Part shown: positions 1 to 59,130 of the stretch, in pieces
How positions within the stretch are numbered: the stretch's first letter is position 1
Layout: each line of letters opens with the position of its first letter
From: Sphingomonas sp. LaA6.9
Lineage (GTDB): Bacteria; Pseudomonadota; Alphaproteobacteria; Sphingomonadales; Sphingomonadaceae
Reading direction: 5' to 3'
Assembly: GCF_022601895.1 (NCBI RefSeq)
Contig: NZ_JAKVIO010000026.1
Span: 1-59,130 of the forward strand
DNA length: 59,130 nt
Notes under the pieces: model-generated
The model's input: the letters and a program-made list of their open reading frames with translations, nothing else
Databases searched by the model: none
What the model was told of the DNA's origin: nothing
Position numbers and translations under genes: made by a program

Positions 1-633
1 ATTCGGTGCGCTGCCATCGTTGAAAAAGAGGCCGATACCGCCCGAGCCGCCCGAGCCACCCCTGCCGTACGCAGTGACGCCATTGCCGCCGCCGCCGCCA
101 TTGCCACCCGTAATGTCGTTGGAAACCGTACCAGAGAGGCCAGTCCCCGTGATGACGGCGCCGTAGCCGCCCGCGCCACCGCCACCGCCGCCAGCACCGC
201 GAGAACTGCTGCCACTGGAGCCATCGCCCCCGGCAGCGCCATCGGTGCCAATGGTAGTAGCGACGGGAATGCCGGCGCTGACCTGACCATGCACACCGCC
301 GGTTCCTCCTGCTCCACTGGTGGCAGGCCCGTTGCTGACACTGCTACCGCCGGTGCCGCCGGTGCCGGCACCAGCGCCGCCGCCGCCGCCGCCGCTCGCG
401 TCGAATGCGCCCGTAGTGCCGTTATTCCCATTGCCGCCGATACCGACAGGGTTGTCGATACCGCCGCTTGCGCCCGGGAAGCCGAACACTCCTGTTATGC
501 CGCCGCCCGCGCCGCCATCCGCCATCGCAGGCGTGGCAAAGGTCAGCGATACCAGTACAAGCGCGGTGGAATGGAGCAGCGCGGCTGAACGGCTGCGGAC
601 AACTACATTTCGGCAAAGACCAGGACGCGTCAC
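1..633 (-). CDS. Gly-rich exported protein, N-terminal part (autotransporter-like), truncated by window edge
   Basis: An open frame of 211 codons runs off the left edge and starts with GTG at 633, preceded by a strong purine-rich ribosome site (GGGGGGAG about 4 bases upstream). The first ~40 residues form a signal peptide: an Arg-containing n-region, a hydrophobic core (residues about 20-33) and a cleavage-like ATPAMA-D. The rest is dominated by Gly with Ala, Ser, Thr and Asn in runs such as GGGGGGAGAGTGGTGG, and no Cys is visible after the signal peptide. Such low-complexity Gly-rich passengers are common in sphingomonad autotransporters and PE-PGRS-like surface proteins. The C-terminal half, which would hold a beta-barrel, lies outside the window. 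Export is well supported; the autotransporter assignment is inference from composition and from the giant autotransporter 4 kb away. Confidence 0.75.
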   Translation of the reverse strand, partial: MTRPGLCRNVVVRSRSAALLHSTALVLVSLTFATPAMADGGAGGGITGVFGFPGASGGIDNPVGIGGNGNNGTTGAFDASGGGGGGAGAGTGGTGGSSVSNGPATSGAGGTGGVHGQVSAGIPVATTIGTDGAAGGDGSSGSSSRGAGGGGGGAGGYGAVITGTGLSGTVSNDITGGNGGGGGNGVTAYGRGGSGGSGGIGLFFNDGSAPN

Positions 634-790
634 TCGTTACTCCCCCCAATTACTGAACCGCGCGCTCGATTACGATCGCGTTGCCGTTTCGCAGGCTACC
701 CCTTCTGCCTCGTCGACCGGGGACGAGCCGCAAGTGCACACGAACGGTATATTTAATGTTAATTTACAAGCTACTACGATTCCCATTGTA

Positions 791-806
791 TGTGATCCCG
801 ATCACA
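791..806. promoter_or_regulatory. CRP/FNR-like palindrome
   Basis: TGTGATCCCGATCACA is a perfect 16-bp palindrome and matches the classical CRP half-site spacing TGTGA-N6-TCACA exactly. It lies about 160 bp upstream of the GTG start of the minus-strand Gly-rich protein, in a comparatively AT-rich stretch. Regulation of that gene by a CRP/FNR-family protein is inference. Confidence 0.45.
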
Positions 807-1029
807 ACGCCGCGTTGTGTGAGAAAAAAACGAAAAATGGCGCGGGCCATCAGTCTCGCGTGCGCGCACGCCAGAGCCATCCGGTCTCGGGCGATATATC
901 GACCGCCCGCAGGAATATGGCGGACGCCGCGCGCGCGACGCCGAGGCGGCGCAGGATTGGGACTGGGCCGCCGAGAGTCTCACCGGGCTAGCGGACATCC
1001 TTGGCTGCTGAGGGCCGCCCGCTCCAATC

Positions 1030-1254
1030 TTAATTTCCTGGCTGGAGGAAATCGGTCACTCCCTGGAACCACATCACCTCAACGAAATCGCCGCTGAGAT
1101 CGACCTTCGGCAGCTCGGGTGCGCGGAGCAGGACGACCGGCACGCCTGCCCGCGGCCCAATGTCGCGATAGACGAACCGGCTGCCTCCCACCTCGATGTG
1201 GCGAGTCAGCACCTCCTTGTAGGCGATAGCATGGGCGACTGTCATCTCGATCAC
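1030..1254 (-). pseudogene. Alpha/beta-hydrolase N-terminal remnant
   Basis: The frame reads about 43 residues typical of an alpha/beta-hydrolase N-terminus (a beta-hairpin ending in GVPVVLL, just before where the oxyanion-hole and nucleophile regions should follow). It then diverges into unrelated sequence and stops after about 74 residues. The catalytic Ser, acid and His are all missing, as is roughly 85% of a normal ~280-residue enzyme. The point of divergence is near position 1125. The natural start would be the ATG three codons inside the frame. The most likely reading is a decayed gene left by a deletion. A chance or new short protein using the fragment cannot be excluded. Confidence 0.5.
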
Positions 1255-1835
1255 TCCGCACTTGAGGCGCCGGCGCCGCGGTGCACGAATTCGCTTGCCT
1301 ATCGTTCGCTATCATTCCTAGATTGGAATTTCTCTATTCGTCGTGGAGAAACCCATCCTCTCTCCCCGACCAAATTTTAAACTCGCGGAAATCCAGGAAA
1401 GGCTGCGGCTGTCGCCAGTTGGCGGCGCCGCGAAGTCATGACCGAGGGCGCCCGAGCCCCCGGTCCATACCGTCGGGGACGGGTGATCGGAGGATGGTTT
1501 CCGGGCGGGATAGCCGCGCAGAGCTTCGCTGCACGTTACGTGGAACTGCCCCCATCACGGCCGTGATCCCCGCAGCGCCTTGCCCGGCCATGACGGCTCC
1601 TGCCTGATCCTCCATGCCCACGCCGATATTCCGGTGCTTGCAATCTGCGGTGACCGTGACATCGTCGTTCTCGCTGACAACAGGTATGCGCTCAACCGGC
1701 AAACGCGTTGCTTCATATTCGGACGTTTCCACAGGCGGGCCGCGGTCCGCAGCCCCGACATCCGCGGATCTGTGCGGACACGATTGCCAGTTTCGTTCGC
1801 AACAGCGTCTGACACGATAGAAGGGGAAACGCGAC
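1255..1835. other. Intergenic stretch without a recognisable gene
   Basis: Frames on both strands are short, Arg/Pro-rich and lack family signatures. An AT-rich patch around 1310-1380 could hold promoter elements but gives no convincing -35/-10 pair. A purine-rich ribosome site (AGAAGGGGAAA) sits just before the DUF4126 start at 1836. Nothing else is seen. Confidence 0.5.
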
Positions 1836-2294
1836 ATGATCTATGCACTGGCCTTGCTCATCGGCGTGATCGCCGGCCTTCGCGCAATGATGGCACCGGC
1901 GGCCATCAGCCTGGCAACGGCCTATGGGGAACTGGACCTGAGCGGCACCGCGCTCGCCTTCATGGGCTGGCGCTTCACGCCCTGGATCTTCACGCTGCTC
2001 GCGTTCGTCGAACTCGTCACCGACCAGCTTCCATCAACCCCTAGCCGCAAGGTGCCGATCCAGTTCGGCGCGCGCATCCTCCTCGGGGGCCTGAGCGGCG
2101 CTGCGATCGGCGCTTCGGCGGGTGCGCTTGTCGCAGGGCTCATACTAGGCATCATCGGCGCGGTGATCGGCACCTATGGCGGGGCGGCAATGCGCGCGCG
2201 GCTTGCCGCCACCTTTGGTCGTGACCGCCCTGCCGCCTTGATCGAGGACGCAATCGCTATCGGGGGAGCGCTGCTGATAGTGGGGTGTTTGTGA
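1836..2294 (+). CDS. DUF4126-family membrane protein
   Basis: The 152-residue protein has about four hydrophobic segments (roughly residues 3-25, 45-62, 85-125 and 138-152) separated by short polar turns, and a Gly/Ala-rich third segment (GGLSGAAIGASAGALVAGLILGI region). Its pattern, with an early LRAMMAPAAIS motif and a WRFTPW motif, fits DUF4126, a family of small inner-membrane proteins of unknown role. A good ribosome site (AAGGGGAAAC) precedes the ATG. Its stop overlaps the ATG of the following oxidoreductase (TGATG), so the two are almost certainly translated together. A link between the membrane protein and a flavin redox enzyme is suggested only by this coupling. Confidence 0.75.
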   Translation: MIYALALLIGVIAGLRAMMAPAAISLATAYGELDLSGTALAFMGWRFTPWIFTLLAFVELVTDQLPSTPSRKVPIQFGARILLGGLSGAAIGASAGALVAGLILGIIGAVIGTYGGAAMRARLAATFGRDRPAALIEDAIAIGGALLIVGCL

Positions 2295-3670
2295 TGGCAA
2301 AGAAATTCGACGCGATCATCATCGGCGCGGGCCAGGCCGGGCCTTCACTCGCGGGCCGGCTGACCGGCGCAGGTATGAAAGTCGCGCTGGTCGAGCGCAA
2401 GCTCTTTGGCGGGACATGCGTCAATACGGGCTGCATGCCCACCAAGGCGCTCGTCGCCTGCGCCTATGCCGCGCACCTCGCAAGGCGTGGCAGCGATTAT
2501 GGCGTGATGATCGGGGATATCGCGATCGACATGAAGCGCGTCCAGGCGCGCGCCGAGACGGTGCGCACCAATGCGCGCACCAATGTCGAGAAATGGCTGC
2601 GCGGGATGGACGGGCTGACGGTCATCGAAGGCCATGCGCGCTTCGAGTCGTCCGATACGATCCGCGTGGGTGATGAACTGCTCACCGCGCCGCGGATCTT
2701 CATCAATGTTGGCGGCCGCGCGAACGTGCCCGACATGCCCGGGATCGGCGATGTCGACTATCTCACCAACACCTCGATCCTCGATCTCGACACGCTCCCC
2801 GAGCATCTGGTGGTTATAGGCGGCAGCTATATCGGGCTCGAGTTCGCGCAGATGTATCGCCGCTTCGGTGCGCAGGTGACAGTCGTCGAAATGGGACCGC
2901 GTCTTGTCGGCCGCGAGGATGAAGACGTGTCGGACGCGGTCCGCACGATCCTTGAGGACGAAGGGATCGAGATCCGCACCGATGCCGAATGCATCAGCTT
3001 TGCACGCCATGCACAGGGCGTGGCAGTCGGCGTCGACTGCACCGCAGGTGCTCCGCAGGTGATCGGGAGCCATGTGCTGCTCGCGATCGGACGCGTGCCG
3101 AACACGCATGATCTCGGGCTCGAAAAGGCAGGTATCGCGACCGACGCGCGCGGCTACATCACCGTCGACGAGTTGCTTCAGACCAATGTGCCGGGGATCT
3201 GGGCGATGGGCGACTGTAACGGGCGCGGCGCCTTCACCCACACCGCGTATAATGATTTCGAGATCATTGCCGCCAACCTGCTCGACGGCGCGGATCGCAA
3301 GCTCTCCGAGCGCATTCTGGGCTACGCCCTCTACATCGATCCACCTTTGGGACGCGTCGGAATAGGCGAGGCAGAGGCGCGTCGCTCCGGACGCCCAATC
3401 CTCGTCGCCAAACGTCCGATGACCCGCGTCGGCCGCGCGGTGGAAAAGGACGAGACCAAGGGCTTCATGAAGGTGATTGTCGACGCCGGCACCAAGCGCA
3501 TCCTGGGCGCGACGATCCTTGGCACGGGCGGCGACGAGGCGATCCACGGCGTCCTCGACGCGATGAACATGGATGCGCCCTATCCGACGCTCCAATGGGC
3601 GGTGCCGATCCATCCCACGGTTTCCGAGCTGATCCCGACCGTGCTTGGCGATCTGAAGCCGGCGGACTGA
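2294..3670 (+). CDS. FAD-dependent pyridine nucleotide-disulfide oxidoreductase (mercuric reductase-like)
   Basis: The protein has 458 residues. It opens with a Rossmann GAGQAGPSLAGRL FAD site, followed by the class I redox-disulfide motif GGTCVNTGCMPTK (two Cys four apart, near residues 43 and 48). A second Rossmann (GGSYIGLEFAQMYRRFG, about residue 175) binds NAD(P)H, a GDCNGRGAFTH motif binds FAD, and the C-terminal dimerisation domain carries HPTVSE, the His that normally activates the thiol in this family. It lacks the N-terminal heavy-metal domain and the C-terminal Cys pair of true MerA, so a general disulfide or electrophile reductase is more likely than mercury detoxification. The ATG at 2294 overlaps the upstream stop and is preferred over an in-frame GTG at 2285. 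It is convergent with the next gene. Confidence 0.85.
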   Translation: MAKKFDAIIIGAGQAGPSLAGRLTGAGMKVALVERKLFGGTCVNTGCMPTKALVACAYAAHLARRGSDYGVMIGDIAIDMKRVQARAETVRTNARTNVEKWLRGMDGLTVIEGHARFESSDTIRVGDELLTAPRIFINVGGRANVPDMPGIGDVDYLTNTSILDLDTLPEHLVVIGGSYIGLEFAQMYRRFGAQVTVVEMGPRLVGREDEDVSDAVRTILEDEGIEIRTDAECISFARHAQGVAVGVDCTAGAPQVIGSHVLLAIGRVPNTHDLGLEKAGIATDARGYITVDELLQTNVPGIWAMGDCNGRGAFTHTAYNDFEIIAANLLDGADRKLSERILGYALYIDPPLGRVGIGEAEARRSGRPILVAKRPMTRVGRAVEKDETKGFMKVIVDAGTKRILGATILGTGGDEAIHGVLDAMNMDAPYPTLQWAVPIHPTVSELIPTVLGDLKPAD

Positions 3671-3689
3671 CGGCCGCGGGGATCGGGGA

Positions 3690-4514
3690 TCAGAATGGCT
3701 CCCAGTCCGCCGCGATATTCGCCAGACCGGGTATCGCATCGACAGCCATTCCCGGCAAACCGGCTGCGCGCGTCGCCCCGCGAAGATAATCGACGAACCA
3801 CTCGCCATCGGGCAACCGCGCATCAGCGCCGCTCGTGACGGGCACCGCGATCAGCGGATCCAACTCGTCTCCATCAGCGTCGGCGACGAGTTCGATCGCA
3901 AAGCCCGCGTCGCCGCCATTGTCCTCGACATGCGCTTCATAATCATCGGCCAGCGTCACGGGAGGCATGAGGATAAGGGGTCCCCTTATCACGGTCACCG
4001 GCAGCGTACCCGTGAAGTCGACCCAGCCGACGGTGCGCCAGAAGCTGCCGAGCGCCAGTGGCGCCGGACCGGCCAGACGTTCAAAGCGATCAAGCTGGTC
4101 GAGGTGGAGGTGCGGGTCGCCCAGCGCAGAAGCCCGAACGCGCTGACCGGCCGCATTTTCGTTGCTGTTACCCGCCGCCGGCCCGAGCGTCTGATCGAGC
4201 GAAGCCAGCAGCTGCGCCGTCATCGCCGGATCAAGCCCAAGGCCAAGTACGGTTTCTTCGGCCGCGAGCCGCGTCGCCGACAAGGCGCGACCGGGATCGA
4301 GAGGCGGTGGCGCGCTTGTTTCAAAGACATAGCCGATCGCACGCAGTCCCGCTTCGATCCTTTGCAGATTGGATAGCGCCCGTCGCATTGTCGCATCTGC
4401 GACGTTACGCGCGTCCGCCAGATGTTCGGCGTTGAGCGCGGCCGCGCCGAGCGCCCGCAACTCGGTCCACACGCGCTCATGTTCGCCGGCTTCGTATCGC
4501 GCCAGATAGGACAT
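3690..4514 (-). CDS. Conserved-looking hypothetical protein, possibly SMI1/KNR4-like
   Basis: The 274-residue protein has no signal peptide or membrane segment. The start is well supported by GGGGGGAG four bases before the ATG. The N-terminal ~110 residues are helical and contain an Arg-rich MRRALSNLQRIEAGLRAIGY stretch. The middle holds LERLAGPAPLALGSFW-type and GWVDFTG segments. The C-terminus has DPLIAVPV and an acidic DGEWFVDYLRGATRAAGLPG tail. The order of a helical N-terminus, a 'P-L-x-L-x-x-F/W' segment and a 'DP-L-x-V' segment recalls SMI1/KNR4-type proteins, which often act as toxin immunity proteins. This resemblance is from memory and weak. It stands alone between a terminator and a convergent gene. 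Confidence 0.6.
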   Translation of the reverse strand: MSYLARYEAGEHERVWTELRALGAAALNAEHLADARNVADATMRRALSNLQRIEAGLRAIGYVFETSAPPPLDPGRALSATRLAAEETVLGLGLDPAMTAQLLASLDQTLGPAAGNSNENAAGQRVRASALGDPHLHLDQLDRFERLAGPAPLALGSFWRTVGWVDFTGTLPVTVIRGPLILMPPVTLADDYEAHVEDNGGDAGFAIELVADADGDELDPLIAVPVTSGADARLPDGEWFVDYLRGATRAAGLPGMAVDAIPGLANIAADWEPF

Positions 4515-4531
4515 CAGCTCCCCCCTTCACA

Positions 4532-4565
4532 CAAAAAAGGGCCGGACGCTTTGCGCCCGGCCCCG
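4532..4565 (-). terminator. Rho-independent terminator of the giant autotransporter
   Basis: Read on the minus strand, a GC-rich hairpin (GGGCCGG stem extended by a CGC/GCG inner pair, small AAA loop) is followed by a run of six T. It lies 24 bases after the autotransporter stop and 17 bases before the start of the 274-residue gene, separating the two transcripts. Confidence 0.85.
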
Positions 4566-4588
4566 ATTTTCAATCTACTGACACAGGA

Positions 4589-7500
4589 TCAGAAATCGAT
4601 CGTGACACCGCCGTTGAGGTTGTGGCGCGTATTCGAGCCGATCTCTGCGGCATAGCCGACATTCAGACGTACGCCCTTGGCGATATCCGCGCCGAAGCCC
4701 GCCCCGAGGCGTGCCACCGTACGGTCACGCTCCACGCCGCTGACGGTCACCGGCCCAACCTGCGGCGTGTCCGAATAATAGCCGCTGACCGCGACGCCAT
4801 CGCCGCTCAGCATGTGGCGGACGCCAACCTCGGCATAGGGCCTGAATCCACCGATGTCGTTCAGGCTGAAGGCCATCCCCACATCGCCGAACCATGCGCT
4901 CTTCTTGTCGCCTTCGACGGTCAGCGCAAACGCATTTTGCTGCTCGACCACTCCGTCACGCTTCGCCTCGACATAGGTCAGGCCAAGGCGCGGCGTGAGT
5001 GCGACGCCGCCCATTTCAAAGCCGTAGTCCGCCGACAGGTCGACGACGAGGCCACCAAGATCATAGTCGGAGCGGACCGTGCTCGAATTGGCCATCAGCG
5101 TGCGCACGGTCTTCGCCTCGGACCCGTCATAGGCAACAAGCGCGTGCAACCCGAAGCCTGAGAGATTGGCGTCGGCAAACACACCGGCGACCAGACCGTC
5201 AGTGTCGGTCGTGGCATCGAGCGACGTCAGACGCTGATCGGACGAGACGTTGCCGATGAAGCCGCCGATCCGGCTGCCCTCGCCAAAGCCGTAGCCGATG
5301 CCGCCGATGAAGCCCGTGGTCTGAACATCGGACGCCGATGCACCCGTGGTGCTTTCGCCCTTCATGTTGTTCCACTGCGCCAGCCCCTGAGCGAAGCCAT
5401 ACAGGCCGGTGCTCGAAGGCGCGGTGTAACGCATGTTGCGGACCGCATCGCTCAGCGTCAGGCCGTTGTCGATGGCCGCCTGCGTCGCAGAGCCATAGGC
5501 TTCGGGGGTGAGCTGGGCAAAGGCCGGGCCGTTCGAACGACCCTGCGCATCGACCAGCGTGTTGAGCGCTGCCGTGAACGCCGCGACCTTCTGACCGCCT
5601 GAGAGCAGTTCGTTGGCGTAAGCGATCGAGGCCTGGGTGTTGGTCGGGAAGGCCGTGTCATTGGCGAACTCGCCGACGATCTGGATGCGGTTACCACGCT
5701 GCGCGACGAAGCCGAAGACGCTGGTCGACTTGTTGATCGTCGTGAAGCGGCCGGTGATGCCGCCATTGGCGACCACCAGGTCCACGGCGCCGCCCGGCGC
5801 CGCGGTGAGCACCCCGGTGATGTCGATCGCGGCCCCCGTTTCGATGTTGAGCCCCCCCGAGATGTTGAGCAGGTCGCGCGGCCCATTGGTCATCTCGAGC
5901 AGCAGGTTCGAACCGGTGCGGAAGGTGACATTGCCGTTGACCGTCATCGTGCCCGGCGATGCACCCGGCGACAGCGTGCCGCGCACATCGATATTGGCAT
6001 TCACCGTGCCCGACGAACCGAAGGTCGCGCCCTGGCTGACGAGGATGGCGTTCGCCGAGGTGATCGTCGTACCCGCCTGACCGATCAGACGGCCCCCGGT
6101 GACGGAGACGGTCTGATAGTTGGCGTTGCCCGTAAGCGACAGCACACCACCCGAGACATTCAGGTTCTCGAAGCCGGTCACGCCCGTGCCGTCCCAGGTC
6201 GCCGGCGCCGCCGCGGTGCCCGTGGTGTTGAAGTCGATCGTGTCGGTGCCGGCGCCGCCCTCGCGGGTCCCGGTGACCGCGTTGACCGCGGCCAGGATCA
6301 GGCGATCGTCGCCCGCGCCGAGATCGACATTGCCCGCAATCGTCCCACGAACGTCGAGGACGTTGGCGGCATCGTTGCCGGTGACCGGCGCAGTGAGCGT
6401 TGCGCCCGCCACCACCGTCAGCCGCGCGCCGAGCAGGTCGACGCTTTCAAACGTGGCGTTGGTGTCGACGCGCAGTTCACCCGCACCGCCTGCTTCGAGC
6501 TGTTCGAAGCCGGTATAGTTGAGCGAACCCAGCTGGCGCACTTCGTTGGCGGCCTGGTTGAGGACGAGGCGATCGGTGCCCGCGCCGCCATCGACCAGCC
6601 CCGCCAGCGAAGCGCCGCCGTTGAGCGTCAGCACGTTGTTGGCGCCGTCGAAGGTGGTGCCACCCGAGATCATGGCCACGCCCGCGCCGAGCGACAGGTT
6701 GCCGCCGTTGATCGCGACCGTCTGGTAGGTTGCATTGCCCGTGATGCTCAGAGTGCCGGGGCCGTTGGAAACCAGATCCTCGAAGCCCGTCACCTGCGTG
6801 CCGATCGTGCTCGTGCCGCCAGCAACGGTGTTGATCGTCAGCAGATCGTCGCCCGCGCCGCCGTTGACGGTGCCGAGGATCGACGCGCCCGCATCGAGGA
6901 TCAGGCTGCTATCGCCGCCGTCGAAGTTGACCGTTTGGTTCGCCGCGATCGTTCCGCCCAGCGTCAGCGGCGACGCGCCGGCGACATTGACCGTCTCGAA
7001 GCCGTTGAGCCCGCCGGTGATTGACGAGGCCGCGCTCAGCGCAAGGTTGAGCGTGTCGGTGCCGGCGCCGCCGTCGAGGCCGCCGGACAGCGCGCCGCCC
7101 AGGCTCATCGACAGGCTGTCATTGCCGCCGCCGAGGTTCACGCCGCCCGTCAGCGCGACGTTCAGCACGACGTCCTGATCGGTGTCGTCGCCGTTGATCT
7201 GGCCGATGGTGTGGCCCGGCGTCGTACCCGGGTTGAGCGTCAGATCGGCGCCGCCCCGCAGGGAAATGACGTCGAAGCTCTGGTCCATGTTCAGCGTCAG
7301 GCGGTGGTTGCCGGTCGCGTCGAGCGATTCGAAGTTCAGCACATCGGGCAGGCTGCTCGTATCCTGCGTCATCTGAAACGCGATCGTATCCGAACCGTCA
7401 CCGCCGTCGATGGTGCCGTTGACGGTGCCGCCGGCCAGCACGACGCGGTCGTCGCCCGCGCCCATCTGGAGGTTGCCGTCAATGAGGCCGCCCTGCGAGA

Positions 7501-10500
7501 GCGTGACGGTGTCGTTGCCGCCGCCCATGTCGACCGCGCCGCCGACGGTGCCCGAAACCTCGAGCGTCTCGACCGCGTCGGAGCCCTGAAGCACGGTCGC
7601 GCCCTGCGCGTCGAAGGTCGTGCCCGCCGCGATGCTGACGTTGGAGCCGGCGATGCCGAGCGTCGCCTGGTCGGTCGTGCCGCGGATCGAGACCGTGCCC
7701 TGCCCGCGCTGGCTCAGCGTTTCAAAGCCGCGGAACTGGTCGAAATTGACCGAGCCCGTGCCCGAAAGGTCGACGAGCAGCGTGTCGACGCCGTCATTGC
7801 CATAGGCCATGCCCGTGAAGGTCGAGGCCGCGGCATAGACGAAGGTGTCGTCGCCTTCGCCCATGCGCAGATCGCCGGTGAGCGTGCCGAAATTCTCGAA
7901 CACGTCGTCGCCCGTCCCCAGATCGACATTGCCGATGATCGTGCCGCCCGCAAGGTTGCGGATATGATCCGTGGTGTCGATCGTCTGGATCGCGCCCGCA
8001 ACCACGCGGTCCTCGCCGCCCAGGCCGTCGAGAATGGCCCCACCCGCGTCGGCGAAGACGCCGTCACCAATGACGGTATCGATGCCGCCGCGGATCGTGC
8101 CCGCATTGTCGAGCTGGAACAGGTTCTGGCCGATTTCATCGCCATAACCGGCCTCCATTTCGCCCGAGACGATGACCGCCGACGAGCCGGTGCCGGTCGC
8201 CTCGATCAGGCCGCCCGCATTGTTTGCGATGTGGAGGGCGCCGTAGTCGCCTTCGACATGCGCGCTCACCGCCGATGCGATCATATAGTCGGACGCGGTG
8301 CTCACGCCCCCGCCATTGGCGCGGATCGTGCCGCTATTGGTGACCTGCGTCGCGACGGCAGGCGTATATTCCTCGTCGCAATTCTCGGCATCGGGCGTAA
8401 CCAGCGTGCCGTTGCCCCTGGAGATAATCGCGAGTGCGGATCCGCTCGCACCAGATGCCTCGATCATTCCGCCATTGGTCAGATCAAGTCGATGGTCGAC
8501 AAGCAGGTAAGCGCCCGTGCCATTGGCGCCGGTGGCGCTGATCGAACCGGTGTTGGTAAGGCGCGCCAGCGCCTCATTGGCGCTGACCACCAGCGCGGTG
8601 CCGTCGGCGCCGCTCGAATTGATCTGGCCGCCATTGGTGAAGTTGAGGTTTTGGCCATTCTCACCCTCGCCATCTGCGCTGATGTAGACCGTTTCCCAGT
8701 TATCCGCGGTGGACGACATGGTGCCCGTATTGGCGAACGTAAAGCTGCCGCCGCCAGAGTGATAGACTTCCAGCGCCGCCTGGGTCGCGTTGATCGTGCC
8801 GGAGTTGGTGAAGCTCGCGAGACTGCCGTCCGCTGAAACACCGATTTTGTCGCTGGTGATCGTACCGCGATTGTCGAAGTTGAGGGCGTTTGCCCCGCCC
8901 TCTATCCACGCGATTTCAACCGCGGCATATTGGTCGATCGAGTTCGTGATATTGAAGTTTGCGGTGTTGATCACGGTGCCGTCGCCGAACGCGCGCAAGC
9001 CCTTGGTCTGTGTGGTCGCTGAGGTCAGCGTCACTTCGGTGCCGTCGCCCATCGCCTCGACACCGTGCAGTTCGAAATCGGCAGGCATGACGTTCGCCGC
9101 CAGATCGAAGCTGGCATCGGCTGTGAACGACCGGCCATAGGCGTCGACGCCGTCACCGCCCGTCAGCGTACCCGTGACATTCGCGGCCGCGCCATCGCGC
9201 ATCAGGAAATTGTCATTGCCTTCGCCAAGGTCGAGATTGCCGTTCAGCGTGCCGCCCGAGGCGATGTACGTGTCATCGCCTCGGTCCAGAATCACATGGC
9301 CATTGATGGTGCCCGCATTGTCGACGGTCTGCTGGTTGAGATCGCCGACGATCGCCGCACCGGCGACCCCGATCAGGCTACCGGTCAGTTGCCCGCCGAT
9401 CGTGCCGCCCGCCTCGTTCCTGACGGAGAACCGTCCGCCCGCGATGGCATTGCCATATTGGCTCAGGATATGGCCGTCATTGACGATGCGCGCGCCGCCC
9501 TCGGCCACGATGGCATGGCCGTACATGTTGACGGTGGCGTAATTGTTGCTGCCCTGGCGTTCGTTGGTGAAGCTGCCGCCCGCCATCCGGATGCCCGTCG
9601 AGATGTCGTCGACGGTCGGAAACTGGTTGTAATCCTCGTAAATGTCCCCGCGATTGACGATATTGCTGCCGGTGCCCTCGATGAGCGTCGCGTTATGCTG
9701 CGCGGTCACCGAGACCACACGAATGCTCGCCCCATCCTGAATAACGACTTCAGTGCCGATGCCCGCGCGCAGGGCGGTGCCGCCAACCACGCTGATATCC
9801 GCCGGGATCGACCCGCCATTGGCCAGCTCGACGCGGTCCGCATAAAAGGCGTCCACGGTGTAATCGGCGACGCCACCGAAGATCGACTGATTCAGAACGA
9901 GATTCACGCGATCCTGGCTGCCGTCGAACCATTGGCCCGTGCCGCCCTCGTGCACCACGATCGCCGAAAGATCGGTGCCCGCCGTGTTGATGTCGGTATC
10001 GACGAAGATCGTCCCATCGCCGCCCACGTTGAGCGTGTGGTTGGTCAGCGCGTTCTCTTCGCCCTGTGCGTCGAGCGAGCCCCGCAGCGTCAGCACCGTA
10101 TTGGCGCCAGCGGCTTCATAGACGACCCCGCCTTCATAGCCAGCAATCGGTTCGACCACGATATTAGCGGTCTGCGTCGTGCCCGCGCGCGCCCAGAGCG
10201 TGTCGTCCCCCGCCCCCGGATCGAGCGTGCCCGTGACGACGCCGCTGGTGTCGACATTGCCCAGGCGATCCAGACGTGAGACGTCGAGTACGACGATGTC
10301 GTCGCCATCGCCCATGCGCACATCGCCCTGGACGGTGCTGCCTTCGGCCAGCCAGACGATGTCGTCTTCGGCACCCGCAGAAAGATCGATGTTGCCGACG
10401 ATGCTTCCCTTGTTGGCGATATTGGCCGCGTCATAGAACGGACTGGCTGCCCGGACGATCGCGCCGCCACCGCCGGTAATGCTCGCGCCCGCATCGTTGA

Positions 10501-12319
10501 CGACCGTCACTGTGCCGGCGCCAGAGCGATCATTCAAAAGCTGGACGGCAACAGCATCATCGGACCTTACGATGCCACGATTGGTGAGCGACGAATCCGC
10601 GCCCAGCCAGACAGCGACACCCCCCTGCGCGGCGATCGACCCGCCAGCCTCATTGGTCAGCTCCGCATAGACCAGCTCTATCGCCGACGTATTGGTGCCC
10701 TGCGCGGAGATCGTGCCGCTATTTCGGGCACCGCCATTCGAGAAAGAGACAAGAACGCTGTTAGCAATGGTGGAGCCGCCGCTGATGGTTCCGCTGTTGA
10801 CGAATGTCGGGCGCTGCTGGCCAAAGGGATCGAAGCCATAGCCCTCAAGCGCCAGCCCGAAATCAAATTCGCCGCCGAACGAGATCGTTCCTTCATTGGC
10901 AAACTGGGTGATGTAGTTCGTGTCGCCGCCTTCGCCGTAAACGGAGATCAGCTCGTCCGCCGCATCGCCCGTGATATTGATCGTGCCGCGATTGGTGAAG
11001 CTCAGCCCGAATTCGCCGTCGAGATCCTGCTCCGCCTCACCGAACAGCTCGATGAACGCGCGGTCACCCGTCACGGTGCCCGTGATGTTGGCGAGATTGA
11101 TCACATGGCCTTCGCCGGTGATGGTGAGCGGAGTGGTGTAATCCGCCGCGGTGATCGTCGCGGTGACGTCGCAGCCGCATAGATCAAGGCCATAGCGCTC
11201 GAAACCCGTGGGCAGCGCGCCGAACTGGACATTGCCCGTGGCGGTCATGCGGACGCCGTAGATGTCGACGCCGTCGCCGCCGTCGATCGTGCCGCTGACC
11301 CCGCCCGCGATCACATCGCCGCGGCCCTCGAAATAGAAGGCATCGTCGCCGCCACCCAGGTTGATATTGCCAGTGACCGTGCCACCGATGCGCTGGAAGA
11401 ACAGATCCTCGGTATCGCCGTCGAACACCACGTCGCCGACGATCGCGCCGGCATTTTCAATGACGTTGTCATCGCCGGGCGCAAAACCGGGCGCGAGGGG
11501 AATCTGCGCGTTGCGGACATGGATCGCGGGGCCCGTCGCCGCGCGGATCACACCACCCGCCTTGTTGACGATGTTCGCGCTGAGCGCATAAATTGCGGGT
11601 CCGTCGCCGGTCGCCTCGATCACGCCGCTATTCTCGACCCCGACGAAGACCGAATTGACCGTTCCATTGGCGCCGCTGCCCGTCACCGTACCGCGATTGA
11701 CCAGGTTGACGCCCTCGGCGCCGATCGCGATCGCCGACCCGCCATCGATCCGCCCGTCATTGACGACGTCCGCTTCCTGCGCACGAACTCCGCCAGTGAC
11801 CGTGGCGCCCGCACGATTGCGCAGGTTGACATAGCCATTGCCATTATTGACGGCCAGGCTTTCGCCGCGAATCGCTCCTGAATTGTCGATCGAGACGCGG
11901 GTGCCGCTCTCCGAATTGATCCCGGTCCGGCCGGTGACGGTGCCGGCGCGGCCGATCACGATCTGCACGGCCGGGGCCGAGACCGCGATTGCCTCGCCCG
12001 TCTCCGAAAGCACGGAACCGTTGGTGACGAGCCTGCCGCCCGCATCAAAGACGAATCCGAAACCATCGGGCGTGCTCGACGTCAGGATCGCGCCCGCATT
12101 CACCGTCGTGACCTGGCCGTCGACGCTCGACACATAATCCTGCGTCGTCCCCGTGCACACCACGCCGCCATCGGGCGCGGTCACGCATTCGGCGCGCGCG
12201 GGCGATGCGGAGAGCACGATCGCGGCGGTAGCCGCGCTCAACAGCAGGCCCGAACGGCCGAGACGGCGATGGATCGCGCTGCGCGTGGAAGTCGCAACCG
12301 GGGCGTCGACACTGAACAT
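4589..12319 (-). CDS. Giant autotransporter (type Va), 2,576 residues
   Basis: The start is placed at the ATG at 12319 because GGAGGAAT lies six bases upstream; an upstream in-frame ATG at 12430 has no such site. Residues 1-45 form a long signal peptide with a hydrophobic core and a SPARA-E cleavage site. The passenger, roughly residues 50-2290, is a beta-helix built of imperfect repeats with recurring 'NSGTI', 'GxGDDxxxL' and 'GGxGxDTL' units, which gives a uniform Gly/Asn/Thr composition. The last ~280 residues form the outer-membrane barrel ending in Phe (TIDF). Such proteins act in adhesion, aggregation or biofilm. Downstream is a dedicated terminator and upstream a palindromic operator candidate. 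No catalytic motif was recognised in the passenger. Confidence 0.93.
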   Translation of the reverse strand: MFSVDAPVATSTRSAIHRRLGRSGLLLSAATAAIVLSASPARAECVTAPDGGVVCTGTTQDYVSSVDGQVTTVNAGAILTSSTPDGFGFVFDAGGRLVTNGSVLSETGEAIAVSAPAVQIVIGRAGTVTGRTGINSESGTRVSIDNSGAIRGESLAVNNGNGYVNLRNRAGATVTGGVRAQEADVVNDGRIDGGSAIAIGAEGVNLVNRGTVTGSGANGTVNSVFVGVENSGVIEATGDGPAIYALSANIVNKAGGVIRAATGPAIHVRNAQIPLAPGFAPGDDNVIENAGAIVGDVVFDGDTEDLFFQRIGGTVTGNINLGGGDDAFYFEGRGDVIAGGVSGTIDGGDGVDIYGVRMTATGNVQFGALPTGFERYGLDLCGCDVTATITAADYTTPLTITGEGHVINLANITGTVTGDRAFIELFGEAEQDLDGEFGLSFTNRGTINITGDAADELISVYGEGGDTNYITQFANEGTISFGGEFDFGLALEGYGFDPFGQQRPTFVNSGTISGGSTIANSVLVSFSNGGARNSGTISAQGTNTSAIELVYAELTNEAGGSIAAQGGVAVWLGADSSLTNRGIVRSDDAVAVQLLNDRSGAGTVTVVNDAGASITGGGGAIVRAASPFYDAANIANKGSIVGNIDLSAGAEDDIVWLAEGSTVQGDVRMGDGDDIVVLDVSRLDRLGNVDTSGVVTGTLDPGAGDDTLWARAGTTQTANIVVEPIAGYEGGVVYEAAGANTVLTLRGSLDAQGEENALTNHTLNVGGDGTIFVDTDINTAGTDLSAIVVHEGGTGQWFDGSQDRVNLVLNQSIFGGVADYTVDAFYADRVELANGGSIPADISVVGGTALRAGIGTEVVIQDGASIRVVSVTAQHNATLIEGTGSNIVNRGDIYEDYNQFPTVDDISTGIRMAGGSFTNERQGSNNYATVNMYGHAIVAEGGARIVNDGHILSQYGNAIAGGRFSVRNEAGGTIGGQLTGSLIGVAGAAIVGDLNQQTVDNAGTINGHVILDRGDDTYIASGGTLNGNLDLGEGNDNFLMRDGAAANVTGTLTGGDGVDAYGRSFTADASFDLAANVMPADFELHGVEAMGDGTEVTLTSATTQTKGLRAFGDGTVINTANFNITNSIDQYAAVEIAWIEGGANALNFDNRGTITSDKIGVSADGSLASFTNSGTINATQAALEVYHSGGGSFTFANTGTMSSTADNWETVYISADGEGENGQNLNFTNGGQINSSGADGTALVVSANEALARLTNTGSISATGANGTGAYLLVDHRLDLTNGGMIEASGASGSALAIISRGNGTLVTPDAENCDEEYTPAVATQVTNSGTIRANGGGVSTASDYMIASAVSAHVEGDYGALHIANNAGGLIEATGTGSSAVIVSGEMEAGYGDEIGQNLFQLDNAGTIRGGIDTVIGDGVFADAGGAILDGLGGEDRVVAGAIQTIDTTDHIRNLAGGTIIGNVDLGTGDDVFENFGTLTGDLRMGEGDDTFVYAAASTFTGMAYGNDGVDTLLVDLSGTGSVNFDQFRGFETLSQRGQGTVSIRGTTDQATLGIAGSNVSIAAGTTFDAQGATVLQGSDAVETLEVSGTVGGAVDMGGGNDTVTLSQGGLIDGNLQMGAGDDRVVLAGGTVNGTIDGGDGSDTIAFQMTQDTSSLPDVLNFESLDATGNHRLTLNMDQSFDVISLRGGADLTLNPGTTPGHTIGQINGDDTDQDVVLNVALTGGVNLGGGNDSLSMSLGGALSGGLDGGAGTDTLNLALSAASSITGGLNGFETVNVAGASPLTLGGTIAANQTVNFDGGDSSLILDAGASILGTVNGGAGDDLLTINTVAGGTSTIGTQVTGFEDLVSNGPGTLSITGNATYQTVAINGGNLSLGAGVAMISGGTTFDGANNVLTLNGGASLAGLVDGGAGTDRLVLNQAANEVRQLGSLNYTGFEQLEAGGAGELRVDTNATFESVDLLGARLTVVAGATLTAPVTGNDAANVLDVRGTIAGNVDLGAGDDRLILAAVNAVTGTREGGAGTDTIDFNTTGTAAAPATWDGTGVTGFENLNVSGGVLSLTGNANYQTVSVTGGRLIGQAGTTITSANAILVSQGATFGSSGTVNANIDVRGTLSPGASPGTMTVNGNVTFRTGSNLLLEMTNGPRDLLNISGGLNIETGAAIDITGVLTAAPGGAVDLVVANGGITGRFTTINKSTSVFGFVAQRGNRIQIVGEFANDTAFPTNTQASIAYANELLSGGQKVAAFTAALNTLVDAQGRSNGPAFAQLTPEAYGSATQAAIDNGLTLSDAVRNMRYTAPSSTGLYGFAQGLAQWNNMKGESTTGASASDVQTTGFIGGIGYGFGEGSRIGGFIGNVSSDQRLTSLDATTDTDGLVAGVFADANLSGFGLHALVAYDGSEAKTVRTLMANSSTVRSDYDLGGLVVDLSADYGFEMGGVALTPRLGLTYVEAKRDGVVEQQNAFALTVEGDKKSAWFGDVGMAFSLNDIGGFRPYAEVGVRHMLSGDGVAVSGYYSDTPQVGPVTVSGVERDRTVARLGAGFGADIAKGVRLNVGYAAEIGSNTRHNLNGGVTIDF

Positions 12320-12436
12320 CAAAATTCCTCCAAAAAACTGCTGCAAAATGAGCGCGACGACGAGCGATCCCCCCTGATCCATCGCCACGTAAGCTTGGGG
12401 CAGGTGCCATTTTTTTTGTTTATTTTCCAATGATTT

Positions 12437-12458
12437 AACTTCACAAAACTGTGAAGTT
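12437..12458. promoter_or_regulatory. Palindromic operator candidate upstream of the autotransporter
   Basis: AACTTCACA-AAAC-TGTGAAGTT is a perfect 9-bp inverted repeat about 120 bp upstream of the autotransporter start. Its core TTCAC-N6-GTGAA (12440-12455) recurs with the same spacing upstream of the CsgG-like gene. There is no T-tract, so an operator is more likely than a terminator. Confidence 0.5.
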
Positions 12459-12601
12459 TCGCGCCATTTCCGGTGGATTTCAGCCGTTCGCGCTCAGCGT
12501 TCGGGGGTCCACGGGGTGAGCGCGGCAGGCGGCATTTGCCGCTGCAATTTCAACATCATATCCGGGGTGCGGACCGGGGCGCCCGTCCACCAGCGGCGCG
12601 C

Positions 12602-13408
12602 TCAATCCTTGGCGGCGGGCGCTGCGGCGGCTGCGTTTTCGGGGAGGCCGCCGAGCTGGCGGACGAGATTGGTGAAGGCGTCGAGATAGGCGAGCGCCAC
12701 GACCTGCCCCATCTCGGTATTCTCGTAGCTGCTGCCGGCGAACCCGCCGCCCCAGCCGTCGAAATAGCCGGTGCCGCCGCCAAAGCCGATGTCGGTCTTC
12801 TTGGCGAAACCCTCGACCACGCGCTCCTGCTCGGTGGTGCGCGCATTGACCAGCGCGAGCGTGACGCTGGCTTCCTTCTTCTTCACATTGAGCGATCCGA
12901 CCAGCCCGCCGAGCATCCCGGCCTTGCGGCCGAACAGCCCGCTGACGCTGCCAAGCCCCGCGGCGATCCCGCCGCCGCCCGAATTGCCGTTCTGGTTCAC
13001 GATGTCGGGCACGATGAAATAGTCGGCGGCCTTGACCTGCCCCTTGCCCAGATTGCTCCCCCGCTGCAGTTCGCCCGAGGCCGCGAGATCGCGCTCCGCG
13101 AGCGCCACCGACATGCCCTTGTTGCGGTCGACGATGCCGAAGCAGCCCGATTTGGCGGCAAAGAGCTTGAGGATCGCTTCGGGTGAGGAAAGTCCGTACT
13201 GCCCCCATTGCGGCGCCTCGGGCTCGACGATCGCGATCGTCCCAATCTTCGTCGCGCAGACCGGGATCTCCGCGGTCTTCTTGACCTGCGTCTTGCGCGC
13301 CTTGGATTGCGCGGCAGCAGGCGTGGCCGGAAGCGAAACCGAAATCAGCGCCGCCACTACAAGCGAAGCGCCCGATGCGCGACATATCCCGGCAACCAAG
13401 CGCTTCAT
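12602..13408 (-). CDS. CsgG/HfaB-like exported protein
   Basis: The protein has about 268 residues from the ATG at 13408, which has GGGA nine bases upstream. Another ATG nine bases earlier is in frame but has its GGG directly against it. A signal peptide (hydrophobic residues about 10-30, cleavage near PAAAQ) is present without a lipobox Cys. The mature part opens with 'IGTIAIVEPEAP', then FGIVDR, 'AERDLAASGELQ' and 'KAADYFIVPDIV', the order seen in CsgG-family proteins. Gly-rich loops follow, and the tail is Ala-rich. CsgG/HfaB proteins form or assist outer-membrane secretion of curli or holdfast components; related LpoB/PBP-activator folds are an alternative. It sits just downstream of a LytTR regulator on the same strand. 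Confidence 0.7.
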   Translation of the reverse strand: MKRLVAGICRASGASLVVAALISVSLPATPAAAQSKARKTQVKKTAEIPVCATKIGTIAIVEPEAPQWGQYGLSSPEAILKLFAAKSGCFGIVDRNKGMSVALAERDLAASGELQRGSNLGKGQVKAADYFIVPDIVNQNGNSGGGGIAAGLGSVSGLFGRKAGMLGGLVGSLNVKKKEASVTLALVNARTTEQERVVEGFAKKTDIGFGGGTGYFDGWGGGFAGSSYENTEMGQVVALAYLDAFTNLVRQLGGLPENAAAAAPAAKD

Positions 13409-13476
13409 ATACAACATCCCATATTGACGTGACGGGATGCGTAATGGAATTATTCAAATATTAGAACATATTTACC

Positions 13477-13510
13477 TTCACATATTCGTGAAAAAACACG
13501 AACATATGTG
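13477..13510. promoter_or_regulatory. Nested inverted repeats in the promoter region of the CsgG-like gene
   Basis: Two overlapping dyads lie in an AT-rich 137-bp gap. One is TTCAC-ATATTC-GTGAA (13477-13492), matching the core found upstream of the giant autotransporter. The other is a wider repeat, CACATATTCGTG / CACGAACATATGTG, around an A6 loop (13479-13510). They lie 70-100 bp upstream of the CsgG-like start, a plausible position for an activator site. Part of the dyad could also end the kinase/regulator transcript. Confidence 0.45.
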
Positions 13511-13545
13511 ACATATGGATCATTTTTACTTGTATATTTTCCGGA

Positions 13546-14343
13546 CTATTCAGCAATGCTCTTTCCATTGAGCAGGTCGCGAATGGCCGACGCGTAGGTC
13601 CGCCCGACGGGAACTTCGATGCCGTTGGTCAGGACGACCTTGAGCGCACCGTAACCGGCCTGGCGGATCGCGGTGATCATCGCGCGCCGAACAAGCGCAG
13701 ACCTGTGCACCCGGATGAAGGCGGCCGGATCTAGGCGCCCGGCCATTCCGTTCATCGTCTCACGCATGAGATGAGCGTCCTCTCCCGCATGGAGGCGAAC
13801 ATAATCGCGTTCGGCGCCGATCCATTCGATCCGGGCGACCGGCACCCGGACATATTCGCCGCGCCGCTGGACCCAGAATTCGCGCTCATAGGCGGGCGCT
13901 TCCGGAACGCCATCGGCATGATCGCGCAGCGCCGCGATGACTTCGGTCATCTCGGCGATGCGGCTCTGCGCGTCGCGCGAGCGCAACGTCGTGCGCGCGC
14001 GCGCGATCGCCTCGCGCATCCGGTCAAACGCCACTGGCTTCATCAGATAGTCTACCGCGGACATCTCGAACGCCTTGACCGCATAATGGCCGAACGCGGT
14101 CACGAAGATGATCACGGGGATGTCCGGCCCCTCGAGCAGCGGCACCAGCTCGAAGCCGTTGCGCCCTGGCATCTTGATGTCGAGCAGGATGATGTCGGGC
14201 GTCGCCTTGCGGACCAGTTCCAGCGCCTCATCGCCATCGGCAGCCTCGCCGACGACTTCGACATCGACGATGTCGCGCAGCATCGTCACCAGCCGGCGCC
14301 GCGCAAGAGCCTCATCGTCGACGACCAGCACGCGCAGTCTCAT
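13546..14343 (-). CDS. LytTR-family response regulator (pair 1)
   Basis: The protein has 265 residues. Residues 1-120 form a receiver domain with the acidic pocket D9-D10-E11, phospho-acceptor Asp55 in LLDIKMPG, a Thr in FVTAF and the Lys in MKPV. Residues about 155-260 form a LytTR DNA-binding domain (IEWIGAERDYVRLH, then FIRVHRSALVRR). Its ATG overlaps the kinase stop by four bases (ATGA), so the two are co-translated. LytTR regulators typically bind paired short repeats upstream of surface, biofilm or competence genes. The adjacent CsgG-like and autotransporter genes are natural candidate targets, though this is inference. Confidence 0.93.
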   Translation of the reverse strand: MRLRVLVVDDEALARRRLVTMLRDIVDVEVVGEAADGDEALELVRKATPDIILLDIKMPGRNGFELVPLLEGPDIPVIIFVTAFGHYAVKAFEMSAVDYLMKPVAFDRMREAIARARTTLRSRDAQSRIAEMTEVIAALRDHADGVPEAPAYEREFWVQRRGEYVRVPVARIEWIGAERDYVRLHAGEDAHLMRETMNGMAGRLDPAAFIRVHRSALVRRAMITAIRQAGYGALKVVLTNGIEVPVGRTYASAIRDLLNGKSIAE

Positions 14344-15515
14344 TGGGCGGCGTACTGCAAGGGCATGCCAAGCGTGACGCGAAAGCCGCGTTGCGCCGTG
14401 GGGCCTGCATCGAATGTCCAGCTTTCGCCGAAGCGTGTGGCGAGCCGCTGACGGACATTGTGCAGCCCGACACCTGTGCCACCATTGATCTTGGCGGCCG
14501 CGCCGTCATCCTCGACATGAAGCATCAGCCGGTCATCGCAGCGCTTGGCGGCAATGCGCAACCGGGTCGCCTGCTTGGAAGGCGCCACCGCGTATTTGAT
14601 GACATTCTCGACCAGCGGCTGCAGTATCAGGCTCGGCACGCGCGCGTCCTGAAGTTCGAGCGGAATGTCGATCTCGACCGTCAGCCGTTCGGAAAAGCGG
14701 ATCTGCTCGATTTCCAGATAGAGCTTCTGGAGCGCGATTTCCTGCGACAGCGTCACGTCCTCGGCGGGATCGATCTCCAGGGTCGTGCGCAGGAACGCCG
14801 AAAGGCTCACGAGCATCGCCTCCGCTCCCTGCAGCTCACGCTCCCAGATCATCGACGAGATCGAATTGAGCGTGTTGAACAGGAAATGCGGATTGACCTG
14901 ATAGCGCAGAGCATGGACCTGCGCCTGATGCGCGAGCGCCTCCACCTGCGCCAGCCGCCTTTCGCGGTCGCCCACCTCGAAGCTGTAGACCATCGCCAGA
15001 TGGATCGCCGCCCAGGAGAAAAAGGAATAGAGCCAGATGAAGCTGTCCTCGAGGAACATGCGCCACTGATAGGGTCCGAAATCACGTATGGGGGCGATGA
15101 AGGCAAAGCCGATCGTCGTCACCAGGCCATAAATGGCGGCCGCGACGAGCGCCAGTGCGCCGGCGGTCAGCGCCAGGCGCCAGAAGGAATCCGCGCGACG
15201 ACGCTGCAATATGCGATAGATCGCATAACACAGGAGCATCGCCACCATCGTAAAGGGGACGCGCCGCAGCGCGATGTCGAGCATGTACGTCGCGCCGGAC
15301 AGCTTGGACAGCGCCATCAAGACGCAGAAATGCACGATCCAGAATGCCAGGATCGCGCGCACATATGCCCGGTGCTCGTCTGTTCCTGAAACCGCGATAG
15401 GCAACTGCGCCCAGCCCTTCCATTCGAATTCGCGGCGGACTGTCCCATCAAAGCGCCGGACTGTCGATTGCCATTCGTCAGCATATTCTTGTCGTTGGTC
15501 GTGCGCCGGCCTCAT
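14340..15515 (-). CDS. LytS/YehU-type sensor histidine kinase (pair 1)
   Basis: The 391-residue frame has an N-terminal membrane domain with about four hydrophobic segments (residues ~52-70, 85-103, 113-142 and 158-178), with no large sensing loop. A short linker helix follows, then the His_kinase core of the LytS class with the motif RYQVNPHFLFNTLNSIS (His210). The ATPase has an N-box LILQPLVENVIKYAV and a G-box GGTGVGLHNVRQRL. The start is uncertain: no good ribosome site precedes the ATG at 15515, and GTG codons further in are possible. The stop overlaps the regulator ATG. It is a clear paralogue of the kinase at 16766, transcribed in the opposite direction. Confidence 0.9.
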   Translation of the reverse strand: MRPAHDQRQEYADEWQSTVRRFDGTVRREFEWKGWAQLPIAVSGTDEHRAYVRAILAFWIVHFCVLMALSKLSGATYMLDIALRRVPFTMVAMLLCYAIYRILQRRRADSFWRLALTAGALALVAAAIYGLVTTIGFAFIAPIRDFGPYQWRMFLEDSFIWLYSFFSWAAIHLAMVYSFEVGDRERRLAQVEALAHQAQVHALRYQVNPHFLFNTLNSISSMIWERELQGAEAMLVSLSAFLRTTLEIDPAEDVTLSQEIALQKLYLEIEQIRFSERLTVEIDIPLELQDARVPSLILQPLVENVIKYAVAPSKQATRLRIAAKRCDDRLMLHVEDDGAAAKINGGTGVGLHNVRQRLATRFGESWTFDAGPTAQRGFRVTLGMPLQYAAQ

Positions 15516-15631
15516 TCGACGCGGCGCAGCGTTTGTCGATCGCGAATCCCCTCCCGAAGTTCGGCCAAGCCTGTGATCTCACTGGACACGCGGATGGTAC
15601 GCGTCGCAGCCAGAGAGGGAATTTGCGAGTG

Positions 15632-16288
15632 ATGCTCGTACAAGCTGTCAGCCTGTCACCAGGCATTCCAAAGATGCCCCCGGCCCGTCGCCGGCGCGGC
15701 TGCGGACGCGGCGTGATCCTTGACGTTGCCCGGCAGTTGCTGCGCGAACGCAGTCTCGACGGACTGAGCATGGAGCTGATCGCGCAAGAGGCTGGTTATA
15801 CCCGCCGCACCATCTACAACCACTTCGCGAGCATCACCGAGCTCTTCGAGGTCTCCCTGAAGACACTGATCGCCGGCCTCGAGCCGCTCGTTCCAACGGC
15901 TGTCACTGCGCGACTTCCCAGGGCGCTCGCCCTGTCGCGCTTCGCCACACAGGCATCGCGCCTCTTCGCCGATGAACGACATCTCGACCTCATGCTTTCG
16001 GTGGTCCGTGATCGCCATGCGCATCCCTGGATTGCCGCCGCCTATGACGCCGCGATCCAGAAGCCTCTCAGCGACGCGCTGATCGCATTTCTCGACGACG
16101 CAAAAACCGCAGGCTGGTTCAAGGGCGATCCTCACTGCGCCGCGTTTCAGCTCCTGTGGACGCTTCAGGCGGCTGCGACCTCGACCAGTATCTTCAACTC
16201 CCCTGAAACCGGAGCGCATAGCGGGCCCGACGCGATCGTGCGCGCCTTCCTTGTGCAACACGAACAACCCGGCGCGATCGCAGCCTGA
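15632..16288 (+). CDS. TetR/AcrR-family transcriptional regulator
   Basis: The protein has 218 residues from the ATG at 15632. A GAGAGGGA ribosome site lies about 10 bases upstream and a GTG directly before it is an equal alternative; a longer frame upstream has no site. The N-terminal helix-turn-helix (ILDVARQLLRERSLDGLSMELIAQEAGYTRRTIYNHF) is canonical TetR. The remaining ~140 residues form an all-helical ligand-binding domain resembling the TetR_C AefR-like type. It lies between the two oppositely oriented kinase/regulator pairs. It may control one of them, or itself, but no palindrome near either promoter clearly matches a TetR site. The ligand is unknown. Confidence 0.88.
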   Translation: MLVQAVSLSPGIPKMPPARRRRGCGRGVILDVARQLLRERSLDGLSMELIAQEAGYTRRTIYNHFASITELFEVSLKTLIAGLEPLVPTAVTARLPRALALSRFATQASRLFADERHLDLMLSVVRDRHAHPWIAAAYDAAIQKPLSDALIAFLDDAKTAGWFKGDPHCAAFQLLWTLQAAATSTSIFNSPETGAHSGPDAIVRAFLVQHEQPGAIAA

Positions 16289-16317
16289 ATACCCCACGAC
16301 GTCAGCGCTGGTTCGCT

Positions 16318-16510
16318 GAAGCACTTTGGACATAGCGTTTGACCCAAAGTGCTTCGGGTCGCCGAAGCCCCCGGCCTGTGGCCGGGGGCTGAAGTGTTTT
16401 CTGCCCCCGCCAGCCCTATGGCCCGCATTGCGCAGGCACCGCACACGAAGGAGGGGCGCCGTAGCGCCCACAGGCATCGCAAAAGAAAGAGGGGCGCCGT
16501 AGCGCCCCTC
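16318..16510. repeat. Block of four hairpins, including a short tandem-spaced repeat
   Basis: Four inverted repeats lie in the 477-bp gap after the TetR gene. GAAGCACTTTGG (16318-16329) pairs with 16344-16355. AGCCCCCGGCC pairs perfectly around TGT (16366-16390). Two copies of GAGGGGCGCCGTAGCGCCC start 38 bp apart (16451 and 16489), the second forming a perfect 9-bp stem around CGTA. None has a T-tract. They resemble REP-type palindromic elements or transcript-end structures. The rest of the gap up to 16765 shows no gene. Confidence 0.6.
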
Positions 16511-16765
16511 GAGTTGCAAGCGGCAAACGCCGCCCCCGAAACGGTGAGAAGTGAGAACAACACCGCTGTGAACGAGCGGCCGACCTTGCCCGACAGAAAC
16601 GCGGTCGGGCCGCAATCAAATATTAGAGCATCGGCCAGACGGGAAAACAGTCCCGGCGACGTCCGGTCCAGTCGTTCGCACCAACGCGCGCGATCCTCGA
16701 CAAACGGCTGAATTGCGCGACGAACGTCTATCGACAGCCGCAGGCGGCGATGAAAGAGAAGCTGC

Positions 16766-17881
16766 ATGCTGATGCAAATGAGCACGCACAGGTCCAACCT
16801 GTTCCTGTCATCGGGAGAAGCCGCCGAACGCCGCACCGTGCTTGTGCTGATCGCGGTCTACTGGATCGGTTTTCAGATCATCTACTTTGCCTATGCAAGC
16901 TTGCGGGAACAGGAGCGTCAGCAAGGCATCGACGCATGGCTATCGGGGCTGCTGCAATATGTCATGGCTCCGTCGGAGCTCGTGGTTTGCGGGCTGGGCG
17001 CACTGCTCTGCTATGCGCTCTATCTTGCCATCAAGATGGCAAGGGGCCGGCCCTTCTGGCAGCAACTCGTTTGCGCCGTGCTGGCGATGTTCGCGGGCGC
17101 TTTTGTCTTCTCGGCGGTGGCGCAACTGACGATCGCCACGATGGCGGACGCGCCGTTCACGTTTCGGCTGTTGCTGCTCGGCGGGCTCGCATCGATCGCG
17201 CCCCTCGGCTTGTGGACGGTCACCGTGCTCGCACTGTCCTACAACGCCGAAATCCGCGACCGCGAGCGCAGGCTGGCCATGGTCGAGGCGCAGGCACATC
17301 AGGCGCAGGTCAGCGCGCTGCGCTATCAGGTCAATCCGCATTTCCTGTTCAACACGCTGAATTCGATTTCGGCGCTGATCCTCGAGCATCGCGCGCAAGA
17401 CGCGGAAAGAATGGTGCTGGCGCTCGCCAATTTCTTCCGCGCGACGATCACAGCGGATCCTCTCAAGGACGTGCGCCTGGCCGACGAGATCGCGTTGCAG
17501 AAGCTCTATCTGGACATCGAGCAGATCCGCTTTGCCGATTGTCTTGCCGTGGAGATCGACATGCCGTCGATACTGGAAGGAGCACGAATGCCCGGTCTGA
17601 TCCTTCAGCCCCTGATCGAGAACGCGCTCAGTCATGACCTGCGCGAACCCGGCGAAACGCTGGTTCTTAAGATTGGGGCGCATGCGGAAGGAGACCTGCT
17701 GGTGGTCGAGGTTCACGACAATGGACCGGACAACGGCACAGCCAGAGGGCGCGCGGACCTGGGCCTGCCCGATGTCCGCGAACGACTGGTCAGTCGGTTC
17801 GGCGCACGCGCGCGCATGGATGCCGGGATGGAGCCTTCGGGCTTCAGGGTGCGGCTTACAATGCCATTGGAGTTTGCATGA
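16766..17881 (+). CDS. LytS/YehU-type sensor histidine kinase (pair 2)
   Basis: The protein has 371 residues with four hydrophobic segments (about 24-45, 66-90, 100-127 and 133-158) and a linker helix rich in Glu/Arg/Gln. The kinase core has RYQVNPHFLFNTLNS (His192), an N-box LILQPLIENALSH and a G-box DLGLPDVRERL. ATG is used at 16766, with GAGAAG upstream; two further in-frame ATGs follow within 12 bases. Its last four bases overlap the regulator gene. It matches the kinase at 14340-15515 closely through the core (shared ALRYQVNPHFLFNTLNSIS and LQKLYL-IEQIRF), so the two systems come from a duplication. Their membrane domains differ more, suggesting different stimuli. Confidence 0.92.
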   Translation: MLMQMSTHRSNLFLSSGEAAERRTVLVLIAVYWIGFQIIYFAYASLREQERQQGIDAWLSGLLQYVMAPSELVVCGLGALLCYALYLAIKMARGRPFWQQLVCAVLAMFAGAFVFSAVAQLTIATMADAPFTFRLLLLGGLASIAPLGLWTVTVLALSYNAEIRDRERRLAMVEAQAHQAQVSALRYQVNPHFLFNTLNSISALILEHRAQDAERMVLALANFFRATITADPLKDVRLADEIALQKLYLDIEQIRFADCLAVEIDMPSILEGARMPGLILQPLIENALSHDLREPGETLVLKIGAHAEGDLLVVEVHDNGPDNGTARGRADLGLPDVRERLVSRFGARARMDAGMEPSGFRVRLTMPLEFA

Positions 17882-18756
17882 TGACGGGCGTTTTGCGGGT
17901 TCTGGCGGTCGACGAGGAGCCGCAGGCACTGAGGCGGCTGGAGATCGCGCTGGGGCAGATGCGCGGCGTACAGATGGTCGGCACGGCCTGCAGCGGTCAT
18001 CAGGCGCTGGAACTGATCGCTGCCCATCGACCCGATGTGCTGCTGCTCGATATCAAGCTGGCCGGGATGGGCGGGTTCGAAGTCGTCGAAGCGCTCAAAG
18101 GCCCCGATATGCCGCTGGTCATCTTTGTGACCGCGCTCAACGCATTCGCGCCCCGCGCCTTCGAAGTGCGCGCTGTCGACTACATCCTGAAGCCTGTCGA
18201 GTTCGAACGACTCCAGTCAGCGCTCGACAAGGCCCGTAGCCGGATGGCGGCCGCGGAAGCCTGCCAGCACGCTGAGCAACTCCAGGCGCTCCTCTCGGAA
18301 CTGCGCGCGCAGGCCGCCGGGCAGGCCGCATCCCCACGTTATGAAACCGAGATATGGGCGCAGCGGCGGGGTGAATTTGTGCGCGTGCTGGTCAAGGATA
18401 TCGAATGGGTCGAAGCCGATCGCGACTATGTGCACGTCCACGCCTATGGGCAGTCCTATATGCTGCGCGAAACGATGGGCAGCATACAGGATCGGCTCGA
18501 TCCCGAAGCCTTTATCCGCGTTCGCCGCTCGGCACTGGTGCGCAGGGATTGTGTCGCCGCAGTACGGCTCGAGGGATATGGGCACTTCCGCGCGCGCCTG
18601 GCTTCGGGTGCCGAAATTCGTATCGGAAGAACCTATACCAAGGCCATCCGCGCGTTATTGCGCCACACCCAAGACAACGAACTGCAGGCCAGGCCCGCAA
18701 ACTCGGGCGCCGCACGCGCGCTTAAGCATCTGCGAGACAATTCGGCACGCGCCTGA
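17878..18756 (+). CDS. LytTR-family response regulator (pair 2)
   Basis: The protein has 292 residues. The receiver domain (residues ~6-125) has phospho-acceptor Asp58 in LLLDIKLAG and the conserved Lys in LKPV. The usual acidic pair is D12-E13 (VDEEP instead of VDDEP), a conservative change that may alter metal binding. A helical Ala/Gln/Glu-rich linker (~130-165) is longer than in its paralogue. The LytTR domain follows (IEWVEADRDYVHVH, FIRVRRSALVRRD). A 30-residue basic tail after the DNA-binding domain is extra. It is translated by ATGA overlap with the kinase. The likely targets are unknown; the chitinase-like gene follows 163 bp downstream. Confidence 0.92.
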   Translation: MMTGVLRVLAVDEEPQALRRLEIALGQMRGVQMVGTACSGHQALELIAAHRPDVLLLDIKLAGMGGFEVVEALKGPDMPLVIFVTALNAFAPRAFEVRAVDYILKPVEFERLQSALDKARSRMAAAEACQHAEQLQALLSELRAQAAGQAASPRYETEIWAQRRGEFVRVLVKDIEWVEADRDYVHVHAYGQSYMLRETMGSIQDRLDPEAFIRVRRSALVRRDCVAAVRLEGYGHFRARLASGAEIRIGRTYTKAIRALLRHTQDNELQARPANSGAARALKHLRDNSARA

Positions 18757-18919
18757 TGGCGACGGCGCACAGGAATTACTGAACATCGCGCTTACCATTC
18801 TTCGTCGTGACAGACCGCTCGTTGGTCGCATCGCATCTGCCCTCGGTCGTACGAACGCGCCAGCGGTTCGATCAAAGCGTCGTCGAAGCGACGCCGTGGG
18901 TTACTTACCGGGGGATCAG

Positions 18920-20491
18920 ATGAATCGACGTGGCATAGCCCTGCTTGCGACAACGCTCTTGCTTGCCGCGTGCGGCGGTGACTCCGGCGATCAGGGTGGC
19001 GGGGTTCCGCCGCCACCCCCGCCGCCCGTCGTTCAGGTGTCGATCGCGCCCGCGGACGTCGAGATCGTGCCCTCCGCCATCCAGCAGTTCGCGTGCACCG
19101 TTACCGGCAGCACCAACACACAGTGCAACTGGCGCGTTCAGGAAGGTGCGGCGGGCGGCACGATCAGTGCGGCGGGGCTCTATACGGCGCCTGCCGCTAC
19201 GGGCACCTACCACGTCATTGCCGCGAGCGCTGCCGATCCGAACAGGACGGCAACCGCGACGGTCCGCGTCGCCACCCCCACCGCAGCGACAGCCTGGGTC
19301 ACCGGCTATTATGCGGGCTGGTATTGGGACGTGATGTACCCGCCGCAAGAGGTCGATATGACCGCGATGACGCACTTCGTCTTCGGCCGCGTCGCGCCCG
19401 GAGGAGGTTCGCTTGGCGGCACCCCCGGCACGGTGGTTCGTGGTGCGGGCACTGCGCATGATCCCGGTCTGTCGCCCGACGGTACGCGCAGCGTCGAGGA
19501 CTATCTGGTGCAGCGCGCGCACGCCGCACAGACCAGGGCGCTTCTCATGCTCGGTGGTGACGGCCCCGACGGCATCGGCTTCCTGCTCTCGACCACCGAC
19601 GCGATGCGTCCCACGTTCGTCCGCAACGTCGTCGATTACCTCGTGGCGCACGACTATGACGGCGTGGACATCGACTGGGAGAACGAACTCGAGGGCAATG
19701 CCGGCATGGGCGTGAGTGCCGCCGAGGCACGACGGCGACTGATGGCACTGATCTCCGACATCCGCACCGCGGCCAATTCTCGCCCGCGCTACAGTGGCGC
19801 CAACCGCCCGGTGATCGTCACCTTTCCCGGCTATGCAGTCAGCATCAACTTCCTCGAACCCGGCGGACGGGTCGAGCAATGGCAGGCAGATGTGGCAAAC
19901 ATGGTCGATCAGTATAATCTGATGAGCTACGGCGCCGGCACCGCATTCAACGGCGCTGGTTGGGATTCGTGGTTCAGCGGTCCGATCTTCGGCGCCACCG
20001 GGACAACGCCCTATGACCTCAATACCAGTATCAACGCCTATGTCGCGACGGGTGTACCACGCTGGAAAATCGGTATCGGTATTGGCTTCTATGGCATCTA
20101 CTACGGCCCGACGATCACCGGGCCGCGGCAGAGCACGGCGGGCAACAGCACATTCATAATCGATGACGTGGCACTTCGCTATAACGAGCTGGTTCGCAAG
20201 GGTTATCTCGACGATCGCAATGGCACCTATCATTGGGACGACACTGCCAAAGCCAGCTATCGCAGCTATGGCGCTGGTGGATATGTTCCCGCAATCGATC
20301 CGGCCTCACCGCGCGCCGGCTATCTGTCCTACGATGACGAGCGCTCGATCGCGGCAAAGGGCAGCTGGGTGCGCGAGACAGGCGTGGGCGGCACGATCCT
20401 GTGGACGATCAACTATGGCTATCTGCCACAGTCCAGAACCAATCCTCTCCTCGCCGCGACAAAGCGGGCCTTCCTGCCCCAACGACCGTAA
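18920..20491 (+). CDS. GH18 chitinase-like lipoprotein with Ig-like domain
   Basis: The protein has 523 residues. The start is the ATG with GGGGATC upstream, which gives a lipoprotein signal (MNRRGIALLATTLLLAACGG, lipobox LLAAC). A Pro run follows, then an Ig-like domain (~45-125; VEIVPSAIQQFACTV to ATVRV). A glycosyl hydrolase 18 barrel comes next with the family signature YDGVDIDWE, whose last Glu is the catalytic acid, and the later YNLMSYGAG motif that lines the active site. It probably hydrolyses chitin or a GlcNAc-containing glycan at the cell surface. It converges with modC with only ten bases between the stops and no visible terminator. Confidence 0.88.
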   Translation: MNRRGIALLATTLLLAACGGDSGDQGGGVPPPPPPPVVQVSIAPADVEIVPSAIQQFACTVTGSTNTQCNWRVQEGAAGGTISAAGLYTAPAATGTYHVIAASAADPNRTATATVRVATPTAATAWVTGYYAGWYWDVMYPPQEVDMTAMTHFVFGRVAPGGGSLGGTPGTVVRGAGTAHDPGLSPDGTRSVEDYLVQRAHAAQTRALLMLGGDGPDGIGFLLSTTDAMRPTFVRNVVDYLVAHDYDGVDIDWENELEGNAGMGVSAAEARRRLMALISDIRTAANSRPRYSGANRPVIVTFPGYAVSINFLEPGGRVEQWQADVANMVDQYNLMSYGAGTAFNGAGWDSWFSGPIFGATGTTPYDLNTSINAYVATGVPRWKIGIGIGFYGIYYGPTITGPRQSTAGNSTFIIDDVALRYNELVRKGYLDDRNGTYHWDDTAKASYRSYGAGGYVPAIDPASPRAGYLSYDDERSIAAKGSWVRETGVGGTILWTINYGYLPQSRTNPLLAATKRAFLPQRP

Positions 20492-20501
20492 TGGGTGAGG
20501 T

Positions 20502-21125
20502 TCAGCCGACCGCGATCACTGTCGTCGCCAGCCGTTCAACCTCGGCGTGGTCGTGGCTGACATAGAGGATCGGCAGGCCGAGTGTGTCGCGCACGCGCTC
20601 GATCACCTGCATGATTTCCTCGCGCCGCGCCGCGTCGAGTGAGGAGAGCGGCTCGTCCATCAGCAGGAAGCGCGGGGCCGAGAGCAGCGCGCGCCCGATC
20701 GCGACACGCTGCGCTTCGCCGCCCGACAATGTGCGCGGCCAGCGGTCGAGCAGATGTCCGATCCCGAGGAAGTCGGTAACCTCCTCAAGCGATATCCAGC
20801 GCCGCGCCGGGTCGGCAACGAGCTCGCCATAAAGCAGGTTGGCTCGCACGCGGCGGTGCGGGAAGAGGCGGCCGTCCTGGAACACATAACCTGCGCGGCG
20901 CGCTTCGACCGGGCGATCGATGGCTGCGTCGTGGTCGAAGAGCGACTCGCCCGCAATGACGATATGGCCCCGGTCGGGGCGGACAAGCCCCGCAACCATG
21001 TTGAGGATCGTGGTCTTGCCCGCGCCCGAGGGGCCGAACAATGCCGTCAGCCCGGGACCGGCGCTGAATGACGCAGCGATGTCCGCAGCGCCCAGCCGCA
21101 CCTCGACATCGATCTCAAAGGACAT
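20502..21125 (-). CDS. modC: Molybdate ABC transporter ATP-binding protein, short form
   Basis: The protein has 207 residues. The Walker A is GPSGAGKTT, the signature LSGGEAQRVAIGRALL, the Walker B FLLMDEPLSSLD and the H-loop SHDHAEVE. The overall sequence fits ModC and the gene follows modB with an 11-bp overlap. The usual ModC is about 350 residues with a C-terminal Mop/TOBE molybdate-binding domain. This one stops right after the ATPase core, so the allosteric domain is missing. The ATG at 21125 is chosen over an upstream ATG because it matches the family N-terminus. Confidence 0.9.
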   Translation of the reverse strand: MSFEIDVEVRLGAADIAASFSAGPGLTALFGPSGAGKTTILNMVAGLVRPDRGHIVIAGESLFDHDAAIDRPVEARRAGYVFQDGRLFPHRRVRANLLYGELVADPARRWISLEEVTDFLGIGHLLDRWPRTLSGGEAQRVAIGRALLSAPRFLLMDEPLSSLDAARREEIMQVIERVRDTLGLPILYVSHDHAEVERLATTVIAVG

Positions 21126-21810
21126 GGCCGCCCCGCCCGTGGCCCGCGCGCCGTGCGAGCAGTTCGGAGGCAACCAGCGCCGCCAGCGACAGGATCACCG
21201 AGATGATCGCCAGCCGGGTCACCATCGCCTCCGCACCCGGAATCTGCAGTGCGCCATAGATGGCGAGCGGCAGCGTCTGCGTCTCGCCGGGGATGTTCGA
21301 CACGAAGGTAATCGTCGCGCCGAACTCACCGATCGAACGCGCAAATCCCAGCACCGCGCCCGCGACAATGCCCGGCACCGCGAGCGGCAGCGTGATCGTC
21401 GCAAAGACGTGCAGCGGCGACGCGCCCAGCGTCCGCGCGGCGCTCTCCAGCCGTCGGTCGACCGCCTCGATCGACAGCCGCATCGCGCGCACCGTAAGCG
21501 GCAGCGCCATGACCGCCGCCGCGATCGCGGCGCCCGTCCAGCGGAACATCACCGTGACGCCGAACCAGCTTTCGAGCCAGGCGCCAACGGGGCCGTTGCG
21601 GCCGAAAGCGAGCAGCAACAGCCAGCCCGTGACTACCGGGGGCACCACCAGCGGCAGGTGGACCAGCGCATCGAGCAGCACGCGCCCCGGGAAGCGCTTG
21701 CGCGCGAGCAGCCAGGCGATGCCGAAGGACAAAGGCAGGATCGCGGCGACCGCGACGATGCTGACCCTCAGCGAGAGCAGGATGATCCCGATTTCCTCGG
21801 CGGAGAGCAT
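21115..21810 (-). CDS. modB: Molybdate ABC transporter permease
   Basis: The protein has 231 residues with about five to six membrane segments. It carries the permease-ATPase coupling loop (EAVDRRLESAARTLGASPLHVF, the EAA motif) and the ModB-typical GFARSIGEFGATITF near the end. The ATG at 21810 lies one base after the modA stop. It overlaps modC. Together they import molybdate from the periplasm. Confidence 0.93.
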   Translation of the reverse strand: MLSAEEIGIILLSLRVSIVAVAAILPLSFGIAWLLARKRFPGRVLLDALVHLPLVVPPVVTGWLLLLAFGRNGPVGAWLESWFGVTVMFRWTGAAIAAAVMALPLTVRAMRLSIEAVDRRLESAARTLGASPLHVFATITLPLAVPGIVAGAVLGFARSIGEFGATITFVSNIPGETQTLPLAIYGALQIPGAEAMVTRLAIISVILSLAALVASELLARRAGHGRGGHVL

Positions 21811-21811
21811 G

Positions 21812-22576
21812 TCAGCGCGGCTGGAAGCCAAAGCGCGCGAAGATCGCCTTGCCCTCGCGCGAAATCAGAAAGCGCCTGAAGCCCTCAACCTGCGGATGAC
21901 GCGATGCCGCGAGCGTCGCGATCGGATAGGTGATCGGCGGATGGCTCGACGCCGGGAACAGCCCGACCAGCTTCACCTTTTGCGAGGCGCGCGCATCGGT
22001 CGCATAGACGATTCCGAGCGGCGCCTCACCCCGTTCGACCAGCGCCATCGCCGCCCGGACATTCTCCGCGCGCGCGATGCGATTGGCGACCGAAGGCCAG
22101 GCGCCGAGCGTCATCAGCGCCGTCTTGCCATAGCGCCCCGCGGGCACAGCATCGGGATCGGCCATCGCCAGCCGCCCGTCGCCCAGCGCGCGGGCGATCG
22201 GGAATCCGCGCGCGATCGGCAGCGTCACGCGGCTGGATGCCGGCGCGATCAGCGCCAGCCGGTTGGCGAGGAAGGAGACGCGCGTCCCCTTGCGGATCAG
22301 CCCCTTCTGCGCAACCGAGTCCATCCAGGGCTCGTCCGCCGAGACGAAGATGTCCGCGGGCGCCCCGGCCTCGATCTGCCGCGCGAGTGCCGAAGATGCC
22401 GCGAAGGACAGGACGGGGCGCGCATTCCCCTTGGCCGCCCAGGCATTGGCCGCGGCGGTCAGCGATTCCTGCAGGCTCGCCGCCGCGAGCACCAGCGGCC
22501 CGCGCTGCTGCGCCGTCGCCGGCGTGCCAAGCGCCATCAGACAGAGGATGATCAGCCTTGTCAGCAGTTTGTGCAT
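21812..22576 (-). CDS. modA: Molybdate-binding periplasmic protein
   Basis: The protein has 254 residues with a signal peptide (cleavage near TPATAQ-Q). Family motifs include LVLAAASLQESLTA near the start, FAASSALARQIEAGAPADIFVSAD, and the YGKTALMTLG and GIVYATDA segments that build the oxyanion pocket. It is the first gene of modABC on the minus strand, 70 bp downstream of the ModE-like gene. A candidate regulatory dyad lies between them. Confidence 0.93.
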   Translation of the reverse strand: MHKLLTRLIILCLMALGTPATAQQRGPLVLAAASLQESLTAAANAWAAKGNARPVLSFAASSALARQIEAGAPADIFVSADEPWMDSVAQKGLIRKGTRVSFLANRLALIAPASSRVTLPIARGFPIARALGDGRLAMADPDAVPAGRYGKTALMTLGAWPSVANRIARAENVRAAMALVERGEAPLGIVYATDARASQKVKLVGLFPASSHPPITYPIATLAASRHPQVEGFRRFLISREGKAIFARFGFQPR

Positions 22577-22592
22577 TTCCGCCCTCGGCTCG

Positions 22593-22616
22593 CGTTATGC
22601 ATCATCCTATACAGCG
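22593..22616. promoter_or_regulatory. Candidate ModE-type operator
   Basis: CGTTATGCA-TCATCC-TATACAGCG is an imperfect dyad (CGyTrT ends) placed 17 bases upstream of modA and just after modE. Its CGTTAT/ATA character resembles ModE boxes known from other proteobacteria, but the match is loose. It was picked mainly for its position. Confidence 0.3.
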
Positions 22617-22646
22617 ATGTGCGTGGCATGCCAGCATGCTGTTGGG

Positions 22647-23027
22647 TCAGGTGCTACGCGACGGTTCGGGCAGGTCGCGCAGGAGGCCGCGCAGCACGCC
22701 CCAGTCGGTGCCCTCTTGCGCATCGCCAAGCTGCGCCTCGATCGCGCGATAATGCGCGAGCACGCGCGCGCCGGCTTCGGTCAGCCTCGCGCCGCCGCCA
22801 TGCCGGCCGCCCGCCGCGGTTTCGACCAGCGGCTGCGCCCAACAGCGGTTCATCGTATCCACGAGCATCCATGTGCGCCGATAGCTCATTCCCAGCGCGC
22901 GGCCGGCGGCCGAGATCGATCCTTCGCGCGTGATCGCCTCGAGCAGCGCCGCCTTGCCCGGCCCCATTGCGATCTCGTCGCCAAGCATGATCTGCGCCTT
23001 GATCTTGAGCGTGGCACCGTCGGTCAT
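22647..23027 (-). CDS. ModE-like winged-helix regulator without molybdate-binding domain
   Basis: The protein has 126 residues: a single LysR/ModE-type winged helix. GPGKAALLEAITREGSISAAGRALGMSYRRTWMLVDTMN contains the SISAAGRALGMSYRRTW recognition motif, characteristic of ModE N-termini. Full ModE (about 260 residues) adds two Mop domains that sense molybdate; none is present here. Such short forms occur in other bacteria and their sensing is unclear. It is 18 bases downstream of the TonB receptor stop and directly upstream of modABC. Confidence 0.85.
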   Translation of the reverse strand: MTDGATLKIKAQIMLGDEIAMGPGKAALLEAITREGSISAAGRALGMSYRRTWMLVDTMNRCWAQPLVETAAGGRHGGGARLTEAGARVLAHYRAIEAQLGDAQEGTDWGVLRGLLRDLPEPSRST

Positions 23028-23045
23028 CGCTGCGTCCCTTTCGCG

Positions 23046-25097
23046 TCAGGTGCCGCCCGAATAGCTGAGGCCGATCCACAGCGTCCGCGGCGTCGCGCGC
23101 TCGATCACGCCACCCGAACTGCGCGCGGCCTCGATCCTCGCATTGGCAAGATTCTCGCCGCGCGCCTCGATCAGCAGCCCGTCCACCACCGCCCATGCCA
23201 GCCGCGCATCGACGGTAAAGGCGTCATCAAGCGCGATCTGGTTCTGGTCATCCTCATACTGGTCCGAGACATAGCGCAGCGTCACCGAGGCGCCCGCGTG
23301 CGCCTGTGACTGCCAGCCGAGCGTTGCGGAGGCCATGTGCTCGGGAGTCTGCGCGGGCCGCAAGCCGTCGAGCGGCAGCGCAATGCCCGACGCCTTCACC
23401 TGGCTGTCGGTCCAGGCATAGGACGCCGAAAGCCGGAAATCGGCGATCGACAGCACCGCGTCGAGTTCGACTCCCTTTGCCTCCACCGCATCGAGATTCT
23501 GCCGCTGGCGATAGAAGCCCGCCGCCGAGACGAAACCGACCCCGGGAAAGGCTCCGGGCCCGCGCGCGATCGTGACATTGGCGATCGCATCCTCGAGCCG
23601 GTTCGCAAAGACCGTCGCGCTCAGCCGCGTATTGGCAAGCGGGCGCCAGTCGATCCCCGCCTCGACACCCTTGAGCCGCTCGGGCGCGAGATCGGCGTTA
23701 GCGGCGGTCGCGTCGGCGCCGACGCGGAAGGGACGATAAAGCTCGTTGAGGGTCGGAAGCCGCCAGCCGAGATAGGCGGCGGTTCGGAGCGTGACCGCCT
23801 CCACGGGTCGGAAGGCAAGCCCCGCGCGCGCGGTCGGCTCCCAGCCCTGCCGGTCGGCGAAATCGGTGTCGGTGATCGGCGCGCCGGCAAGCTGGCGCTC
23901 GCGCAGAAAGCCGCCCGCGATCCACCAATGATCGATCCGCGCGCCGCCGGTCAGCGTCAGTGCCTCGGACAGCTCGGCCGATAGTTCGGTGAAAGCGCCC
24001 AACGTGTCGCTGCGACCGCCCGCCTCCCGCCCGCGCGTCGGATTGCCCGCGACATATTGGAAGAATTCGTGCGTCACGCCGCTCGCACGCCGCCAGTCAG
24101 AGCCAAGCCGCAGCTCGGTCGCCTCGCCCAGCGGCGGGCGCAGCTCGAAGCGCGCGCCCAGCCCCGTGGACGGGACGCTGTACTGGTCCGAGGTCTGCGT
24201 CGCAACCGAGCGGTCGGCATTGAGGCTCGCAAAGCTGCTCTGGAAATCGCGGATCTGGAGATAGCCGAGCGCCGACCAGCCCCAGTCGCCGCGCCCGACA
24301 AGCCGCACGCTCGCATCGGCGCCGTCGCTGCCATTGTCGCTGAAAGCGAAACCGCGTTCGCGGCGGTCGGTGAACAGCAGCATATTGGCCTGAAGCTCGG
24401 TCGCCGCAGAAAGCGGCACCACCGCACGCGCCGAAAGGCTCGCCTGTTCGTATGGCGCGGGGCGATCGGCGGCGCCACGGTCTTCGCGCACCACCGGAAT
24501 GAAACCGTCGCCCCGCTCGTAGCGCGCGCCCAGAGTCACGAAGCCCTGCCCCAGTTGTGCGGCAAGCGACGCATCGGCCTGCACCGAATCGCGGCTGCCC
24601 CAGGCTGCGGACAGTCCCCACGGCGCGAGCGTGTCGGCACCCGCGCTCGCCAGCTCGATCGTCCCCGCCAGCGCGCCCGGCCCGGCAACCCCGCTTCCCC
24701 CGCCGCGCGTGACTCGTACCTGATCGAGCCGCTCGGGCACAAAGGCGGGCCAGCTTATCCAGCCACCAAAGGGGTCGGTCTGCGGCACGCCGTCAAGGAT
24801 CAGCAGCGCGCGGCTCGACGCATTGCCCCCCAGTCCGCGCAAGGTCACGCCCTGGCTCGTCGGATTGGCCGAGCGCGCATCCGACCGGCGAAACTGCTGC
24901 AGCCCCGCGACATCACGCAGCACGTCCTCGAGCCGGTCGCTCGCGCTGCTCGTCAGCCGGTCGCGATCGATGGTGACGATGTCATAGGCGGCATCACCGG
25001 CCGCCGTTTCAAGACCGTGTCCCGTGACGATGATCTCGCCCTCGGCATGCGCGACGGCGGGGGCGGCCAACAACAGCGCGGGAAGCACGTGACGCAT
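23046..25097 (-). CDS. TonB-dependent receptor next to modE-modABC
   Basis: The protein has 683 residues, with the ATG at 25097 preceded by a purine-rich stretch and followed by a signal peptide (LPALLLAAPAVAHA). The TonB box is EIIVTG. The plug domain (~20-150) has LEDVLRDVAGLQQFRR and VTLRGLGGNASSRALLILDGVPQTDPFGG; the barrel follows and ends in a weakly aromatic YSGGT instead of a terminal Phe. The size is typical of vitamin/metal-chelate receptors and smaller than the ~800-900 residues of sphingomonad carbohydrate receptors. It lies between maiA (eight bases) and modE (18 bases). The substrate could be a molybdenum chelate or a molecule tied to the 5-oxoproline genes; neither is proven. 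Confidence 0.88.
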   Translation of the reverse strand: MRHVLPALLLAAPAVAHAEGEIIVTGHGLETAAGDAAYDIVTIDRDRLTSSASDRLEDVLRDVAGLQQFRRSDARSANPTSQGVTLRGLGGNASSRALLILDGVPQTDPFGGWISWPAFVPERLDQVRVTRGGGSGVAGPGALAGTIELASAGADTLAPWGLSAAWGSRDSVQADASLAAQLGQGFVTLGARYERGDGFIPVVREDRGAADRPAPYEQASLSARAVVPLSAATELQANMLLFTDRRERGFAFSDNGSDGADASVRLVGRGDWGWSALGYLQIRDFQSSFASLNADRSVATQTSDQYSVPSTGLGARFELRPPLGEATELRLGSDWRRASGVTHEFFQYVAGNPTRGREAGGRSDTLGAFTELSAELSEALTLTGGARIDHWWIAGGFLRERQLAGAPITDTDFADRQGWEPTARAGLAFRPVEAVTLRTAAYLGWRLPTLNELYRPFRVGADATAANADLAPERLKGVEAGIDWRPLANTRLSATVFANRLEDAIANVTIARGPGAFPGVGFVSAAGFYRQRQNLDAVEAKGVELDAVLSIADFRLSASYAWTDSQVKASGIALPLDGLRPAQTPEHMASATLGWQSQAHAGASVTLRYVSDQYEDDQNQIALDDAFTVDARLAWAVVDGLLIEARGENLANARIEAARSSGGVIERATPRTLWIGLSYSGGT

Positions 25098-25105
25098 GAG
25101 GGGGC

Positions 25106-25741
25106 TCAGGCCGCCGGAGCGAAACGGTCGGGATGCGCCGCTGCAAAGGCCTCGACCTCGGCACAGGCCGCGTCGATCCGCACCAGTGCGGGATAGGCAT
25201 CGAGCGGCATCGCGAAGCGCCGCGCATTGTACATCTGCGGGACGAGGCAGATGTCCGCGAGCCCCGGACGGTCGCCGCCAAGGAAGCGCGCGCCCGGCGT
25301 CGTCATCGCCTCGAGCGCCGCAAAGCCCTCGCCGATCCAGCGATGGATCCACGCAGTGCGCGCTGCCTCGTCGAGCCCGAGTTCGTTCTTCAGATATTGC
25401 AGGATGCGCAGATTGTTGATCGGATGCGTGTCCGCCGCGATCACCAGCGCCTGCGCCAGCGCCTGCGCGCGTGCGACGGCGTCGCGCGGTAGCAGCGACG
25501 GCTCGGGATTGCGCGCGTCCAGATAGTCGATGATAGCGAGCGATTGCGGGATGAAGGCGCCATCGACCTCGAGCGTGGGCACGAAGCCCTGCGGATTGCG
25601 CGCGAGGTTCTCCGCGCTGCGCTGGTCACCCGCAAGCAGGCTGATGTCGACGCGCTCATAGGCGATGCCCTTGAGGTTGAGCGCGATGCGGACGCGATAG
25701 CTCGCCGAGGATCGGTAATAATCGAACAGGCGGACGGTCAT
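25106..25741 (-). CDS. maiA: Maleylacetoacetate isomerase (zeta-class glutathione transferase)
   Basis: The protein has 211 residues with the zeta-GST signature YRSSASYRVRIALNLKG, the SSxxSxRVRIAL segment that holds glutathione and isomerises maleylacetoacetate in Tyr/Phe breakdown. NPQGFVPTLEVDG and PQSLAIIDYLD complete the thioredoxin-like domain. The C-terminal helical domain has NNLRILQYL and the N-capping-box region RPGLADICLVPQ. It overlaps the DUF2891 gene by four bases. Neighbouring hmgA/fahA genes are absent, so a role in another glutathione-dependent isomerisation is possible. Confidence 0.85.
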   Translation of the reverse strand: MTVRLFDYYRSSASYRVRIALNLKGIAYERVDISLLAGDQRSAENLARNPQGFVPTLEVDGAFIPQSLAIIDYLDARNPEPSLLPRDAVARAQALAQALVIAADTHPINNLRILQYLKNELGLDEAARTAWIHRWIGEGFAALEAMTTPGARFLGGDRPGLADICLVPQMYNARRFAMPLDAYPALVRIDAACAEVEAFAAAHPDRFAPAA

Positions 25742-26742
25742 TCGCTCTCTCCCGCGGTCAGCGCCAGCAGCGCGAAGCTCGCCAGCCAGTGCTCGCCCAT
25801 ATAGTCGCCCGCCACATGCGGCAGGCTCGCGGCCAGATGCACGTCCGCCATATCGCGCGCAAGCATCATCATGGGGCCGTCAAGCGCGTCCCCGATCTCG
25901 CGCCAGCACCATGCGCGGCTGAGGTTGAAGCCGTCGAGATGCGCGATCTTGCCGTCGCTGCGGTCGGATACCGTCGCGGGGGTAAACAGGCTCGCGGGCG
26001 TACCCGTCGCGAGATCGGGCAAGAATGCCGCGAACCATCCGGCGAAGGCATCGCGCGGCAGCGCACGCTTCATCGCCAGCGCCTCGATCAGCGCGGAGGA
26101 GAGGAAATCGTCGCCCCCCGGCTCCCAGCCGTTGCAGCCCCGGTCCGCGCCATAATAATCGACCGCGCGCGCACGGATCAGCCCCGCGAGCGCTTTGTCA
26201 TGCGTCTCGGCCCATGCGAGCGCGAGCACGAGCGCGAAGGCGGTATTGAAATGCGTCCCCGTCCGGATCGGATAGGTCAGCCTCGGTAGGAAGCCATGGA
26301 AGCGATCGGCAAAGGCGCGCGCAAGCGGCTCGAGCGCTTCGCCCCATTCGGCATCCGCGTGCCGCGCCGCCTCGGCGTGCAGCGCGAGCAGCCACGCCCA
26401 GCCATAGGGCCGCTCGAACCCGCCGGTATAGGCGCGGTCGAGATAGGCGAGCTCGCCCGCGATCTTGTGCGGCACCAGCATTTCGTCGGCGAGCGCCCTG
26501 ATCTCAGCCGCCACCGGCAGATCGGGAAAGAGCCGCAGGATCCTGAGCAGCATCCAGTAGCCATGGACGCAGCTATGCCAGTCGAAACTGCCATGGAAGA
26601 TCGGGTGCAGCGCGCGCGGTCCGAGCACATCCTCGGGACCGTCCATCACATGGTCGAGCTTGTGCGGATATTCGCGCCGGACATGGCCGAGCGCGAGCGC
26701 GGCGAAATGCGCCGCCATTTCGGGGGTGAGCTTGTGGGTCAT
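25738..26742 (-). CDS. DUF2891-family protein
   Basis: The protein has 334 residues from the ATG at 26742, which overlaps the DUF979 stop. No signal peptide is evident. Family-typical segments are HPIFHGSFDWHSCVHGYW near residue 50, PYGWAWLLALHAE in the middle, and YYGADRGCNGWEPGGDDFLSSALIEA. The many conserved His, Trp and Asp residues, together with the all-helical pattern, suggest an (alpha/alpha)6-like barrel and possibly an enzyme acting on a small metabolite. No function is established to my knowledge. It is coupled by 4-bp overlaps to DUF979 upstream and maiA downstream. Confidence 0.85.
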   Translation of the reverse strand: MTHKLTPEMAAHFAALALGHVRREYPHKLDHVMDGPEDVLGPRALHPIFHGSFDWHSCVHGYWMLLRILRLFPDLPVAAEIRALADEMLVPHKIAGELAYLDRAYTGGFERPYGWAWLLALHAEAARHADAEWGEALEPLARAFADRFHGFLPRLTYPIRTGTHFNTAFALVLALAWAETHDKALAGLIRARAVDYYGADRGCNGWEPGGDDFLSSALIEALAMKRALPRDAFAGWFAAFLPDLATGTPASLFTPATVSDRSDGKIAHLDGFNLSRAWCWREIGDALDGPMMMLARDMADVHLAASLPHVAGDYMGEHWLASFALLALTAGESE

Positions 26743-27692
26743 CGAAACGCCAGGAAATAGATGAGGAGGAGGTTGCAGATCAGCAGTGGCAGCGCGGTAC
26801 CGATCTGCGCCTTGATCACGCCGTTGCGGTCTTTCAGTTCGAGGAGCGCGGCGGGGACGATGTTGAAGTTGGCGGCCATCGGCGTCATCAGTGTTCCGCA
26901 AAAGCCCGCGAGCATGCCGACCGCGCCGATCACCGCGGCATCGCCGCCAAAATCCTGAATCAGCAGCGGCACGCCGATCGCCGCCGCCATCACCGGAAAG
27001 GCGGCAAAGGCATTGCCCATGATCATCGTGAACAACGCCATGCCCAGCGCATAGACCGCAACCGCGGCGAAGCGATTGCCATCGGGGATCACTTGCCCCG
27101 CAAGCTCGCCGATAATGTCGCCCACACCCGCAAGCGCGAAGACCGCGCCGAGGCTCGCCAGCATCTGCGGCAGCACCGCAGCCCAGCCGACCGAATCCAT
27201 CAGCCGGCGTCCCTCGTTGAGCGGCGCAAGCGCGGGCGGGCGCAGCCAGGCCATCGACACGATGAGCGCAGTGAGCGCGCCCACGCCAAGCAGGATCAGC
27301 GTCACCCATTTAGGATCGAATATCCCCGATTGCCCGAAGGGCGTGTAGTTATAGGCAAGCGTGCCGAGCAGCGCGGTCACCGGGATGATCAGCGCGGGCA
27401 GGAACAGCTTGTTGCCCAGCCGCGCCGACAGCGCCTCGCGTTCGGCGAGCGTGGTCGTATGCGGCTCACCCCGGCCGAGCAGCCCGAAACCCGCAAGCCC
27501 GACGAGGCAGAGAACGAGCACGCCATTGCCGAAATCGCCAAGCCGGTTGCCCGCGAGAAAGCTCAGCGCGAGCAGCCCCCAGAACGCCGCGTTGCCGAAG
27601 CGCTTCGGATTGCTCGCGTCGAGCGCGCTCAGTAGCGCGAAGACCGCAAACATCGCGCCACCCAGCGTATAGAGCCAGTCCAGCGTGATCAT
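26739..27692 (-). CDS. DUF979-family membrane protein (putative transporter half)
   Basis: The protein has 317 residues with about nine to ten hydrophobic segments. MIMGNAFAAFPVMAAAIGVPL and GFCGTLMTPMAANFNIVPAALL are the conserved DUF979 features; Asn/Pro-rich re-entrant-looking segments like these are typical of secondary transporters. It overlaps DUF969 by four bases at its start and DUF2891 by four at its end. DUF969 and DUF979 nearly always occur together and, as I recall, beside pyrrolidone-carboxylate peptidase in Firmicutes. Combined with the adjacent 5-oxoprolinase, a 5-oxoproline (pyroglutamate) carrier is a reasonable inference. Confidence 0.88.
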   Translation of the reverse strand: MITLDWLYTLGGAMFAVFALLSALDASNPKRFGNAAFWGLLALSFLAGNRLGDFGNGVLVLCLVGLAGFGLLGRGEPHTTTLAEREALSARLGNKLFLPALIIPVTALLGTLAYNYTPFGQSGIFDPKWVTLILLGVGALTALIVSMAWLRPPALAPLNEGRRLMDSVGWAAVLPQMLASLGAVFALAGVGDIIGELAGQVIPDGNRFAAVAVYALGMALFTMIMGNAFAAFPVMAAAIGVPLLIQDFGGDAAVIGAVGMLAGFCGTLMTPMAANFNIVPAALLELKDRNGVIKAQIGTALPLLICNLLLIYFLAFR

Positions 27693-28396
27693 GGCGCCAT
27701 CTCCGTTACCGCAACGGGTTCCGGCTGCGCCATGCGCCTGAGCGTCCTATCCAGCAGCATCAGCCGCGCGCCATGGATCAGGAAGGCGAGGATCGCGGTC
27801 GGTATCGCCCAGACCGAAAGCTGGAGCGGCGCGAGCTCGATGCCATAGGTCTCGAAGGTGCCCTTGATCAGCAGGATCGAGGCGATCGCGATGAAGATGT
27901 CCTCGCCGAAGAACAACCCGACATTGTCGGTTGCGGCGGCGTAGCTCTTCACCTTCTCGCGAGTCGCATCATCAAGATTGCCAGTCTGCTGCTCCGCCGC
28001 GGCCTCGGCCATCGGCGCGACGAGCGGGCGGACGGTCTGCGCATGCCCCGCAACCGATGTGAGCCCGAGCGCAGCGGTGATCTGGCGAATACCGAGATAG
28101 GCGAGCAGCAACTTGCCCGTGGTCGCGCCCTTCAGCCCCGCGATCAGCGTGCGCGCGCGCTGCTGGAGCCCGTAACGTTCGAGGAGCCCTATCACGGGCA
28201 GCACGATCCAGATCACGCTGACATAGCGATTGTCGTTGAACGCCTTGCCCAGCGCGGCCACCACTTTGACCAGATCGAATCCCGCGGCGATCCCGGTGGC
28301 GAGCGCCGCAACAGTGACGACAAGCAGCGGGTTAAACCGCAGCACAAAGCCAATGACGACGATCGCGATGCCGATCAGCGGCAGAAAGTGCATCAT
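27689..28396 (-). CDS. DUF969-family membrane protein (putative transporter half)
   Basis: The protein has 235 residues. The start at 28396 has AAAGGGAG nine bases upstream; longer frames would run into the palindromic repeat. It has about six hydrophobic segments. The conserved region YVSVIWIVLPVIGLLERYGLQ, the cytosolic LKGATTGKLLLAYLGIRQ and the NVGLFFGEDIFIAIASILLIKG segment identify DUF969. It is the first gene of a five-gene run (DUF969-DUF979-DUF2891-maiA-TonB receptor) with 4-bp overlaps. Confidence 0.88.
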   Translation of the reverse strand: MMHFLPLIGIAIVVIGFVLRFNPLLVVTVAALATGIAAGFDLVKVVAALGKAFNDNRYVSVIWIVLPVIGLLERYGLQQRARTLIAGLKGATTGKLLLAYLGIRQITAALGLTSVAGHAQTVRPLVAPMAEAAAEQQTGNLDDATREKVKSYAAATDNVGLFFGEDIFIAIASILLIKGTFETYGIELAPLQLSVWAIPTAILAFLIHGARLMLLDRTLRRMAQPEPVAVTEMAP

Positions 28397-28430
28397 GCGC
28401 GCGCTCCCTTTCTTGTCATCCCTTGATCCG

Positions 28431-28494
28431 GGATCCATGAACACGGACTTTTCCGGAGTGGTTCGTGTTCATGGATTCCCGCTTTCGCGGGAAT
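28431..28494. repeat. REP-like palindromic element overlapping the 3' end of the oxoprolinase gene
   Basis: A long imperfect dyad (GGATCCATGAACACG, 28431-28445, with CGTGTTCATGGATTCC, 28464-28479) is followed by a second hairpin, ATTCCCGC-TTTC-GCGGGAAT (28475-28494). The second hairpin is the well-known proteobacterial dispersed repeat that, read as protein, gives the tail CHSRESGNP. It supplies the stop codon and final residues of the oxoprolinase. There is no T-tract, but it may still end or stabilise the transcript. Confidence 0.85.
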
Positions 28495-31400
28495 GACAAT
28501 CGGGGGTGCCGGGGCGGGCACCATATCCCCCACCCCCCGGCGTCTCGATCACGAAGACATCTCCCGCGGCCATGTCCGCGCCGGCGGTCGCAGCAAGCAG
28601 CTCCTCTCCACCATCCGCACGTACCACGCGATTGACGCCCGGCTTCGCATCGCCGCCCCCGTTCAGCCCGGCCGGCGCGATCCGCCGCCGGTTCGAAAGG
28701 ATGCCCGCGCGCATCGGCTCGAGGAAACGGATGCGGCGCTCGACGCCGTCACCGCCGCGGTTGGCGCCGGCCCCGCCCGATCCACCGCGCACCGCGAAGC
28801 ATTCGAGCAGAACGGGAAAGCGTGCTTCCAACACCTCGGGATCGGTCAGCCGGCTGTTGGTCATGTGCGTCTGCACCGCGCTCGCGCCGTCAAAGCCCGG
28901 CCCCGCGCCCGCGCCGCCTGCGATCGTCTCGTAATATTGGTAGCGATCATTGCCGAAGGTGAAGTTGTTCATCGTCCCCTGCGAATTGGCGAGCGCCCCG
29001 GTCGCCGCGAACAGCGCGTCGGTGATCGCCTGGCTCGTCTCGACATTGCCCGCCACCACCGCCGCAGGATAGCGCGGATTGAGCATCGAGCCTTCGGGAA
29101 CCACCAGCTCTATGGGCAAGAGACACCCGTCATTCATCGGGATCGCATCGTCGACGAGCGTGCGGAAGACGTAGAGCGTCGCTGCGCGGCAGATCGAATA
29201 GGGCGCGTTGAAATTGTCGGGCAGCTGCGCACTCGTGCCGGTGAAATCGATCCGTGCCGATCGCGCGGAACGGTCGACGCTCACCTTCACCAAAATCGCC
29301 GCGCCATTGTCCATCTCGATACGGGCCTCGCCGTCGGAGAGACCCTCGATCAGCCGGCGCACGGCTTCCTCGGCATTGGCGATAACGTGGCGCATATAGG
29401 CGTGGATCACGCCTGCACCGTACTCTTTCGCAACGCGGCGCAGCTCGCCGGCCCCCTTGGTGCAGGCCGCGACCTGCGCCTTGAGATCGGCGATATTGCG
29501 ATCGGGCTTGCGCGCGGGCCAGTGTCCCAGCGCAAGCAGTGCGCGCATCTCCACCTCGAGAAAGCGTCCCTCGTCGACGAGCAGCATATTATCGATCAGC
29601 ACGCCCTCTTCATCGACGCTCCGGCTGTCGGGCGGCATGGACCCGGGTGCGATCCCGCCAATATCGGCATGGTGCCCGCGCGCCGCGACAAAGGCGTCGG
29701 GCTCGACGCCGCCCTCCAGAAAGACGGGCATGATCACGGTGATGTCGGGCAGATGCGTGCCACCGCGATAGGGCGCGTTCAGGACATAGGCATCGCCGGG
29801 CTTCATCCCGCGCCCGTCGCGCGCACCGCCCCGTGCCTGAATGATGGTGCGGATGCTGTCGCCCATCGACCCCAGATGCACCGGGATGTGCGGCGCATTG
29901 GCGATCAGCGCGCCGTCACGGTCGAACAGCGCGCACGAAAAATCGAGCCGCTCCTTGATATTGACCGAACTCGCTGTGTTCTGGAGCGCGACGCCCATCT
30001 CCTCCGCGATCGCCATGAAGAGGTTGTTGAAGATCTCGAGCATCACCGGATCCACATCGGTGCCGATCGCGGGCGCGGCCTCACGCGGCACCGCGCGCGT
30101 GAGGATCAGGTTGCCGATCGCGTCGACCTCGGCCTGCCAGCCGGGCTCGACCACGGTGGTGGCCGAAGGGTCGATGATCAGCGCGGGGCCAACAAGCCGC
30201 GTTCCCGCGCCCAGCGTCGCACGGTCATAAACGTCGGCGCCCGCATTGGGTTCGGCCCCGCCCATCGGTGCCTGCAAGCCGCCGCCCGCATCCTCGGGTT
30301 TCCCGACCGCTTCGGCGACCAGCGTCTCCACAATCACCTGCGTCTCGGGCGCGGTGAAGCCGAAGCGCGCCTGATGCTGCGTCTCGAAATCGCTTCGCAT
30401 CGCATCGGGCGTATCGAACGCCACCTCGAGCGTGCTGTCGCTGCCGTCATAGCGCAGCGCGGCGCGCCTCAGCACCGTCATCGCAGCGAGCGGCAGTTGC
30501 TGCGCCGCAAGCGCGCCGGTCGCGGCTTCGGCGAGCGCATCTATGCGCGAAATGTCGCCGCCGAGCGGCAGCCCGCAGCTTTCCTCGCGTAGCACATTCA
30601 CGTCCGCGAGCCCCATGCCATAGGCCGAGAGCACGCCCGCGAGCGGATGGATCATCACGCGCTCCATGCCGAGCGCGTCTGCGACCATGCACGCATGCTG
30701 CCCGCCCGCGCCGCCGAAACAGGCGAGCGTATAGCGCGTGACATCGTGCCCCCGCGCAATCGAGATCTGCTTGATCGCGCTCGCCATGTTCTCGACCGCG
30801 ATCCTGAGGAACCCTTCCGCGATCGCCTGCGGCGTCATGCGCTGCCCCGTCGCCGCGGCGACCTCGTCGGCGAGCGCCGCGAACTTGCTGCGCACGATTT
30901 CGGCATCGATCGGCTGATCGCCCTGCGCGCCGAACACTGCGGGAAAATGCTCGGGCCGGATCTTGCCGAGCAGCACATTGCAGTCGGTGACGGTCAGTGG
31001 CCCGCCACGGCGATAGCAGGCCGGACCGGGCACCGCGCCCGCGGAATCGGGGCCGACCCGGAAGCGGCTGCCATCGAAGGAACAGATCGAACCGCCCCCC
31101 GCGGCGACGGTATGGATCTCGAGCATCGGCGCGCGCACGCGCACGCCCGCGACCATCGTCTCGTTGGTGCGCTCGTACGTGCCCGCATAGTGCGAAACGT
31201 CGGTCGAGGTGCCCCCCATGTCGAAACCGATGATGCGGTCAAAGCCCGCCTCGGCAGCGGTCCTGACCATGCCGACGATCCCGCCCGCCGGACCCGACAG
31301 GATCGCATCCTTGCCCTGAAAGCGCGCGGCGTCGACCAGCCCGCCGCTCGACTGCATGAACAGCAGCCGCGTCTCGGCGCCCAGCGCCGCAACGACACGG

Positions 31401-32053
31401 TCGACGTAACGCCTGAGCACGGGCGAGAGATAGGCGTCGACCACGCTCGTATCGCCACGTCCCACAAGTTTAATCAGAGGCCCCACCTCATGGCTCGCCG
31501 AAACTTGCGTGAAGCCGATTTCGCGCGCCTTGCGGGCGAGAGCCTGTTCGTGCGCGGTCCAGCGCCAGCCGTGCATCAGCACGATCGCGATCGCACGAAA
31601 GCCCGCGTCATATGCCGCCTGCAGCCCCACGCGCGCCGCCTCGACATCGAGCGGCTGAAGCACATCGCCCGCGGCCGTCACGCGCTCGTCGATCTCGACC
31701 GCGCGTTCGTACAAGGGCTCGGGCAGTTCGATATGTCGCGCGAAGATCTTCGGCCGCGCCTGATAGCCGATCCTGAGCGCATCGCCGAAGCCGCGCGTGA
31801 TCGCGAGGACGACGCGTTCGCCCTTGCGTTCGAGCAGCGCGTTGGTCGCGACCGTTGTGCCCATCTTGACCGTCTCGATCGCGCCGCCCTCCTGTCCTGC
31901 CATCAGCCGGCGAATGCCCTCGACCGCAGCGTCGTCATAGCGTTCGGGGTTATCCGACAGCAGCTTGGCGGTCAGCAACCGCCCGTCGGGCGCGCGCGCT
32001 ACAATGTCGGTGAAGGTGCCGCCGCGGTCGATCGAGAAGGCCCAGTCGCTCAT
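28469..32053 (-). CDS. Fused 5-oxoprolinase / hydantoinase (HyuA-HyuB)
   Basis: The 1,194-residue protein spans both subunits. HyuA (residues 1 to ~660) has an ASKHA-type start [48 protein letters not shown] and [18 protein letters not shown]. HyuB (from about 675) begins [20 protein letters not shown] and includes [17 protein letters not shown] and [13 protein letters not shown] near the end. This single-chain arrangement is that of ATP-dependent 5-oxoprolinase, which hydrolyses 5-oxo-L-proline to glutamate. Related hydantoinases are the alternative. The last ~10 residues (CHSRESGNP) derive from a dispersed repeat, so the ancestral C-terminus was probably at or near YGARPG. The ATG overlaps the mtnP stop by four bases. 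Confidence 0.9.
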
Positions 32054-32925
32054 CGCGCCGACAGCACCCGCGCGGTGATCGCGTCGAGCCGTGCCATCAA
32101 TTGCGGATCGCGCTTGTCGGGCGCGGTCATCAGCGCGACATCAAGCACCGTGTCGATCGGCGACGCTTCGCGCACCGGCGGAAGGGCTTGCGCGAATTCG
32201 ACAACCAGCCGTTTGGCCGTATCACCGTTGGCCCTCAATTGCGCGATCACCGTATCCACATCGACATGGTCCTCGCCGTCGCGCCAGCAGTCATAATCGG
32301 TGACCATGCCGATCAGCGCGTAGGGCAGTTCGGCCTCGCGCGCGAGCTTGGCCTCGGGCATCGCGGTCATCCCGATCACGTCGCAGCCCCATTGGCGATA
32401 GAGCAGGCTTTCGGCGCGCGTCGAGAATTGCGGCCCTTCCATCACCAGATAGGTGCCACCCTGATGGACATCCACGCCCGCCCTGCGTCCCGCTTCGCCG
32501 AGCATCGTCGAAAGCCGCGGGCAGACGGGCTCGGCAACCGAGACATGCGCGACCATGCCGTTGCCGAAAAAGCTCTTCTCGCGCGCGAAGGTGCGGTCGA
32601 CGAACTGGTCGACGACGACGAACCTGCCCGGCGCCAGTTCCTCGCGCAGCGACCCGATCGCGGACAGCGATATGATGTCGGTGCAGCCCGCGCGCTTCAA
32701 TATGTCGATATTTGCGCGCGCGTTGATGCCGCTCGGGGACAGCGGATGGCCGCGGCCGTGGCGCGGCAGGAAGACGAACTTCACGCCTGCGATGCGCCCG
32801 ATGCGAAGATGGTCCGAAGGCTGGCCCCAGGGCGAGGCGACGGGGATCCACTCGGCATCCTCCAGCCCGTCGATATCGTACAGGCCCGATCCCCCGATCA
32901 CGCCGATCACCCATTCGCTTGCCAC
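32050..32925 (-). CDS. mtnP: S-methyl-5'-thioadenosine phosphorylase
   Basis: The protein has 291 residues. A GTG start at 32925 is preferred because it has AGGGTGA upstream and gives the family N-terminus ([13 protein letters not shown]). Motifs include the phosphate site GGSGLYD, the second phosphate site [25 protein letters not shown] and the purine/ribose-binding [12 protein letters not shown] and [19 protein letters not shown]. It splits methylthioadenosine into adenine and 5-methylthioribose-1-phosphate in methionine salvage. It overlaps the oxoprolinase gene by four bases. The pairing is unusual as a pathway, though both recycle by-products of sulfur/glutathione metabolism. Confidence 0.92.
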
Positions 32926-32996
32926 GCCGTCACCCTGAATCTGTTGCGCGGCCCATGAACACTGTCGGCGCAGCAACGGCAAGGCCGCTGTTGCAA

Positions 32997-34028
32997 TCAG
33001 CGCGCGGCGGGCATCTCCGCTATCCACTGGCGCAGTAGCGCGACCGCCTCCTCATGCACCGTCGCACGCCCCACTTCGGGCATGGCGATGCCGGGCTCGG
33101 TGCTGTTCATCCGATAGAGCAGGATCGACTGCTCGGGGTGTCCGGCCGCAATGTCGAGCGAAAGCCCGCCCGATCCGCGACCCGCCGCGACGGGCACCTT
33201 GCCGACGCCGACCGCCACGGCGCTCGCCTCATCATATGCAAGGAACAGCCCCGAATTGCTCGCGGCGCCCGCGCGGCTGTGGCAATGCGCGCAGTTGACA
33301 TCGAGATAGGCGCGCGCGCGCTGGGCGACTGTGCCCGAGCGCGCATCGTCCCAACGCGGCAGGCGCGGCGCATCCGCGGGCGCACTGTCGAGCATGCCGG
33401 CGCGGTAGAGTTTCTGGAGCCGCGCGCCGTCATTGAGGTTACCTGCCCGCGGTCCGATTGGAACGATCTGGCCCGCGCTGCCATGGCATTCCTTGCACTG
33501 GTTCTGGTTGGGCACCGCATAGCTGATTTCGCGCCTCGTGCCCCGCGCATCGATCCACGACACGGGCAGCCGCGTTCCGCCGCGCTTCAGCACCGCCTCG
33601 GTGCCATCCGCATTCCAGACATAGGGCAGCGCCACCCACCCGCTTTCCCGACGCAGCAGCAATCGTGTCTCGAGGATGTGCACATTTTTGGTCGGCGCAC
33701 GCATGTCGGCCGGATAGCCGAAGCTCTTGATCAGTGCGCTCCCGACGGGGAAGTCGAGCACGCCTGTTTCGGTGTACGCGATCGTCTTCCCCGGCGGCAC
33801 ATAGATGAAGCGGAATTTCTCGGCATAGTCCGAGAAGAGCGGCGTGTTGAGCGCATATGGCTCGACACGCGCATTGGGCGCTGTCGCCCCGGCGTCGGTG
33901 AAGAAGCGGAAGTCCGCGAGCTTCTGCGGAAGCGTATCGCCGAGGATCAGTTCGAGCGCCACGGGCGGCGGTGGCGCCGCGCTCGTGAGCGCCAGCCAGC
34001 CGAGCAGCACTCCGATCGGACGGATCAC
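32997..34028 (-). CDS. SO_2930-type di-haem cytochrome c-like protein
   Basis: The protein has 343 residues and a GTG start overlapping the beta-helix stop (GTGA). The signal peptide is short (GVLLGWLALTSAAPP). Two CxxCH haem motifs are present: QCKECHGSAGQ near residue 190 and NCAHCHSRAG near 250. The N-terminal half has ALNTPLFSDYAEKFRFIYVPPG and LETRLLLRRESGW, characteristic of the SO_2930/HNE_0200 family, whose members travel as a two-gene pair with a beta-helix protein. The end, PGIAMPEVGRATVHEEAVALLRQWI, is a typical cytochrome-domain tail. It probably works in the periplasm as a redox partner. The substrate is unknown. Confidence 0.88.
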   Translation of the reverse strand: MIRPIGVLLGWLALTSAAPPPPVALELILGDTLPQKLADFRFFTDAGATAPNARVEPYALNTPLFSDYAEKFRFIYVPPGKTIAYTETGVLDFPVGSALIKSFGYPADMRAPTKNVHILETRLLLRRESGWVALPYVWNADGTEAVLKRGGTRLPVSWIDARGTRREISYAVPNQNQCKECHGSAGQIVPIGPRAGNLNDGARLQKLYRAGMLDSAPADAPRLPRWDDARSGTVAQRARAYLDVNCAHCHSRAGAASNSGLFLAYDEASAVAVGVGKVPVAAGRGSGGLSLDIAAGHPEQSILLYRMNSTEPGIAMPEVGRATVHEEAVALLRQWIAEMPAAR

Positions 34029-35224
34029 CTGGCCGCCGCCTCCATCTGCGGCGGAAGCACGACGGCCGCGGGTTCGGCGATGGGGGCGCCGCCCGAAAGG
34101 TCCACGGGTTCGGGCTTCGCTTCGCCGGCCGGCGAAGTCGGCTCGGCAAGGCCGAGCGAGAGCACGGGCACCTTTTCGCGCACCTGGATCAGCGCCTTGC
34201 CCTTGCCCGTTCCATCCCAGAGGATCGGCGGGATGCCTCCGCCAAGCGCTGCGGCAAGCTGCGCGCCGCCTTCGAAGCCCGGCGCCCAGCCGGCGCGGCC
34301 ATGCTGGTTGTCGCGTACCACGATGTCGCGTGCGAGCGGATCGTAATTCTTGTCGTCAAACGGTTTCTTGTACGAAACGACCATCACGTTTGCGGTGGCG
34401 TTGTCGGCCAGCCTGTTCTCGAAGACATGGACGTTGCGGTTGGCCATCAGCATCACGCCCGTGCCTGTGGGCACGGTCGCGACGATATTGCCCTTGGGCG
34501 CAAAATTGGGCGTGTCGTTGTTCACCACGGTGTTGCGGAACACCCGCACGCTGTGTCCGCCCATCTGCGGCAGATTGGGCATGTCGAAGACAAGGATGCC
34601 GCCGGTGTTGCGCGTTGCTACATTCGCGTAGACATCGGCATTGTAGCAATTCTCGATCTCGATGCCCGCGACGTTGAACATCGCAGTTGAGTTGCGCACG
34701 ACGATGTTCTTCGACTGACCGACATAGATGCCCGCGTCCGATGCCCCCTTCACAGTCACGCCGTCGACCAGCACATCGCGTGATTCGACGGGATAGACGC
34801 CATAAGCGCCGTTGGTTTCCTTCGGGCCGCCGGTCCATTCGACGCGGACATTCAGGTAAACGATCCGGTCAGCGCCCTTGGATTTGATGCCGTCGCCTTT
34901 CGAATCCTCGACCGCGAAGTCGCGCAGCACCACATCGTCGGAGGTGACGAGCAGCCCCTCGCCCGCGCCCTGTTGCCCCTTGAAGCTCAGCACGGTCTTG
35001 TCCGGTCCCGCGCCCTTCACGGTCACCTTCGCGACATCGAGCGAGAGTCCGTCGGTCAGCTCGAACCGGCCTTCACCGATCGACACGATATCGCCCGGCA
35101 GGGCTTCGATCAGTGCGGTCTGCAGGCGTTCCTGCGCGTCGGCGCCCGGCGCCACGGCAATGGTTTTCGCGAAGCAGGGGGCCGCCACCAGCGCCCCCGC
35201 GGCCACCGCGCATTTCAGTCGCAT
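34025..35224 (-). CDS. Parallel beta-helix protein paired with the di-haem cytochrome
   Basis: The protein has 399 residues. The ATG at 35224 (MRLKCAVAAGALVAAP) is chosen because GGAGAGG lies eight bases before it; an ATG seven codons earlier is in frame. It has a signal peptide ending near CFAK. From residue ~70 to ~290 there are NosD/pectate-lyase-like right-handed beta-helix rungs (VTVKGASDAGIYVGQSKNIV, NSTAMFNVAGIEIENC, NTGGILVFDMPN). The C-terminal ~110 residues contain a Pro-rich tail. The fold is shared by polysaccharide-acting enzymes and surface proteins. The family partner is always the SO_2930-type cytochrome, translated here by a 4-bp overlap. Confidence 0.88.
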   Translation of the reverse strand: MRLKCAVAAGALVAAPCFAKTIAVAPGADAQERLQTALIEALPGDIVSIGEGRFELTDGLSLDVAKVTVKGAGPDKTVLSFKGQQGAGEGLLVTSDDVVLRDFAVEDSKGDGIKSKGADRIVYLNVRVEWTGGPKETNGAYGVYPVESRDVLVDGVTVKGASDAGIYVGQSKNIVVRNSTAMFNVAGIEIENCYNADVYANVATRNTGGILVFDMPNLPQMGGHSVRVFRNTVVNNDTPNFAPKGNIVATVPTGTGVMLMANRNVHVFENRLADNATANVMVVSYKKPFDDKNYDPLARDIVVRDNQHGRAGWAPGFEGGAQLAAALGGGIPPILWDGTGKGKALIQVREKVPVLSLGLAEPTSPAGEAKPEPVDLSGGAPIAEPAAVVLPPQMEAAAR

Positions 35225-35257
35225 CCCCAACGGCCTCTCCTTCATGCAAAGGCTTCT

Positions 35258-35286
35258 TTGACCTTGGGATGCAGGTCGCTTACACG
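35258..35286 (+). promoter_or_regulatory. Possible sigma-70-type promoter for the DUF2147 gene
   Basis: TTGACC (35258-35263), a 17-base spacer and TACACG (35281-35286) lie 54 bases before the GTG start. The -35 is good and the -10 weak. The site is in the only gap between two diverging genes. Confidence 0.3.
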
Positions 35287-35340
35287 AATGTCAATGTGAG
35301 GCAGCGCAACCGCGTCGCAAGTCAGCAAGGGATTGCCAGC

Positions 35341-35748
35341 GTGAAAATTGCTCTTCTGTTGCCGGCGCTCCTCCTCCCCATGGCTTCACATGCGGCGGAA
35401 CCTGTGACCGGCCGCTGGGTGACTGAAGGCGGCAAAGCGCTGGTCGAGATCGCCCCCTGCGGCAAGACGCTGTGCGGCAAGATCGCGCGCGTGCTCAGGC
35501 CTGTGCCTGGCAAGCCGCAGAACGACGTTAACAATCCTGACGCGCGCCTGCGCAACCGGCCGATCGTCGGGCTTTCGATCCTGACGGGCTTCACCGCAGC
35601 CGGCGCCGAGTGGAAGGGTTCGATCTACGATCCCGAAAGGGGAAAGACCTATCGCTCGGTGTTGCAGCGTAACGCCGACGGCACGCTGAATGTGAAGGGT
35701 TGCATCGCGGTGTTCTGCCAGTCGCAGACCTGGAAGCCCGCCCGCTAG
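35341..35748 (+). CDS. DUF2147-family exported protein
   Basis: The protein has 135 residues from a GTG start with AGCAAGGG upstream. Signal peptide: KIALLLPALLLPMASHA. The mature domain reads GRWVTEGGKALVEIAPCGKTLCGKIARV, then GLSILTGF, WKGSIYDPERGKTYRSVLQ and GCIAVFCQSQTW, the order expected for DUF2147. Two Cys in CGKTLCG and two in GCIAVFC suggest disulfides in the periplasm. The function is unknown; lipocalin-like ligand binding has been proposed for related folds. Its stop is two bases from the permease stop on the other strand. Confidence 0.88.
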   Translation: MKIALLLPALLLPMASHAAEPVTGRWVTEGGKALVEIAPCGKTLCGKIARVLRPVPGKPQNDVNNPDARLRNRPIVGLSILTGFTAAGAEWKGSIYDPERGKTYRSVLQRNADGTLNVKGCIAVFCQSQTWKPAR

Positions 35749-35749
35749 C

Positions 35750-37156
35750 TCAACGGTCCGCCAGACTGCGCCGCATCCCGTACAGAAAATAGACGAGCAG
35801 CCCAAAGGCGTTCCAGACAAAGAACCATTTCTGCGTCTGCACCGGCAGGCTCAGAAACAGGTAGATGCACCCGGCGATCGCAGTGCCGCCGACGAGCCAG
35901 GCCGCGGGCGTGCGGAACGGCCGATGCGCGTCGGGCGCGCGCCTGCGCAGCACCAGCATGCACACCGACACCGCGATGAAGGCGATCAACGTCCCCGAAT
36001 TGGCGAGCGCCGCGATCTCGTCGAGCGGCACCAGCCCTGCGATGATCGAAACGAACAGCGCGGTGATGAGCGTTATGCGCACGGGCGTGCCGCGCCTGAG
36101 CGAGATTCTGGCAAGCGCTGCGGGGAGGAAACCGTCGCGCGCCATCACGAGAAAGATGCGGGTCTGGCCATAGAGAAAGGCAAGCAGGACGGTGGGAAGC
36201 GCGATCACGGCCGCTGCGGCGACGATAGTTGCCACGCCCGGCTGGTCGATCTGCCGGAGGATCAGTGCCAGCGGTTCGGGGCTGTTGGCGAATTGCGTGA
36301 AGGGCAGCGCGCCGACCGCGGCGGCGGCGACGATCATGTAGATCAGCGTGCAGACGAGCATCGAACCGACGATCCCGATCGGCAGATCACGCTCAGGTTT
36401 CTTGGTTTCCTCAGCCGCGGTCGAGATCGCATCGAAGCCGTAAAAGGCGAAGAAGATGATCGCCGCGGCCGCCATCACGCCGCGCTCGACGCCATCGGGG
36501 TTCATGGACTTGCCGAAGCCGAAGGGCATGAAGGGTTCGAGATGCGTCGCGTTGAAATGCGGCAGCGCGACCGCAACGAACAGCGCCAGCGTCACGATCT
36601 TGATGATGACGAGCGCGGCGTTGAGCGTCGCGCTTTCCTTGGTCCCCAGCATCAGCAGGCCGGCGACGACCGCGATGATGAAGATCGCGGGCAGGTTGAT
36701 GATCCCGCCGAGTTCGGGGCCCTGCGCCAGTGCCATGGGGAATCCCAGCCATGCCTCGAGCAGTGGCGCGGCATAGCCCGACCAGCCGACCGCGACGGTT
36801 GACACAACCAGCGAATATTCGAGAATCAGGCTCCACCCCACCACCCAGGCGAACACCTCTCCCAGCACGCCATAGCTGTAGGTATAGGCACTGCCCGAGG
36901 CGGGCATCATCGTCGACATCTCGGCATAGGCGAGCGCGGCGCATGCGCAGATCACCCCGGCGATCGCGAACGAGACCAGCACCGCGGGGCCGGCACGATC
37001 GGCGCCGACGCCGATCAGCGTCAATATCCCCGTCCCGACGATCGCGCCGACGCCGAGCGCCACGAGATGCGGCCAGGACAGCGTTGGGGTCAGGCGGTGT
37101 TCGTGCGGCTGGTCCTCTCCGGTGAGAATCGTCTTGCGCCGCAACAGTCTGTTCAT
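35750..37156 (-). CDS. APC-superfamily amino acid permease
   Basis: The protein has 468 residues with twelve hydrophobic segments. The first transmembrane segment carries the substrate-binding unwound motif GVGAIVGTGILTLIG. ASGSAYTYSYGVLGEVFAWVVGWSLILEY is the conserved APC segment 3, and GFDAISTAAEETKKPERDLPIGI is the loop after segment 6. It imports amino acids (the cationic or small neutral type cannot be told apart) across the inner membrane. It is convergent with DUF2147 and divergent from the TonB receptor. Confidence 0.9.
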   Translation of the reverse strand: MNRLLRRKTILTGEDQPHEHRLTPTLSWPHLVALGVGAIVGTGILTLIGVGADRAGPAVLVSFAIAGVICACAALAYAEMSTMMPASGSAYTYSYGVLGEVFAWVVGWSLILEYSLVVSTVAVGWSGYAAPLLEAWLGFPMALAQGPELGGIINLPAIFIIAVVAGLLMLGTKESATLNAALVIIKIVTLALFVAVALPHFNATHLEPFMPFGFGKSMNPDGVERGVMAAAAIIFFAFYGFDAISTAAEETKKPERDLPIGIVGSMLVCTLIYMIVAAAAVGALPFTQFANSPEPLALILRQIDQPGVATIVAAAAVIALPTVLLAFLYGQTRIFLVMARDGFLPAALARISLRRGTPVRITLITALFVSIIAGLVPLDEIAALANSGTLIAFIAVSVCMLVLRRRAPDAHRPFRTPAAWLVGGTAIAGCIYLFLSLPVQTQKWFFVWNAFGLLVYFLYGMRRSLADR

Positions 37157-37241
37157 ACCCGCTCCTGATTTGCGCGAACGATAGAGAAACCCGCGCCAAT
37201 GTCGAGCGCGGGTGGTCCGAACGCTTTGGCGCAGAATTATC

Positions 37242-37258
37242 TCAACTCATCCAGTTGA
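37242..37258. promoter_or_regulatory. Small inverted repeat overlapping a TTGACA box
   Basis: TCAACT-CATCC-AGTTGA is a perfect 6-bp dyad that overlaps TTGACA at 37255-37260 in the 196-bp gap between the permease and the TonB receptor. No clear -10 follows at 16-18 bases. It could be an operator for either divergent gene. Confidence 0.3.
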
Positions 37259-37352
37259 CAAGAAAACCTCGTTGCAGGTCCAAGCAAATCTTGTTTCGAT
37301 CTTCTCAACTAAAAAAGTAGGGAATCGTTCGACTCATAATCCGGGGGATTGA

Positions 37353-39830
37353 ATGACTATTGCCACGCGCCATTTCCTGCTCACGGGGGCCGCCTTTCTC
37401 GCGTCCGTCGCGCCTTCGCTCGCCCATGCCGAAACACCGGCGGAAGAAGTCGAGCCTCAGGCCCGCGTCAGCGACGCTGCGGGCGAGATCGTGGTCACCG
37501 CACGACGCCGCGAGGAAACCGCCCAGGACGTGCCGATCGCAATCTCGGTCGTCGGCGGCGACCAGATCGACAATACCGGCAGCTTCAACGTGGGCCGTCT
37601 CCAGCAGCTCACGCCTACGCTGCAATTCTACACAACCAATCCGCGCAACTCGGCGGTCAACATCCGCGGCATCGGCGCGCCGTTCGGCCTCACCAATGAC
37701 GGCATCGAACAGGGCGTCGGCATCTATGTCGACGATGTCTATTATTCGCGCGTCGCCTCCGCGACCTTCGACTTCCTCGACGTCGCGCAGATCGAGGTTC
37801 TGCGCGGGCCGCAGGGCACGCTCTACGGCAAGAACACCACCGCGGGCGCGATCAACATCACGACCAACCAGCCGACCTTCGATTTTGAGGGCAAGGCCGA
37901 GGTCAGCATCGGCAATCTTGATTTCAAGCAGGCCAAGGCCGCGATTTCGGGACCGCTGTCGGACACGCTGGCCGCGCGCATCGCGGTGTCGGCGACCGAC
38001 CGACGCGGCACTATCTTCAATGTCACGACGGATCGCTGGATCCAGAGCCAGGACAATATCGGCCTGCGCGGCCAGTTGCTGTGGCGGCCGACCGACGATC
38101 TAGACATCACGCTGAGCGCCGACTGGAACAAGCAGGAGGCGGTATGCTGCGGCTCGGTCTTCGTCCGCACCGGCTCGACGCAGCGCCCGCTGAATCGCCA
38201 ATATGCGGCGCTGGCGGCCGCGCAGGGCTATACCGTCGTCAGCACCAATCCCTTTGACCGGCTGACCGACCTCGACGCCAATCTGAACGCGGGCAACGAG
38301 ATCGGCGGCGCTGCGCTGCGCATCAAATGGGATGTGGGGCCGGGAACGCTGACCTCGATCACCGCCTGGCGCTATTGGGACTGGCAGCCCGAGAACGACC
38401 GCGACTTCACCGGCCTGCCGATCGTCACCAAATCGCAGAACCCGTCGCAGCAGGACCAGTATACGCAGGAACTGCGCTACAATTACACCGGCGACCAGTT
38501 CGATTTCGTGGTGGGCGGCTTCGCCTATTACCAGCGCATCGACACCCAGGGCACCGAATCGCACGGCCCGGCGTCGAGCCGCTGGACGCTCAATCCCGGC
38601 AATGTGCCGCCGGGCTCGTCGGGCTGCGGCCCGAGCGTGAACAACCAGCTTGCCTGCACGCCGTCGGTGCTTAACGGGTTGACCGCGATCAACACGCAAT
38701 ATCTGAAGAACACCAGCCTCGCGCTGTTCGGTCAGCTGAGCTGGAAGGTCACCGACGAACTGACCATCCAGCCGGGCGCCCGCCTGAACTATGACAAGAA
38801 GGACGGCTTCTATCAGCGCAAGGTTTTCGCAGGCGACGGCACCCCGGTCGTGTTCGGCCCGACCGATCCGGTCACGCTCGCCCGGCTCAGCGTGTTCGCG
38901 CCGCAGGAAATCTCTCCGAGCTTCAGCGACTGGAACTTCAGCTACGACCTGACGCTCACCTATGAAGCGACACAGGATCTTCTCCTGTATGCGACCTACG
39001 CCAAGACCTTCAAATCGGGCGGCATCAACCAGAATGGCGTGCCCACCGACGCCCAGAACAATCCCATCCTCGCCGCAGCAACGGTGAAGCCGGAATCGGT
39101 CCAGCATTTCGAGGCCGGCCTGAAGAGCGAATTCTGGGATCACCGCGCGACGTTCAATCTCGCGGCGTTCCGCACCGACATCAAGAATTATCAGGCTAAT
39201 GTGAACAACGGCCAGTTCGGCGTTCTCCGCGGCTATCTTGCCAATGCGGGCAAGGTGCGCACCCAGGGCATCGAGGCGGATTTCACGGTCCAGCCGAGCG
39301 AGCGCTTCAGCGCCTATGCGAGCGGCGCCTATACCGATGCCAAATATGTCCGCTTCGTCGACGCGCCGTGCCCGCCCGAACTGTCTGGCGGCACCACCGT
39401 TGGGGCAGGCCAGACACCGGGTGCGCCCGGTGTTCCGGGCGCGCTCAGCCCCGCCAATTGCGACATTTCGGGGCAGCGCCTGCCCGGCGTGTCCAAATGG
39501 GCCTTCTCCTTCGGTGCGGAGGTCAACGTGCCCTCGTCGCTGTTCGATCGCGAGGGCCAGTTCTACCTTGGCTATGACGGCAACTATCGTTCGGACTTCT
39601 CCTCGAACCCGTCACCTTCGGCTTACACCTGGATCGATGGCTATGCGCTGTCGAACTTCCGCGCTGGCTTCCGGACGGAGTCGGGGTTCAACGTCTTTGG
39701 CTGGGTCCGCAACGCGTTTGACGAGGACTATCTCGAACAGCTGAGCGTCGGCCCCGGCAATACGGGTCTGATCGTCGGCCTGCCCGGCGATCCGCGCACC
39801 TATGGCCTGACGATTTCGGCCAAGTTCTGA
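37353..39830 (+). CDS. TonB-dependent receptor
   Basis: The protein has 825 residues. GGGGGATT lies four bases before the ATG. Signal peptide (FLLTGAAFLASVAPSLAHA), TonB box EIVVTARRREE, plug with AQDVPIAISVVGGDQI, LTPTLQFYT and EVLRGPQGTLYGKNTTAGAINI, and a long barrel ending in Phe (LTISAKF). It belongs to the large 'EIVVTA..E..QDVP' receptor class expanded in sphingomonads, used for sugars, aromatics and peptides. A strong hairpin follows the stop, and the next gene is a secreted PQQ-type sugar dehydrogenase, so a carbohydrate-like substrate is a weak guess. Confidence 0.92.
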   Translation: MTIATRHFLLTGAAFLASVAPSLAHAETPAEEVEPQARVSDAAGEIVVTARRREETAQDVPIAISVVGGDQIDNTGSFNVGRLQQLTPTLQFYTTNPRNSAVNIRGIGAPFGLTNDGIEQGVGIYVDDVYYSRVASATFDFLDVAQIEVLRGPQGTLYGKNTTAGAINITTNQPTFDFEGKAEVSIGNLDFKQAKAAISGPLSDTLAARIAVSATDRRGTIFNVTTDRWIQSQDNIGLRGQLLWRPTDDLDITLSADWNKQEAVCCGSVFVRTGSTQRPLNRQYAALAAAQGYTVVSTNPFDRLTDLDANLNAGNEIGGAALRIKWDVGPGTLTSITAWRYWDWQPENDRDFTGLPIVTKSQNPSQQDQYTQELRYNYTGDQFDFVVGGFAYYQRIDTQGTESHGPASSRWTLNPGNVPPGSSGCGPSVNNQLACTPSVLNGLTAINTQYLKNTSLALFGQLSWKVTDELTIQPGARLNYDKKDGFYQRKVFAGDGTPVVFGPTDPVTLARLSVFAPQEISPSFSDWNFSYDLTLTYEATQDLLLYATYAKTFKSGGINQNGVPTDAQNNPILAAATVKPESVQHFEAGLKSEFWDHRATFNLAAFRTDIKNYQANVNNGQFGVLRGYLANAGKVRTQGIEADFTVQPSERFSAYASGAYTDAKYVRFVDAPCPPELSGGTTVGAGQTPGAPGVPGALSPANCDISGQRLPGVSKWAFSFGAEVNVPSSLFDREGQFYLGYDGNYRSDFSSNPSPSAYTWIDGYALSNFRAGFRTESGFNVFGWVRNAFDEDYLEQLSVGPGNTGLIVGLPGDPRTYGLTISAKF

Positions 39831-39869
39831 GGTCCGCCGCCCGCCGTCTGTGCAGGGCGGGCGCTGACC

Positions 39870-39905
39870 AGCCACGGGCGCGAAGTCACGCACGCGCCCG
39901 TGGCT
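39870..39905 (+). terminator. Strong hairpin after the TonB receptor (terminator without T-tract)
   Basis: AGCCACGGGCGCG (39870-39882) pairs perfectly over 13 bases with 39893-39905 around a 10-base loop, 39 bases after the receptor stop. No T-run follows, so it may be a rho-assisted end or a processing barrier. Confidence 0.55.
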
Positions 39906-39983
39906 GCCCTTGCCAAAGCCTTCTGATCGGACGAAACTCGCGCGTCTTTCCGGGCACAAGCTGGGCCCTGGACTGGAGGTCCG

Positions 39984-41492
39984 ATGCGTATCGGTTGGGC
40001 GCTTCTCCCCCTGCTGGCGCTGGCGCTGGGCGGTTGCCGCGTGGTGGTTCGCTCGGGCGGCGGCGACATCTTCAACAACGTCCCGCGCTTCACCTCGGCG
40101 GATCGCGTTGCAACGCCCGAGGGTAGCACCGCGGCCTTCTACACTGCGACCGCGATCGACGTCGATGGCGATCGCCTGACCTTCTCGCTTTCGGGCGGCG
40201 CCGATGTCGACCGGTTCAGCATCACGAGCGCGGGCGCGCTGTCCTTCCGGACCGCGCCCGATTTCGAGGCGCCGTCCGACGCCGACCGCGACAATGTCTA
40301 TGTGGTCCGCATCGCGGTCTCGGACGGGCGCACAAGCGAGACATTGACGCTCTCGGTGACCGTCACCGACGCGGTGACCGGTGCCTTTCGCGTCCGCCGC
40401 GTTGCGACGGGGTTCAGCGCGCCGCTCTACGCCATCGGCGCTCCCGGCAGTTCGAGCCGACTGCTCGTCGTCGAGCGCGGCGGGCTGATCCGTATCCTCA
40501 CGCCCTCGACGGGCGCGATCGCCGGCGTGCCCTTTCTCGATGTCAGCGGCCAGATCTCGACCGATGGCGAACGCGGACTGCTTGGCCTCGCACTCGCCCC
40601 CGACTTCCAGCAAAGCGGTACCGCCTATGTCTATCTGACGAATCCCGCGGGCACGATCGAGATCAGGCGCTATCGCACCATTGCGGGCAATCCCGATCGG
40701 CTCGACCCGGCCAGCGCCGACGTCATCCTCAGCATAGCGCACCCGGGCTTCAGCAACCATAATGGCGGCTGGATCGACTTCGGACCCGATGGCTTCCTCT
40801 ATGTCGCAACGGGCGACGGCGGTGGCGCCAACGATCCGAATGCCAACAGCCAGAACCGCGCCAGCCTGCTCGGCAAGATCCTTCGCCTCGACGTCAACCG
40901 CGACGACTTCCCGAACGATGCAGCGCGCGACTATGCGATCCCCGCGGGCAATCCCTTTGCGAGCGAGATCTGGGCTTACGGTCTGCGCAATCCTTTCCGC
41001 AACAGCTTCGACCGCGTGACCGGGAACCTCTGGATCGGCGATGTCGGGCAAAACGCGATCGAGGAAATAGACCTGATGCGCGCCTCCGACGGCGGCGCCA
41101 ATTTCGGCTGGCCGCTGTTCGAGGGAACGATGGCGCTTGCGGGCCAGCCGGGAACGGGATTCACTTTTCCCGTCACCGAATACGGCCACGGCACCGGCGC
41201 GCTTCAGGGCAATTCGGTGACCGGCGGCTATGTCTATCGCGGCCCGGTCGAGCAATTGCAGGGGCTCTACATCTTCGGCGATTTTGTCCGCGGCGCGATA
41301 TGGTCTGTGCCGATCAGCCAGCTCACGCCCGGCACGACACGGCCCAGCAGCGGCTTCACCGTCCGCACGCAGGATTTTGCGCCGCAGACCGGCAGCATCA
41401 ACAATATCGCGAGCTTCGGCCTGGATCAGGTGGGCAATCTCTTCATCGTCGATTTCGATGGCGAGATTTTCGTGATCGAACCGGCTCCCTGA
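39984..41492 (+). CDS. PQQ-dependent sugar dehydrogenase lipoprotein with cadherin-like domain
   Basis: The protein has 502 residues; ACTGGAGG lies just before the ATG. The signal ends in the lipobox LALGGC. Residues ~30-125 form a cadherin-like domain (TAIDVDGDRLTFSLSGG, VYVVRIAVSDG). A six-bladed propeller of the soluble glucose dehydrogenase class follows: VVERGGLIRIL, GERGLLGLALAPDF, the PQQ/active-site segments FSNHNGGWIDFGPDG and YVATGDGGG, YGLRNPFRNSFD, and GDVGQNAIEEIDL. It oxidises an aldose or similar sugar at the outer membrane, passing electrons to a quinone or cytochrome. The fused adhesion-type domain is uncommon and may hold the enzyme on a polymer. Confidence 0.9.
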   Translation: MRIGWALLPLLALALGGCRVVVRSGGGDIFNNVPRFTSADRVATPEGSTAAFYTATAIDVDGDRLTFSLSGGADVDRFSITSAGALSFRTAPDFEAPSDADRDNVYVVRIAVSDGRTSETLTLSVTVTDAVTGAFRVRRVATGFSAPLYAIGAPGSSSRLLVVERGGLIRILTPSTGAIAGVPFLDVSGQISTDGERGLLGLALAPDFQQSGTAYVYLTNPAGTIEIRRYRTIAGNPDRLDPASADVILSIAHPGFSNHNGGWIDFGPDGFLYVATGDGGGANDPNANSQNRASLLGKILRLDVNRDDFPNDAARDYAIPAGNPFASEIWAYGLRNPFRNSFDRVTGNLWIGDVGQNAIEEIDLMRASDGGANFGWPLFEGTMALAGQPGTGFTFPVTEYGHGTGALQGNSVTGGYVYRGPVEQLQGLYIFGDFVRGAIWSVPISQLTPGTTRPSSGFTVRTQDFAPQTGSINNIASFGLDQVGNLFIVDFDGEIFVIEPAP

Positions 41493-41669
41493 AAATTTGC
41501 AGTTGCCAGCAACAGCGCGGCCCGGAGCGCGCTTAGCTTCACTTAGCTTCGCAATTTTCTCACAAAACACCATCGTGATCGGTCCCTCGCGCCGCGGACC
41601 CGGACGCGGCCGCGCGAGGAACATGACAGGAACGTGCCATGTAGGACAGCGGCTGGAGCGATTGCGCGC

Positions 41670-42575
41670 TCAGCGATACTCCGGATCGTCCATCCACGGC
41701 GCAAAATGCGGCGTGTCGGACGATACCCGGTCGGGATAGTTCGCGGCGCGCTTTTCTAGGAATGAGGAGACGCCCTCTTTCGCATCGGCACTTGCCCCGC
41801 GTGCCCAGATCGCACGGCTGTCGAGGCGGTGTGCCTCCATCGGGTGGCTCGCGCCCAGCATCCGCCACAGCATCTGTCGCGTGAGCGCGATGGATACCGG
41901 GGCGCTCTCCGCGGTGAGTTCATGCGCCAGCGCGCGAGCCGCGCCAAGCAGGTCGTCGGGGGCGTGGAGCGATCGGACGAGGCCGCCCGAAAGCGCCTCC
42001 GCGACATCGAAGACGCGGCCCGAATAGCACCATTCGAGCGCCTTTCCGATGCCGACCAGCCGCGGCAGGAACCAGCTCGACGCCGCTTCGGGCACGATTC
42101 CGCGTCGCGCGAAAACGAAGCCGAAGCGCGCCCCGTCGCTCGCCAGCCGGAAGTCCATCGGCAAGGTCATGGTTGCACCGATCCCGACTGCGGGGCCATT
42201 GATCGCGCCGATCACGGGCTTTTTGCAGTTGAAGATGCGCAGTGTCAGCATGCCCCCGCCGTCGCGCACGCTGGGGTGGCTGTAGTCGACGTTGCCATCG
42301 GCGCCGATCGGCGAACCGGCGTCGTTCCAGCCTTCGCCCTGCGCATAGTCGAAGGTTGCGCCGCCCGCACCGAGATCCGCGCCCGCGCAAAAGGCACGCC
42401 CGGCGCCCGTCACGATCACCGCGCGCACCATATCGTCGGCATCGGCCAGGTCGAAGGCCGCAATCATCTCGCGCATCATCTCGACGGTGAATGCATTGAG
42501 CCTGTCGGGCCGGTTGAGCGTGATCGTGAAGATGCCGTCGCTGGCGTCGGTCGTGATCGTGTTGAACTGGCGCAT
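41670..42575 (-). CDS. Enoyl-CoA hydratase/isomerase (crotonase) family protein
   Basis: The protein has 301 residues. [15 protein letters not shown] opens the crotonase fold, [13 protein letters not shown] gives the first oxyanion-hole segment, [22 protein letters not shown] the second, and [16 protein letters not shown] carries the Glu expected in the active-site loop. C-terminal helices (HRLDSRAIW) form the trimer. It acts on acyl-CoA thioesters. AGGGAGAG precedes the ATG. It is the last gene of the SDR / isomerase / crotonase run, which looks like a catabolic acyl-CoA or ring-cleavage side pathway; the substrate is unknown. Confidence 0.9.
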
Positions 42576-42593
42576 TGTCTCTCCCTTGTCAGG

Positions 42594-43205
42594 TCACGCG
42601 CTGACACGCGCGCCAATTGCTTCTTCGACCTCACCAAGCCGGTCCTTGCCGAACCAGAGTTCGCCATCGACGACGAAGGCGGGCAGTCCGAATACGCCGT
42701 GATCGAGCGCAGCCTGGGTCTGGGCCATCAGCGCGTCCTTGGTGCCCTGCATCTGCGCGCGGTCGGCGATGCGGTCGACGGGGAGGCCCGCCTCGGCAAA
42801 GGCAGCGCCGAAGGTTCGGGGATCGTCCATCTTTCGCGGATCCTCCCACATATAATGCCAGGCGGCGGCGACATAGCGATCGAACACGCCTTCGGCCTCG
42901 GCCGCCACTGCGCCGCGCATCAGCATCAGCGTGTTGACCGGGAAATGCGGGTTCATGCGAAACTCGGCGAGCCGGTGCTTCACCACAAAGCGTTCCATCT
43001 CGCGGCGCTCATAGGCGAGCTTGGCCGGGATATCCGCATAGGCCATCATCGGCGACTGGTTGCCCGTGGCCTTGAAGATGCCGCCCAGCAACGCAGGGAT
43101 CTGGCGAAAGCGGACGCCCGTGCGCGCCTCGATCCCGGGCAAGACGCGCCACGACAGATAGGCATTGGGGCTGCCGAAATCGAAATAGAAGATCGGATCG
43201 GTCAT
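42594..43205 (-). CDS. 2-hydroxychromene-2-carboxylate isomerase-type (DsbA-like kappa GST) protein
   Basis: The protein has 203 residues. [18 protein letters not shown] contains the catalytic-loop Ser of this kappa-GST/DsbA-fold family. [18 protein letters not shown] and the end [21 protein letters not shown] are conserved signatures. True members use glutathione to isomerise 2-hydroxychromene-2-carboxylate in naphthalene breakdown, but many relatives act on other substrates. It lies 12 bases after the SDR gene and 18 before the crotonase. Confidence 0.88.
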
Positions 43206-43217
43206 CGCGGCATCCTT

Positions 43218-43949
43218 TCACCAGGTCTCGCCAAAGGGGCGCAGGTCGAGTTCGTGCGTCCATGCGTCGCGCGGCTGGCGGTGGAGCTGCCAATAGGTCT
43301 CCGCGATCGAGGCGGGGTTCATCAGCTGTTCCTGCGGCACCTCCGCACCGCTCGACTGCGCAATCCGTTCGCGCACCCAGGCGGTGTCGACGGGGGAATC
43401 GATCACCAGATGCGCGACATGGATGTTCTTCGGGCCGAGCTCGCGCGCCATCGACTGAGCGAGCCCACGCAGCCCGAACTTGGCGGCGGCAAAAGCGGCA
43501 TATCCCGAGCCACCCCTGAGCGACGCGGTGGCGCCCGTGAAGAAGATCGAGCCGCCGCCATTGGCGAGCAGATGCCGCGCCGCCTCGCGCCCCGTCAGGA
43601 AACCCGCATAGCATGCCATTTCCCAGACCTTGCGAAAGACGCGCTCGGTGGTGTCGAGGATCGGGAAATTGACATTGGCGCCGATGTTGAAGACGCAGAG
43701 TTCGAGCGGTGCGGCGGTATTGACCCCTTCCAGAAAGCCCGAGACCTCGTCCTCCTTGCGCGCATCGACGCTGTGCGCGGTGGCTTGCCCGCCCGCAGCC
43801 GCAATCTCGTCGACGAGCCCCGCGAGCTTGCTCCCGTCGCGCCGCGCCAGATGGACCCGATAGCCCTCAGCGGCGAAGCGCCGCGCGATCGCGCTGCCGA
43901 TGAAGTCGCCCGCGCCGACGATCGCGACACTCGCATTGCGTTCAGCCAT
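43218..43949 (-). CDS. SDR-family protein with Phe in place of the catalytic Tyr
   Basis: The protein has 243 residues. The ATG at 43949 follows GGGAGAG. The nucleotide-binding loop reads [19 protein letters not shown] and NIGAN replaces the usual NNAG. Where classical SDRs have Tyr-x-x-x-Lys, this one has Phe153-Ala-Ala-Ala-Lys157, and the nearest Tyr (Tyr150) is three positions early. The sequence otherwise follows the family well ([27 protein letters not shown]). This marks a subgroup that may use another acid or bind without catalysis. It is the first gene of a three-gene operon. Confidence 0.87.
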
Positions 43950-44003
43950 GGTTCTCTCCCGCATGAATTGACTCGCGCGCACGCCTCACCGAGAAAGCCC
44001 CGC

Positions 44004-44699
44004 ATGAACGACGCGGTCAAGCTGCATGAGAGTTGGAAGACGCCTTTGTCGGGCGAATTCGAGAGTCCCTATATGGCCGGGCTCAGGCAGTTCCTCATCG
44101 ACGAAAAGGACAGCGGCAAGCGCATCTTTCCCAGGGGAAGCGAATATTTCCGCGCGCTCGACCTGACCCCGCTCGATCGCGTCAGGGTCGTGATCCTGGG
44201 GCAGGATCCCTATCATGGCGAAGGCCAGGCGCATGGGCTCTGCTTCAGCGTGCGTCCCGGCGTCCGGCCGCCGCCCTCGCTGGTCAATATCTACAAGGAG
44301 CTTGAGGCCGATCTGGGCATCGCACGACCGGGACACGGCTTCCTCGAGCACTGGGCGCAACAGGGGGTGCTGCTGCTCAACAGCGTGCTGACCGTCGAGA
44401 TGGCGCGGGCCGCTTCGCATCAGGGCAAGGGCTGGGAAAAGTTTACCGATGCGATCGTGCGGCTGGTCAACGACCGCGTCGAACCCGTCGTGTTCATGCT
44501 CTGGGGCGCCTATGCCCAGCGCAAGGCTTCGTTCGTCGACACGACGCGCCATCTGGTGCTCAAGGCCGCGCACCCCTCGCCGCTGTCGGCGCATAACGGC
44601 TTTCTGGGATGCCGCCATTTCTCGAAGGCCAACGCCTTTCTTGAAAGCCATGGCCGAGGCGCGGTGGACTGGACGCTGCCCGCTCCGGCCGCTGGTTAA
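44004..44699 (+). CDS. ung: Uracil-DNA glycosylase, family 1
   Basis: The protein has 231 residues. Motif A is GQDPYH (Asp68 activates water), followed by [10 protein letters not shown]. The C-terminal minor-groove loop reads [11 protein letters not shown] with the second catalytic His. [10 protein letters not shown] and [12 protein letters not shown] are also conserved. It removes uracil from DNA in base-excision repair. Its ATG is divergent from the SDR operon with 54 bases between. The next gene is 124 bases on and is not obviously related. Confidence 0.95.
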
Positions 44700-44823
44700 T
44701 CCGGAACGCTTGCGGAATATCAATGCGGCCGCCGCAGCGATGCTATCGAAGGTTGCGGCCTGCGCGTGAGCCCATGCGGCCCCGATAGGCGAGCAGTTTC
44801 TCGAACCGCGCGAGGATGATGCC

Positions 44824-45105
44824 ATGGCCACGGTGTTCGGACTTTCAGATCCCACCTTCGTCATCGCGAAGGATGGCAAATTTTATCTGACGCTGAGCGT
44901 GCTCGAATATGATCCGGCGGCGATCGGCGCCAGCGCTTCGCTCAAGGCGGGTGTCGCCGCAATCGCAGCGGCTTTCAACGCCGGGCAGAAATTCGAGGCG
45001 GCCGTCGTCGCGTTCAGCATGGTCACCAGTGCCGCGCAGACGCGGCCACGCCATGTCAATGTGATCTCCATGGCGCAGACGAATCCCATCGCGCCCGACG
45101 AGTGA
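44824..45105 (+). CDS. 93-residue unrecognised protein upstream of YcaO (candidate modification substrate)
   Basis: GAGGATGAT precedes the ATG. The stop overlaps the possible GTG start of YcaO, so they are translationally linked. The protein has no signal peptide, no Cys and one Pro in the first 30 residues. Residues 1-30 look like a beta-rich leader (FVIAKDGKFYLTLSVLEYD). Residues ~35-70 form a hydrophobic Ala/Val/Gly-rich amphipathic stretch with SLKAG, FNAGQKFEAAV and FSMVTSAAQ. The tail RHVNVISMAQTNPIAPDE is polar, with Ser, Thr and Asn. I recognise no family. Its size and coupling fit a precursor peptide or an accessory binding protein for the YcaO/TfuA pair. The lack of Cys argues against thiazole formation and is neutral for thioamidation. 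Confidence 0.7.
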   Translation: MATVFGLSDPTFVIAKDGKFYLTLSVLEYDPAAIGASASLKAGVAAIAAAFNAGQKFEAAVVAFSMVTSAAQTRPRHVNVISMAQTNPIAPDE

Positions 45106-45107
45106 CC

Positions 45108-46268
45108 ATGTTCGGCGCAACCGCGGCGGGACCGACGCGGCGCCTGGCAACCGCATCGATCCTTGAACGCGCCCATCGCACGGCTGCACGCTGCGGCGTC
45201 AGCCGGCTTGCCGACATCACGCGGCTCGACCGGATCGGGCTGCCCGTCTGGCAGGCAGTGCGACCGGCCGGACGCGCGCTCAGCATCCACCAGGGAAAGG
45301 GGATCAGCGCTCTCGCCGCGAAAATCGGTGCGCTCTGCGAGGCGATCGAAAGCCATTATGCCGAACAGGCTCCCGCAGATGGCCCTTACGGCACCCTCGC
45401 GGAGCTTCCCCCCGGCACCGAAGCGCCCGCGCTGGCCGACCTCGCGCTCGATCGCGCGCATCCTCCACCGGCGGATATGGCGATGCAATGGTGCCAGGCA
45501 CACAATATCGTCAGCGGCGCGCCCGCCTGCCTGCCGCACGCATTCGTCTCGCTGGATTTCACCCGCGACTGGCACTCGCGTTTCGACCGATCGAGCGGCG
45601 GTCTTGGCGCGGGCACGACCAAGGCGCGCGCGAGCGAGAAGGCGATCCTCGAACTGATCGAGAACGATGCGGTGGGCCGCTGGGAGCGCGAGGACCCGCT
45701 TTCGCGCATGGCAACTTTGCTCGATCCCGACACCGTGACGCTGCGCTGGTTCCAGGACTGGCGCGCGCATCTCGACAGTCTTGGAATGCAATTGCACCTC
45801 TGCGCGCCCGGCTCGGTGACGGGCCATCCTGTATTCCACTGCACGCTGCTATGTCATGACCGCGCTGAGGGGATCGCCATATTTGCGGGATCCGCCTGCC
45901 ATGGCTCGGCCGAGACCGCGCTCTTCGGCGCACTGGCCGAGGCGATCCAGTCGCGGCTTACCTTTATCGCGGGCGCGCGCGACGACATGCTGCCCTCGCT
46001 TTATGCGTCGCGCGCCAAAGCGCCGCCGGCGATCGGGCCGGTCCCCCCACCCGCGCCCGGATTTCCGCTGGTCGCATGGCAGTCGATCGGCGAAAGACGC
46101 TCCGCGCTGCCCGATCTGGTCGCCGATCTCGGTCGCGCGGGGCTGGACCGCATCTGGTGCAAGACGCTTTCGCCGCCCGAAGCCGAAATCCGCGTCGTAA
46201 AGGCGTTCATCGGCGGGCTGGGATCATTGAGACGAACCGAACAGCCGAGCGCACGCGCATGCGCGTGA
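45108..46268 (+). CDS. YcaO-domain ATP-dependent cyclodehydratase/thioamide-type enzyme
   Basis: The protein has 386 residues from the ATG at 45108; a GTG at 45102 overlapping the preceding stop is an alternative. The YcaO ATP-binding Glu clusters are present: KIGALCEAIESHYAE (Glu78, Glu81) and the core SGGLGAGTTKARASEKAILELIENDAVGRW (Glu177, Glu182, Glu185). VSRLADITRLDRIGLPVWQAVRP opens the domain. The C-terminus (RACA) lacks the PxPxP motif of azoline-forming YcaO enzymes. YcaO proteins activate peptide-backbone amides with ATP. With a TfuA partner they are known to install thioamides (methyl-coenzyme M reductase) or to make trifolitoxin-like peptides. It overlaps tfuA by ten bases. Confidence 0.92.
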   Translation: MFGATAAGPTRRLATASILERAHRTAARCGVSRLADITRLDRIGLPVWQAVRPAGRALSIHQGKGISALAAKIGALCEAIESHYAEQAPADGPYGTLAELPPGTEAPALADLALDRAHPPPADMAMQWCQAHNIVSGAPACLPHAFVSLDFTRDWHSRFDRSSGGLGAGTTKARASEKAILELIENDAVGRWEREDPLSRMATLLDPDTVTLRWFQDWRAHLDSLGMQLHLCAPGSVTGHPVFHCTLLCHDRAEGIAIFAGSACHGSAETALFGALAEAIQSRLTFIAGARDDMLPSLYASRAKAPPAIGPVPPPAPGFPLVAWQSIGERRSALPDLVADLGRAGLDRIWCKTLSPPEAEIRVVKAFIGGLGSLRRTEQPSARACA

Positions 46269-47014
46269 TCGGCTTTGTCGGCCCCTCGCTCGGGGCGGCG
46301 GAGCGCGCGGCCTTTCCGCATATCTGCTGGCGGCCGCCTGCCGAGGCCGGCGACCTGTTGCGGCTCGTGGCCGATCCCCCCGACGTCATCTGCCTGATCG
46401 ACGGCTATTTCGACCAGCGTCCGGCGGTGCGGCACAAGGAGATATTGCTGCTGCTGTCGCTGGGCGTCCGCATCCATGGCGCGAGCAGCATCGGCGCGCT
46501 GCGCGCCGCCGAGATGGATCGCTATGGCATGATCGGCATAGGCGCGATCTACGCTGCATACCGCGACGGCATTATCGATGGCGATGACGAGGTGGCGTTG
46601 CTCCATGCGCCCGCCGAACTCGACTGGCTGCCCATTTCGCTGCCGCTGGTCGATGTGCGCGCGACGCTCGCTGCGGCCCGGCAAGGCGGGATCGTCACCG
46701 ATGAAGATCAGACGCGGCTGATCGACGCTGCGACGTCAATTTTCTATCAGGATCGCGACTGGGACGGGATAGTGGCAGCGTCAGACTGCGCGCAAGCCAG
46801 CGCTGCAGCCCTGCGGAGCTGGCTGAAGGCCAACCATGTCATGCAAAAAGCGCTGGACGCGCGCGCCTGCGCGGCCGCCGCCCTCGCAAAATCACCACAT
46901 GCCGCCATACGCCCCGAAGCGGTCATGCCGGGCTTTGTAACGGCTTTGGCGCGTGATTGCGGGGGGACGGCGATGGATGTGCTTCAAGTGCTGCGCGAAG
47001 CAGCGCCAGAATAG
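46259..47014 (+). CDS. TfuA-like protein, YcaO partner
   Basis: The protein has 251 residues. TfuA hallmarks occur in order: VIGFVGPSL at the start, DVICLIDGYFDQRPAVRHKEILLLLSLGVRIHGASSIGALRAAEM and YGMIGIGAIYAAYRDGIIDGDDEVALLHAP. The His-Lys-Glu and Gly-Ala-Ser-Ser-x-Gly-Ala-Leu-Arg-Ala segments are the family core. A helical C-terminal half follows. In known pairs TfuA is thought to deliver sulfide or assist YcaO. The gene starts inside the YcaO end (10-bp overlap), and its last 92 bases are also the end of the opposing regulator gene. Confidence 0.9.
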   Translation: MRVIGFVGPSLGAAERAAFPHICWRPPAEAGDLLRLVADPPDVICLIDGYFDQRPAVRHKEILLLLSLGVRIHGASSIGALRAAEMDRYGMIGIGAIYAAYRDGIIDGDDEVALLHAPAELDWLPISLPLVDVRATLAAARQGGIVTDEDQTRLIDAATSIFYQDRDWDGIVAASDCAQASAAALRSWLKANHVMQKALDARACAAAALAKSPHAAIRPEAVMPGFVTALARDCGGTAMDVLQVLREAAPE

Positions 47015-48560
47015 TGTCGCGCTGCCCGATGTCCTGGATCGGGTGCTGGAACATGAGCCAGTCCATCAGCCGCGCATTGTCGAGCGGCTCGGCGGCCACC
47101 CAGCGGGCGGAGACGTGCCGGCGCCACTGCGCCGCCCGGTCGCCGGCATCGTCGACGCCGAGCGCCTGCGCCGCGATCAGCGCATAGAATTCGCTCGAGA
47201 TGGTCCGACGCGTCACCTGCGCAAGGCTCCGCGCCGCCGCCGCATAGTCGCGCATGAGGAGGTGGAGCAGCCCCTCTTCCTCATGCGGCGCCTCGGTCGC
47301 GAATGGCGTCAACTTCTTGCATCGCTCCAGGAGCGCGACGGCGGCGTCGATATCGGCGAGAAACATCAGCGCGGTCGCGACCTGAACGAGCCGGTTGGCA
47401 TTATAGGGGTTCAGCCGCAGCGCCTCATCGAGATGCGCGCGCGCGGGCACGAGTTCGCCCGCCCACAAATGGCACCAGCCATTGACCGTATGGATGTGCG
47501 AATCCCCGGGATCGAGCGCAAGCGCGCGCGCAGCGAGTTCGTGCGCGCGCGCGCGTTCGGCGCGGCCCGTGGCGCCGAGTCCGGTATAGTCGAAATCGGT
47601 GTTGTAGAGGCGGATCAGCGGCGGATAGGCAAGGCCGAAATCGGGATATCGCGCGATCATCGCCTCCCACGCATCCGCCATCGCGCGCGCGTCCGAAAAG
47701 CCTTCGATGCGCCGCATGAGCAAGCGGTTCTGGAAGTAGACATCATATGCATCGGTCGCGTGGCGCGGGAGATTGCGGAGCACATCGTCGCGCATGCTGG
47801 GCAAGGCGGCCGCGGCGATGCGGTGGAGCAGATCCTCGACATTGAACGAAGACCCGTCGAGCGCGATCCGCGCGGCGTCCGCCCAGACCACGGCCTGGTT
47901 CGCCAGCCGGCAGAGCCGCGCGTAAACCTTGACCGCACCGGGCTCGTCGACGAGCGTGAGCACGAGCTGGTAATCACGATCGCCCGTCCCCGCCATCGCC
48001 CCCCCGCCATCGGCGTTCTGCGCCGAAACCAGTCGCACGTCGCGGAAACGCGACAGGCTGAACAGGATCTCTTCGCGCAGAATCGAGGCCAGATGGGGAT
48101 GGCTGTCGGCGATGCCGGCATCGTCGAAAGGGGGCACATAGAGCAGTGGCGGCTCGCCCGCGCCGCCCGGCTCGGGCGACCGCTGGTGACCGGGTTCGGC
48201 GGTCGCCACGGGTACGCTGCACCGCGACGGCAGCTCTGAAAGGATCCGCACGGGCGCGAGGAATCGATAGCCGCGTCCATAGACGGTCTCGATGAAGCGC
48301 GGCGCGCCACGCGCCTCCCCCAGCGCATGGCGCAGTTCCTTGATGACCGACGTCAGCGCCGATTCCGAGACGATCGTGCCGTCCCAGACCGTTTCGAACA
48401 GCACTTCCTTGGTAAGCAGCCGCCCGCGCTGCTCGATCAGCATGACGAGCACGCGAAAGGCCTTGTTGCCGATATGCACCGTACCGTGCGGGCCCCACAC
48501 CCGTTCGTCGGTGCGATCGACAATGAACTCGCCGAACTCGAACGCCGATTCGCGATCCAT
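46923..48560 (-). CDS. Winged-helix (OmpR/CadC-type) regulator with TPR-like C-terminal region
   Basis: The protein has 545 residues. Residues ~8-105 form a Trans_reg_C winged helix (FEFGEFIVDRTDERVWG, LLTKEVLFETVW, SALTSVIKELRHALG, FIETVYGRGYRF). There is no transmembrane segment after it, unlike CadC. The middle (LLYVPPFDDAG, LASILREEILFSLSRFRDVRLV) is the domain often seen before TPRs in HilA/adenylate-cyclase-like regulators. TPR-type helices span ~300-470 (ALDPGDSHIHTVNGWCHLWAG, LNPYNANRLVQVATALMF). It is transcribed toward TfuA and away from UrcA. Whether it controls the YcaO genes is unknown; the C-terminal ~15 residues are Pro/His-rich and lie opposite tfuA. Confidence 0.88.
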   Translation of the reverse strand: MDRESAFEFGEFIVDRTDERVWGPHGTVHIGNKAFRVLVMLIEQRGRLLTKEVLFETVWDGTIVSESALTSVIKELRHALGEARGAPRFIETVYGRGYRFLAPVRILSELPSRCSVPVATAEPGHQRSPEPGGAGEPPLLYVPPFDDAGIADSHPHLASILREEILFSLSRFRDVRLVSAQNADGGGAMAGTGDRDYQLVLTLVDEPGAVKVYARLCRLANQAVVWADAARIALDGSSFNVEDLLHRIAAAALPSMRDDVLRNLPRHATDAYDVYFQNRLLMRRIEGFSDARAMADAWEAMIARYPDFGLAYPPLIRLYNTDFDYTGLGATGRAERARAHELAARALALDPGDSHIHTVNGWCHLWAGELVPARAHLDEALRLNPYNANRLVQVATALMFLADIDAAVALLERCKKLTPFATEAPHEEEGLLHLLMRDYAAAARSLAQVTRRTISSEFYALIAAQALGVDDAGDRAAQWRRHVSARWVAAEPLDNARLMDWLMFQHPIQDIGQRDTILALLRAALEAHPSPSPRNHAPKPLQSPA

Positions 48561-48812
48561 CAGCCGCCCCTTCAGGCGCGCACGCGCAGCCGCGCAAGCG
48601 CCGATCTGGTCTTTCGACGCGCCTTCACTTTTTATAGCACGTCGCGCCGCCGGCGCCGAGCCGCAGAAATCCGCGACAGATTCTGTGAAGATTCTGGAAA
48701 AACGCGCCCCAGAGTCTTTCCATCCCAGGCTCAGGATGCCGGTGGGGCGATGCCCTAATCCTCATCTCAAGCGACGGCCCCCGCCAACGCTTACAAGCAT
48801 CGGAGACCAGAG

Positions 48813-49148
48813 ATGACCAGGAACAGCCCATTCAAGACCACCGTGCTTTCAGTCACCGTCGGAATGCTCGCCGTATTGGCGGCGCCCTCGGCCTCGGCAC
48901 AGGAGATCAAGTTCGCCTATCGCCAGTATGAGTTGCAGACCCCTGACGGCACACGCAACGTCTACAAGCGCATGATCAAGCAGGTCCGCAACACCTGCAG
49001 CCAGTTCGGCGCAACCGCACTTGACCGCAGCATGACGCGCGGCGCGTGCGTCAAGGATCTCTCGGACCAGCTGGTCAGCAAGATCGGCGACGCGCAGCTC
49101 GCAGCGCTGCACGAGAACCGCAGCGATACCCGTATTGCCAGCCGTTAG
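48813..49148 (+). CDS. UrcA-family exported protein
   Basis: The protein has 111 residues. Signal peptide (VLSVTVGMLAVLAAPSASAQ), then a compact domain: FAYRQYELQTPDGTRNVYKRMIKQVRNTCSQFG, a typical UrcA pattern with a β-strand, 'L.T..G...VY.R' and a Cys near residue 63, followed by a second Cys (GACVKDLSDQLV). UrcA proteins are small, periplasmic and of unknown function, widespread in Caulobacterales and sphingomonads. GGAGACC lies close to the ATG. It is followed by a classical terminator, so it is probably a single-gene unit. Confidence 0.85.
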   Translation: MTRNSPFKTTVLSVTVGMLAVLAAPSASAQEIKFAYRQYELQTPDGTRNVYKRMIKQVRNTCSQFGATALDRSMTRGACVKDLSDQLVSKIGDAQLAALHENRSDTRIASR

Positions 49149-49171
49149 TGACCCCGGCTTAGGCAAAAGCT

Positions 49172-49206
49172 GGGAGCGCGATCACCCGATCGCGCTCCCT
49201 TTTTTT
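49172..49206 (+). terminator. Rho-independent terminator after the UrcA gene
   Basis: GGGAGCGCGAT pairs perfectly with ATCGCGCTCCC (11-bp stem, CACCCG loop) and is followed by seven T. It is 23 bases after the UrcA stop. Confidence 0.93.
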
Positions 49207-49321
49207 GACGGGGCATTCCACCGTCATGCGCGTATCGGGCGCGCGCCCTCCATCACGGCATCGTCAAACGCTCCGCGCTGCGCTCCCGCTCGCGCGCATA
49301 ATCGTTGCATTTGTTACCCAT

Positions 49322-49360
49322 TTGACAATTTTCCAAATGCGATCATTATGACCCAATCAG
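49322..49360 (+). promoter_or_regulatory. Promoter A of the peptide locus
   Basis: TTGACA (49322-49327), a 17-base spacer and ATTATG (49345-49350), with CCAAA inside the spacer and CCCAA just after. The same arrangement recurs at 51495. It lies 102 bases before the serine hydrolase start. Confidence 0.6.
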
Positions 49361-49452
49361 GACAAGTCGCGTTTAATTCGAAGAAGAATGAGCCGCCGAT
49401 CTCGATTCTACCATTGATGGGTCGCGGCGCTGACGACGGATCGGGAGGGATC

Positions 49453-51441
49453 ATGCAACTGCGTTCGTTGAAAATGTTGATTGCCGGCGTGCTGGCGCTC
49501 GCGGCGGTGCCCGCATCTACCCAACAGGCGCCAAGCATTGCGCCCAAGCCGATCACGCCACCGGCTGCACAAGCGACGCCGCTCCCCGCACCGGCGTCGG
49601 GCGCGGCAACCTTGACCAAGGCCGATGTCGATAGCTGGCTTGACGGATATATGCCCTATGCGCTCGCGCGCGGCGAGGTCGCCGGCGCGGTCGTCGTCGT
49701 GGTCAAGGACGGTCAGGTCCTCACGCAGCGCGGTTTCGGCTATGCCGATGTCGCCGCACGCAAGCGCGTCGATCCCGAGGCGACGATGTTCCGCCCCGGG
49801 TCCGTCTCCAAGCTCGTCACCTGGACCGCGGTGATGCAGCTGGTCGAGCAGGGCAGGATCGACCTCGACGCAGACATCAACACCTATCTCGATTTCAAGA
49901 TTCCGGCGCGTGACGGAAAGCCCGTGACGATGCGCCAGGTGATGACGCACACCGCAGGCTTTGAGGAAACCATCCGCGGCCTGATCAGCGTCGGCAAGCC
50001 CGATGCGCCGCTGGGACAGCTGCTCAAGCGCTGGGTGCCCGAGCGCATCTTCGCGCCGGGCACGACCCCCGCCTATTCCAACTATGCCACCGCGCTCGCC
50101 GGCCATGTCGTCGAACGCGTGTCGGGCCTGTCGTTCGACGATTATGTCGATCGCAACATCTTTGCGCGTATCGGGATGACGCGCTCGAGCTTCCGCCAGC
50201 CGCTTCCCGCGCCACTTCAGCCGCTGATGTCCAGGGGCTATGCGCTCGCGAGCGGCGATCCCAAGCCCTATGAAGTGATCGGTCTCGCGCCCGCGGGCAG
50301 CCTCGCCGCGACGGGCGCGGACATGGGCAGGTTCATGCTCGCGCATCTGAACAATGGCGGGGCGCTTCTGAAGCCCGAAACCGCGCGGATGATGCACACG
50401 ACGACGTTGACCATCCTGCCCGAAGTCAATCGCATGGCGCTCGGCTTCTACGAACAGGAGATCAACGGGCTGACCGCGATCGCGCATGGCGGCGACACCC
50501 AGTGGTTCCATAGCTATCTGTGGCTGTTCCCCGAGCGCAACACGGGTGTGTATGTGTCGATGAACAGCGCGGGCAAGGACGGCGCATCGGGCGCCATCCG
50601 CACCGCATTGTTCGAAGGATTTGCCGATCGCTATTTCCCCGCGCCCTATCAGGACGCGCGGGTCGATGCAGACACGGCGAAGCAGCACGCGCAGATGCTG
50701 GCGGGAACCTATGTCAACAGCCGGCGGTCGGACTCGAACTTCTTCAAGGCGCTCGAGCTCGTCGGGCAGGTCAAGGTCGGCGTCGGCGCCGACGGCACGC
50801 CGCTCGTCAACTTCCTCACCAATCTGGGCGGCGAGCCGATCAAATGGGTCGAGATCGCGCCCTTTGTCTGGCGCGATGCCAATGGGCATGGCCGGATGGC
50901 GGCCAAGGTCGTCGACGGCAAGGTCGTGCGGCTGAGTTTCGACGAGATCTCGCCCTTCATGATGCTCGATCGCGCGCCCTGGTATCTCTCGGCCAGCTGG
51001 CTGATGCCGGCACTGCTCTTCGGCATCGGCGTGCTCGCGCTCACCGCGCTGTCCTGGCCCATCGGGGCGATCGCGCGGCGGCGCTATGGTGCGAAGCTCG
51101 CCTTCGCGGGCAACGACCTCAAGGCATATCGCCTGGTGCGCGGTTTTGCTGCGCTGGTGAGCGTGGTGCTGATCGGCTGGGCGGTGGCGCTCTCCATGAT
51201 GATGTCCGACTTTGCGCTGCTCGGCGGTGCGCTCGACTGGCTCATCTGGCTGCTTCAGATTGCCGGCGTGATCGCCTTCTTCGGGATGCTCGGCATCGCC
51301 GTGTGGCACCTGTGGCTGGCGTGGAAGGGCAAGCGTGGCTGGTTCTCCAGATTGTGGAGCGTGCTGATCGTGCTTGCGGCCTTCTTCATCCTGTGGGCAG
51401 CACTCGGCTTCAAGCTCATCGGCTTCGGCACCGACTACTGA
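49453..51441 (+). CDS. Class C beta-lactamase-family serine hydrolase with C-terminal membrane domain
   Basis: The protein has 662 residues. GGGAGGG lies before the ATG at 49453. A signal peptide is followed by a Pro-rich linker and a DD-peptidase/esterase domain (~55-420) with Ser117-Val-Ser-Lys120, Tyr208-Ser-Asn210 and His345-Gly-Gly347. After ~150 residues of beta-rich sequence, four membrane segments (about 515-545, 570-590, 600-630 and 640-660) anchor the C-terminus. This layout resembles D-aminopeptidase/Pbp-type hydrolases attached to the inner membrane and facing the periplasm. Its own promoter precedes it, with the dipeptidase operon 121 bases downstream. The substrate is probably a peptide or peptidoglycan fragment. 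Confidence 0.9.
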   Translation: MQLRSLKMLIAGVLALAAVPASTQQAPSIAPKPITPPAAQATPLPAPASGAATLTKADVDSWLDGYMPYALARGEVAGAVVVVVKDGQVLTQRGFGYADVAARKRVDPEATMFRPGSVSKLVTWTAVMQLVEQGRIDLDADINTYLDFKIPARDGKPVTMRQVMTHTAGFEETIRGLISVGKPDAPLGQLLKRWVPERIFAPGTTPAYSNYATALAGHVVERVSGLSFDDYVDRNIFARIGMTRSSFRQPLPAPLQPLMSRGYALASGDPKPYEVIGLAPAGSLAATGADMGRFMLAHLNNGGALLKPETARMMHTTTLTILPEVNRMALGFYEQEINGLTAIAHGGDTQWFHSYLWLFPERNTGVYVSMNSAGKDGASGAIRTALFEGFADRYFPAPYQDARVDADTAKQHAQMLAGTYVNSRRSDSNFFKALELVGQVKVGVGADGTPLVNFLTNLGGEPIKWVEIAPFVWRDANGHGRMAAKVVDGKVVRLSFDEISPFMMLDRAPWYLSASWLMPALLFGIGVLALTALSWPIGAIARRRYGAKLAFAGNDLKAYRLVRGFAALVSVVLIGWAVALSMMMSDFALLGGALDWLIWLLQIAGVIAFFGMLGIAVWHLWLAWKGKRGWFSRLWSVLIVLAAFFILWAALGFKLIGFGTDY

Positions 51442-51494
51442 ACGCTGGCGCTGGCCGTCGGACGCGGCACGCCGTGCCCGATGGCCAGCGTGGA

Positions 51495-51530
51495 TTGACA
51501 AATCTCCAAACGGGACAATTATGTCCCAAA
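51495..51530 (+). promoter_or_regulatory. Promoter B with embedded palindrome
   Basis: TTGACA (51495-51500), 17-base spacer, ATTATG (51518-51523), with CCAAA in the spacer and CCCAAA after, as in promoter A. Around the -10, GGGACAATTATGTCCC (51512-51527) is a perfect 6-bp dyad around ATTA, extended by CCA/TGG further out. A bound repressor here would block RNA polymerase. It is 39 bases before the M19 dipeptidase start. Confidence 0.65.
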
Positions 51531-51562
51531 TGGATAATTAGCAATGCGGAGAGAAGTGGGCC

Positions 51563-52711
51563 ATGAGTAAAATGCCAGGAGCGTCGCGTCGTGCGATTCT
51601 GAAGGGTGCGCTGACCGCCGCCGCGATCGGCGGATTTCCGATGATCAACACGGGCGCCTATCAACTGTTCGCCCAGTCGTCGCGACGCTATTCGAAGCGC
51701 GCGGTCGATCTCGTGCGTCAGTCGCTCGTCATCGACATGCTGGCGCCGCTCAAGATCGACTTTCGTCCCGAATATTATGCCAGCCCCTTAAGCGAGAAGG
51801 ACGCGGCCGATTTCAGGGCCAGCGGCATCACCGGCTTTCACAATGCGGTCGGCACCGGCGGCCCCGAAGCCCGCGCGGAGACGCTGGCATGGATCGCGGC
51901 GTGGCAGGGTTTTGCGGGGCGCAACGCGCATGTCTTCTCGCTCGTCGGCCGCGCCGAGGATCTCGACCGCGCCAAGCGCGAGGGCAAATGCGCCGTCATC
52001 ATGGGCGTCCAGAACTCGGAGCATTTCCGGACGGTCGAAGACGTCAAGATGTTCTACCAGATCGGCCAGCGCTGTTCGCAGCTCACCTATAACAGCCAGA
52101 ACATGATCGGATCGGGCAGCACCGACCGCATCGACGGCGGTGTCAGCGACTATGGCGCCGCGATCATCAAGGCGATGAACGAGGTCGGCATGCTGATCGA
52201 CGTATCGCATTGCGGCGACCGGACCACGCTCGACGCGATCGAGATGTCGCCCAAGCCGATCGCGATCACGCACAGCAACTGCCGCGCGCTCGTCGATCAT
52301 CCGCGCGTCAAGACCGACGAGGCGATCAAGGCACTGGGCGCAAAGGGCGGCGTGATGGGAATCACGGGCGTGCGCATGTTCGTCAGCGCCAAAGAGCCGA
52401 CGGCGCTTGCCAACATCGTCGACCATATCGATCATGTCGTGAAGCTGGCAGGCATCGATCATGTCGGCATCGGATCCGACGCCGATCTCAACGGCTATGA
52501 CGACATGCCCGCCGACCAATATGCCCAGCTCAAGGCGGGCTACAAGGCGAGCTATGCCTTTCGCGACAAGATCGACACCGACGGCTTCGATCACCCGAAG
52601 AAGGTCTACGACCTCACCGAGGAGCTGATCCGCCGCAGCTATTCGAACGAGAACATCGCAGCCATCCTCGGGGGGAATTTCAGGCGGCTGCTGGGGGCGA
52701 CCTGGATCTGA
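51563..52711 (+). CDS. Tat-exported M19-family (membrane/renal) dipeptidase, variant
   Basis: The protein has 382 residues. SRRAILKGALTAAAIGG is a twin-arginine signal, so the protein folds, probably with metal, before export. The M19 barrel shows LIDVSHCGDRTT and ITHSNCRALVDHPR (the two His ligands of the second metal), and HVGIGSDADLNGYDD near the substrate site. The usual first-metal HxD (DGHND) reads VIDMLAPL, and the bridging Glu segment reads GVQNSEH. Such a subgroup exists in proteobacteria, so the variation is probably old rather than a defect. Family members cut dipeptides, including D-residues. It is the first gene of a three-gene operon. Confidence 0.88.
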   Translation: MSKMPGASRRAILKGALTAAAIGGFPMINTGAYQLFAQSSRRYSKRAVDLVRQSLVIDMLAPLKIDFRPEYYASPLSEKDAADFRASGITGFHNAVGTGGPEARAETLAWIAAWQGFAGRNAHVFSLVGRAEDLDRAKREGKCAVIMGVQNSEHFRTVEDVKMFYQIGQRCSQLTYNSQNMIGSGSTDRIDGGVSDYGAAIIKAMNEVGMLIDVSHCGDRTTLDAIEMSPKPIAITHSNCRALVDHPRVKTDEAIKALGAKGGVMGITGVRMFVSAKEPTALANIVDHIDHVVKLAGIDHVGIGSDADLNGYDDMPADQYAQLKAGYKASYAFRDKIDTDGFDHPKKVYDLTEELIRRSYSNENIAAILGGNFRRLLGATWI

Positions 52712-52748
52712 ATCCAGGTTGAAAAAACGAAGAAGGGGAAACGGGAAA

Positions 52749-54953
52749 ATGACATCATCTTCTCGCGGCACGATGCTTGCCGCCACGACCGCGCTGTGGC
52801 TGGTGCTGCCCGCAACGGCGGCGCATGCGCTTGACGACACTGCGCCCGCAGCGCCCGACGACAATATCATCGTCGTGACTGCGCAGAAGCGCACCGAAAA
52901 TCTCCAGGACGTGCCGATTTCGATCAGCGTCGTCGGCGGCGAGGAACTGAAGCAATCGGGTTCGGCGCAGCTCACCGATTTCGGCCCCTATATAGCCGGC
53001 CTCCAGGTCGACAGCTCGGGCACGCCCGGCCAGTCGACGGTGTCGCTGCGCGGCATCGCGCCGGTGGGGCCGAGCACGACGGTCGCCAACTATCTGGACG
53101 ATGCCCCCGTCGGCTCGAGCGCGCTCTACGCACGCAGCGCCGAGTTCACGCTGGACCTGCTCCCCTATGATATCGAGCGCGTCGAAGTGCTGCGCGGCCC
53201 GCAGGGCACGCTCTATGGCGCGAGCTCGATCGGCGGCCTGCTCAAATATGTGACGGTTTCGCCGAGCCTCTCCGAATTCTCGGGCAAGGCGGGCGCCGAA
53301 CTCTTCGGGATCCGGCACGGCTCCGACGTGGGCTATGCGGGTCAGGCGATGGTCAATGTCCCGCTGGTCGCCGACAAGCTGGGCATCACCGCCAGCTATG
53401 CCTATCGCCACACCCCCGGCTATATCGACAATGTGCAGACGGGCGCACGCGATCAGAACGAATATGATCAGCAGGGCGGGCGCGTCAGCCTGCTATGGCA
53501 GGCGAGCGAGAATTTCACGGTCCGCCTTTCGGGCCTCTGGCAGAAGATCGATACCGAGAACAATTCCACAATCGTCCAGGACCTCGCCACCGGCGAGCGC
53601 ATCGGCGATGGCATGTCGAACAACAATTATCTCGACGAGCCCTTCCGCAAGACGCTGGAATATTATGCGGCGACGCTCGACTACGACCTGGGTTTCGCCG
53701 AGCTGACATCGGCCACGACTTACAGCCGCGCCAAGACGCGGCAGGTGCAGGATGCGAGCCGCCTGTTCGGCGTGCTCTTCCCGCTCTTCGGCGCGCCCGA
53801 CGCGGGGCTGGCCCCGTTCACGCTGAAGCTCGATCTTGAGAAGTTCACGCAGGAAATCCGGCTGACATCGCCGACGAGCGACCGTTTCGAATGGCTGATC
53901 GGCGGCTTCTACACCGATGAGGACAGCGGCAACGAACAGGTCGTCCGTTCACTGACCTTTGACGGGACGCCGATCGCCGGGCTCGATCCGCTCGCGGTCG
54001 CCGAACTGCCCAGCACCTACCAGGAATTTGCGGTGTTCGGAAACGCGACCTACAAGTTCAGCGAGCAGTTCGACATCACCGGCGGATTGCGCTGGGCGCG
54101 CAACGAGCAGAAATTCCGCCAGATCAGCTCGGGCGCGGTTCTGCCCACCGCAAACGATCCGGGCACCTCGTCCGAAGAGGTCGTGACCTACAGCGTCAGC
54201 CCGCGCTTCCATGTCAATGAAGACACGATGATCTATGCGCGCGTCGCGAGCGGCTATCGTCCCGGCGGCCCTAATACCACGCTGCCCGGCGTAGTGCCGA
54301 CGGTGGATTCGGACTCGCTCGTCAACTACGAACTCGGCATCAAATCGCTGCTGTTCGACCGGACACTGTCGATCGATGTCGCAGCCTTCTACATGGACTG
54401 GAAGGACATCCAGCTGACCGTCGACTTCAACGGCGTCAGCGGGCTTGCCAACGCGGGCACGGCGCGCAGCCAGGGCATCGAGGCGTCGATCATGTGGCAG
54501 CCCGTCAGCGGGCTCTCACTCGGCGCCAACGGTGCCTATACCGACGCGCAGCTCACCTCCGACACGCCGCCCAGCGTGGGCGGGCTCGACGGTGACCGGC
54601 TGCCGCGCATTCCGCGCTTCGCCGGGTCGCTCACCGCCGACTATGTCTTCGACGTCAGCGACAATACGACGCTGCGCCTCGGCGGCGGTCTGCGCCACAC
54701 CGGCAGCCGCATTTCGACGGTGGAAAGCAATCCGGACTCGGTCACGGCCAAGGCCTATACCGCGCTCGATCTCAATGCCGCGCTCACCATCGACGAACGC
54801 TGGACGATGCGCACCTATGTCCGCAACGTCACCGACACCGACGGTGCGATCACGCGCAACATTTTCAACGACGGTCTGGGTCGGCCGGTGCAATACACCG
54901 TCGTACCCGTCCAGCCACGCACGATCGGCGTCGCGGTCGAACTTGCATTCTGA
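52749..54953 (+). CDS. TonB-dependent receptor of the peptide locus
   Basis: The protein has 734 residues; GAAGGGGAAACGGGAAA precedes the ATG. Signal peptide (ALWLVLPATAAHA), TonB box IIVVTAQKRTEN, plug with LQDVPISISVVGGEELKQ, VSLRGIAPVG, EVLRGPQGTLYGASSIGGLLKYV, then a barrel ending in Phe (VAVELAF). It lies 37 bases after the dipeptidase and 17 before a second serine hydrolase. This order (hydrolase, receptor, hydrolase) suggests uptake of an oligopeptide or amide-containing compound that is then cut in the periplasm. Confidence 0.92.
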   Translation: MTSSSRGTMLAATTALWLVLPATAAHALDDTAPAAPDDNIIVVTAQKRTENLQDVPISISVVGGEELKQSGSAQLTDFGPYIAGLQVDSSGTPGQSTVSLRGIAPVGPSTTVANYLDDAPVGSSALYARSAEFTLDLLPYDIERVEVLRGPQGTLYGASSIGGLLKYVTVSPSLSEFSGKAGAELFGIRHGSDVGYAGQAMVNVPLVADKLGITASYAYRHTPGYIDNVQTGARDQNEYDQQGGRVSLLWQASENFTVRLSGLWQKIDTENNSTIVQDLATGERIGDGMSNNNYLDEPFRKTLEYYAATLDYDLGFAELTSATTYSRAKTRQVQDASRLFGVLFPLFGAPDAGLAPFTLKLDLEKFTQEIRLTSPTSDRFEWLIGGFYTDEDSGNEQVVRSLTFDGTPIAGLDPLAVAELPSTYQEFAVFGNATYKFSEQFDITGGLRWARNEQKFRQISSGAVLPTANDPGTSSEEVVTYSVSPRFHVNEDTMIYARVASGYRPGGPNTTLPGVVPTVDSDSLVNYELGIKSLLFDRTLSIDVAAFYMDWKDIQLTVDFNGVSGLANAGTARSQGIEASIMWQPVSGLSLGANGAYTDAQLTSDTPPSVGGLDGDRLPRIPRFAGSLTADYVFDVSDNTTLRLGGGLRHTGSRISTVESNPDSVTAKAYTALDLNAALTIDERWTMRTYVRNVTDTDGAITRNIFNDGLGRPVQYTVVPVQPRTIGVAVELAF

Positions 54954-54970
54954 AGTACAAAGGGGATTTG

Positions 54971-56557
54971 ATGAAACATAAGCTAATCGTCCGCGTCGCC
55001 ACGGCCGCGCTGATGTTCGGCGTGGCGCCGGCGTTGGCTGCGCCACCGACCGGTTTCGACGCACGCGTCGAGGCGCTGCGCAAGCAGGTCGGCGTTCCCG
55101 GCATGGCGATCTCGATCGTCGAGCAGGGGCAGCCGACGCTGGTCAAGGGCTATGGCGTGCGCAAGCTGGGCGACGCCGCAGCGGTCGACGCCGACACCAT
55201 CTTTCCGACGGGGTCGACGGGCAAGGCGGTGACCGCCGCCGCGCTTGCGCTGCTCGTCGATCAGGGCCGGATCACATGGGACGATCCCGTCATCAAGCAT
55301 ATTCCCTGGTTCCAGATGTACGATCCCTGGGTGACGCGCGAAATCACCGTGCGCGACCTGCTGGTGCATCGCAGCGGCCTGGGGCTGGGCGCGGGCGACC
55401 TGCTGTTCGTTCCGCGTGCCAGCCTCTCCCGCCGCGAGACCGTTAAGCGCCTGCGCCATATCAAGCCCGCGACGAGCTTTCGCAGCGGCTATGCCTATGA
55501 CAACATCCTCTACATGGTCGCGGGCCAGCTCATCGAGGAGGTGACGGGGCAGACCTGGGAGGCCTTCACCAACGAGCATGTCCTAAAGCGCGCGGGGATG
55601 CAGGAATCGACCGCCGATGGCGAGGCGCGCTTCGCCACCGCCAATCGCGCCTTCCCGCATGCCCGGATGAACAGCGGCCTGCGCGGCGCAGGCGATCAGG
55701 AAGTGCTCAACGAGCGCGACGAACTGGGCCGCAACGCCGCACCCGCGGGCGGAATTGCGATGAGCGCCAGCGACATGGCGCTCTGGCTCCAGATCCAGCT
55801 TGGCAAGGGGAAGCTGCCCGGGGGCGATGCGCGGCTCTACAGCGAAGCCGTCGCGCGCGACATGTGGACGCCCGCGACGCTGATGCCGGTCTCGAAGATG
55901 CCGCCCGCGTTCAAGGACGCGGAGCCGATGTTCAAGACCTATGCGCTGGGCTGGGACGTCAGCGACTATCAGGGCGTCCGGATCATCTCGCATGGCGGCG
56001 CGGTGTTCGGCGTCCAGACGGTCGTGGTTCTGATCCCCGACCGCGACGTCGGCTTCGCGATCCAGATCAATTGCGAAGACGGCGAGATCGTGCGCGGGCT
56101 GATGTACGAGCTGATCGACCATTATCTCGGGCGGCCGGCGGCTGGCTGGCCCGAAAAATGGGTGGCCTTCAAGAAGGACCGTATCGCGGCCGGGCTCAAG
56201 GCGTTCAGCGCCAAGAGCGCCGAACCCGCCAGGGTCGGCCCGTCGCTTTCGCTCGCGCGCTATGCCGGCGATTATGACGACCCGTGGTACGGCCGGATCG
56301 AGGTGCGCCCCGCGGGCAAGGGGCTGACGATCGACTTCAAGTCGACGCCGCGCATGGCGGGCAAGCTCGAGCACTGGCAGTACGACACCTTCATCACGCG
56401 CTTCGACGACAAGACGATCGAGCCCGCCTATGTCACCTTCGGCCTCGACGCCGACGGCAAGGTGGAGCGCGTGACGATGAAGGCGGCCTCACCGCTGGCC
56501 GATTTCAGCTACGACTATCACGACCTGCACTTCGCGCCCGCAGCGGCCGCGAAATAG
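54971..56557 (+). CDS. Class C beta-lactamase-family serine hydrolase with C-terminal DUF3471-like domain
   Basis: The protein has 528 residues. The ATG at 54971 directly follows an in-frame TTG; AGGGGATT is upstream. Signal peptide (ATAALMFGVAPALA), then Ser82-Thr-Gly-Lys85 as the nucleophile motif, Tyr176-Asp-Asn178, and HGG (ISHGGAVFGVQ). The last ~110 residues (LARYAGDYDDPWYGRIEV to the end) form the beta-rich domain common after such hydrolases. No membrane anchor is present, so it is periplasmic. It differs from the hydrolase at 49453 in its Tyr motif, domain architecture and lack of membrane segments, so the two are not recent copies. Confidence 0.9.
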   Translation: MKHKLIVRVATAALMFGVAPALAAPPTGFDARVEALRKQVGVPGMAISIVEQGQPTLVKGYGVRKLGDAAAVDADTIFPTGSTGKAVTAAALALLVDQGRITWDDPVIKHIPWFQMYDPWVTREITVRDLLVHRSGLGLGAGDLLFVPRASLSRRETVKRLRHIKPATSFRSGYAYDNILYMVAGQLIEEVTGQTWEAFTNEHVLKRAGMQESTADGEARFATANRAFPHARMNSGLRGAGDQEVLNERDELGRNAAPAGGIAMSASDMALWLQIQLGKGKLPGGDARLYSEAVARDMWTPATLMPVSKMPPAFKDAEPMFKTYALGWDVSDYQGVRIISHGGAVFGVQTVVVLIPDRDVGFAIQINCEDGEIVRGLMYELIDHYLGRPAAGWPEKWVAFKKDRIAAGLKAFSAKSAEPARVGPSLSLARYAGDYDDPWYGRIEVRPAGKGLTIDFKSTPRMAGKLEHWQYDTFITRFDDKTIEPAYVTFGLDADGKVERVTMKAASPLADFSYDYHDLHFAPAAAAK

Positions 56558-56603
56558 CTGCGTGCGGCGTCCCGATGCGTGGTTTTCGGCGTGTTGTGAC
56601 GCA

Positions 56604-56637
56604 AATAAAAAGCCCCTTGGCGCGGTGCCAAGGGGCT
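56604..56637 (-). terminator. Terminator of the csp-infA-DUF6481 transcript
   Basis: AGCCCCTTGGC pairs perfectly with GCCAAGGGGCT (11-bp stem). On the minus strand it is followed by a T-rich run (TTTTTATTTG). It may also slow transcription from the serine hydrolase on the plus strand, which stops 53 bases before. Confidence 0.85.
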
Positions 56638-56714
56638 GAGTTGCGTATTTGCTGTGGGAGCATGCACAGGACGGTGTGACGCTGGCCGTCCTGCTGACCA
56701 CCACCAGATAACGG

Positions 56715-57044
56715 CTATTTGCGGCTCTTGCGGGCGGCGTAGCGCGCGTCCCGTTCGGCCTTCCTGTCAGCCTCGCTCCTGGCCGGGGCGATCGCCGCCT
56801 CGGCGGTGCGGGCCGTGGCGTCGGCTTCCAGCTGGCGCGCATCGGATGCGGCCTTCTTTTCGGCGGCGCGCTTCGCACGCTCCGCGTCTTTCGCTTCCTC
56901 GCGCCTCAGCGCCGCGGCCCTGCGCTCGGCCAGTTCGGTCTCGCTCGGTGCGGGTCTGGCGCGCAGGCGATCCAGCGCCTTTTGCCGGGCCTGACTGGAG
57001 AGCGTGATGCGCTCTTGGAAATTGGGGGCGCGATAGGCAGTCAT
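56715..57044 (-). CDS. DUF6481-family small basic protein
   Basis: The protein has 109 residues. The N-terminus FQERITLSSQARQKALDRLRARPAP matches the DUF6481 pattern seen widely in sphingomonads. The rest is a highly charged Ala/Glu/Arg/Lys helix, probably a coiled coil, with a basic end (ARKSRK). No catalytic residues are visible. The function is unknown; being after csp-infA with 26 bases between suggests a link to cold or stress translation. RNA binding through the basic ends is possible. Confidence 0.8.
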   Translation of the reverse strand: MTAYRAPNFQERITLSSQARQKALDRLRARPAPSETELAERRAAALRREEAKDAERAKRAAEKKAASDARQLEADATARTAEAAIAPARSEADRKAERDARYAARKSRK

Positions 57045-57070
57045 ATGTTGCTTGAAACTCCGGTGATCTG

Positions 57071-57334
57071 TCAGCGGCGGCGTGCGCCGCGCGGTCCGCC
57101 GAACCCCGATCCCGGAGTCCGCTCACGGTAGATGATCCGCCCCTTGTCGAGATCATAGGGCGTCATCTCCACCTGCACGCGGTCGCCGACGACGGAGCGG
57201 ATGCGGTTTCGCCGCATCCTCCCCGCCGTATAGGCGATGATCCGATGATCGTTCTCGAGCCGGACGCGAAAGCGCCCGTCGGGCAGGATCTCGTCGATCT
57301 GCCCGTCGATGGTCATCAGTTCCTCTTTGGCCAC
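57071..57334 (-). CDS. infA: Translation initiation factor IF-1, with C-terminal extension
   Basis: The protein has 87 residues from a GTG start that gives the family-standard MAKEEL. The S1-like OB fold is complete: [53 protein letters not shown]. Typical IF-1 ends here at about 72 residues. This one adds a 16-residue Gly/Arg tail ([15 protein letters not shown]). GRMRRNRIR contains the 30S-binding basic stretch. It is five bases after csp. The tail and the csp linkage suggest a stress-type paralogue, not necessarily the only infA in the genome. Confidence 0.9.
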
Positions 57335-57339
57335 CCGGC

Positions 57340-57546
57340 TCAGACGGCCTGGAGGTTCACCGCGGAAGCCTTGCCGCGCTGGTCGTTCTCGATGTCGTAC
57401 GACACGCGCTGATCGGTCTGGAGCGTGGTCATGCCGGCACGCTCGACGGCGCTGATATGGACGAAGCTGTCATTGCCGCCGTCCTCGGGCGCTATGAAGC
57501 CATAGCCTTTGTCACTGTTGAAGAATTTGACCTTGCCGATGGGCAT
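57340..57546 (-). CDS. Cold-shock-domain protein
   Basis: The protein has 68 residues. [31 protein letters not shown] carries both RNP motifs (KGYGFI and FVHI) used to bind single-stranded RNA/DNA. GAAAGGA lies before the ATG. About 180 bases of non-coding leader upstream (57547-57730) may act in cold regulation, though no canonical cold box was identified. It leads the csp-infA-DUF6481 unit. Confidence 0.92.
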
Positions 57547-57730
57547 GAGATGTTCCTTTCGCGAAACATGAATTGTCCGCGCGCAGTCGCGCACGGAGCC
57601 AGGAAGCGTGAAAGGGAAGAGTCCGCCCGGAAGCATCGATTTCCGTCGCAGGCGACGATAGCGAACTGGATATGGGGTCGCGCGCGCGATAATCAAGCAG
57701 ACGTCGTGTGCAGCGACCCGCGGGGCGCGC

Positions 57731-58012
57731 CTATTTTCGGATCATCCCTGTATTCACCAAGCCGCGATCGGGATTCTCGCTGAACGAACGGTCGTCTGGC
57801 GGTGGCAGCTCAAGGTGAAGCGCCGCACCCGTCTCCGCATCCAGCTTTCTGCGCGCCAGTCGCTCCTCGCGCTTCTCCGCGGTACGCGCTTCCTTGGCCC
57901 AGGCGGCCGCGGCCAGCGTGGCGATCCCCTGGACATTCACGAGAGCCGTGCCCGCAGCGAGCGCACGCTGATGCGCTTCCTGCCTGCGGCAAAATGTCGA
58001 TGAAGGTTGCAT
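57731..58012 (-). CDS. 93-residue conserved-looking hypothetical protein
   Basis: The start at 58012 follows GGAAAGGACATCCG (a ribosome site about 10 bases upstream). The protein begins MQPSSTFCRRQEAHQRALA, continues with an amphipathic Ala-rich helix (GIATLAAAAWAKEARTAEKREERLA), and ends in an acidic Pro-rich segment. The CRRQEAHQRALAAGTALVNV region looks familiar from other sphingomonads, but I know of no function. There is no signal peptide or membrane segment. It could be a regulatory or stress protein like its small neighbours. Confidence 0.65.
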   Translation of the reverse strand: MQPSSTFCRRQEAHQRALAAGTALVNVQGIATLAAAAWAKEARTAEKREERLARRKLDAETGAALHLELPPPDDRSFSENPDRGLVNTGMIRK

Positions 58013-58086
58013 CGGATGTCCTTTCCCAACGGAACGATAAGCGCTCGTCCGACGCGCCGGCCTAGGGGCCAGCCTTGTTTCACGGG

Positions 58087-58257
58087 CTATTCCGCGCGCC
58101 CCGCGCGCCACGGAAGTCCTGGCAGACGAACCATGTCGCAGCCACAGCGCGCGCAGACGCTCGCGAAATGGCCGCGATCCCAATGGTTGCGCGCAGGATC
58201 CGCGACATGCGTCCCGAAATGCCGGTGGAGCAGGTCAAATATTGGCAGGTTCTGCAC
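58087..58257 (-). CDS. 56-residue small CxxC protein
   Basis: The gene uses a GTG start with AGAAGG six bases upstream and overlaps the end of the preceding small gene by 23 bases. The protein reads DLLHRHFGTHVADPARNHW, then SVCARCGCDMVRLPGLPWR and a short basic end. The HxADPxRNHWD stretch with a following C-x-x-C-G-x-x-M-V-R-x-P-G segment resembles short sphingomonad proteins I recall with a knuckle-like Cys pair. Only one CxxC plus one Cys is present, so zinc binding alone would need a His or a partner. There is no known function. Confidence 0.55.
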   Translation of the reverse strand: MQNLPIFDLLHRHFGTHVADPARNHWDRGHFASVCARCGCDMVRLPGLPWRAGRAE

Positions 58258-58429
58258 TGCGGGCCTTCTGTTCTCGCCGCGCCGCTGCGACCGCGTCCTT
58301 GAGCGTGCTGTATCGGAACCCGTTCCAGTGAAAATAGTCGACCGGGATCCGCTCAATTCCGTAGGCCGCCATAGCTTCCACCGGGCCGTCGGCGGTCGGT
58401 CGGGGGACGGCATCCATTCTGGCGGTCAT
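58235..58429 (-). CDS. 64-residue hypothetical protein
   Basis: The ATG at 58429 has GGAAA upstream. The protein reads ...AAYGIERIPVDYFHWNGFRYSTLKDAVAAARREQ. The 'YGI-x-x-(V/I)PVDYF-x-W-x-G-(F/Y)RY-x-x-L-x-DA' pattern is characteristic of a small family found beside csp/infA genes in this order, to my recollection. It has no domain name or function. It is soluble, with one predicted beta-beta-alpha unit. Confidence 0.65.
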   Translation of the reverse strand: MTARMDAVPRPTADGPVEAMAAYGIERIPVDYFHWNGFRYSTLKDAVAAARREQKARSAEPANI

Positions 58430-58464
58430 GATGTTTTCCTTGCTTCTGAGACTGATGGAGGAAG

Positions 58465-58686
58465 CTAGTTGACCCGTCGCTGCCGCCACCGCGTGCGGGT
58501 CACGACGCCGGTGAGGACGCGGGAGCCATAGGCACGCGCAACAACGGCTGCGTCACCGGCATTCATGAACACGACGCGCGTTCCCTGAGGGAAAAGTGGC
58601 TCGATCGCGCTGATCGCCGCGTTATGCCTGGCGGAGAGGGCGACGACGTCGTCGACGGTCGCATCGATATTCAGCGCGCGCGGCAC
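58465..58686 (-). CDS. 73-residue hypothetical protein
   Basis: The protein starts PRALNIDATVDDVVALSARHNAAISAIEPL, continues GTRVVFMNAGDAAVVARAYGSRVLTG, and ends in a basic stretch (VTRTRWRQRR). A beta-alpha-beta-like pattern with conserved-looking GTRVV and no Cys suggests a small soluble fold. It is the first of the four small minus-strand genes here and is similar in character to others in sphingomonads. The function is unknown. Confidence 0.6.
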   Translation of the reverse strand: MPRALNIDATVDDVVALSARHNAAISAIEPLFPQGTRVVFMNAGDAAVVARAYGSRVLTGVVTRTRWRQRRVN

Positions 58687-58975
58687 ATGAAATCCCTGAG
58701 CTGCAGGTCGGGGTGGCCATCAAGGGGCGCGCCGGACCAGATCGAGACAAGTGGAATATCGGAAGTGTGGGACACGCAAGACTCCACGCCAGAGCGGGAG
58801 CGCGAGAATCTCTCAGTCGCATCCGTGCTCGTGAACGAAGCGGTGCGATGACGGGTATATAGGAACTCAGTGTGTGTCTGACCAGTGCAGGCGCTGCGCC
58901 GGAGCCGTGACGGCCATTGGAGGCGCGTATTCTGGCCGCCCCGCATTGTTGTCGGTTGTGGGGTGCTGGTGCCAT
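58687..58975. other. Intergenic stretch with probable promoter of the small-gene cluster
   Basis: No gene is recognised on either strand; frames are short and atypical. The minus-strand promoter of the 58686 gene must lie here. An AT-rich spot around 58855 (GGGTATATAGG) is the only candidate -10 context. Nothing else is seen. Confidence 0.5.
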
Positions 58976-59063
58976 GAAAAAAGCCCCTGGGCTTGGTTGC
59001 CGAGGGGCTGTGAGTGTTGTGTTTTGGGTATTAAAAAAGCCCCGCTGGCGTGGGCCGGGGGCT
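58976..59063 (-). terminator. Two tandem terminators downstream of tRNA-Met
   Basis: On the minus strand, two hairpins with AGCCCC-type stems each lead into a T-run: AGCCCC/GGGGCT (59038-59063, then TTTTTT) and AGCCCCT/AGGGGCT (58982-59009, then TTTTTT). The doubled arrangement follows the tRNA gene immediately. Confidence 0.8.
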
Positions 59064-59086
59064 GGTGAGGGGTGTCAGATGAGACC

Positions 59087-59130
59087 TGGTTGCGGGAGCA
59101 GGATTTGAACCTGCGACCTTCAGGTTATGA
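59087..59130 (-). tRNA. tRNA-Met(CAT), probably initiator; 3' part only
   Basis: Only the 3' 44 bases are in the window. Anticodon loop ends CATAA (anticodon CAT) followed by CCTGA; the variable loop is AGGTC; the T-arm is GCAGG-TTCAAAT-CCTGC; the acceptor strand TCCCGCA, discriminator A and encoded CCA follow. The CCCGCAACCA end and CATAACC region match initiator tRNA-fMet better than elongator Met. The diagnostic 5' end (a mismatch at the first acceptor pair) is outside the window, so the initiator call stays tentative. Confidence 0.85.

What the first reader, a model, noticed from the sequence alone, without database searches (positions are those of the whole stretch)
44824..47014. Minimal YcaO-TfuA locus with a coupled 93-residue protein
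A 93-aa protein, a YcaO enzyme and a TfuA protein are joined by a near-overlap and a 10-bp overlap. YcaO and TfuA show the full family signatures. No dehydrogenase, leader peptidase, transporter or immunity gene is nearby. This points either to a new RiPP whose export is handled elsewhere, or to backbone thioamidation of a cellular protein, as YcaO-TfuA does to methyl-coenzyme M reductase in archaea. The small protein has no family I recognise. The YcaO lacks the PxPxP tail of azoline formers, which favours thioamide chemistry.
Basis: partly seen in the sequence, partly recalled or inferred. Interest (0 to 1): 0.82.

Follow-up and report, generated by a model that had tools for sequence, protein, structure and literature searches.

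The report
Thioamide peptide cassette with TPR regulator

Summary
In detail: a 93-aa gene, ycaO and tfuA are adjacent and coupled. The small gene is real: it has a ribosome-binding site, and a homologue beside ycaO in 23 other loci. On a 113-tip YcaO tree it marks one clade (22 tips inside; none of 91 outside, 4 of these not judgeable). It is best read as a RiPP precursor. Across the family an N-terminal motif (F-V-I..Y-x-T..Y-D) and a C-terminal [N/Q]-T motif are conserved; the middle varies. The window protein has two copies, AQTRP and AQTNP. Relative G941 has FAQTDPP plus a separate ORF with six FANTEPP-type repeats, as in multi-core precursors. In thiovarsolin, precursor+YcaO+TfuA suffice, so a missing protease or exporter is no objection. 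Thioamidation is inferred, not shown. New: a convergent winged-helix-TPR regulator overlaps tfuA by 92 bp and is found in 21 of the 23 other loci; TPR proteins with nucleotidyl-cyclase domains lie near some other YcaO-TfuA pairs. Three of four congeners lack the cassette. Ribosomal or Mcr-type protein thioamidation is disfavoured. Verdict: new precursor family, new variant of TfuA-type RiPP loci. A thioamide-peptide signalling role is the bold, untested reading.

The parts
44812..44816 (+). ribosome-binding site (GAGGA) of the small gene
   Evidence: sequence read; the 24 small ORFs listed have purine-rich stretches at this place (judged by eye)
44824..45105 (+). 93-aa precursor candidate
   Evidence: ORF; homologue beside ycaO in 23 other loci; no Pfam match at E<=1
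44824..44916 (+). N-terminal leader-like part, residues 1-31 (FVIAKDGKFYLTLSVLEYD)
   Evidence: motif found in 21 of 23 family members by a pattern written after seeing them; near-invariant F12, Y21, T23, Y29. Against: between window and congener it is 22 of 31 identical with dN/dS about 0.84
44917..45021 (+). variable spacer, residues 32-66
   Evidence: 15 of 34 aligned residues identical to the congener, dN/dS about 0.85
45022..45102 (+). C-terminal core-like part, residues 67-93
   Evidence: 23 of 27 identical to the congener, dN/dS about 0.18
45034..45048 (+). core copy 1, AQTRP (residues 71-75)
45073..45087 (+). core copy 2, AQTNP (residues 84-88)
   Evidence: and the translation
45108..46268 (+). 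YcaO enzyme, 386 aa (alternative GTG start 45102)
   Evidence: Pfam 147.1 bits; E78, E81, E182, E185, Q281 and R283 invariant among 15 homologues; nearest solved structure MJ1094, 6pe3, E 1.8e-9
46259..47014 (+). TfuA, 251 aa
   Evidence: Pfam 148.1 bits; nearest solved structure 6xp8, E 5.1e-36; S10, S77, K60, K197 invariant among 9 rows
46923..48560 (-). winged-helix (Trans_reg_C) TPR regulator, 545 aa, convergent and overlapping tfuA by 92 bp
   Evidence: Pfam Trans_reg_C 63 bits, TPR_2 30 bits; found in 21 of 23 other loci of the family

Best explanation
A minimal RiPP cassette of the YcaO-TfuA (thioamide) type with its own regulator. The 93-aa protein is the precursor. Its N-terminal part binds the enzymes, and YcaO with TfuA swaps backbone oxygen for sulfur in or next to the two C-terminal A-Q-T-x-P cores, using ATP and sulfur from a ThiS-type carrier encoded elsewhere in the genome. 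Cellular peptidases then release short thioamide peptides. The convergent winged-helix-TPR protein controls the operon or reads its product. Shown here: the gene order, family membership of YcaO and TfuA, exclusive co-inheritance of precursor and YcaO, the core-like repeats, co-occurrence of the regulator, and ThiS-family genes in the genome. Inferred: thioamidation, the modified residue, cleavage, and the regulator's role.
For: Coupled genes. YcaO 147.1 and TfuA 148.1 bits. An HMM of the small protein found 17 of 397 family genomes including the window's own, and 17 of 17 have ycaO directly downstream. The YcaO tree puts the 22 tips with the small gene on one side of one branch (SH-aLRT 98; 0 of 500 shuffles as low). 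18 of 23 members have [NQ]T in their last 17 residues against a shuffle mean of 2.2 and maximum of 9 in 2000 (pattern chosen after seeing the sequences, and six of the 23 are near-copies from one genus). Two AQTxP copies occur in the window and congener proteins, and a tandem FANTEPP-type ORF plus FAQTDPP precursor in G941. C-terminus most constrained. Two ThiS-family places in the genome. Precedent: varA, varY and varT suffice for thiovarsolin B, precursor repeats range from none to five in one family, and endogenous peptidases are thought to release the product (PMC6511847).
Against: No product or mass shift is known. The leader-like part shows no homology to four other upstream small-ORF sets (hhalign probability at most 1%) and is not the most constrained part against the congener. 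In G941 the tandem-repeat ORF lacks the leader-like part, so that part may be dispensable or act in trans. 5 of 23 members lack [NQ]T in their last 17 residues. TfuA and YcaO stay below the NCBIfam cut-offs of the McrA thioamidation equivalogs (194.2 < 235.2 and 95.6 < 365), so the chemistry is not assigned by a curated model. No structure could be predicted.
Confidence: 0.72

Rival explanations
1. The small protein is not the peptide source but a stable partner: either a protein that keeps its thioamide (as McrA and uL16 do) or a recognition/carrier protein that serves YcaO-TfuA in trans.
For: Length is fairly constant (81-118 aa). In G941 a core-repeat ORF without the leader-like part stands beside two leader-bearing proteins, one of which (78 aa) lacks an obvious core, which fits a trans role.
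Against: The middle of the protein varies freely while the C-terminal 27 residues are constrained, and window and congener proteins hold two core copies of their own. No similarity to an RRE or any other Pfam domain beyond single weak DUF hits among 22 members.
Confidence: 0.15
2. YcaO-TfuA thioamidates a housekeeping protein (uL16-like or Mcr-like), and the small gene is an accessory.
For: YcaO enzymes are known to act on intact proteins: uL16 and McrA (PMC13063428, abstract and two sections read).
Against: Sporadic presence; pI 7.2 instead of the acidic 4.4 of E. coli YcaO; no room for the extra C-terminal TPR domain (YcaO domain ends at residue 371 of 386); TfuA is not found near suspected uL16-modifying YcaOs; strict link of small gene and YcaO.
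Confidence: 0.06
3. The enzymes make another backbone change (azoline, amidine) rather than a thioamide.
For: YcaO enzymes are versatile (PMC13063428 introduction), and Ser, Thr and Cys chemistry cannot be excluded from sequence: the core Thr is the most conserved C-terminal residue.
Against: TfuA, which hydrolyses ThiS-COSH for thioamide formation (PMC13185837 and PMC8939145 passages), is fused in order to ycaO; no PxPxP tail (significance of that tail recalled); no E1-like or dehydrogenase family hit among the eleven window proteins scanned between 41670 and 52711 except an SDR that belongs to the flank.
Confidence: 0.07

Closest known systems
Thiovarsolin locus (varA-varY-varT, Streptomyces; PMC6511847)
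   Same: Precursor, YcaO and TfuA adjacent; the three genes suffice for thiovarsolin B; core repeats vary from none to five within the family; no dedicated protease.
   Different: Precursor not homologous as far as seen: the only Streptomyces locus fetched (L098) has SSAGAANAVK-type repeats upstream, and its YcaO lies outside the clade. Thiovarsolin has extra genes varO, varL, varP and varS; here there is a TPR regulator instead. Core is AQTxP, not APR.
TfuA-related RiPP gene clusters mined by antiSMASH/RiPPER (PMC8120280)
   Same: Pair rule ycaO+tfuA; most clusters in Proteobacteria; 797 precursor families. This locus would be caught by the same rule and may lie in its supplement, which I could not search.
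   Different: Main text has no occurrence of 'tpr', 'tetratricopeptide', 'cyclase' or 'sphingo'.
McrA-glycine thioamidation YcaO-TfuA (methanogens)
   Same: Nearest solved TfuA (6xp8) and YcaO (MJ1094, 6pe3) are archaeal thioamidation-type proteins.
   Different: Below the equivalog cut-offs; dedicated small precursor gene here.
RRNPP quorum-sensing pairs (Firmicutes; PMC10075063, abstract start seen in a listing)
   Same: Propeptide gene next to a TPR receptor with a DNA-binding domain.
   Different: DNA-binding domain is of the OmpR/PhoB type; the propeptide is next to modifying enzymes; Gram-negative; no evidence of peptide binding.

Membership tests
TfuA-type (thioamidated) RiPP locus | adjacent ycaO and tfuA | tested here: met
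TfuA-type (thioamidated) RiPP locus | short precursor gene conserved beside them | tested here: met
   17 of 17 family genomes with the small gene have ycaO downstream; 22-tip clade
TfuA-type (thioamidated) RiPP locus | leader-core organisation, with core repeats in some members | tested here: inconclusive
   two core copies in window and congener, six tandem repeats in G941; the G941 repeat ORF lacks the leader-like part; leader not the most constrained part
TfuA-type (thioamidated) RiPP locus | ThiS-type sulfur carrier in the genome | tested here: met
   two PF02597 places over the cut-off; family also present in 11 of 14 control genomes, so weak evidence
TfuA-type (thioamidated) RiPP locus | thioamide in the product | not testable with these tools
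   needs mass spectrometry
uL16-modifying YcaO | acidic YcaO (E. coli pI 4.4) | tested here: not met
   pI 7.2
uL16-modifying YcaO | no TfuA nearby and extra TPR domain in YcaO | tested here: not met
   TfuA overlaps ycaO; YcaO domain ends at residue 371 of 386; features from PMC13063428 passages
McrA thioamidation equivalogs (TIGR03266, NF033432) | score over curated cut-off | tested here: not met
   95.6 < 365 and 194.2 < 235.2 bits
RRNPP receptor-propeptide pair | TPR receptor with DNA-binding domain beside a propeptide gene | tested here: met
   resemblance only
RRNPP receptor-propeptide pair | receptor binds the mature peptide | not testable with these tools

The most novel reading that the evidence does not exclude
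The cassette is a peptide-signalling system of Gram-negative bacteria in which the signal is a protease-resistant thioamide peptide. Precursor, YcaO and TfuA make it, and the TPR part of the linked regulator reads it. The same TPR part is attached to winged-helix or BTAD output domains in this clade and to nucleotidyl cyclases beside some other YcaO-TfuA pairs, giving transcriptional or cyclic-nucleotide outputs.
Probability: 0.22. Interest if true: 0.88.

Novelty: new variant of a known kind. Interest (0 to 1): 0.6.

Why it matters
Characterised YcaO-TfuA peptides come from Actinobacteria (so stated in PMC8120280), while most such loci are in Proteobacteria with no known product. This clade gives a compact, testable case: three genes, a predicted core motif, and a relative (G941) whose precursor has six tandem cores that should give a strong mass signal. 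If the linked TPR regulator reads the peptide, it would suggest what many of these orphan loci are for: signalling rather than antibiosis.

Tried and rejected
Small protein as a known family: no Pfam or PHROG assignment; weak hits only. Plasmid tblastn with three family members: one 29%-coverage hit at E 6, otherwise none. Defence genes: no PADLOC match for the four proteins. Common ancestry of the leader-like part with four other upstream small-ORF sets: no support. Solved structures for the small protein: none below E 0.27. DNA repeats within the small gene: only short GC-rich matches. Direct reading of the TfuA biochemistry paper: not held. The leader as the most constrained part: contradicted.

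Limits of the counts: 12 loci were dropped by name before the tree: L043 (family member with a broken ycaO), L202 (family member, near-copy), L054 (same genome as L036), L055, L060, L061, L090, L118 (short ORFs), and L074, L116, L158, L159 (duplicate or extended ORFs). Eight loci had no ycaO hit. Four of the 91 outside tips have under 150 bp of DNA before ycaO, so absence of the small gene cannot be judged there. The control used 13 of the 20 non-family class genomes with TfuA.

Full report
1. Observation. The 93-aa ORF (44824-45105), ycaO (45108-46268; in-frame GTG at 45102) and tfuA (46259-47014) lie on the + strand with a 2-bp gap and a 10-bp overlap. Pfam gives YcaO 147.1 bits and TfuA 148.1 bits, and nothing for the small protein at E<=1. 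The catalytic-pattern residues E78, E81, E182, E185, Q281 and R283 of YcaO are invariant among 15 homologues (their role in ATP binding is recalled). The genome has one YcaO.

2. The small gene is real and belongs to this YcaO. In the order draw, 14 of 396 genomes have TfuA. Of these, 12 have the small gene before ycaO: the window's own, nine with clear homologues, G155 with a broken ycaO and a weak homologue, and G262 where the pair lies on another contig. G362 sits in a radical-SAM-type cluster and G233 beside a ThiS/ThiF-like gene set (my reading of the translations). Searching the other way, an HMM of the small protein found 17 of 397 family genomes, own included, and 17 of 17 have ycaO directly downstream; tfuA follows in 16 and is cut by the contig end in G262. 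Named public contigs added Sphingosinicella sp. CPCC 101087 and a Caulobacteraceae MAG (weak: E 0.22 before it was added to the model). In a class-wide draw of 385 genomes only the window's own genome matched, although 21 have TfuA. On a YcaO tree of 113 tips the 22 tips with the small gene are one side of one branch (SH-aLRT 98, quick tree); shuffled labels need 20.4 changes on average. None of the 91 other tips has it, 4 of which cannot be judged. All 24 small ORFs listed have a purine-rich ribosome-binding site by eye.

3. Anatomy of the small protein. Near-invariant columns are F12, Y21, T23 and Y29 in the N-terminal part and T86 near the C-terminus in the 13-row alignment. The N-terminal pattern fits 21 of 23 members; [NQ]T lies within the last 17 residues in 18 of 23, against a shuffle mean of 2.2 and maximum of 9. 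Both patterns were written after seeing the sequences, and six members are near-copies, so these numbers are descriptive. Against the congener, residues 67-93 are 23 of 27 identical (dN/dS about 0.18), the middle 15 of 34 (0.85) and the N-terminal part 22 of 31 (0.84) (20-27 synonymous sites each). The last figure speaks against a simple 'conserved leader'. Within the last part stand A71-Q-T-R-P75 and A84-Q-T-N-P88, 13 residues apart. A scan of the window and the other family loci for two such motifs within 40 residues returned the window and congener proteins, the G941 repeat ORF, and one unrelated-looking ORF in L036.

4. The telling relative. G941 (L204) has three small ORFs with ribosome-binding sites before ycaO: a 78-aa one with the N-terminal motif, a 118-aa one ending FAQTDPPPNTL, and a third whose C-terminal two-thirds are six 10-aa repeats, five FANTEPP and one FANTESP. 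Tandem Repeats Finder reports a 30-bp period at 8758-8918. This is how multi-core RiPP precursors look, and it points to the A-[N/Q]-T-x-P stretch as the substrate core. The third ORF lacks the N-terminal motif, so a trans role of the leader-bearing proteins is possible.

5. Chemistry. TfuA hydrolyses ThiS-COSH and hands sulfide to YcaO, and is taken as the hallmark of thioamide formation (PMC13185837 passages; PMC8939145 passages). The nearest solved relatives are MJ1094 (6pe3) and a TfuA (6xp8). The genome has two ThiS-family places. In Streptomyces, varA, varY and varT suffice for thiovarsolin B, precursors of that family have none to five repeats, and endogenous peptidases are thought to free the product (PMC6511847, passages and one section). 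A dedicated protease or exporter is therefore not required. That a thioamide forms here remains inference.

6. Not a ribosome modifier on present evidence. For uL16, YcaO is acidic, carries an extra TPR domain, and has no TfuA nearby (PMC13063428; abstract, two sections and passages). Here pI is 7.2, the YcaO domain runs to residue 371 of 386, TfuA is coupled, and 3 of 5 genus genomes have no TfuA.

7. The missed fourth gene. The regulator at 46923-48560 (-) has a Trans_reg_C winged helix and TPRs and overlaps tfuA tail to tail by 92 bp. It is found in 21 of 23 other loci of the family; the exceptions are L043 (broken locus) and L196 (contig end; the other contig of the same genome, L040, has it beside tfuA). 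From the coordinates, 19 of the 21 are convergent with overlapping ORFs, L049 is convergent without overlap, and L203 is upstream on the same strand. By contrast, the window's ung, SDR, DsbA and enoyl-CoA hydratase flanks recur in only one of the 23, the congener. So the four genes travel as a unit. Of the other four genus genomes, G396, G398 and G399 have no DNA match to the cassette, no TfuA and only weak regulator hits. In G399 the ung gene is followed by other genes; in G398 the contig ends about 0.7 kb beyond ung, so the site itself is not seen there.

8. TPR proteins beyond the clade. A profile of the regulators hits 36 of 109 loci outside the 23 at E<=1e-10; two of these (L040, L054) are really family genomes. 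13 hits lie within 600 bp of ycaO/tfuA by the script, of which L040, L054 and L082 (unreliable gap) must be set aside, leaving 10; 20 lie more than 1.5 kb away. Pfam on eight such proteins shows Trans_reg_C or BTAD in family members and Guanylate_cyc plus TPR in L045 and L057. As a control for chance, a profile of 16 regulators was run over 33 genomes. The best hit of the whole genome is beside YcaO-TfuA in 17 of 17 family genomes (10 of them had given a seed) and in 4 of 13 other class genomes with TfuA (G450, G566, G712, G750; none a seed, though four seeds came from other non-family loci). In the other nine it is elsewhere or absent. So the link is strict in this clade and partial outside it.

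9. Prior work on this link. Searches for TfuA with tetratricopeptide (3 papers), YcaO with adenylate cyclase and tetratricopeptide (0), and TfuA/YcaO/adenylate cyclase (30 listed) showed no title or abstract start that reports it. A graspetide survey notes complex loci with YcaO, TfuA and adenylate cyclases, and TPR proteins of unclear role in other RiPP loci (PMC8939145, passages). The main text of the TfuA mining paper has no occurrence of tpr, tetratricopeptide, cyclase or sphingo. Supplements were not searchable, and many papers are not held.

10. Verdict. A new precursor family in a new variant of the TfuA-type RiPP locus, with a strictly linked TPR regulator. The signalling idea explains the minimal gene set, the lack of immunity and export genes, and the swapping of output domains, but no step of it is shown.

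Noticed in passing
window 49435-56557: Downstream flank: beta-lactamase-family hydrolase and M19 dipeptidase (Pfam), then what look like a TonB-dependent receptor and a second serine hydrolase (translations only). In the congener the matching hydrolase DNA lies on other contigs, so it is not part of the cassette.
   Followed up: partly
window 48813-49148: UrcA-family small protein (NCBIfam) beside the regulator; also beside it in the congener and, weakly, in L036.
   Followed up: no
L071, L126, L079, L107, L157, L166, L168, L098: Other YcaO-TfuA loci have upstream small ORFs with tandem repeats, e.g. AFETKEPAFSGH (Ensifer), GAKIDPAQ (Ruegeria), AGRYYVTPG (Rhizobium), GGKQRFAA, SSAGAANAVK (Streptomyces): candidate multi-core precursors. 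L157's repeat may be a wrong-frame reading.
   Followed up: partly
L172, L175, L169: A 136-aa protein (KLYIIGDRESGVLFVKTEPLKLTHIS...) sits directly before ycaO with a TPR protein about 0.5 kb upstream, in three genomes of one family.
   Followed up: no
L033:9300-11100: In G233 the genes before ycaO look like a JAMM protease, ThiS, rhodanese and ThiF-type set, i.e. a dedicated sulfur supply next to YcaO-TfuA (translations only).
   Followed up: no
L043:5500-7400: G155 appears to hold a decaying copy of the locus: ycaO split over two frames, tfuA interrupted, no regulator found.
   Followed up: no
L204:8680-8934: Six-repeat core ORF without the N-terminal motif overlaps the start of the called ycaO ORF.
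   Followed up: partly
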